A stretch of DNA of 29,701 bases from a virus: positions 1 to 29,701 of the IMG/VR virus record IMGVR_UViG_3300006192_000023; one strand, given 5' to 3'. The notes under the pieces are model-generated. The model saw only the letters and a list, made by a program, of their open reading frames with translations. It made no database searches and was not told the DNA's origin. Shown here one piece after another: positions 1 to 29,701 of this stretch (positions within the stretch are counted from its first letter, which is position 1; each line of letters opens with the position of its first letter). A program made the translations under genes and the position numbers.

Positions 1-13
1 ATTAATTACTACA

Positions 14-46
14 CAAATATAATCATTTCGATTAATTAATAATCAT
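14..46 (-). promoter_or_regulatory. Candidate late promoter, left copy
   Basis: On the minus strand this 33-bp stretch begins with ATGATTAT and ends with TATATTTG, which fits the Bacteroidetes -7 consensus TAnnTTTG. It matches the element at 14780-14812 at 29 of 33 positions with no gap. It lies after the head-morphogenesis gene and points off the left edge, so it would serve a gene outside the window, perhaps the capsid block. The promoter role is inferred from the duplication and the consensus; no clear -33 TTTG box is present. Confidence 0.55.
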
Positions 47-71
47 TCGGATTACTAAAATCTTAAAAAAA

Positions 72-944
72 TTATTTTATTCGATTTCTTACTTCTATTG
101 GCACTGACGATGTAGGTACTCCTATTATCTGATGCCCGCAGTTCCACCCACCAGCATAGGACAAGAAATTGCTTTCATTGGTATCTGACTTCATACCATT
201 AGGTAGCCCTGTAGCCTCAGATGTCTTACATTCATGACCATCTATATTGCCTAATAGAATAGTTGCAATCTCACTTTTATGAAAATATCTCTTTTTCACC
301 ATATGCACGCAAAACTCACGGCTAGTTTCCTTTAAGCTATTTTTATAGACGAACCATTCATATCCAGCCTCATTGCTCATAATTGCATTGTAGCTTCTTG
401 AAAATGTATTGATTGAATCAGTAGCGATTGTTTCAGCGTATTTCGAGACTAATCCTTTTCCATCCGTTGGCTTTAATGCACTTCTTAGGTAATCTGCCAT
501 GTCATTATAACTCCCGCCAGATGTAACATTATTGATTAGCATTTTTCTGATTGGCTGAATTACGTTGGCAGACATACCGCTTTCTGTGAGACCATCGATA
601 ACCATTTCAATACTTAATTTTTCAAGCCTTTTAGCATAAGGAGTAGAATTTAAACTAAAATACAACTCTTGAGCCTGTACTACATTATGAAATTCAGACA
701 CAAAATCAGATACATCTTTTAGATACTGCTTTGAAAAAATAACTTTTTCAAGTTTCTTGTTAATATTAGATACTATTCTGAGATTATCAATAGTTTGCTT
801 TACGTTTCCTATATCATCGGTTTTCAATTCTTTAATAAGAATCATCATACTCTCTAATATTTTCTTCTCAATAACAGGAATATTACTCCTGAAATCATTC
901 AGAGCATTATTGATGACTTTATCAATATTATCTATCTTCTCCAT
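72..944 (-). CDS. Phage head morphogenesis / minor capsid protein (Mu gpF / SPP1 gp7-like)
   Basis: A 290-residue protein probably needed for procapsid assembly at the portal vertex. The first half is helical. The C-terminal third has the signature of this family: TSREFCVHMVKKRYF near residue 210 and GGWNCGHQIIGVP near residue 270, matching the family pattern of an R-x-F-C segment followed by a W-x-C-x-H segment. An in-frame TTG lies two codons upstream at 950; the ATG at 944 is chosen. It overlaps the end of the portal gene by 17 bases, the usual portal-then-head-protein order. The family call is from motifs only. Confidence 0.75.
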   Translation of the reverse strand: MEKIDNIDKVINNALNDFRSNIPVIEKKILESMMILIKELKTDDIGNVKQTIDNLRIVSNINKKLEKVIFSKQYLKDVSDFVSEFHNVVQAQELYFSLNSTPYAKRLEKLSIEMVIDGLTESGMSANVIQPIRKMLINNVTSGGSYNDMADYLRSALKPTDGKGLVSKYAETIATDSINTFSRSYNAIMSNEAGYEWFVYKNSLKETSREFCVHMVKKRYFHKSEIATILLGNIDGHECKTSEATGLPNGMKSDTNESNFLSYAGGWNCGHQIIGVPTSSVPIEVRNRIK

Positions 945-2679
945 AACCAAGACTCTTTCTTATTGATGATTTCGCACTATTAACAGATATTACTTCATCA
1001 GCTAATTGATACAAGGCCTCCATCTGCTTGTCAAAATCAAGTTTAACAAAATCTTGGTCACGATTCATTGCCTTATTGACGAAAGACATAATATTGCAGC
1101 TAACTACATAGTCCCTAGTAGTTACGCCATCATTATTAAGTATTGTCATTTTTTCGTCAATTGTATAGCCATACAAGGGATCAAGATTATATATCATGAT
1201 AATTTTCTCGGCAATAGATTCATCTGCATTGTACTTTTTGCGTGCATATTCTATTTCCATATCTTTAATTAAAGCAGAGTTGACTTTGCTTGTTTTAGCG
1301 GCTTGAATTTCAAGCATCAAATAAGATGAGTCTAGTATATCAAATTTTTCAGGTACATATATTTTCGGCATCATTGATTTCCGATCATCTTTAGAAAGTA
1401 CGTATCTATATCGATACTCTCCGATGAAATAATAGATGTTATCCATTATCCTAACAAGGTCTTCTGCTATTGAATTAACAAAGTTATTAAGTTCATCTTT
1501 ATCGACCTCTTTTGCAGTACCAGACTGATTAAGAGGAGTCTCGGCTAGGAATTCCATATTGATTGAGGCCAAAGCTCTGTATATGTGATTTTCCACTCTT
1601 TCATCTTGTAACTTAGCTATATCGGATGACTTATTGATGTAACCAATAGGAGGAGTAGGCATTGCATTTTCACCTACACTTTGCGCTCTAATTATGTATT
1701 CCCCATATGGAGAAACTGATTTTATGTGACCAGCGCCATTACAGTGCGTACAGCTTTCCCTTGTATTGCTATCTAAACCAGTCCCTTTGCAGTGCGGGCA
1801 TTCTGTGTTGGTATAGATATACTTCTCAGAATGAATATGCTGGACTATTTCTGCCTGTAAATCTGAATATTCACGTGCAGCCTCATCAAGAGATGGCACC
1901 ATTGAATCTATCCGGCTCTCATATAATGTATCATTATTAACTCTTTTATGGAAATTACCTCCAACTCTAAACGCAGGTATTCTACCAATTCCATGATCAT
2001 ATACTAGATCAATATCTAAGTCTCCATTTCTTGAGACTTGCTTGTATCGTATAATATGATCTTCAGTGAGTATATAATATATGTCACCATCGTAATAGGT
2101 CCTATATCCTGATTTAGACGTATATTTTACTTTATCCGCCGATTTTAGTACTAGATACTCATCCTCTACATAATCAATGACTTGTTGACTGCTAAATACT
2201 TCAGCAACAGGCTTCAGATATTCAGAAGTTGACGTTGGCAAATCCTTTATAATTACGGCGACAAAAGAATTAGCATCAAGTAGATATCTCTGTAAAAGCT
2301 CAGAAAAAACCCAATTAGTAATAGATGCAAAACCGGGATAGTTTTTTTCGCAATAATCCTCAAGGCTCTCTCCATCTGCAATTATTGATGGTATATTACT
2401 CTGATATTGAATACTCCAATCTTGGCTTCTCCTTATCTTTTGCAGAGATGTAATAACCTTTGATATTGGATTTTTCGTAATAGGAACATATATTTGTTTC
2501 CTATACTCCTTAATTTCTTCTGGCTCAGAAGGCCTCCTTTTGTATATAAGATCTTCTGGCACAATTCCGCTTGCATGCGTTGTTAACCTTTTTGCGAGTT
2601 TGACTGTTAGATCGTAATTCAGATGCTTATTGCGAATTACATTTCTAATCCAATCCGGGGTAATTTCAATCTTTGCCAT
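928..2679 (-). CDS. Putative phage portal protein with DnaJ-like zinc module
   Basis: A 583-residue protein, in the size range of portals, the dodecameric ring through which DNA enters the capsid. Support is positional (directly before the head-morphogenesis gene) and compositional: mixed alpha/beta N-terminal half with a long helical C-terminal half, including a helix around residues 350-380 followed by AETPLNQSGTAKEVDKDE, like the flexible Q-S-G-x-A-K segment of other portals. Residues 294-317 hold two CxxCxGxG repeats (CPHCKGTG and CTHCNGAG; Cys 294, 297, 310, 313), the zinc-binding pattern of DnaJ. That insertion is unusual in a portal; see findings. It is separated by only 12 bases from the 237-aa gene upstream. 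Confidence 0.7.
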   Translation of the reverse strand: MAKIEITPDWIRNVIRNKHLNYDLTVKLAKRLTTHASGIVPEDLIYKRRPSEPEEIKEYRKQIYVPITKNPISKVITSLQKIRRSQDWSIQYQSNIPSIIADGESLEDYCEKNYPGFASITNWVFSELLQRYLLDANSFVAVIIKDLPTSTSEYLKPVAEVFSSQQVIDYVEDEYLVLKSADKVKYTSKSGYRTYYDGDIYYILTEDHIIRYKQVSRNGDLDIDLVYDHGIGRIPAFRVGGNFHKRVNNDTLYESRIDSMVPSLDEAAREYSDLQAEIVQHIHSEKYIYTNTECPHCKGTGLDSNTRESCTHCNGAGHIKSVSPYGEYIIRAQSVGENAMPTPPIGYINKSSDIAKLQDERVENHIYRALASINMEFLAETPLNQSGTAKEVDKDELNNFVNSIAEDLVRIMDNIYYFIGEYRYRYVLSKDDRKSMMPKIYVPEKFDILDSSYLMLEIQAAKTSKVNSALIKDMEIEYARKKYNADESIAEKIIMIYNLDPLYGYTIDEKMTILNNDGVTTRDYVVSCNIMSFVNKAMNRDQDFVKLDFDKQMEALYQLADEVISVNSAKSSIRKSLGYGEDR

Positions 2680-2691
2680 ATCTATAAAACA

Positions 2692-3405
2692 TTAACAGTT
2701 ACTATTTCTTTGTATAAAATTCTCAAGCATAGTGCATTCTGCCATCACTAAATCATCACATGCAGAATCATCTATATTCTCCCAATCTATTGAATAATCT
2801 CCATCTATATCCATCTCAACACCATCTATGAATACATGATCATGTGACAAAGCCAACATAATATTATCATGCACCCACTCAGGCAGAAAGTCAACCTTAA
2901 GTTGATACTTTTTTCTTATATCTCTAAAAAGCACCCTTCTCTTTCCATTTGAGTCTGTATAGATTGATTCCTCTTTATTATAATTTGCTTCATCAAGTAT
3001 TGCCGGTATCCTGACCTGACTGTACTTATCGTCTGAATACTCAATACCAAAAGCAGGCTGCTCACAACTATATTTCAATAGTATGGTATTCTCAATATTA
3101 GAATCATATACAATAATATTAGAGTACTGTGACGATCCATCTTTATCGATGCGAAGCCTAAAACAATCGCCACAAGCCAGAATAGTTGATAAGTCGTAAT
3201 TCCAAGAAAACCATTCATCAGATGGTTGATACCCGTCTAAGTGCAAATTCTCGCCTGAAATTGTTGTTACGAAAATAACAGAACCAACAATTCCCTTAAT
3301 ATAAAACTTAAGATCGCCAATACTTTTTATGACGATAAAAGGTGAACATTCGCACCCTTCGAGTGCATCTGAAAACCTTATAAATCCATTGTCTGCCGTT
3401 GCCAT
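2692..3405 (-). CDS. Putative tail-associated structural protein
   Basis: A 237-residue acidic protein with no signal peptide or membrane segment and a beta-rich look. It lies between the tail-tip protein and the portal, 12 bases from each neighbour, so it is very probably virion-associated. Segments such as LLKYSCEQPAFGIEY and FRDIRKKYQLKVDF recall a conserved Bacteroides phage protein usually found beside tail genes, but I cannot name a domain. Seven cysteines are scattered without a CxxC pair suited to zinc. Function unknown; a tail-tip or receptor-side role is an inference from position. Confidence 0.5.
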   Translation of the reverse strand: MATADNGFIRFSDALEGCECSPFIVIKSIGDLKFYIKGIVGSVIFVTTISGENLHLDGYQPSDEWFSWNYDLSTILACGDCFRLRIDKDGSSQYSNIIVYDSNIENTILLKYSCEQPAFGIEYSDDKYSQVRIPAILDEANYNKEESIYTDSNGKRRVLFRDIRKKYQLKVDFLPEWVHDNIMLALSHDHVFIDGVEMDIDGDYSIDWENIDDSACDDLVMAECTMLENFIQRNSNC

Positions 3406-3416
3406 ACCTATATAAG

Positions 3417-5585
3417 TTAAATTTGTGGGATTACCGTGAATTTTGCGATACCATCTTTGTATTGATATTCAAGCTCTGATAAGTAACAGATTTCCCCATC
3501 AACAACTATTCTACCGTACGGATTGTCTTTTATAGCCTTAAGCTGAAATGGTTCTAGGGGATACTCAAAATAAACTTTTTCTGGTCTCAAAAACCCGACA
3601 CCTTCTATTGATTGGTTCTCCTGAACAATAGTACCAGGATCATATCCATAGTTATACGTTGCTGTAATAACTGGAGGGTTCCCACTCGTTTCAGATATCA
3701 CATTATAAGCTTTTCCCTTTGCATTTGCATTACTAACAGCAGTTGAGAAATACATCATGCTGGCTCCAATAAAAGAAAGTATTCTATCAGACCATCTCAT
3801 AGCATTTCTAGCTGGAGATATGCGAACGTTATATATCGTTTCTGGACTAACAATTGAATTATCTGAATTAGTAAGAGACGTATCAACCATATAAGCATAT
3901 ACAACACCTTCTGGTGTCAATAATGCCTTTGATTTTAGACAGATAATAAATATTTCATCATCATATTTCCAATCGTTCGTATCTTTATCAAGAGACTTTC
4001 TTCTAGTATATTCAAGAGCATAAGGATCAGCTACAAACTTGCTCAATAATTCAAGTTCATTCTCTATAGCCTTTATTCGCGTAGAGTATTCTCTTACCGT
4101 ATGAAAAGCGTCTAATCCATTAGTGTCTTCTATATCAGTATATTTTTTATACCCGATCTTAATACGAGAGAATATATTATCTGTATCTACCTCACGTGTT
4201 TTTCGTGAGGGGCTGTTTATCGTTAAAACAGTATTTGACTTATAAAACCATTTCCAAGGTTCAATCCTGATATAGAGTATGCCATTTTCTACACTAAAAC
4301 CCATACCGATGTTATCAATTGCGTTCAGGCTATCATATAATTCTTTCATTGTCACAGAGAAATATCCATCGCTGCCATCGGTTAACGTTGCGTTTCTAAT
4401 CCTCAAACCATTAGCTAAACATCTCATCGAACCTCCTCCTGTAGAAATAGCAGGGTTAATTTCGCTATCTGGGCGGCCAAACCAATTACTTTTAACCGTT
4501 AGTTTTCCATCAGTAATATACTCTGCAACATGGCTTAAAGTCTCATGTATCATCGATACTTTACACTTGCTATCTTTATAAGTACTAAGAGATGTCATTT
4601 TCAAATAAGCATCAATAATAGTATATGACCCGTTGAATCCTTCGATTGCATATATGAAAAATTCTTCATTTTCTTTAAGAGGCTCTATGTCAATTGATAA
4701 AGTATACTTAGCCCGATCTGCAGTATTGTATATCTTATCAAAAGAATAGTATATAGGTGTGTCAGTTAGCCTATTATATCGACAAGCCGACAATGATCCA
4801 AATTGATCATGAGCATGTATATATGCTTCAATATGTATAGGACCAAGTATTACATCCGATTCAACATAGCGAATCACAGGATTTATATTCTTCATTATAT
4901 TGGTACCAGGAGAATTTCCTATCTGAAATTCATATCCTATGTTATTGGTACCATCATTTACTATAAAATCCCCAAATTCGCTTATACTTGATGTTCCAAA
5001 TGGAGCCGAAAAAGCGATGCTATTATATGTTCCAACAATAGTAACTTCTCCTGTTACATTCTCAGCAGAGGCTTTATTGGTTACTATTATCTTCTTGGCT
5101 GGAAGTGTTATTTCCTTATTAATATTAGAATAGCTGGTAATAGGGCTTCCATCCGCACCTTTCACAGCATTCATCAAAACAGAGTCAGACATCCTATTAT
5201 TGAATGTTGTCATGACACCAACATCACCTGTTTTACACTTCACATACCTATATTGGTCTGTGTTATCAGAATAGGTGGTGAAATCTATCATTCCACGATA
5301 TACTTCGTCCCAATCAATACCATTACACGATTGCTCTACAACAAGTAATATTTCAGCATCTATCCCTATGTTTTGATAGGCAGCTCGAATGACATCAGAA
5401 GCCACACTATCAAACTCAAGATCAGAATCACTAAACTCGGCACTAATACCATGTCTAGCGTTACGTACTAGCTTCGAAGAGAAACCATCAAACCCGACTG
5501 GTTCACTTATCTGTGTAGAGAAGTAAACAGGAGCACCGTTATCATCGGTACCAGTTCTACTCATAAGTTTAAATCGAGACTCCAT
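3417..5585 (-). CDS. Tail tip / baseplate-hub-like structural protein
   Basis: A 722-residue protein directly downstream of the tape measure, whose stop it overlaps by 17 bases. This is the place of Dit/Tal-type distal tail and hub proteins in siphophages. The N-terminus (ISEPVGFDGFSSKLVR) and the long beta-rich body resemble a large tail protein common in Bacteroides phages; residues around 400-470 (MKELYDSLNAIDNIGMGF, ILYIRIEPWKWFY) look like the hub domain that other hub proteins use to bind the tail tube. There is no lysozyme or peptidase motif and no collagen repeat. The assignment is by position and composition, not a recognised catalytic motif. Confidence 0.6.
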   Translation of the reverse strand: MESRFKLMSRTGTDDNGAPVYFSTQISEPVGFDGFSSKLVRNARHGISAEFSDSDLEFDSVASDVIRAAYQNIGIDAEILLVVEQSCNGIDWDEVYRGMIDFTTYSDNTDQYRYVKCKTGDVGVMTTFNNRMSDSVLMNAVKGADGSPITSYSNINKEITLPAKKIIVTNKASAENVTGEVTIVGTYNSIAFSAPFGTSSISEFGDFIVNDGTNNIGYEFQIGNSPGTNIMKNINPVIRYVESDVILGPIHIEAYIHAHDQFGSLSACRYNRLTDTPIYYSFDKIYNTADRAKYTLSIDIEPLKENEEFFIYAIEGFNGSYTIIDAYLKMTSLSTYKDSKCKVSMIHETLSHVAEYITDGKLTVKSNWFGRPDSEINPAISTGGGSMRCLANGLRIRNATLTDGSDGYFSVTMKELYDSLNAIDNIGMGFSVENGILYIRIEPWKWFYKSNTVLTINSPSRKTREVDTDNIFSRIKIGYKKYTDIEDTNGLDAFHTVREYSTRIKAIENELELLSKFVADPYALEYTRRKSLDKDTNDWKYDDEIFIICLKSKALLTPEGVVYAYMVDTSLTNSDNSIVSPETIYNVRISPARNAMRWSDRILSFIGASMMYFSTAVSNANAKGKAYNVISETSGNPPVITATYNYGYDPGTIVQENQSIEGVGFLRPEKVYFEYPLEPFQLKAIKDNPYGRIVVDGEICYLSELEYQYKDGIAKFTVIPQI

Positions 5586-8190
5586 ACTTCCTATTTCTGA
5601 ATTTTGTTATATTTCCATTCCTATTGACAGATACCCCTGTAGAGTCAACGTTTATATGCACATTCCCTCCTTGCTTGGGCAATCGTATATTCTTTTTCAT
5701 TGCTTTTCCTATTTTCTCTGCAAGTAGATCGTAGTCGATATTATTTCCGGAATATTCATTTATAATTTCTTGGCTAACTCTAGGTAGTTCAGGGATATTT
5801 CCGATTGGTATGTCCCAATCTCTAGCTATATTGTTATCTCCTGACGCGATAGCCTTACTTTGCCTATTAGGTATAATACTTGCACCATCCGGGATATACA
5901 TAAGTTCAGGACCTTGTTCTCCAACCCAGCTTAATTCGCCTCTACCGCCCTTTCTACCTTTCCACAGTTTATTGACAGCTGCAAGCTGCATTACGCTTTG
6001 AGCCATTACTAATGGTATTTGAGCTAAAGCCATCCATGCAATGGGCGCAGTGATAGGATTAGCCTGCAAAATGGAATATGTCATCCATATTTTCGCCAAG
6101 GCCTCTGCTGTAGCCATAGCTATAGAAGCCCTTTTACCTTTTTTTTCAGCCTCTTTTCTCTGTTTTTCTAATTCTGTTTTTTTAGCCTCGTATTCTTTTT
6201 CACTAATTAATTTTATATCCGAATTTTCTTTTGCTGTTTCAGCATCTGTAGTGTAATATTTATCAAGGTCCTCAAGTTGTTTATCAATTGATGATGTTGT
6301 TAATTGAGTTGAAAGCTCCACAAATTGCTGAAAAGTACCAATTGCAGAAGACACAAAGTCGTTTAGCAAATCTTCTTTTTTTTCTTTCAGCTCTTTCTCT
6401 ATTTCAGCTCGTTTTTTTGCCGCCTCAGATTCTTTGTCTATTATTTCTTTATTGATGTCATCTACATCAGATGCTAACTGACTATTAATCTTTTTTATTT
6501 TGGCCGCCTTTAACTCTTCACTATCTGTTGAATTTTGCACAGATAAAATATCAATTGCAGACATTACCTCCGCCAATTCTTTTTTTAATGCAATTTGCTT
6601 ATCAGAACCGTCTTCTGCTGAATTTATTTCGGCCTCTAAAAGAGTTTTCTTTATTTCTAGAGATTCAAGGGCTCTTTGCTCTTCATATTTTTTGTTTATA
6701 CGAGAGATTTCATTTTGAGCGTTTTCCTCAATCTGCTTTCTCAATTCCAACTCAGTCTCAGAATTACCTTTAATTTCATCATTTTTTTTCTTTGAATTAG
6801 CTTTGATTGCCTTGATTTCTTTAGCCTGTCCATCCGCCAATGCAGCCAATTGCTCGTCTTGTAGTTTTTGAGCGACCTGCTTCAGTTCTTCAGCTCTTTC
6901 TTGAGCGTCCTGTTTAGCTTTATCGGCAGCTTTCTTGGCTTCATCCTGCTTTTTTTTAGTAGATTCTTGTTCTGCCTTAGCATCATCAATTCTAAATTGT
7001 TGAGCAAGACTTTGTTGTTCTTTTTTAGCAGACAAATATAAATCTCCGGCTTTCTTCACCTGCTCAACTGTCGCATTATCATTAGCCAAAAGCTGGTTAT
7101 AAGCATAAGCAGCCATGGACACTTGCGCATCAATAGCTTCTTTACGTAATTTGCGTATATACTCTATACTCTGTCCGGTAGCTTCTGCCATCTTAATTCC
7201 AAAATCAGCATTATCTGAAATTTGTTTAAGACGCATTTCTGTGTCTTCTAGTTCCACGTTTAGTTTGGATTGTTGCTTTTCAGCCTCACGAGAACTTGAA
7301 GAAAATAGGTATAAGGCACCAATAACACTACCTATAGCAAGCGCTAAAAGAACGTAGGGGTTAGCTTTAGCAGCAGCATTTAGAGCTAACTGAGCAATTG
7401 TAGCCGATTTACTGACTATTATATTCTTACTCTTAGCAGCAGTCTCGAGTTCAGTTGCAACAACACCCGCCTTGATTTGAGCATTCGATACTAATCGCAT
7501 TACATACGATTCTTTTTGAATAGAATTTTGTATCTGCTGGAGCCCTGTCGTAATTGCTATAGCAGACTGCAACTTGACCATCATCTCCTGCACGTCTTCA
7601 CCCTCTGCACCGAACAAAGCCATTGCTCCTTGAGCTACAGAGAATCCTCCAGCCATAAGTTGAGTCCCTTCTAAAATTGTATCAAACGCACCTGTATCGG
7701 AAGCTAGACCTGCGATTTCACGCTGTACGTCACCCTGTATATCAGAGAGTCGACCAGCTTCAGCGATGAGTTTACGATAGGTTTCAGTCTCCTCTTGACC
7801 GGCCATGGCCATTGTCTTTATTTGATTCTCAATTTCTTTTCGAATCTCTCTAAAAGATTTTTGTACCGCAGCAGCAGGTAATTTAGCAGGAAGTTCTTGC
7901 TGAGATTTAGCAAGATCTTCTATACTTTTCCTTGTGTAATCAATTTCTTTTCGGATTTCTTTCTCTTTCTTTTTGAGATCATCACCTGCTTTCTGAGCTA
8001 TAGTAGCCCTCTCTTGAGCACTTTTACCTGCAGCAGCCGCGGCCTGAACTTGTTTACTGTACTCAGCATTAAGATTCCTGAGCTCTGCAAGCAAAGCTCG
8101 TTCTCTGTCTTTATTCTCGTCTAGTTTTCTAGTTATATCATCTAGACCTCCCGTATCCGCGTTGAACGCTATCAGAACCTTTTCTTCCAT
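5569..8190 (-). CDS. Tail tape measure protein
   Basis: An 873-residue protein that sets tail length. It shows the family layout: N-terminal coiled coil (roughly residues 20-140, rich in K, E, A and Q), an Ala/Gly-rich stretch near 180-310 with a hydrophobic segment (YVLLALAIGSVIGALYLF), another long charged coiled coil around 400-640, and hydrophobic helices near 690-740 (IAWMALAQIPLVMAQSVMQL). Near residue 750 it has WVGEQGPELMYIPDGASIIP, the GExGPEL motif typical of tape measure C-termini. At 873 residues it predicts a fairly short siphophage tail. The start follows the frameshifted tail chaperone, whose extension overlaps this gene by about 50 bases. Confidence 0.9.
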   Translation of the reverse strand: MEEKVLIAFNADTGGLDDITRKLDENKDRERALLAELRNLNAEYSKQVQAAAAAGKSAQERATIAQKAGDDLKKKEKEIRKEIDYTRKSIEDLAKSQQELPAKLPAAAVQKSFREIRKEIENQIKTMAMAGQEETETYRKLIAEAGRLSDIQGDVQREIAGLASDTGAFDTILEGTQLMAGGFSVAQGAMALFGAEGEDVQEMMVKLQSAIAITTGLQQIQNSIQKESYVMRLVSNAQIKAGVVATELETAAKSKNIIVSKSATIAQLALNAAAKANPYVLLALAIGSVIGALYLFSSSSREAEKQQSKLNVELEDTEMRLKQISDNADFGIKMAEATGQSIEYIRKLRKEAIDAQVSMAAYAYNQLLANDNATVEQVKKAGDLYLSAKKEQQSLAQQFRIDDAKAEQESTKKKQDEAKKAADKAKQDAQERAEELKQVAQKLQDEQLAALADGQAKEIKAIKANSKKKNDEIKGNSETELELRKQIEENAQNEISRINKKYEEQRALESLEIKKTLLEAEINSAEDGSDKQIALKKELAEVMSAIDILSVQNSTDSEELKAAKIKKINSQLASDVDDINKEIIDKESEAAKKRAEIEKELKEKKEDLLNDFVSSAIGTFQQFVELSTQLTTSSIDKQLEDLDKYYTTDAETAKENSDIKLISEKEYEAKKTELEKQRKEAEKKGKRASIAMATAEALAKIWMTYSILQANPITAPIAWMALAQIPLVMAQSVMQLAAVNKLWKGRKGGRGELSWVGEQGPELMYIPDGASIIPNRQSKAIASGDNNIARDWDIPIGNIPELPRVSQEIINEYSGNNIDYDLLAEKIGKAMKKNIRLPKQGGNVHINVDSTGVSVNRNGNITKFRNRKYGVSI

Positions 8191-8437
8191 GCTTTACAAT
8201 GTTATTCAGTTTTGAGAAGAATTCAAGTATTGTGAGATTGTCATAATCTACACCGTTTTTATGCAATAGCAGTTTCCATTCTTCAAATTCATCTACGTAT
8301 CTATTGAGGTACACACTGACAAATTCTCCAAATGTATCTCGTTGATCTGCTCTATTGCCTGCGAATATGTCTCTAAATCGAAATCGACACTCTTCAAGAA
8401 TGGTATTAATTCTTGTAACGGCTTCTGCAAAAAAAAA
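8138..8437 (-). CDS. Candidate -1 frameshift extension of the tail chaperone (gpT analogue)
   Basis: In the -1 frame a TAA lies two codons before the 9-T run, then the frame stays open for about 98 codons and stops at 8140-8138, inside the tape measure gene. The part after 8340 reads like real protein (TFGEFVSVYLNRYVDEFEEW, then TILEFFSKLNNIVKHGRK), with no frame-0 ORF covering 8191-8292. The slip could be ribosomal on T-TTT-TTT or RNA-polymerase slippage on the T run. The first 30 or so codons are Arg-rich and less convincing, so a shift or separate start further down (GTG near 8310) is an alternative. Confidence 0.55.
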   Translation of the reverse strand, partial: FFFAEAVTRINTILEECRFRFRDIFAGNRADQRDTFGEFVSVYLNRYVDEFEEWKLLLHKNGVDYDNLTILEFFSKLNNIVKHGRKGSDSVQRGYGRSR

Positions 8438-8874
8438 TCTTTAGTCCCTTTATGCTTCTTCCAGTGTTCTATTTTCTTAGCACAATAATCAGGCTCGTAG
8501 ATTGCAGGGTTTTCGTTTTTATCGAAATAAACTACAGATGCTAATTTGTACAGCAAATCTGTATCAAGAGAAAAGTCCAGACGTTGAGACATCTGTTCAT
8601 TAAGAGCATTTATTTTATATATATCAATTTTCTTTTCGTGGAGTAGTGACCTTATAGCATCTACGTGCTTAGTAAGATATTCCCGGCTACACTTCATTCT
8701 TGTCTCTTCATATATAGCTAATGCCATAAGTCCTCGTTCATAAGGAATGTTATATACATCATTAAGCTGGTAATATTTAATACCACCAACTTCAAAAGCA
8801 AAGTCTATTACAAACTTTTGTCCGGGGAATATTTTCTTAGTCCCTTTATTTATAATATTATCTAAAAATCCCAT
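8293..8874 (-). CDS. Tail assembly chaperone (lambda gpG analogue)
   Basis: A 193-residue soluble, mainly helical protein placed just before the tape measure gene, where siphophages encode the chaperone that coats the tape measure. An ATG at 8874 is preferred over an in-frame TTG at 8880. After codon 146 the gene runs through nine consecutive T residues (8437-8429). In frame 0 it ends at 8293. A -1 shift at the T run opens a second frame of about 98 codons that runs into the start of the tape measure, giving a product of about 246 residues. That layout is characteristic of G/GT chaperones. The sequence itself resembles no family I can name. Confidence 0.65.
   Translation of the reverse strand: MGFLDNIINKGTKKIFPGQKFVIDFAFEVGGIKYYQLNDVYNIPYERGLMALAIYEETRMKCSREYLTKHVDAIRSLLHEKKIDIYKINALNEQMSQRLDFSLDTDLLYKLASVVYFDKNENPAIYEPDYCAKKIEHWKKHKGTKDFFLQKPLQELIPFLKSVDFDLETYSQAIEQINEIHLENLSVCTSIDT
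8429..8437 (-). promoter_or_regulatory. Slippery T9 run in tail chaperone gene
   Basis: Nine T residues on the coding strand. In frame 0 they are read GAT TTT TTT TTG, so the heptamer T TTT TTT is in phase for simultaneous P- and A-site slippage by -1. The -1 frame is closed just upstream and open for about 98 codons downstream. Confidence 0.55.
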
Positions 8875-9073
8875 TATCAATCATTATAGAATTAAAATTA
8901 CTAGAATTACCTCTGTGTATTTCTACACCGTTCTGTCTTACAGTAAAAGTATCCCCCTTGATTATTATTATAATACCAGGAAGATCAGCATTATTATAGT
9001 ACTTTGGCTTTCCCTGACATGAGCATCCTACTCTGTAGTTAACCCAACCTCTTTGTTCAAGATCATCATTCAT
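8858..9073 (-). CDS. Small hypothetical protein
   Basis: A 71-residue protein without a family I recognise. The first half has GWVNYRVGCSCQGKPKYYNN, a CxC pair in a compact beta-like segment, then PGIIIIIKGDTFTVRQNG, strongly strand-forming. It starts by ATGA overlap with the gene upstream and its end overlaps the chaperone start. Its place between lysis and tail genes suggests a virion or assembly role, but nothing in the sequence proves it. Confidence 0.6.
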   Translation of the reverse strand: MNDDLEQRGWVNYRVGCSCQGKPKYYNNADLPGIIIIIKGDTFTVRQNGVEIHRGNSSNFNSIMIDNGIFR

Positions 9074-9375
9074 TTTGTAGAATAGATTATAGCATTTCTA
9101 TAGTCAAAATCTAGGCCGGACGAGCTTAGCTCTTTTTTACCCAAACTGTTTAGTGTTCTCAAGGTTAGCCTATTTCCGACATAGAATTTCTTTCCATTTT
9201 GTACAACGTGATACTTCTTACCATCGCGAGCATGCATTATTTCAGCCTTTGAAATAGCTGCTTCGCGATCTTGTATAAAGCGCAAATGCCGGCACCATTT
9301 AATAGGATATATAATCCAACAAAACAGTGCTAGCACGATATAGCTTAAAGCCAACATTAATCTAGGATTCTTCAT
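9070..9375 (-). CDS. Small membrane protein, function unknown
   Basis: A 101-residue protein with one hydrophobic segment near the N-terminus (LMLALSYIVLALFCWIIYPI, residues 6-25) followed by a basic soluble domain containing YHVVQNGKKFYVGNRLTL. The positive charges after the helix suggest a cytoplasmic C-terminal domain. It overlaps the membrane protein gene upstream by 14 bases and the next gene by ATGA, so the three small genes here form a tightly coupled group after the lysis cassette. Confidence 0.6.
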   Translation of the reverse strand: MKNPRLMLALSYIVLALFCWIIYPIKWCRHLRFIQDREAAISKAEIMHARDGKKYHVVQNGKKFYVGNRLTLRTLNSLGKKELSSSGLDFDYRNAIIYSTK

Positions 9376-9715
9376 CTGGTGTGATATTTTTTATTATAGC
9401 TTTTATTATCGTATTGAGACCACAAACAGCCAACATAACAAGTAGTATTTTTATGGATATAGGTATCGATAGCGTAAACCACATAATGATTGTCCACAAT
9501 GATCCCATGCAACTCAAACAGCCAAAAAGAGGGTTACGCAAGAATATCAACAGTTTACCAACAAAGAATAAAAGCGGATATTTTCGGCCCTTTCTAATAA
9601 TCAATGTAGCTACTCTATCGTATGAAGTAGCAACAAACCCAAAGATCATGCCATCCCACAGACAAACATGGATTCCTACACACACAAGACTTATGACTAT
9701 AATAAGATTAATCAT
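9362..9715 (-). CDS. Small multi-pass membrane protein
   Basis: A 117-residue protein with about three hydrophobic segments: residues 2-20 (INLIIVISLVCVGIHVCLW), a middle pair around 50-65, and 72-105 (WTIIMWFTLSIPISIKILLV onward). CLSCMGSLWTI near residue 65 recalls the CxxC-x-x-x-W pattern of DUF1360-type phage and sporulation membrane proteins; the similarity is weak. It ends PDEES. It directly follows the spanin-like gene by one base. It could be a lysis accessory protein or an inner-membrane exclusion factor. Confidence 0.6.
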   Translation of the reverse strand: MINLIIVISLVCVGIHVCLWDGMIFGFVATSYDRVATLIIRKGRKYPLLFFVGKLLIFLRNPLFGCLSCMGSLWTIIMWFTLSIPISIKILLVMLAVCGLNTIIKAIIKNITPDEES

Positions 9716-9716
9716 A

Positions 9717-10298
9717 TCAATTGAATTTATAGATTATACCTATTGAGAAACCTTTCTTTTTGGTGTCAAGGTTATACTCATATTCGGCTTTAAGGCCACC
9801 GTTTTTATTGAATATTCCTCCTCCTACTCCAAGAATGCCGAATGAAGATATATCAGATGTGATAAATGGGACAATTGCTCGACTCTTAACCTTTGTTATC
9901 TCTGTCCTCATTGGAGTATATTCATAAGATAGACTTGTTAGCCTATTATATTGAACTAAGGCCTTATAGTCTAATTTGCCATCATTGTTATCAAATAAAT
10001 TAGCAGCATATTCCCTTTCGATATTGAAATCACGTACTGTAGCAATTATAGCTGAATCCATATTACTAGGCGTTGATGTTACAACTGGAGTCGTTGACTC
10101 ATCAGCGCCTTTAGGTTCAACATAAACGTAGTTTTCTGGATTTGGTATATTGACATTAATAGGTGCAGGACTTGATACCGTGGCTCGTAATGTCGGGCCC
10201 TTTACTATTTTCACAGAGTATTCTACATCTGAAAATGATCGGCCTGCAAAAAAAGATATAATGCAGGCAACAACCAATATGATGATATTTTTTTTCAT
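9717..10298 (-). CDS. Membrane-anchored spanin-like protein (DUF6808-like)
   Basis: A 193-residue protein with an N-terminal membrane anchor (NIIILVVACIISFFAG, residues 4-19), a Pro/Ser/Thr-rich periplasmic linker (residues 40-80), and a C-terminal half rich in beta strands ending in FSIGIIYKFN, the alternating pattern with terminal aromatic residue seen in outer-membrane-associated strands. It follows the endolysin by ATGA overlap. A Gram-negative phage needs a protein to join inner and outer membranes at lysis, and this is the only candidate in the cassette. I recall a DUF6808 family with this look beside Bacteroides amidases; the spanin role is inference. Confidence 0.55.
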   Translation of the reverse strand: MKKNIIILVVACIISFFAGRSFSDVEYSVKIVKGPTLRATVSSPAPINVNIPNPENYVYVEPKGADESTTPVVTSTPSNMDSAIIATVRDFNIEREYAANLFDNNDGKLDYKALVQYNRLTSLSYEYTPMRTEITKVKSRAIVPFITSDISSFGILGVGGGIFNKNGGLKAEYEYNLDTKKKGFSIGIIYKFN

Positions 10299-10888
10299 GA
10301 CTTATTATTGATATAGTTGATAATTCCGTCAAGATGTATCCTCGTAATAGTTTGCTTACCATCGCTAGACAGTAAGAATTCTACATCATCTTTGTTATCC
10401 TGAAATAAATTTTCAGTCAATACTGCTGTACATTTTGTGTTTTTCAAAATGTAAAAATCAGATTCCTTATCACTATCACCATCTGATAAGTCCTTGCGTA
10501 TTTTCATTCCATGCAAATACTTTTCGGCTGCCGAGTATAGACATTCAGCTAAAGCATCTGATTTCGTTTTCCCACGTGTAGTCCATGCTTCCCAGCCACG
10601 AGCAGTCATCCATTCTCCTGATCCTGCAGCATTACAATGTACAGAGACAAGTATGACATTGGAAACGCCCAATTCTTTGCATACGTTATTGACTCTTTTA
10701 CACCTTTCGGATAAAGGAACATCAATTGACTCTTTAACGATTCTCTCAGCATCAACACCAATTCTTCTAAGACCGGCTACAATCATATCTGCTATTTCTC
10801 TCGCATAAGCATACTCCAACAAACGTCCATCAGGAGACCTCTTTCCTGGCGTATTCTCACCATGGCCAGCATCAATTAGTACTTTCAT
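10295..10888 (-). CDS. N-acetylmuramoyl-L-alanine amidase (Amidase_3), endolysin
   Basis: A 197-residue single-domain zinc amidase that cuts the bond between muramic acid and the peptide stem of peptidoglycan. The Amidase_3 motifs are complete: DAGHG with His9, Glu25 in LLEYAYAREI, His84 in SVHCNAAG, and the catalytic Glu159 in AVLTENLFQDN. No signal peptide is present, so release to the wall depends on the holin encoded just upstream. There is no cell-wall-binding domain, which is usual for Gram-negative phage endolysins. It overlaps both neighbours by ATGA. Confidence 0.92.
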   Translation of the reverse strand: MKVLIDAGHGENTPGKRSPDGRLLEYAYAREIADMIVAGLRRIGVDAERIVKESIDVPLSERCKRVNNVCKELGVSNVILVSVHCNAAGSGEWMTARGWEAWTTRGKTKSDALAECLYSAAEKYLHGMKIRKDLSDGDSDKESDFYILKNTKCTAVLTENLFQDNKDDVEFLLSSDGKQTITRIHLDGIINYINNKS

Positions 10889-11130
10889 TTCTTACTCCTT
10901 TCTTTTGTTCCGGCAACACCGGTTATTAAGAGTGCTGCTAACGTTATATAACCAACATGATTCACAAACCATTCAGGTAAGGATATGCCCATACCTTGAA
11001 AAGTCAACCAAGCACCGGGCACAACAGCCGCGATTGTTGCAGATGCATTTCTAACCCATTTAGCGACTTTAGGCGTATCTGCCCGCCATTGTCGAGGTAA
11101 ATCTTTAATAAATGCAATAATTTTTCTCAT
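10885..11130 (-). CDS. Putative holin
   Basis: An 81-residue protein with two hydrophobic segments (ASATIAAVVPGAWLTFQGMG, about residues 30-49, and HVGYITLAALLITGVAG, about 57-73), a basic N-terminus and a KERSKK tail. This fits a small two-helix holin that opens the inner membrane for the amidase. The ATG at 11130 shares bases with the TGA of the XhlA-like gene (ATGA), which favours it over the longer frame from 11199. The lysis role rests on topology and neighbours. Confidence 0.65.
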   Translation of the reverse strand: MRKIIAFIKDLPRQWRADTPKVAKWVRNASATIAAVVPGAWLTFQGMGISLPEWFVNHVGYITLAALLITGVAGTKERSKK

Positions 11131-11375
11131 AATAAATACTTTTGAACAACATATATGAGTATTGGAAACATTACGCTGGCCACTCCTACAGCTTTCCAAT
11201 AGAAGACTTTTATTTCCATCACTCTTTTTTCGAGTTCTGAAACCCTTTTAGACAAACCGGTGACTCCAAGTTGAGAGCCCTCTAGCACAAACTTAATTTC
11301 ACCAACGTCTTTTTTAAGACCATTCAGACTTTCGTTGAGTCTGTCTATTTTCTCTTCTAAGCTTCTATCTTCCAT
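11127..11375 (-). CDS. XhlA-like coiled-coil membrane protein (lysis accessory)
   Basis: An 82-residue protein with an N-terminal coiled coil (SLEEKIDRLNESLNGLKKDV, continuing with heptads to about residue 52) and one C-terminal membrane helix (VFYWKAVGVASVMFPILIYV, about 57-76). This is the architecture of XhlA/hemolysin-type phage proteins that work with holins. It is the first gene of the lysis cassette, preceded by a 76-base gap holding TAnnTTTG boxes. Confidence 0.6.
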   Translation of the reverse strand: MEDRSLEEKIDRLNESLNGLKKDVGEIKFVLEGSQLGVTGLSKRVSELEKRVMEIKVFYWKAVGVASVMFPILIYVVQKYLL

Positions 11376-11403
11376 ATTCGAGCTTTATAATGTTTCTTGT
11401 TTA

Positions 11404-11437
11404 CAAATATACAAATCTATGTGATTAATTGATATTC
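11404..11437 (-). promoter_or_regulatory. Candidate promoter before the lysis/tail block
   Basis: The only gap between the large terminase and lysis genes. On the minus strand it contains two boxes fitting TAnnTTTG: TAGATTTG (11419-11412) directly followed by TATATTTG (11411-11404), about 30 bases before the ATG at 11375. Upstream lies AATTAATC, also present in the 14-46 element but three bases further from the box. It is a weaker, spaced-out relative of the 33-bp element. Confidence 0.4.
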
Positions 11438-11451
11438 TTTATGATTATTTT

Positions 11452-12771
11452 CTACTCAAAAAAACGTATATGATCCCTGAAGTATCTATGTATGTAATAT
11501 CGAAATGTATCAAGAGTATCAGCTTGCTGTGATTCATCTGCACGATTATTTTTAATGATAGTACCATCTGAGTTTGCCTTACAGCGTTCACAGTCATCAA
11601 TAATAGGCTTACACTTCTCCTCGTCAACTATCAATGGATATTTTTCAAGTATGGTATTGACAAGCATTCTACTGTCTTTTAATCGCGGGTTACTAGCAGA
11701 ATATTGCATCTGAGTTTTAGCAAGATCAAGTGATTGTTTGATTACGCCAAAATTACTAATATTACTCATTGTAGTAAGAGTATCACCTGAAGCATCACCC
11801 GTAACAAAAAAGAATCCCCCGGGATACCTCTCTTTTATTTCGTCACATAATCGATGTATCGTGCAATCCTTAATTTTAATACATTCAATCCCGCGAATCA
11901 AACCATCATGATGTTGCCATACGCTACATACAATAGGGTTGCGGTTAAAGTCGAATGATAGATAGGTTGGCTGTGTAGGGTCCCATACCGTTTTACCCAC
12001 ATGCTTCTTTCTCTTGAAAGAAAATGCCCACCGACCGTCCTCTCCATCAAAGTCAGTCCAATCTCCTTTAACGAATTGTTTATAATATCGTTCGGCCATC
12101 ATGCTCCAACCGTGGAACTGATCCTGAGTAACGAATGGATTGTCATCAGGTAAAGCTGACATATAAAAAAACTCTTCAGAAAGAGTATCATTACAATATG
12201 GATCATAAATCTTAGTCTTAACCCAATTTTGACAAGGATTGAAAGTCATAAATATCAGTCCTCTAGGCATCTTTGGAATGTACCATGATCCTGTTCGTTC
12301 GAGAGCTTTGTCCCACATCTTCTCGCTTAATTCCTCTGCTTGTTCTAGGAAAAAACCATTAGTTTCAACACCCAAAAACTTCATAAGATTAGGATCCTGC
12401 TGTATGTTTTCTCCCTTGAAGAATATTTTCGAACCGTTTTTATGTCTCGCATGATAGTTGGACTTATTTCGATAGAATGTCCATTTTCGGGAACCAGCTA
12501 CAATCTTTTCAAAAGATGGAATCGTTGTGGCTTCAAGAGATGGCATATCTTTTCTGATAATATGCCATCTTGAGCCAGGGAATATCTCTGCTAACCTGAT
12601 TAATATTGCGAGCGTGACAAACGTTTTACCACCACGTACAGCGCCACCATAATTTAGGAACTTGAATGAATTGGCATTTTGAGCCGCTCCCAAAGCTGTA
12701 TAGAAATAATCGGCCTGTTTAGGATTCCGAGTAAGATCAACATGAACAGACTTTTTGCTTTCGTTTTTCAT
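11452..12771 (-). CDS. terL: Terminase large subunit
   Basis: A 439-residue packaging motor and nuclease. The ATPase domain has Walker A GGAVRGGKT at residues 42-50 and a Walker-B-like GFFLEQAEEL at 139-148. The C-terminal RNase H-like nuclease domain shows acidic positions Asp274 (SFDFNRNP), Asp326 (VTGDASGD) and Asp418 or Asp421 (QADTLDTFRYYI). Length is normal for the family. Its ATG overlaps the stop of the small subunit (12768-12771). I cannot tell cos from headful packaging from the sequence. Confidence 0.93.
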   Translation of the reverse strand: MKNESKKSVHVDLTRNPKQADYFYTALGAAQNANSFKFLNYGGAVRGGKTFVTLAILIRLAEIFPGSRWHIIRKDMPSLEATTIPSFEKIVAGSRKWTFYRNKSNYHARHKNGSKIFFKGENIQQDPNLMKFLGVETNGFFLEQAEELSEKMWDKALERTGSWYIPKMPRGLIFMTFNPCQNWVKTKIYDPYCNDTLSEEFFYMSALPDDNPFVTQDQFHGWSMMAERYYKQFVKGDWTDFDGEDGRWAFSFKRKKHVGKTVWDPTQPTYLSFDFNRNPIVCSVWQHHDGLIRGIECIKIKDCTIHRLCDEIKERYPGGFFFVTGDASGDTLTTMSNISNFGVIKQSLDLAKTQMQYSASNPRLKDSRMLVNTILEKYPLIVDEEKCKPIIDDCERCKANSDGTIIKNNRADESQQADTLDTFRYYIHRYFRDHIRFFE

Positions 12772-13211
12772 ATTTCTATCTCTCTTCCATCAGGTAACAA
12801 CATAGTAGGGATAGATTCATCATCTGAATCATCAGAAGATGATGAATAGTCGGTACCGTTGCCCTTATACATAAGTGGAGTAACTCCGTCAATACGCGCA
12901 ATGCTATCAATTATACGCAATGCGGTTCTAGCTCCGGAGGGTACATCTTTACGCTTAAGGTCTCGATATAGTTTTTTTCTCAGCTCTATATGATACGCTT
13001 TCAGGTCTTCTATACTTTGCTCATTAGCAGCTTTAAAAAAGCCATAAGCTTCTTTGTGGTATTTATAAGCCTGCCTATCTGTTATATTCCAGCTTATAGA
13101 CGCTTGACGGATAATATCAGAAGTAGCGTATCCTTGCAGTATCCATTCTTGAACTGCCCGGACACGCCTTTCTTTTTCGTCCTTATCAACCTTTTTACCA
13201 CCTCTAGGCAT
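12768..13211 (-). CDS. terS: Terminase small subunit
   Basis: A 147-residue protein placed directly before terL. Residues 15-60 (VQEWILQGYATSDIIRQASI, then WNITDRQAYKYHKEA) form a helix-turn-helix for recognition of the packaging site, and the following charged helices suit oligomerisation. The C-terminus carries a Ser/Asp run (SSSSDDSDDES), probably a flexible linker to the TerL-binding end. Only one base separates its start from the preceding stop. Confidence 0.8.
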   Translation of the reverse strand: MPRGGKKVDKDEKERRVRAVQEWILQGYATSDIIRQASISWNITDRQAYKYHKEAYGFFKAANEQSIEDLKAYHIELRKKLYRDLKRKDVPSGARTALRIIDSIARIDGVTPLMYKGNGTDYSSSSDDSDDESIPTMLLPDGREIEI

Positions 13212-13212
13212 A

Positions 13213-13407
13213 TCACAACATTTTGATTACCGAAATATAGCCTCTTAAATCATAAATGGAATTCCGAACCTGAAGAGCTCTAGCCTTAATTTCATAAGGC
13301 TGCTCTTGTTCATTGATTGGGCCCTCATATTTTTTAAGTTCATCAATCTTTATCTCCAGCTGCTCAGTTAAGTATTGCAGTATCTTATCTTTCTCAGTTT
13401 TTGCCAT
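13213..13407 (-). CDS. Small coiled-coil protein before terminase
   Basis: A 64-residue, mainly helical charged protein (KDKILQYLTEQLEIKIDELK). An in-frame TTG lies at 13413, but the ATG at 13407 is preferred; it overlaps the methyltransferase end by 14 bases. No family is recognised. Its location immediately ahead of the terminase subunits suggests a packaging accessory or simply a filler gene in the same operon. Confidence 0.55.
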   Translation of the reverse strand: MAKTEKDKILQYLTEQLEIKIDELKKYEGPINEQEQPYEIKARALQVRNSIYDLRGYISVIKML

Positions 13408-14755
13408 ATCCAAAATCGTCTAAAGTTAAATCCCCGTTCAAATGTTCAAAATCAACACTCAATCCATTTTTAATGCAGTATGTAACATATCTCTTTATAA
13501 TAGATTGCACATATTTAGGTTCAATCTCAGTGGCCCGGCAACGCCTTTGAGTCTTTTCGCACGCCATAAGACACGTTCCTGAACCAAGAAACCAATCAAT
13601 AACAATATCACCTTCCATAGTCGTATCAAGAATACAATCAGCAATCATACTAACAGGTTTTGGAGTCGGGTGATTTCGAATCTGATCTTTATCAGGATTA
13701 GCAACACTAATTGCCGATGGGTATTTCCACACATTCGACCTGATACGGTCCATAAGATCAAGATTGGACAGATGTTTGTCATTACCATATTTGTAGATAA
13801 AGCAAAGTTCATGCTGAGCGCGGTAGAATGATCCTAGTGCCATCATATCTTTTACCCAGACACACATTTGCTTAGGTTCTGGGCTTCCGTACACTTTATA
13901 AGCAGCATCACCCATATGCCATGAATGTCTAAAATCCATAAAAATGTAATGTATAGCTCCATTTATTGAGTTGTCACAAGAGGCCTGCATTATCTTGGCA
14001 ATAAACTCTTTAAACTCGCTATCAGACATTTCGCCATGTCCCATCGCAAAATTATCATGCGTTTTATGATCGACATTGCCTATGTAATCTGCTGCCAAGT
14101 TGTAAGGAGGGTCTGTATTAACAATCCTAGCCTTTTCACCACCCATAAGCATTGAGACACCAGCCTCATCCTCAAAAGAGCCACAAAACACCATGTGCTT
14201 TCCTAACCGAAATAAGTCTCCAAACTTAATAATAACCGATTCCTCCCCAACCTCTTCAATCGCGTCTTCTTCCTGATTGTCACCAATACCATATGGATTA
14301 ATCTTTTGTTCAAAACGAGGCATCGAGAACTCAGGAAGATTCACTTCATTAGAGAACGAAGACATCTCTAGTTCATAAGCCTTCATAAAATCAAATAGCC
14401 CGTTCTGAGTTATCTTCGCATAATAAGAAGAATAAATCAAAACGAGCTTGGCCGCTTCTTGAATATTTTCGCATTTGATAAAAGTAGCCGGCAACAAATA
14501 AGGAACTTCAATTCCTTCAGATACAAGTTGTTCAAGAGCTAAACTTCTATGCTTACCGTCTAAGCAATAAATAACACCATTATTATCTTCCCAAACGTAA
14601 CAGGGCTGAATAAAACTGTTTGCTACTAAACTGGCCTTTAGTTTTCGCATCGAATCCTCAGGCAACTCTTTGAAATTTTCTTGCTGAATGAATTGAAGTT
14701 CTCTCCAATTTACATCCTGTGTTTTAATAACACGAGAGCTTAAACTATTGCACAT
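13394..14755 (-). CDS. ParB-fused DNA methyltransferase (beta-class N6/N4)
   Basis: A 453-residue two-domain protein. Residues about 15-140 form a ParB/sulfiredoxin-like domain with the DGKHR motif at 66-70. The C-terminal domain is a beta-class amino-methyltransferase: motif IV DPPY at 215-218 comes before motif I DWFLGSGTC at 387-395, with a HPTPKP segment between them. It should methylate adenine or cytosine amino groups in phage DNA, giving protection or marking packaging sites. The longer frame from 14782 begins with TTG and would start inside the -7 box; the ATG at 14755 lies about 25 bases after that box and is chosen. It heads the terminase block. Confidence 0.85.
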   Translation of the reverse strand: MCNSLSSRVIKTQDVNWRELQFIQQENFKELPEDSMRKLKASLVANSFIQPCYVWEDNNGVIYCLDGKHRSLALEQLVSEGIEVPYLLPATFIKCENIQEAAKLVLIYSSYYAKITQNGLFDFMKAYELEMSSFSNEVNLPEFSMPRFEQKINPYGIGDNQEEDAIEEVGEESVIIKFGDLFRLGKHMVFCGSFEDEAGVSMLMGGEKARIVNTDPPYNLAADYIGNVDHKTHDNFAMGHGEMSDSEFKEFIAKIMQASCDNSINGAIHYIFMDFRHSWHMGDAAYKVYGSPEPKQMCVWVKDMMALGSFYRAQHELCFIYKYGNDKHLSNLDLMDRIRSNVWKYPSAISVANPDKDQIRNHPTPKPVSMIADCILDTTMEGDIVIDWFLGSGTCLMACEKTQRRCRATEIEPKYVQSIIKRYVTYCIKNGLSVDFEHLNGDLTLDDFGYGKN

Positions 14756-14779
14756 AACTGAATTATTTTGAATCCAGTA

Positions 14780-14812
14780 CAAATATATTCATTTTGATTA
14801 TTTTATAATCAT
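14780..14812 (-). promoter_or_regulatory. Candidate late promoter, right copy, with palindrome
   Basis: On the minus strand it starts with ATGATTAT, ends with TATATTTG (-7 consensus TAnnTTTG) and matches the element at 14-46 at 29 of 33 positions. Within it, 14795-14811 is a perfect inverted repeat, TGATTAT-3 bases-ATAATCA, a possible operator. The -7 box lies about 25 bases before the methyltransferase ATG, a plausible leader length. It marks the switch from accessory to packaging genes. Confidence 0.6.
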
Positions 14813-15198
14813 AAAGATTTGGATTTAAGCAAAATTTTTACCTGTTTAGTGTAATACCTAATAAGGAAATCAAGTTCGTTATCAGCAAACTGCTTAACCT
14901 CATTCTTGGCATCCTTGAGACCTTCAACAATAGCTTTACCATATTTACGAATTAAAGCATCTTCGTACTTACTGTTTTCACCATCCTTGAATCTATTACA
15001 ATCCACACACTGAGCGTGGACATTTCGAGCATCCCACCTAACAGACATGTGACGTCTGCCTATGAAGTGACCAGCATCGCTTGACTTCCATCTAACACGC
15101 TTACCACATGTTATGCAAGTTATCATACCGTACTCGTCACTGTCTCGCAACCTTATGTATTGAGAGAATAATTCATCTAAGACTTTTTCTTTCTCCAT
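14809..15198 (-). CDS. ninG: NinG/Rap-like recombination protein
   Basis: A 129-residue protein related to lambda NinG (Rap), a structure-specific nuclease acting on recombination intermediates. The signature is present: CITCGKR (Cys28, Cys31), DAGHFIGRRHMSVRWDARNV (residues 41-60) and CVDCNRFKDG (Cys64, Cys67), a four-cysteine HNH-like zinc centre. It is shorter than lambda NinG. The start at 15198 is preceded by GCCGATT directly joined to the ATG, a leader also seen before 18909. Its end overlaps the upstream edge of the candidate late promoter. Confidence 0.8.
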   Translation of the reverse strand: MEKEKVLDELFSQYIRLRDSDEYGMITCITCGKRVRWKSSDAGHFIGRRHMSVRWDARNVHAQCVDCNRFKDGENSKYEDALIRKYGKAIVEGLKDAKNEVKQFADNELDFLIRYYTKQVKILLKSKSL

Positions 15199-15210
15199 AA
15201 TCGGCTTATA

Positions 15211-15588
15211 CTATCGTTCAAAACATTGTTCGCGGGGTAAAACTCCTAATCTAAGAAACTCGGCTTTCACAAAGTCCCAACCAGGGAACCCGCCTATGAT
15301 TTTATCATCAACGTAAAAGTCAGCATATACTTTCATTCCACTATTACCGCCAAACTCTTCAAGGTTTTTAGGACAATGATCATTAACACAATCAAAAGGC
15401 ACTTTATTTCTAAGCATCCAGTTTATTGCACTAGTAAGATCATTGCCATACCTGCACGTCCACAATATGATATAATGACCGTTCTCATGTAATTTACGTA
15501 TAACTTCTTTGGCCCCAATTTTAGGAGACAGAATCTTAGGATAATCGCTATTAACGATAGTCCCATCAAAATCAATTGCAATAATCAT
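15211..15588 (-). CDS. HAD-superfamily phosphatase
   Basis: A 125-residue compact HAD hydrolase. Motif I is DFDGT at residues 6-10 with nucleophile Asp6 and general acid Asp8; motif II is probably the Thr in LWTCR (Thr44); motif IV is the acidic YADFYVDDK (88-96). There is no large cap domain, so a small phosphorylated metabolite, nucleotide or polynucleotide end is a likely substrate. This resembles small HAD proteins of Bacteroides phages. Its ATG shares a base with the stop of the 59-aa gene upstream (TAATG). Confidence 0.75.
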   Translation of the reverse strand: MIIAIDFDGTIVNSDYPKILSPKIGAKEVIRKLHENGHYIILWTCRYGNDLTSAINWMLRNKVPFDCVNDHCPKNLEEFGGNSGMKVYADFYVDDKIIGGFPGWDFVKAEFLRLGVLPREQCFER

Positions 15589-15767
15589 TAGAAAAGTTTT
15601 GTTTGGTTCCTTTCGGATATAATCTTGTTTACTCTATCGATCTCTTTATCTACTTCACGCTCTAAACGCTTACTCTCCTTTAAGGAAGAAGCGTTTCGAG
15701 AACGAAAGTACTCTTTCTGTCTATCTCTCATATGAGAGACCAAATCAAAAAACTGTTTTGAATCCAT
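15588..15767 (-). CDS. 59-aa charged helical protein
   Basis: A small ORF filling the gap between the HAD and ASCH genes. It starts MDSKQFFDLVSHMRDRQKEY and is wholly helical and charged, with SLKESKRLEREVDKEIDRV in the middle. It stops in TAATG, sharing a base with the HAD start, which indicates translational coupling. I recall near-identical short proteins in other Bacteroides phages, so I regard it as genuine. Its function is unknown. Confidence 0.7.
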   Translation of the reverse strand: MDSKQFFDLVSHMRDRQKEYFRSRNASSLKESKRLEREVDKEIDRVNKIISERNQTKLF

Positions 15768-15824
15768 ATCTTTTTATTTAATCGGCGCAAACCATCATTC
15801 AAAAGATAGATGTGCCCTATTTAT

Positions 15825-16439
15825 TCATTTATTCCATTTTCCACCGCAGTATTTGCAGTGATAATCACCGCCACCATACGATAGGACTTGATCTTTTTCG
15901 GGAATACCTAGATGGCAACAACATATATCCTTACCGTCTTCGTCATGCTCGCATCCGATATTCGGATAATCCCAAAAGGATAACTTACCTTTAACATTTA
16001 GAACAGGTTTATCAAATAGAATAGGATCTTCGCATACCCAGTTATATATTGGTTTCTTCAATCCATAATGATTTATACAGCCATCCTGACAACTATCAGT
16101 ATTCCAAGAACCGCACTTAATGGGATTAGTGCAATCTACTTCAGTTTTCTCTGCCCAAATAGATGGGTGATTTATCACGCAGTCACTGAATACAATACTC
16201 CCGATAATGGCAGAAGTATTATGATAAGAAGCGACTACATCCATTATATCATTTCCAATTGCCTCTATTTGTGCATCATCAAAAAGCATATACGGTTCTT
16301 TATCCGTTTTGGCGCTTGCATGAATCAGCACCCTTTTCCCTTTGTACTTCTCCGGCAATATCCAAGTTCGGTTCTCTACACCCTTAATACCGGCACACAA
16401 TAGATATGCCCACGGCTGCTTTACACTTATTGCTATCAT
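15825..16439 (-). CDS. ASCH-domain protein with Cys-rich tail
   Basis: A 204-residue protein. The N-terminus (AISVKQPWAYLLCAGIKGVE, then NRTW) and the following KGKRVLIHASAK and IIGSIVFSDCV are the core strands of the ASCH/PUA-like fold, which binds RNA or modified nucleosides. The C-terminal 45 residues hold a separate cysteine cluster (CEHDEDGKDICCCHLG, then HCKYCGGKW), likely a zinc-binding unit. The ATG at 16439 is preceded by TAACCAAAG, a partial form of the recurrent early leader. The substrate cannot be predicted. Confidence 0.75.
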   Translation of the reverse strand: MIAISVKQPWAYLLCAGIKGVENRTWILPEKYKGKRVLIHASAKTDKEPYMLFDDAQIEAIGNDIMDVVASYHNTSAIIGSIVFSDCVINHPSIWAEKTEVDCTNPIKCGSWNTDSCQDGCINHYGLKKPIYNWVCEDPILFDKPVLNVKGKLSFWDYPNIGCEHDEDGKDICCCHLGIPEKDQVLSYGGGDYHCKYCGGKWNK

Positions 16440-16445
16440 CTTTGG

Positions 16446-16844
16446 TTAGTTTTGATTTTTTCTAATATGCTCTACCACTCCGTTATCATCTGGCGCCCCC
16501 CACTCTCTATTTATATTTATTTGCAGCTTATTATAAGTTGCTGTAACGAGATCATCGGCATCATATCCCATGTGGGTAGCGCAATCAAGTAATAGCATAA
16601 ATACATCGGAAAGCTCTTCTCCTACATGCTCTAATCTTAAAATTAAATCAGCATCTTCTACTCTGTTGATAGTAATAAAGAAAGAAGAAAGAGCTTCAAT
16701 TAACTCTTCTGACTCTTTTTTTAGATGATGAGCAATGGGAAGTGAACGCTCATGATTGAAAACTCCCTCATTAAATTGTTTATCCGACCACTCGCTTACC
16801 TCATTCATTAATGCTTGTAAGCGTTCTAATCCTTTTTCATTCAT
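16446..16844 (-). CDS. MazG-like dNTP pyrophosphohydrolase (DUF550-like)
   Basis: A 132-residue all-helical protein. WSDKQFNEG (19-27), HLKKESEELIEA (40-51) and EELSDVFMLL (76-85) match the MazG/DUF550 pattern, where the E-x-x-E and E-x-x-D residues bind magnesium and the enzyme splits pyrophosphate from a dNTP. DUF550 includes MazZ, the dATP/dGTP-cleaving partner of PurZ in phages using 2-aminoadenine, but no PurZ is encoded in this window. More simply it may balance nucleotide pools or act against stress signalling. Confidence 0.7.
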   Translation of the reverse strand: MNEKGLERLQALMNEVSEWSDKQFNEGVFNHERSLPIAHHLKKESEELIEALSSFFITINRVEDADLILRLEHVGEELSDVFMLLLDCATHMGYDADDLVTATYNKLQININREWGAPDDNGVVEHIRKNQN

Positions 16845-16857
16845 AATAACCTTCTTT

Positions 16858-18138
16858 TTATGCGATCCGTTGCCGAATCAGGTTTATATTCTGTTTTACT
16901 ATTCCAACGATGCGATCGTGGTACTCTGATTTCTTATTACATACCCCACGGGATTGTACAACATTCATGGTTTTTAGGTTTACTTCTACCGTTTCAAGAC
17001 GTTTCTCTTCAATATGAGCAGAGAGGATAAGTGAATCTTCACGTGACCAATAATCAGCACTGTACACACAATGATGCATAAACTCGCCCTCCTCGAGAAA
17101 CTCATGTACGCTAGTCAGAACAGATACCCTGATAAGTCCATCGGAGAACTCAATGCCAAAGAACTTGCCTTTCAGCTTACGGTATTCTTCCTCATGCTTT
17201 GCAGCCTCGGCTCGTTTCTTTTCTATGTTCTTTTTAGCTTCTATATCCCTGACTTTATTCACAGCCTTATCATGTGCCAATGTCAGGTTGTCCGGGCATA
17301 CATAAAAAGCATTACGCACATCCTTACCCAGCTTTTCAAGCATCCTTAAGTAATCAAGCCATATTGAGGCATCTTTCACTATGTAATTGTTACGGATGCA
17401 TATCTTTACCGATTGCCAGTAGTCAATATTCCTACGATTGCTTAGGTATTTAAGCAATGAGTACTGCTTTGCCTTTATCAGAGTTTCTGCCATCGGATTA
17501 GTTAGTAATAGCCTAAATAAATCAAGTGGGCTAATACCGTAAAAGTGACCTTTAAATCCGTTACGCTTAATGTTGTGGATATAGCTTCTTGTCGGATAGA
17601 TGTAGGAAGCAAAGATGTTGTACTTTGCTTCTCTTCTTGGCTCGCTTCTGACTTCCAGCGGTGAGTTCCAATCCCATAAATCGTAATACATGAAACTCTG
17701 TTTAGTACACCGATACATCAGAATGGTTTGTCCGTCTGACGTTATCCAGTTTTGAACGGCTTCTCGCACTTCGAACTGTGCCGGATAACCTACTTTGCAG
17801 GTTCTGCTTGCAACAAAGTGTCTTAGTACTTGGAAGCCTTTGAATGAAGTGAAAATGCTATAATATTCTCTTATTTCCTCTTTACGCTTCCGCCCACTTT
17901 CTACTTTAAGATGTTTCCCACAATGAGGGCAAGTAGCCCCACATAATTGATGAAGTAATGGACCTCCATACGGTTGCCATGTATGACCGCATTCCGTGCA
18001 CCAAATTGATTTCTTACGCAGATAGCCGGTCTTCTCAAAGCAATGTTCAATTGCCCATTCCCTTTGTTTATCAGTTATGGCAGGTAGCTTACTGCTTAGT
18101 TCGGCTACCTGTTTTTGTAGTTTCGTTTTTGGTTTCAT
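16858..18138 (-). CDS. pcfJ: PcfJ-like protein
   Basis: A 426-residue protein of the PcfJ family, first noted on the conjugative plasmid pCF10 and widespread in Bacteroides phages; its biochemical role is not settled. It begins with a zinc-ribbon-like region (WCTECGHTW, then CGATCPHCGKHL; Cys47, 50, 70, 73). The family core near the C-terminus has FMHHCVYSADYW and SLILSAHIEEKRLETVEV. The PcfK gene sits directly upstream with a 2-base gap, the pairing seen on plasmids. Confidence 0.8.
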   Translation of the reverse strand: MKPKTKLQKQVAELSSKLPAITDKQREWAIEHCFEKTGYLRKKSIWCTECGHTWQPYGGPLLHQLCGATCPHCGKHLKVESGRKRKEEIREYYSIFTSFKGFQVLRHFVASRTCKVGYPAQFEVREAVQNWITSDGQTILMYRCTKQSFMYYDLWDWNSPLEVRSEPRREAKYNIFASYIYPTRSYIHNIKRNGFKGHFYGISPLDLFRLLLTNPMAETLIKAKQYSLLKYLSNRRNIDYWQSVKICIRNNYIVKDASIWLDYLRMLEKLGKDVRNAFYVCPDNLTLAHDKAVNKVRDIEAKKNIEKKRAEAAKHEEEYRKLKGKFFGIEFSDGLIRVSVLTSVHEFLEEGEFMHHCVYSADYWSREDSLILSAHIEEKRLETVEVNLKTMNVVQSRGVCNKKSEYHDRIVGIVKQNINLIRQRIA

Positions 18139-18140
18139 AA

Positions 18141-18566
18141 CTAAAACAATGTGGGTTGCAAAATATTCTCTTTGGCTGCTTTCTCTGCTTTCTTTTCGAG
18201 CTTTTTCTTTCTATCCTCTTCAATCTTCTTCATTTCTTTAGCCTCGTATTCTTTAAGAGCGGCTTCCTTAGCTGAACGCTTCTCCTCTTCGGTCAGCTCA
18301 ACGACGTGGTTTACAACTACCTTGGCATTAACCGGAATAATATTCTTGATACCGTCTTCATCGTAATAATGAATGGCCATGCCAAAAATCTCATCATCAC
18401 TAAATCCATTGCATCCTGACTTTTGCACTTCCTGCAGAATGTAGTTACAGCACTCGTCTATATTCTTATTTTCCTTAGCATAGGAAGCCGCAAAGAGTTG
18501 ATCTTCTTTTGCTCTTTGTTCCAAGTACTCCCTAATTGTCTTTTTAAATGCTTCACTTGTTTTCAT
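18141..18566 (-). CDS. pcfK: PcfK-like protein
   Basis: A 141-residue protein: the N-terminal half (MKTSEAFKKTIREYLEQRA to about residue 75, including CNYILQEVQKSGCNGFSDDE) matches the PcfK family, and the C-terminal half is a long highly charged helix (EAKEMKKIEEDRKKKLEKKA) ending ILQPTLF. The short hydrophobic end could be a clamp- or partner-binding peptide (QPTLF resembles a PCNA/beta-clamp motif), which is inference. It overlaps the gene upstream by 14 bases. Confidence 0.75.
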   Translation of the reverse strand: MKTSEAFKKTIREYLEQRAKEDQLFAASYAKENKNIDECCNYILQEVQKSGCNGFSDDEIFGMAIHYYDEDGIKNIIPVNAKVVVNHVVELTEEEKRSAKEAALKEYEAKEMKKIEEDRKKKLEKKAEKAAKENILQPTLF

Positions 18567-18909
18567 CTTGATCTTGTTTTAAAGGTTCCCAATCGGCCGG
18601 TATCTTGGCCCATTTTCTAAATGATTCATTAAATTCGTCCAAGTCTCCGAAAAGATCCAGCTTGGATTTTTCAGTTGTAACCATATTCGCAAATTCGGAG
18701 AAATACCTATCAGCACAACGAACAAAATCATTATGCATCTTTTTTAATTGCCCAAGTAATAATCCTCTTTCTTGCATAATATCACTAGCCTCTTCAACAA
18801 GGCTATTAGCTTCACAATTCAACAAATGAGCTGCCGATAGCAACATATTCATTCTGTCAATGCTGCCATCTTTGACGGCTGCATCTATTAAATCTTTCTT
18901 TGCTTTCAT
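18553..18909 (-). CDS. Hypothetical helical protein
   Basis: A 118-residue, helical, soluble protein with no recognised family. The chosen ATG (18909) follows GCCGATT directly, as at the NinG start, and lies 8 bases after the preceding stop. An alternative ATG at 18939 would add ten residues overlapping the upstream gene. The stretch DFVRCADRYFSEFANM and the acidic DLFGDLDEFNESF suggest protein-protein contact. It is expressed with PcfK/PcfJ. Confidence 0.6.
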   Translation of the reverse strand: MKAKKDLIDAAVKDGSIDRMNMLLSAAHLLNCEANSLVEEASDIMQERGLLLGQLKKMHNDFVRCADRYFSEFANMVTTEKSKLDLFGDLDEFNESFRKWAKIPADWEPLKQDQDENK

Positions 18910-18916
18910 AATCGGC

Positions 18917-19126
18917 CTAAACGTTTGTTGATTTTTCAATTGAGCGATTCTCTACACAATCAGGTCTATTATCACTCCAAGAACCGTTTTTAAGGTACCG
19001 ACTAGAATAAACGGGCCCATTTTTAACGTGCAGCTTAATACATCCGCATTTCTCACACTGTTCGCCTTTATAGGCTGTTTCCAACAATTCCCATGGCAGG
19101 GAATATGGTTTCCATTTGTGTCTCAT
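18917..19126 (-). CDS. Small putative zinc-finger protein
   Basis: A 69-residue protein with CEKCGC near residue 24 and no second clear CxxC pair; a later Cys (RPDCVENR) might complete a site. Otherwise it is basic and aromatic at the N-terminus (MRHKWKPYSLPWELLE). It begins 9 bases after a perfect TAACCAATTAAA leader, whose TAA is also the stop of the ATPase gene upstream. Function unknown. Confidence 0.6.
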   Translation of the reverse strand: MRHKWKPYSLPWELLETAYKGEQCEKCGCIKLHVKNGPVYSSRYLKNGSWSDNRPDCVENRSIEKSTNV

Positions 19127-19135
19127 ACTTTTCTG

Positions 19136-19147
19136 TTTAATTGGTTA
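19136..19147 (-). promoter_or_regulatory. Recurrent leader TAACCAATTAAA
   Basis: Perfect copy on the coding strand, 9 bases before the ATG at 19126; its first three bases are the stop codon of the DnaC-like gene. See the finding on this repeated leader. Confidence 0.6.
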
Positions 19148-19837
19148 TAGTCTTCGGCTTTCGCCGTTTAATTCGATTATGTTAAACATCTCTTTTACTC
19201 TATCAGCTATGTATCTTCCATATACCTCAGGAATTGCTCCTTTAAGCATATTAGTGGAAACATACGTCTTTGCATCCGTTCTCTGCTCATATCTCATCTG
19301 GAAGATAAACTGCATGACATTCATTTCAGTACCAAAATACTTGCCCGGGATAGGTTCACGTCCCAACTCGTCAAAAGCAACGCTTATTGGTTTATCTGAT
19401 GATACATATCTGTTTATACCTTGAATGCCTTGCATAGAGTACTCGGTTACCACTTTTGAAGCAGACGTAATCAAAAAACCTCCTGAGCATCCATTTGCTT
19501 TACTATATAGCATCTGAAATTCACGGCATATTTTGAGCATGGTTGACTTTCCGGTGCCAATGTTACCACACAGCCACAATCCCTTCATTGAATCAAATAC
19601 AGAGCTTCTATTTATCAAATACAAGAATATTTCATTCAGGAGTGATGGATCATCTACTTGAAAATCGGGACAAACCCTCCAACAAGCGATTCGAAACAGT
19701 TCCTGAGGCTTCAAGCTTCTGATATCAACACCTTTAGCGATTGATGGCATTTGTTTATTCACTGAATATTTCGGTATTGTTAGCCCTATTTGAGGAATTA
19801 CTTGATCTACCTTCTTGGTTTTGCAATCTCTTTCCAT
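19145..19837 (-). CDS. DnaC/DnaI-like AAA+ ATPase (helicase loader)
   Basis: A 230-residue ATPase with Walker A GNIGTGKST (91-99), Walker B VAFDEL (153-158) and a sensor-1-like YVSTNM (192-197), followed by a possible Arg finger in YIADRV. It should load the replicative helicase on phage DNA, probably with the DUF6291 protein encoded just upstream. The ATG at 19837 gives an 83-base overlap with that gene; an ATG at 19750, five bases after its stop, would give 201 residues. The extra N-terminus (GLTIPKYSVNKQMPSIAKG) looks protein-like, so the longer form is kept with doubt. Confidence 0.8.
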   Translation of the reverse strand: MERDCKTKKVDQVIPQIGLTIPKYSVNKQMPSIAKGVDIRSLKPQELFRIACWRVCPDFQVDDPSLLNEIFLYLINRSSVFDSMKGLWLCGNIGTGKSTMLKICREFQMLYSKANGCSGGFLITSASKVVTEYSMQGIQGINRYVSSDKPISVAFDELGREPIPGKYFGTEMNVMQFIFQMRYEQRTDAKTYVSTNMLKGAIPEVYGRYIADRVKEMFNIIELNGESRRL

Positions 19838-20468
19838 TTAGCCATTTTTGATATTGGTTTTTAGTTTCTGGGAAAACAAGCCCCTGCCAATTACCGATAG
19901 TAGCCTGTTCAATCAGCTCAATTACAAATTCTTCATCGTACTCCGTAACTTTATCAAGAGCAAGCTGCAAGGTTGCAGGAAGTTTCTTTTTCCATTTAGG
20001 AGTATCCAATAACAGTTCCCATGACTTCAAAAACTTTTCGGATTTAAAAGGCATGTTTAATTTCAACTCGTTTTTAATCCTCTTATTTTTATTTTTGGGT
20101 ATTACTACTTCTTCATTTACATTATAATTATCATTATAATTCTCATTAGGTTTAACATTGGTTTCGAGTTGGTTATGTTTTGGTTCTGTTTCGGTTTCAG
20201 GTATGTTATTTCTAGGTTTATCTTTGGTTTCCATATTACTAGGTCTACCACCCTGTTTGCCATTCTCGTAACGTTTGTTATTCCTATCAATTTGAGGTTT
20301 CATAAGCGTAAAGATGCTACGAGCGATAGGCTTTAGATCATCAGGTTCATTACCATTTAGGCTATACTCCATTATAGCCGTGTAAATCTCACCCTGAACA
20401 TCTCTCGGCAAATCCTTGATTGCTTCGTAGAAACTTCGGTAAAAAATAAAACTTTCTCTCATTGTCAT
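19755..20468 (-). CDS. DUF6291-type replication protein
   Basis: A 237-residue protein. Residues 1-75 (ESFIFYRSFYEAIKDLPRDV, ending in RNNKRYENGKQGGRPSN) match the DUF6291 domain common in Bacteroidetes phage replication genes. The middle is a hydrophilic linker built of three degenerate 11-residue repeats beginning ETKDKP, ETETEP and ETNVKP, then an Asn/Tyr run. The C-terminal part (FVIELIEQATIGNWQGLVFP, then YQKWL) resembles the DnaD/DnaT-like tail that contacts helicase or ssDNA. It precedes the helicase-loader ATPase, and its own linker DNA is a candidate origin. Confidence 0.7.
   Translation of the reverse strand: MTMRESFIFYRSFYEAIKDLPRDVQGEIYTAIMEYSLNGNEPDDLKPIARSIFTLMKPQIDRNNKRYENGKQGGRPSNMETKDKPRNNIPETETEPKHNQLETNVKPNENYNDNYNVNEEVVIPKNKNKRIKNELKLNMPFKSEKFLKSWELLLDTPKWKKKLPATLQLALDKVTEYDEEFVIELIEQATIGNWQGLVFPETKNQYQKWLNGKRLQNQEGRSSNSSNRANNTEIFSE
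20092..20146. other. AT-rich stretch beside iteron-like repeats
   Basis: A strongly AT-rich segment inside the replication gene, with CATTATAATT twice (20120-20129 and 20132-20141). It directly adjoins the 33-bp repeats and could be the duplex-unwinding part of an origin. It also encodes the Asn/Tyr run, so composition alone proves nothing. Confidence 0.35.
20147..20245. repeat. Three 33-bp iteron-like repeats, candidate replication origin
   Basis: GGTTTC occurs at 20160, 20193 and 20226, exactly 33 bases apart, and TAGGTTTA at 20147 and 20213, 66 apart; the middle unit has TTGGTTCT at the matching place. Units 1 and 3 agree at 17 of their first 19 bases. The array lies in the middle of the replication gene, as the iterons of lambda lie in gene O. 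It might instead reflect only the 11-residue protein repeat. Confidence 0.45.
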
Positions 20469-20480
20469 TAATATTAATCG

Positions 20481-20509
20481 TAAAGCTAAGTTGCCGCTTA
20501 TAAGTGAAA
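20481..20509 (-). promoter_or_regulatory. Weak promoter candidate before the DUF6291 gene
   Basis: In the 68-base gap after the helicase-methyltransferase, the minus strand has TTTG, then 21 bases, then TAGCTTTA (one mismatch to TAnnTTTG). The spacing suits a Bacteroidetes promoter, but the start would be almost leaderless, so support is weak. Confidence 0.25.
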
Positions 20510-20536
20510 CAAAGAACTTATACGAGCTATCAATAC

Positions 20537-23134
20537 TTAAATAACATCCAATAAATCAAATAAAACCGGTACATCAACCTTTGATTCAGCTCCTCTGCAG
20601 TAAACAGCCCCATCGATAAAATATTGCGGATTTAATTCTACAGCCCAACCGATGCGCCCTAAAACTATTGCACGATAAGGAACAGTCATCAAACCGCCAA
20701 AAGGATCCAGCACGATATCTCCCGGATTACTCATCTGAGATATTACGCGATCAGCAATATCAAACTGCATCGGACAGAGGTGCATCTCTTTACCTTTGCT
20801 CCATTGTGAGCCGTTAAGTGTGCGCATTCTCGTTATATCTGTCCAAACTTCATCACTCCAGCTTTGAGGCTGTAATAACATGAACCCGGAAGGAAGCTTT
20901 CCTTTCATCTCAAGTGTTTCAGCAATCTTAACGATATACTCAAAGTCCCATACTTCCTCTAAAGAGTACTTTTTGAAAGCCCTGAAGATTTGTTTTGCAT
21001 CAAGTTTTGCCAATTCTTCAGGTGTGATACCACGATTGCCGGAACTCCTTGTAAATCCGGCTGCATCAAGCTGCCAACGAGCACGGGAATAGCCGTTTGG
21101 ATTAATCCATTCCTTTTTATCTTTATCCCAGTCCTTTTTTTGTTTTTGTACCGGAATATCGGCGTATGCGTTCGTCCTATCAGTGGCCGGCTTACGGAAA
21201 TAAAGAAGATATTCAGGCATGCCGACTCCCATCTTGGTACCGTCCTTGCATTGTTCGCTCCAACCTAGTCTATATGTTTGATTGTTTTCCCTTACTACAT
21301 CGGTAACGATGGTTTTCATGCCCATATAGGCAAAACCGTGTTTGCAATAGTGATTGATACAATCGAGATGGAAAGGGTATACAGTCTGACATCCCATGCC
21401 GGAAAGCCCCATCGGTACTATTCTATCTTTTACGTGCACAACAAAGAACCTACCAGGCATCAGTGTTCTATATGCGTTTGGAGTGAGATAATCCATCTGT
21501 TGAAAGAATTCTTCGTTGCTTTCCGAATGTCCAAAATCAGCATAATTAGGCGAATACTCGTATTGAGTGGAGAATGGTATCGATGAGAATAATAAACCAA
21601 CCGAATTATCAGGGTAACGCTTCTTGTCGGCCAACTCCGGTACGTTGTCGTTGTTCGCTATTCTAAAATTCTGCCCGGATATTTCCACGCGTTCAACGCC
21701 CATTTTGCGAGCGAGATGAGAAGCCATTTCAGCATGAGAAAGGCCGTATTTTTTTATTATTTCTGTCATTTTAGATATTAGTTTTTTATGGTTAGCCCAT
21801 TTTGTTTCTAGTGCTTTACGTACACCTCTTTCGGATTCGGTGTATATCAAATCAATACGAACGGTATCTGTTTGCAGAAATCGCTGTAAGCGGTGTACAG
21901 ATTGAATAAAGTCGTTAAACTTGTAACCTATGCCTAGGTAAATTGCCCAGCTGCAATATCTCTGAAAATTACAACCTGAACCGGCAATGACAGGTTTGGC
22001 CGACAGTTCCTGAACCTTGCCATAAGAGAAGTCGAGAATGTTCTTTTCTCTTTTTTCATAATCTTGCGCTCCGTAGATTGAAGTAATACCTGGTATTGCT
22101 TTGTCAATGGCGTGCCGTTCAGCTTCAAGATCGTGCCAAATGATACGATGTGCATCCGGATTTTCGGCTCTCAATTCCATCATCTTTGCGATACGATCGC
22201 CTAGACTATCGCGCTTCTCTTTGGCTGATTGCTCAAGCCCCAACGCTTCTGATCGGAACATGGTGTACTGGCCATTCTTTTCAATCACAGGAATACTGTG
22301 ATCAGTTGGAATCTCATGCCAGCGGATATCAAGTTCCGGAAGTATGTAACCTTCATCATCGGATGGATTTCCGGTGATATCGGAAGGCTTGTTTACAAAG
22401 AGTGCCCAAGAAGACACCCATAGCCAAAACTCCTCTTCTTTGTGCGCATGGAGAGTTAGGTTGTCAGCATGAGTTGAATCTCTCTTGAAAAACCTTGTTT
22501 TAGCCTGCGAAACATCCATCACACCTAAGAAGTCTGCATAAGCCAACAACTCTATATATTCGTTTGGAGACGGAGTGGCCGTTGCGACAAAACGGTACTT
22601 GATGTTTTCAGCCCCGCGTCTGACCTGCATAGGTCCGGCATCACCGGTAAACAGCCTCATAAACTCACGAAAAGTCTTTGAGCCACCAAGTCCACGCAAC
22701 ACAGAAGCTTCATCAAGACTTGCTACATCGAATATTCGAGGGTCAAGCCTACCGTCTCGAATACTTTCGTAGTTGGTCATATAGATACCATCTCCGTTCA
22801 TTTCTGAAGCTCTACGGATAAATTTAGGCGTTATCTCCCAGCCGAGAATGTTTTTAGCATCCTCTACGAACTCCTGTCTTACCGACAGAGGACAAACGAT
22901 AAGCCCGCTGCCGTGTCCTATTTTATCAAGAGTGCAACGTACAGCCTCCAACTGAGTAACCGTCTTGTGCAATCCGAAGGAAGCAAAGCAGGCTCTTCTC
23001 CCACCCTCAACAAGCCATTTAACCATTAGCTTATTATGAGGCTTCAAACGAGGATTTATATCATCCAAATTGAGCATAAATCCGCTCTTCTCGGACAGCT
23101 TTATCTTGTTTTTTAAAAAATCGGTATAATCCAT
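20537..23134 (-). CDS. SF2 helicase-DNA methyltransferase fusion
   Basis: An 865-residue two-part protein. The N-terminal half is a SNF2/DEAD-like helicase: Walker A variant FGLHKT (53-58, with His where Gly is usual), LDEAS (140-144), ATATPS motif III (184-189) and QSVHRLQR motif VI (411-418). The C-terminal half is a methyltransferase in which SSIPF (517-521) replaces the DPPY/SPPF motif IV, and LDPFGG (809-814) with AVELNPQYF is the SAM-binding motif. Related phage fusions are implicated in defence evasion or DNA modification. The ATG at 23134 sits 10 bases after the recurrent leader, so it is preferred to 23167. Confidence 0.8.
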   Translation of the reverse strand: MDYTDFLKNKIKLSEKSGFMLNLDDINPRLKPHNKLMVKWLVEGGRRACFASFGLHKTVTQLEAVRCTLDKIGHGSGLIVCPLSVRQEFVEDAKNILGWEITPKFIRRASEMNGDGIYMTNYESIRDGRLDPRIFDVASLDEASVLRGLGGSKTFREFMRLFTGDAGPMQVRRGAENIKYRFVATATPSPNEYIELLAYADFLGVMDVSQAKTRFFKRDSTHADNLTLHAHKEEEFWLWVSSWALFVNKPSDITGNPSDDEGYILPELDIRWHEIPTDHSIPVIEKNGQYTMFRSEALGLEQSAKEKRDSLGDRIAKMMELRAENPDAHRIIWHDLEAERHAIDKAIPGITSIYGAQDYEKREKNILDFSYGKVQELSAKPVIAGSGCNFQRYCSWAIYLGIGYKFNDFIQSVHRLQRFLQTDTVRIDLIYTESERGVRKALETKWANHKKLISKMTEIIKKYGLSHAEMASHLARKMGVERVEISGQNFRIANNDNVPELADKKRYPDNSVGLLFSSIPFSTQYEYSPNYADFGHSESNEEFFQQMDYLTPNAYRTLMPGRFFVVHVKDRIVPMGLSGMGCQTVYPFHLDCINHYCKHGFAYMGMKTIVTDVVRENNQTYRLGWSEQCKDGTKMGVGMPEYLLYFRKPATDRTNAYADIPVQKQKKDWDKDKKEWINPNGYSRARWQLDAAGFTRSSGNRGITPEELAKLDAKQIFRAFKKYSLEEVWDFEYIVKIAETLEMKGKLPSGFMLLQPQSWSDEVWTDITRMRTLNGSQWSKGKEMHLCPMQFDIADRVISQMSNPGDIVLDPFGGLMTVPYRAIVLGRIGWAVELNPQYFIDGAVYCRGAESKVDVPVLFDLLDVI

Positions 23135-23144
23135 TTTAGATTCG

Positions 23145-23156
23145 CTTAATTGGTTA
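23145..23156 (-). promoter_or_regulatory. Recurrent leader TAACCAATTAAG
   Basis: Eleven of twelve bases match the consensus TAACCAATTAAA. It lies 10 bases before the ATG at 23134 and decides the start of the helicase-methyltransferase. Confidence 0.55.
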
Positions 23157-23204
23157 TGCCATGTCAACGCTATAACAGGGACTTACTTGTATCACTTTTA
23201 CCAT

Positions 23205-23468
23205 TTACTTGTTATGTACCTTGGCGTGGCAATCTTCACATAAAGTTGTGAGACAATAAAGAAAATCCATTTCCCGACCTACAATAGACCTTCCATTGAC
23301 ATTGTAGGTTTTATGGTGAATCTCTAAATCATACGCTTTACCACACATCGTACAGCGATGGCCGTCACGCATTCTGACGGCCCGCCTTACCTCCTCCCAA
23401 TAGGGGTTACTCTTCAGAGTCGCCCGATACTTCGTCGGTCTCCCCCTCTTGTTCTTCAGTCTCCCCAT
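23205..23468 (-). CDS. HNH endonuclease
   Basis: An 87-residue HNH nuclease: WEEVRRAVRMRDGHRC leads into CTMCG (Cys39, 42), LEIHHKTYN (His51, 52) and CEDCHAKVH (Cys77, 80), the complete zinc-supported beta-beta-alpha-metal pattern. Such proteins nick DNA at packaging or recombination. The ATG at 23468 is chosen; it makes the basic N-terminus (GRLKNKRGRPTKYRATLKS) overlap the acidic tail of the upstream gene in another frame for 62 bases. The catalytic domain itself begins at about 23408, right after that stop, so a later non-ATG start is possible. Confidence 0.75.
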   Translation of the reverse strand: MGRLKNKRGRPTKYRATLKSNPYWEEVRRAVRMRDGHRCTMCGKAYDLEIHHKTYNVNGRSIVGREMDFLYCLTTLCEDCHAKVHNK

Positions 23469-24240
23469 CGTCGTTATATGTGCCATCACGGAATGGACTA
23501 TCTTCAAATAAAGCAGAATGATTCTCGTGCCTTTCGATTGGAACAACTTTGCCATTATCTTCATCTAAGAAGTCTTCTATCCAAGTATGAACCCAGACAT
23601 CACATCCATTTTCTTCCCAAACCTCAATATCACCCCATTCTGTGTCATTGAATCGGCGAACATTAACCCTTTTGTCTTCTATCTTCACCTCTGGGAGATC
23701 ATACCCAAGTTCCTTCAGCTTCTCTTCATTCAATTTACCCGAATTAAACAAATCATTCATTTCATGATTAGGTATCTGCTGTACAAGAGCAAGCCTGAAA
23801 GAGTCGTCAAGAAAAGTATAATAGCAATAATGGCCACAAACAGGTATCCTGAATGTATCTTGCATGTTAAGTTCAAAATCTTTAATGCCTTTTTTTGCAA
23901 GAGCAACATAGTCTTTGAACTCTGTATGAGCAGCTGACATTTTAGCCTCAAACTCTTTCTTCTTGGCATTGTATTCAGCTTTTATCGATTCAAACTCTGA
24001 TTCAAGATCAGGAATCCTACACTCTGCAATTTCACCGTATTTGGCACGAATTTCAGAAACCTCTTCTGCTGTCATAATACGATTGGCAATAACATTCTTT
24101 TCTTGTATCGCCACTAGGTTTTCCGACAAAGACTTTCTGACTTCATCCATCGTTTTGCAGTTTTCGAATAATCTCTCTGGGAATTTAATAGTATCAGGTA
24201 ATTTAAACTCAATACCGCTTTTTGTTTCATCCTTTTTCAT
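23407..24240 (-). CDS. Hypothetical coiled-coil protein in the recombination block
   Basis: A 277-residue protein with no recognised family. Residues about 35-120 are a charged coiled coil (ESEFESIKAEYNAKKKEFEA), then comes a compact mixed domain (FRIPVCGHYCYYTFLDDSFR, KVPIERHE-like strands) and a very acidic tail (EEQEGETDEVSGDSEE). The acidic end resembles the partner-binding tails of ssDNA-binding proteins. Its place between the RecE-like nuclease and HNH genes points to DNA metabolism; that is inference only. Confidence 0.55.
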   Translation of the reverse strand: MKKDETKSGIEFKLPDTIKFPERLFENCKTMDEVRKSLSENLVAIQEKNVIANRIMTAEEVSEIRAKYGEIAECRIPDLESEFESIKAEYNAKKKEFEAKMSAAHTEFKDYVALAKKGIKDFELNMQDTFRIPVCGHYCYYTFLDDSFRLALVQQIPNHEMNDLFNSGKLNEEKLKELGYDLPEVKIEDKRVNVRRFNDTEWGDIEVWEENGCDVWVHTWIEDFLDEDNGKVVPIERHENHSALFEDSPFRDGTYNDDGETEEQEGETDEVSGDSEE

Positions 24241-24598
24241 TGTCTAAATATTTAAATGTATAACCATTAGTTTGATTTTGTACTCCTTTAAGAACTCGGT
24301 AGATGCTTTGGTTGCAAATACCTGTTTCGCGCTCACATGCTCTTGCAGAGTCGAAACAGCCTATTTCTACACCATTCTTAAACATGAGTACTTTTTTACC
24401 GGTACCATAATTCCAAGGCTTCTTTCCTTTGGAATTATCAGGCTTAAGGTTAGCTCTGCATTTCGCTTCTATTTCAGGGCTACGCATCCATTTTATGCCC
24501 TTTTTACCTTTATGCCAAGGGTTGTGGCCTTTTATAAATTTACCCTTAATCCTTTGAGGCCTTTCCGGGTAAATTTTCAACTCATAACTACTCATCAT
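24227..24598 (-). CDS. NUMOD-like DNA-binding protein without nuclease domain
   Basis: A 123-residue basic protein. FIKGHNPWHKGKKGIKW and SKGKKPWNYGTGKK (about 20-80) recall the NUMOD3 repeat, and the C-terminal VEIGCFDSARACERETGICN followed by QSIYRVLKG has the helix-turn-helix form of NUMOD1, both found in homing endonucleases. No GIY-YIG or HNH catalytic motif is present, so it could be a domesticated remnant. The ATG at 24598 overlaps the nuclease gene by 11 bases; the longer frame from 24739 is a shadow of that gene. Confidence 0.6.
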   Translation of the reverse strand: MMSSYELKIYPERPQRIKGKFIKGHNPWHKGKKGIKWMRSPEIEAKCRANLKPDNSKGKKPWNYGTGKKVLMFKNGVEIGCFDSARACERETGICNQSIYRVLKGVQNQTNGYTFKYLDNEKG

Positions 24599-25748
24599 CG
24601 ATATCCGTTGGGTGCTCTTCTCGGAATGACCACTGAGGCCCGTCAAACAGAATAATGCCGTTATTTCCCATTTCTGCTTTGGAGTCGAATCCCGGGAAAA
24701 AGTCTTTATCTTTGCATTCTTTGACGACTGATAGAGCATAGTGAAACTTATATTTACCTAATTGAAGAGTATCAGGTCCTAGCCATAATACTGCCGGTGA
24801 ATAAGGTGGAACGGTTTGCAGCATAACCATTATGGTTACATTGAATTTTCGGCCTGTGACGTTACTCATTACTTCCTGATACATTCCCTCAGAAAGCTCG
24901 TATTTCAATTTACCAAAGTCGTACGCAAATTTGCCAATAGAGTCACACCTAGTAGTTTTAAGCGATATAACTGCATTTACGCCTATATTCTCCTCAATAT
25001 TGAACGCATCCGGACGAACTCGCAGATTTAGACCTGTAGCCTCATCTGTACCATAGAAAGACGTTTCTGATTTAGCCCCTTTAAATAGATATTGTAGAAT
25101 GCCGCCACCATAATTGTAATAGTGCTTTTTAAGCACATCAATAATTATTTTATGTTCAGGCTGAATAATCTGAAATTGACACTTCGCTTTCTCATCGGCC
25201 AGTCTTTCTTTCAGTTCTTGCATTTTCCAATCATCAAAGAATGACGGTTTCTCTCCTTTTAATTCCTGAAAGAAGTTTATCATGCGAATTACACCGTCTT
25301 TTGTGGCCAAAGACACCTCAGGAGCAACGGCCACTTTATCAAAAAGCTCTGGTTCAAGAAAAGCCATGTGAGCAAACGTACCAAGCTCAAAGTGAGATTT
25401 ATCCTTTTCTTCGAAAACCTGATTATAATCATACAGAAAATGCAGAGGAGTCTTAAGAGCTTCTTTTAAGTTGCCAGAACTTATCGACCCTTTTTTCAAG
25501 TACTCATCCATAGGATCCTGAACAACTCTACCATTAACGGATAAATCATCAAGGTTAATTTCATAATAAGGATCGTCTTTATGCTTGTTGATGTAAGCAA
25601 GCATATCTTCCACAATAGGATATTCACCAGGAGGGCATGCCAATATATCGCTTTTACTGACCTCTTCAACCGGTTTCATTCCTGATAGAACTGCAAAGTC
25701 TATACCTTGCAGTTCTTTTTCATCAATAGTGCCCGGATCAATCATCAT
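24588..25748 (-). CDS. RecE-like PD-(D/E)XK exonuclease
   Basis: A 386-residue nuclease like phage RecE/DUF3799 proteins, which chew 5' ends for strand annealing. GTFAHMAFLEPELF (123-136) is the helical motif with the family His, and RVRPDAF (243-249) supplies the first catalytic Asp (Asp247). The next motif is ISLKTT (261-266): Lys264 is there, but Ser262 stands where Asp or Glu is expected. SEGMYQEV further on matches the family's helical QxxxY segment. Activity is therefore uncertain. It overlaps its neighbour upstream by ATGA and lies with an SSB-like gene and an SbcC-like ATPase. Confidence 0.75.
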   Translation of the reverse strand: MMIDPGTIDEKELQGIDFAVLSGMKPVEEVSKSDILACPPGEYPIVEDMLAYINKHKDDPYYEINLDDLSVNGRVVQDPMDEYLKKGSISSGNLKEALKTPLHFLYDYNQVFEEKDKSHFELGTFAHMAFLEPELFDKVAVAPEVSLATKDGVIRMINFFQELKGEKPSFFDDWKMQELKERLADEKAKCQFQIIQPEHKIIIDVLKKHYYNYGGGILQYLFKGAKSETSFYGTDEATGLNLRVRPDAFNIEENIGVNAVISLKTTRCDSIGKFAYDFGKLKYELSEGMYQEVMSNVTGRKFNVTIMVMLQTVPPYSPAVLWLGPDTLQLGKYKFHYALSVVKECKDKDFFPGFDSKAEMGNNGIILFDGPQWSFREEHPTDIDDE

Positions 25749-26143
25749 CCTAGAGTATTAACATCAAACTTCATCGTTGAGCCGTTTGTCGCCTTATTCT
25801 GCGATTTTCCGCGATAGATTATTTCGACAGGAGTTTTTGCATCAAGCTTAGAAACAGCATCAACAAGAATCATCTGACCGGCTATAAAGCATTCTGTCTC
25901 AGATACAAAAACACCGCACTTGATAATCTCACCATCTTCGTTCGGAATTTCTTTAATTCCCATATAAAAGCACCTGACAGGTTTGTCTTTAATCGCTGCC
26001 CAGTCGTCAGCTGTTTTGTACTTTAATGTCAATGAGAACTTAGGTTTTAAGCTTTCCAATTGAGCTAAACTATCAGTGTTCGGCATAAAAAAACTTACTT
26101 CTGTTCCAGCAGCTTGTGCTACTGCATTTGATTTTGATTCCAT
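25745..26143 (-). CDS. Candidate ssDNA-binding / annealing accessory protein
   Basis: A 132-residue beta-rich protein. The alternating strands FSLTLKYKTADDW, CGVFVSETECFIAG and TPVEIIYRGKSQN suggest an OB-like barrel. It lies between the SbcC-like ATPase and the RecE-like nuclease, a common position for the ssDNA-binding partner of phage recombination systems. No aromatic DNA-binding signature or acidic tail can be pointed to, so the role is inferred from position and fold. Its start is 9 bases after a perfect TAACCAATTAAA leader. Confidence 0.45.
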   Translation of the reverse strand: MESKSNAVAQAAGTEVSFFMPNTDSLAQLESLKPKFSLTLKYKTADDWAAIKDKPVRCFYMGIKEIPNEDGEIIKCGVFVSETECFIAGQMILVDAVSKLDAKTPVEIIYRGKSQNKATNGSTMKFDVNTLG

Positions 26144-26152
26144 AATAAAATG

Positions 26153-26164
26153 TTTAATTGGTTA
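26153..26164 (-). promoter_or_regulatory. Recurrent leader TAACCAATTAAA
   Basis: Perfect copy, 9 bases before the ATG at 26143. Confidence 0.6.
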
Positions 26165-26167
26165 TAT

Positions 26168-26179
26168 GGCAATATTGCC
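26168..26179. promoter_or_regulatory. 12-bp perfect palindrome
   Basis: GGCAATATTGCC lies in the gap between the SbcC-like gene and its downstream neighbour, just before the recurrent leader. It could be an operator or a small RNA hairpin limiting read-through. Confidence 0.35.
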
Positions 26180-26187
26180 TATTTAAA

Positions 26188-27507
26188 TCAAATTGATAAT
26201 TTCTCACCGGTATTATCTTCATAGCTTTCGACAATTTGGTTGTCTTTCAATAAAATGAAGTTTTTACCATCAGGGGCTTTCTTACCCACATATTCAATCA
26301 CCAACTGGAATCCTTGTCCAGTTAAGTACTTCTCGACTTCGTTTTGTTTATCTTCATCCAATAAATTCCAATCCTCAAGAAATATATATTTAAGCTCAGG
26401 ATTTGTTGAAGCCATTAATATTGGCACAATTTTAAGAAGTTCACCAGCAGAGAAGTAAGGAGCTCTAATCGGCTTCCCATCAAGCAATAAACCACCATCA
26501 TCATCAATGCTGAGATTTTTGAATGGGAGTTTCATATCCTTGATAAAGGCTAATCGCTTATCCTCTATTTCTTTTATCTTCCGTTTGTTTACGGATATCT
26601 CGTCCTCTTTAGACCGCTTAAGTTCGATGTTCTTACACCACTCTTTATAAACCATTGCTTGATGATTTATTGATGATGCATCCTCTATTTGTTTGTCGAT
26701 ATCATCTGTTAGAATCATCGGTTTGGGATAATCAGCATTCTTGATCATGTCTTTCCCGGTCGTTATTCGTGCGACCAATCCAGCCTTTTTATCTTCAAGC
26801 TCTTTAATTTGCCTTTCTATATCAGAAACCTCATTCTCCAGCATAAGAATGCCAGACTTCATTCGATCGATATTAGCTTGCTTTTCTTGCTGTTCCTGAT
26901 TAAACTTAAGAAGTTCGTTTTTTCGATTATTGAGTTCTCGAACATCAACTTCATTAACCGGCTCACAACTAGAAGACAGACCTTCAAATTGTTTCATGTC
27001 TCTATTTAGAAGAGTGGAATTTTGTTTCAATCTTGAAAGCTCGATATCGTATGATGAAGTATCTATTCCAAGAGCTAATGCTTGCTGCTTAGAGCTCAAG
27101 TCAATAAACTTTTTAGGAGCAATAAGAAACACGTTAAAGAGATCATTGAGAAACTGCTGATCGAGATTGTAACCTTCAGGAGCCTCAAATTTAAGTTCCG
27201 TACCACTCTTGGTAAGTTTACGAATCACCTTAATCTCTGCATTCTTTTTTTCATCGAACAATACCATCTCTCCTTTGGCCGTTGGAGATGATGGACCAAT
27301 GAATCGGAAACGTTCCCCTATTACCGGTGTATTACCTCCTGATGCTTTCTCTGCAATTCCCTGAAACATGAACCAGATGCCTGTCAACCCAATTGTTGAC
27401 TTTCCTGATCCGTTAACACCTGTAAGGTAAGTGATGTTTTCATCAAAACTGACCTCAACCTGTCCGTACTTTGCGAAGTTGTCTAACTTCAAGCTGTTAA
27501 TCTTCAT
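26188..27507 (-). CDS. SbcC/RecF-like AAA ATPase
   Basis: A 439-residue SMC-like ATPase: an N-terminal strand set (SLKLDNFAKYGQVEVSF), Walker A GVNGSGKST (30-38), a coiled-coil arm (about 185-310), then the ABC signature-like YFSAGELLKIVP (about 347-358) and Walker B KYIFLEDWNLLDE (about 371-383). No CxxC zinc hook is present and the arm is short, so it is a compact phage type. It should act with the nuclease and SSB-like proteins in end processing or replication. It starts 6 bases after a perfect leader motif. Confidence 0.85.
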   Translation of the reverse strand: MKINSLKLDNFAKYGQVEVSFDENITYLTGVNGSGKSTIGLTGIWFMFQGIAEKASGGNTPVIGERFRFIGPSSPTAKGEMVLFDEKKNAEIKVIRKLTKSGTELKFEAPEGYNLDQQFLNDLFNVFLIAPKKFIDLSSKQQALALGIDTSSYDIELSRLKQNSTLLNRDMKQFEGLSSSCEPVNEVDVRELNNRKNELLKFNQEQQEKQANIDRMKSGILMLENEVSDIERQIKELEDKKAGLVARITTGKDMIKNADYPKPMILTDDIDKQIEDASSINHQAMVYKEWCKNIELKRSKEDEISVNKRKIKEIEDKRLAFIKDMKLPFKNLSIDDDGGLLLDGKPIRAPYFSAGELLKIVPILMASTNPELKYIFLEDWNLLDEDKQNEVEKYLTGQGFQLVIEYVGKKAPDGKNFILLKDNQIVESYEDNTGEKLSI

Positions 27508-27513
27508 GATTTG

Positions 27514-27525
27514 TTTAATTGGTTA
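27514..27525 (-). promoter_or_regulatory. Recurrent leader TAACCAATTAAA
   Basis: Perfect copy, 6 bases before the ATG at 27507. Its TAA is also the stop of the 32-aa ORF upstream. Confidence 0.6.
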
Positions 27526-27621
27526 ATTGTTATACATTAAATGTTCTGCTATCACATAAATTAGATAAGAGGCAATACCCATCAGGATTGACGCTATTAC
27601 CAAAAACTTATTATCATTCAT
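27523..27621 (-). CDS. 32-aa single-pass membrane peptide
   Basis: A very short ORF, MNDNKFLVIASILMGIASYL followed by IYVIAEHLMYNN. A hydrophobic helix spans most of its length. It overlaps the end of the 51-aa ORF by 8 bases and its stop coincides with the leader of the SbcC-like gene, so it fits the operon spacing exactly. Role unknown. Confidence 0.5.
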   Translation of the reverse strand: MNDNKFLVIASILMGIASYLIYVIAEHLMYNN

Positions 27622-27769
27622 CTTTGTAGTGTATCACTAAATCATCACACACTACTAAGCTCATTAAGTCTTTTTTAAGAGATTCTTTTGAATCAGTTTG
27701 CATTTGAAATGGGATATCAAGTATAACCTTACCATTTGCGATAATCTCAAGCCTCTCAGTAGTGTACAT
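27614..27769 (-). CDS. 51-aa small protein
   Basis: A short ORF, beginning MYTTERLEIIANGKVILDIP and ending VVCDDLVIHYKDE. The mix of strands and a charged middle (TDSKESLKKDL) looks like a genuine small domain. It begins 10 bases after the stop of the cysteine-rich gene and fills what would otherwise be an empty stretch. No family recognised. Confidence 0.55.
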   Translation of the reverse strand: MYTTERLEIIANGKVILDIPFQMQTDSKESLKKDLMSLVVCDDLVIHYKDE

Positions 27770-27779
27770 GACATTAATA

Positions 27780-28088
27780 TTATTTTAGTATATTTGCAGT
27801 ATTCAAATCCATTTGTGATTTCACAATAGATTTGTTTAATTGGTTAGCCCCAGATTGTCTGTGAGAGATAGTTTGGGGCTTTTCCATCTCCATATAGCAT
27901 TTATCGCACACAATTCTGCTCTCCTTTACCCATTTTCCATTAGAAGCTCGGTATTCCAGTTCTACCTTAGAGCCATCTCCAATTATCTCATCTTCGCATT
28001 GGTCACAGAACACATGATCTTGCCAACAATGTTTTGATTTGCATTCGGAGCAGTCGTTGACCGGGCACATATAATCATCCTTTTTCAT
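27780..28088 (-). CDS. Cysteine-rich zinc-binding protein
   Basis: A 102-residue protein with many Cys pairs: CPVNDCSECKSKHC (8-21), CDQCED (28-33) and CDKCYMEME (61-69), suggesting two treble-clef or zinc-ribbon sites. The C-terminus from about residue 75 (SGANQLNKSIVKSQMDLN) is unstructured and lies over a DNA hairpin, a leader motif copy and a palindrome, so this end may be under RNA or DNA constraints rather than protein ones. It overlaps the upstream gene by ATGA. Confidence 0.6.
   Translation of the reverse strand: MKKDDYMCPVNDCSECKSKHCWQDHVFCDQCEDEIIGDGSKVELEYRASNGKWVKESRIVCDKCYMEMEKPQTISHRQSGANQLNKSIVKSQMDLNTANILK
27813..27826. promoter_or_regulatory. Inverted repeat TTGTGA-2-TCACAA
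   Basis: A perfect 6-bp inverted repeat with a 2-base spacer, within the last codons of the cysteine-rich gene and shortly after a leader copy. It looks like a dimer-binding operator. The half-site resembles the CRP core but the spacing is too short for CRP. Confidence 0.35.
27835..27846 (-). promoter_or_regulatory. Recurrent leader TAACCAATTAAA inside a gene
   Basis: Perfect copy, but read in frame as ANQLNK within the cysteine-rich protein. A GTG lies 10 bases after it in the same frame. It may serve an internal start or the downstream 51-aa gene, or be a relic of an earlier gene end. Confidence 0.45.
27846..27880. other. GC-rich hairpin (7-bp stem, 21-base loop)
   Basis: AGCCCCA at 27846-27852 pairs with TGGGGCT at 27874-27880. 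On the plus strand a short TTTT follows, so it could be a weak terminator for plus-strand transcripts; on the minus strand it leads straight into the recurrent leader. It stands out in this AT-rich region. Confidence 0.4.
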
Positions 28089-28363
28089 ATGAACTCATGC
28101 GTATTAATCCAAGCATCGAAACTCGCCCTGTCAATCATCATATTTGCACCCTTACGAGTAAACTTCAATTTTCCATCCTGAATAGCACGATCAACTTTTC
28201 TCCTAGATGATAGCTTGTAACATTCCGATATTTTCATTTGCGGTTTTATTGCTCCTAATTGGAGAAGAGTCTCTTTAGTAGCATACTTAGATACGTTAAG
28301 GATTAATCTCCTAAGCTCCATGCCGCTCATTGTGACTATATCATTTTTAATATCATTCTCCAT
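28085..28363 (-). CDS. Excisionase-like HTH DNA-binding protein
   Basis: A 92-residue protein. Residues about 42-90 (MKISECYKLSSRRKVDRAIQ, then DGKLKFTRKGANMMIDRASF) form the winged helix of MerR/excisionase-type (HTH_17) proteins: helix, turn, recognition helix with Arg/Lys, and the wing with IDRASFDAWI. The N-terminal 40 residues are helical. It may act as an early regulator or as Xis, but no integrase is in the window. It overlaps both neighbours. Confidence 0.65.
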   Translation of the reverse strand: MENDIKNDIVTMSGMELRRLILNVSKYATKETLLQLGAIKPQMKISECYKLSSRRKVDRAIQDGKLKFTRKGANMMIDRASFDAWINTHEFI

Positions 28364-28541
28364 ATCTAGCCTCTTTATATGTATTGATCGTAACTAATGC
28401 CATTAAAACCAACATTATGATATATATCGATATCACAAAAGCAGGTGAGTTGAGTTTGATACCCATCGACATGTGGGCTACAGGGTACGAAAGCAATATG
28501 CAATCAATTATGATGCTGAAAATAAATTCAATCCATTTCAT
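28353..28541 (-). CDS. Small two-helix membrane protein
   Basis: A 62-residue protein with two hydrophobic segments (IEFIFSIIIDCILLSYPVA, and FVISIYIIMLVLMALVTI) and a short basic/acidic end (NTYKEARYGE). It overlaps the LuxR-type gene by 14 bases and the excisionase-like gene by 11 bases. It could be a superinfection exclusion or regulatory partner of the membrane-attached HTH protein next to it; no motif supports either. Confidence 0.55.
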   Translation of the reverse strand: MKWIEFIFSIIIDCILLSYPVAHMSMGIKLNSPAFVISIYIIMLVLMALVTINTYKEARYGE

Positions 28542-28869
28542 AATATTCAGTTCTATTGGTTCTTCTTGTTCTAGCCCTCATTGTCGATGCATTAACGTTT
28601 GTAAGTTGTACGCAAACTAATACCAGGCAGCAAGTAGCTATTATCTGTTTTTTCATATCGGACCAGTTTATATTAAGATTAAACTTCTTATTAATCCACC
28701 AAGCCCCTAATTCATTGAGTTTATTGGTTCCGGTTTTTTTGTAAGCATTATCAATATGAATATTCACAGTACCGTAAGCAATATTAAGTTCGTCTGCAAT
28801 CTCTTTTTTAGCAAGTCCGCAAGCCACAAGACCAGCAACTTGATTCTCTTTTCTACTCAACCCTTTCAT
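28528..28869 (-). CDS. LuxR-type HTH protein with C-terminal membrane segment
   Basis: A 113-residue protein. Residues 4-58 form a LuxR/GerE HTH: LSRKENQVAGLVACGLAKKE, IADELNIAYGTVNIHIDNAY and the KKTGTNK loop. After a short linker comes a hydrophobic stretch at about 75-94 (IIATCCLVLVCVQLTN) and an Arg/Thr tail (RARTRRTNRTEYYEMD). The ATG at 28869 overlaps the preceding stop by 17 bases; a start at 28968 would duplicate upstream coding. No receiver or ligand domain exists. A Met directly before the hydrophobic stretch (28656) could instead start a 42-aa exported peptide. Confidence 0.7.
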   Translation of the reverse strand: MKGLSRKENQVAGLVACGLAKKEIADELNIAYGTVNIHIDNAYKKTGTNKLNELGAWWINKKFNLNINWSDMKKQIIATCCLVLVCVQLTNVNASTMRARTRRTNRTEYYEMD

Positions 28870-29113
28870 AGCATTCAGGACACACTTTTTTTGAGACCTC
28901 ATTAACATTATTAATAAGATTCTTCTCTCTTTCCATAGCATCATTAAGCATCTCAATCGCACATTCAATAATACCGGGTTTGAGTGATTTATATTTGCCT
29001 GACAGCACCTTACTCACAAGTGCTTCCGAACATCCTTGTGCATCGGCTATTTGCTTTCTAAATCCATTCGGGTAATATTTGTTTAGCCCGACTTTTAATC
29101 CTTCCAAATCCAT
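28853..29113 (-). CDS. Small HTH regulator
   Basis: An 86-residue protein. Residues 18-45 (RKQIADAQGCSEALVSKVLS) read as a Cro/CI-like helix-turn-helix, followed by IIECAIEMLNDA, a probable dimer helix, and a C-terminal CPEC pair. As one of the first genes in the array it is likely to set early transcription. It starts 11 bases after a perfect leader motif. Confidence 0.6.
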   Translation of the reverse strand: MDLEGLKVGLNKYYPNGFRKQIADAQGCSEALVSKVLSGKYKSLKPGIIECAIEMLNDAMEREKNLINNVNEVSKKVCPECYERVE

Positions 29114-29124
29114 AATATGATCTA

Positions 29125-29136
29125 TTTAATTGGTTA
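29125..29136 (-). promoter_or_regulatory. Recurrent leader TAACCAATTAAA
   Basis: Perfect copy, 11 bases before the ATG at 29113 and one base after the stop of the 180-aa gene. Confidence 0.6.
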
Positions 29137-29137
29137 G

Positions 29138-29680
29138 TTACTGAATGGGAGTTTCTCCCTGAATAAACTTATCAATGCTATTCTTTAAATCTTCTAATGA
29201 GCCGATGATACCATCGTTACATTTCTTAAGCTCATCCTCCGAATAATCATTAATGGACCGCATACCTCCAATCTCCCTTTGATAGTCGTTGACACGCCTC
29301 TTTATGGCAGCATTATCTTTTATTGTATTAAGCTGACGCGCAAACCCATCCATTACGGAGTTTATCAAGTAATATCTGGATTGTTCACGAAGCTGACCTC
29401 GGGTTATTGCACCCTTATGATCATCTACTTTCGTCTTAAAATCATACCCATACTTTGCTAACCATGAGCCTATCTCTGACAACACACCTGTATTGCAATT
29501 TATATTTTTCCATTGCAAAGGAGAGACCTTTGAAACATCCTCAATACTGGCGGCAATTCTAGCGTGAAGCTGTTCAGGCGCCAAATTATCAATACCTAAA
29601 GCTTTCCATACGAAAGAACTTGCTCTGGGAGAAAGTCCTTTAATCCAATAACCATTTTGTTCAAGTTCCATTTTTATCAT
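29138..29680 (-). CDS. Hypothetical 180-aa protein, first gene of the window
   Basis: A soluble, mainly helical protein with no family I recognise. Parts such as GYWIKGLSPRASSFVWKALG and QLHARIAASIEDVSKVSPLQ look structured; QREIGGMRSINDYSEDELKK may be a coiled coil. The start could be the ATG at 29680 or at 29671 three codons on. Being first in the visible array, ahead of regulators, it is probably an early protein; its promoter would lie in or beyond the right edge. Confidence 0.5.
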   Translation of the reverse strand: MIKMELEQNGYWIKGLSPRASSFVWKALGIDNLAPEQLHARIAASIEDVSKVSPLQWKNINCNTGVLSEIGSWLAKYGYDFKTKVDDHKGAITRGQLREQSRYYLINSVMDGFARQLNTIKDNAAIKRRVNDYQREIGGMRSINDYSEDELKKCNDGIIGSLEDLKNSIDKFIQGETPIQ

Positions 29681-29701
29681 TGTTTTATAGAGTAAATAAT
29701 C

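Follow-up and report, generated by a model that had tools for sequence, protein, structure and literature searches.

Sites repeated ahead of several phage transcription units are known from different regulatory systems. In phage P1 and mycobacteriophage L5, one phage-specific site, bound by C1 in the former and known as the stoperator in the latter, is repeated across several transcription units, and the late activators Ogr of phage P2 and C of phage Mu act with a repeated site before late operons. Operators of the lambda, P22, and 434 type are short dyads, two per promoter, that overlap the promoter core in the CI/Cro early region. In the Bacteroidota, promoters of the primary sigma factor carry a TAnnTTTG box at -7 and a TTTG box near -33; for late promoters of Bacteroidota temperate phages, no description was found in open-access full text.

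The element described here shares features with each of these systems: (i) like the P1 C1 sites and the L5 stoperators, it is a phage-specific site over several transcription units, but it is limited to about three late promoters and consists of tandem dyads set against a -7 box, (ii) like lambda-type operators, its dyads are short, paired, and overlap the promoter core, but they are located at late promoters and the candidate protein is separate from CI, and (iii) like promoters of the Bacteroidota primary sigma factor, it has a good -7 box at a distance from the start codon that fits the usual leaders, but in the window copies a dyad stands in place of the -33 box. The element is ordinary in kind, very probably a phage late regulon with operator pairs, and new in its architecture and host group.

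Structure of the repeated element

The window, that is, the whole stretch of DNA analyzed, is a virus record of 29.7 kb that is probably fragmentary, with all main genes on the minus strand (Table 1). Comparison of the window with itself reproduced the repeat of the original prediction, in which positions 14-46 and 14780-14812 are identical at 29 of 33 bases without gaps. This is the top-scoring same-strand pair of 33-mers in the window, whereas the best pairs in 12 dinucleotide-preserving shuffles scored 24-28, and the likeness reaches 41 nt at 83% (family D5). Both copies are intergenic or nearly so, as had been claimed: 14780-14817 overlaps coding DNA only at the last codons of a NinG-like gene (14809-15198), and 14-51 is located beyond the stop of the gene at 72-950. 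On the minus strand both end in the -7 box TATATTTG, which is found in all three window copies and in most copies overall. The TTTG box near -33 is indeed absent at that distance from the two copies, and the distal dyad occupies its place. An Rfam scan of the window gave no match.

Table 1. Repeated elements and main genes of the window
Feature	Coordinates	Strand	Details
Element A	14780..14817	minus	distal dyad 14809-14817; proximal dyad 14789-14797; -7 box TATATTTG 14780-14787; predicted start near 14775
Element B	11404..11444	minus	distal dyad 11436-11444; proximal dyad 11416-11424; 4-bp spacer; -7 box 11404-11411; predicted start near 11399
Element C	14..51	minus	distal dyad 43-51; proximal dyad 23-31; -7 box 14-21; predicted start near 9, running off the contig end
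DNA methylase, ParB-like N-terminal part	13394..14755	minus	first gene after element A
Probable small terminase	12768..13211	minus	assigned from position and similarity to relatives
Large terminase	11452..12771	minus	
Coiled-coil-like gene	11127..11375	minus	first gene after element B
Portal protein	928..2679	minus	
Conserved late gene	72..950	minus	just upstream of element C

Two parts of the original prediction had to be revised. It assumed two copies and two transcription units; element B is a third copy, and therefore at least three transcription units are expected. It also emphasized ATGATTAT with the flanking AATC, which proved to be parts of dyads, since the conserved unit is a 20-bp-periodic tandem dyad pair before the -7 box. 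An exact pattern built from ATGATTAT had zero matches in viral contigs; the dyad architecture is conserved, its letters are not. Copies A and C read TC-N5-GA, N11, TC-N5-GA, one base, and TATATTTG on the minus strand, with the two dyads exactly 20 bp, or about two helical turns, apart and with outer arms that are frequently AATC...GATT or ACTC...GAGT. A hand tally from the scans gave a 1-bp spacer between the proximal dyad and the -7 box at 31 of 38 sites; the spacer is sometimes 2 or 4 bp. Since the -7 box occupies -12 to -5 in Flavobacterium (PMC9723704), the dyad centres are placed near -38 and -18; the putative dyad sites span about -44 to -12, and the proximal one about -24 to -12.

Element A leads into the methylase-terminase operon, for which a 20-nt leader is predicted, the methylase start being picked from an N-terminus alignment with relatives G002 and G003, and element B sits just past the terminase gene. 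The probable small terminase has no Pfam match, and the portal protein has none in a collection of deposited phages.

Two further features of the window were noted. Five copies of AACCAATTAAA(C/T)A lie on the minus strand (29123-29135, 27833-27845, 27512-27524, 26151-26163, and 19134-19146), mostly a few bases ahead of an early-gene start codon; five copies of AACCAATTAAA are also found in G452 and none in four other relatives checked. It is a possible early-gene leader element. HNH-like (23205-23564) and I-HmuI/NUMOD-like (24227-24739) reading frames, both on the minus strand, flank a conserved 277-aa gene and a DUF3799 gene, which suggests homing-endonuclease insertions in the region 23205-24739.

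Distribution among related phages and host genomes

Relatives were gathered from viral contigs by searches with the portal protein (79 loci) and the methylase (one locus). The element was expected to persist at the same places in relatives, and this was found: the architecture occurs at matching places in four phages including the window, with zero occurrences in reversed-sequence controls. In all, at least 12 phages besides the window have it. A genome typically contains three copies, which precede the corresponding late blocks (methylase/terminase, post-terminase, and capsid). Four slots were distinguished: slot A before the methylase or small terminase, slot B after the large terminase, slot C before the capsid block, and slot D before a portal-adjacent gene. 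The window copy is matched in slot A by G002 and G003, in slot B by G003, G029, G452, and the Proteiniphilum prophage described below, and in slot C by G001, G002, G003, and G029. Matches with a 1- or 2-bp spacer are intergenic, ahead of late genes, and oriented with transcription. In slot A of G026, G027, G028, and G454, an ATG follows five bases after the box, and therefore a leaderless mRNA is predicted. Some copies are partly degenerate (G006, G007, and G033); a flexible scan revealed a degenerate variant with a 4-bp spacer in two slots of G006 and a weak trace in G005.

A strict DNA pattern run against the whole viral collection matched nine stretches, five of known phages and four from new ones, and all nine belong to phages with this terminase/capsid module; the four new phages have terminase, portal, and capsid genes in common. 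A looser pattern adds contigs L190 and L193, which encode homologous genes, and L194, a contig with the element of G028. Single matches in G329, G081, G369, L188, L191, L192 (and its copies), and L195 are apparently fortuitous. With 24 element sites as its training set, a position-weight model usually finds three sites per element-bearing phage, and none in 11 element-free relatives or in reversed controls; since most of these genomes contributed to the training, the evidence independent of it consists of the exact pattern and of G454. The latter phage was found via the candidate regulator XreT alone (see below) and then proved to have the element in three slots (A, B, and C), the copies in A and C each deviating once from the pattern.

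Two relatives show deviating arrangements. The slot D element of G539 (L258, 1477-1538) apparently has three tandem dyads in 20-bp steps, and the phage reading frame after it soon stops, possibly at an insertion. G030 has the same capsid module and no element; its slots B, C, and D (L178 and L179) share a motif around TTATATTTTA, possibly another promoter class.

The 4.4-Mb genome of the isolate Proteiniphilum sp. X52 contains two exact matches, both within a prophage that has a third site with a 2-bp spacer. Among 393 Bacteroidales genomes, only four match, namely Proteiniphilum and three with a single site; in the one neighborhood examined among these three, no adjacent genes of this phage module were present. 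A host regulon, in which the phage exploits sites of a bacterial regulator, could be proposed, since XreT is a candidate binder only. The prophage-only copies in Proteiniphilum and the near-absence of the element from the 392 other Bacteroidales genomes already largely refute this reading, and we rejected it as extremely improbable. It is also very improbable that the repeat serves recombination, packaging, or some other non-transcriptional role, or arose by chance: it adjoins packaging genes, but its -7 box is conserved, its orientation always matches the following gene, and three or more dispersed copies per genome stand at operon starts, with zero in the controls.

The elements are thus very probably late promoters of a phage-specific regulon, as judged from the recurrence before late blocks, the zero controls, the confinement of the pattern to phages with the module, and the prophage-only matches in Proteiniphilum. 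These data support the original prediction of a promoter-like, phage-specific element with a Bacteroidota -7 box at the packaging and capsid transcription units; of its two proposed classes, late or middle, the gene content of the operons retains late.

Candidate regulator of the late operons

The most likely binder of the dyads, proposed from co-occurrence, is a small Cro/CI-type helix-turn-helix (HTH) protein of 87-130 aa encoded between the CI repressor and the integrase, here called XreT. It was found in all nine element-bearing genomes in which the CI-integrase region was read (the Proteiniphilum prophage, G003, G006, G007, G026, G027, G028, G452, and G454). Four element-free records with integrase matches (G030, G049, G053, and G040) yielded no XreT; the integrase match of G040 is below the family cut-off and that of G053 is at the contig edge. 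G040 has one weak HTH match (E 3.5e-4), not counted as XreT. Most element-free records tested have no integrase match, and these contigs are possibly incomplete. In G001 (as trimmed), G002, G029, G033, G451, G453, and the window, which stops short of the lysogeny region, XreT was not found or the integrase-adjacent region was uncovered.

Strong XreT matches occur in four Dysgonomonadaceae genomes, three of which have the exact element: Proteiniphilum; G481, whose phage seems identical to that of G452; and G539, with XreT on one contig and the element on another. In the fourth, G467, neither an exact element nor a TerL match was found, and the XreT contig is short and cut. When families were profiled with seeds from three element-bearing genomes, a Cro/CI-type HTH group ranked highest for its excess in element-bearing over element-free genomes (9/9 vs 3/11), in a cluster that mixes CI and XreT. 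The scan of viral contigs for XreT used single proteins, the XreT alignment lacking conserved stretches. The association of XreT with the element is suggestive and not proof, because the phages are related and possible co-inheritance in one lineage overstates the independence of the counts.

The Proteiniphilum copy of XreT matches PF01381 above the cut-off, and the others match below it or not at all. The XreT structural model (pLDDT 90.5) contains an HTH; its best Foldseek matches are XRE folds, none below E 0.001, and it resembles the DNA-binding domains of P22 c2, SinR, and lambda repressor with weak E-values. At 29-79% identity, the predicted recognition helix (44-52) has N46 in all nine proteins and R49 in eight. 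The gene belongs to the CI operon and is codirectional with its upstream neighbor, at a gap of no more than 6 nt in seven of nine genomes and of 31-36 nt in two. Because this operon is tight and XreT directly precedes the integrase in several genomes, the protein is expected in the lysogen.

Another candidate binder, an early protein with a GerE HTH (window 28528-28968, minus strand), was rejected for its absence from several element-bearing phages. This GerE/LuxR-type protein continues beyond the HTH with a hydrophobic segment and a tail rich in arginine; G001, G003, and G030 have homologues, and G452 has a similar protein.

Possible modes of control

We tentatively favor, while stopping just short of calling it probable, a regulated late promoter at which XreT represses the packaging and capsid genes in the lysogen. 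The host primary sigma factor would read the TAnnTTTG box, and transcription of the operons for packaging (A), post-terminase genes (B), and capsid (C) would begin at these promoters. The two TC-N5-GA dyads would be operators for a pair of HTH dimers, so that XreT, co-produced with CI, could sit over the core promoter at each late operon and, as a second repressor, keep packaging and capsid genes off until induction. The architecture of the element, its conservation, location, and phage-specificity, and its co-occurrence with XreT are observations; promoter activity, XreT binding, and the direction of control are all predicted here from sequence. Repression appears somewhat likelier than activation, given the place of XreT in the lysogeny operon, the overlap of the dyads with the promoter core, and the lack of an integrase match in most element-free records tested.

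The original prediction suggested a phage activator, which stays as one option among others; the core overlap favors a repressor, as does the CI-operon location of the XreT gene, the sole DNA-binding gene that co-occurs consistently. It is a real possibility that host RNA polymerase is recruited by XreT, or by an early protein, bound at the paired dyads, following the general logic of known phage late activators: the -33 TTTG is missing in the window copies, the 1-bp spacing to the -7 box is nearly constant, and the sites are confined to late operons. Unlike in the Ogr and C systems, however, the proximal dyad lies within the polymerase footprint and the candidate gene belongs to a lysogeny operon; no homologue of an Ogr- or C-type activator appeared in the profile searches made. 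Moreover, the spacer can also be 2 or 4 bp long, where a change of 3 bp rotates the helix by about 100 degrees, and no early gene is common to all element-bearing phages. A -33 box is likewise reported as undetectable in promoters of F. johnsoniae (PMC7366714).

Operators of the main CI repressor, or of a lysogeny protein other than XreT, are an unlikely identity for the dyads. Element-bearing phages mostly have integrase and CI-type HTH genes, and paired dyads are bound by CI-type proteins; yet the CI proteins diverge strongly among these phages while the dyads are conserved, and no operator pairs were found in the early control region, on which CI has to act. The position-weight scan also counts against XreT: it detected no convincing operator pair at the promoter of the CI/XreT operon, and in the Proteiniphilum prophage a single weak site close to the early control region.

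Implications for temperate phages of the Bacteroidales

The element is a DNA-level signature that singles out a phage group from a large viral collection without protein similarity. It marks the late operons, and makes late-gene control testable in the isolate Proteiniphilum sp. X52. Should XreT bind the dyads, late-gene silencing in the lysogen would be a layer separate from CI. A dedicated second repressor, encoded between CI and the integrase and silencing the late operons via paired operators, may then be a lysogeny strategy of Bacteroidales temperate phages, a proposal that we regard as possible and hold a little more cautiously than repression by XreT itself.
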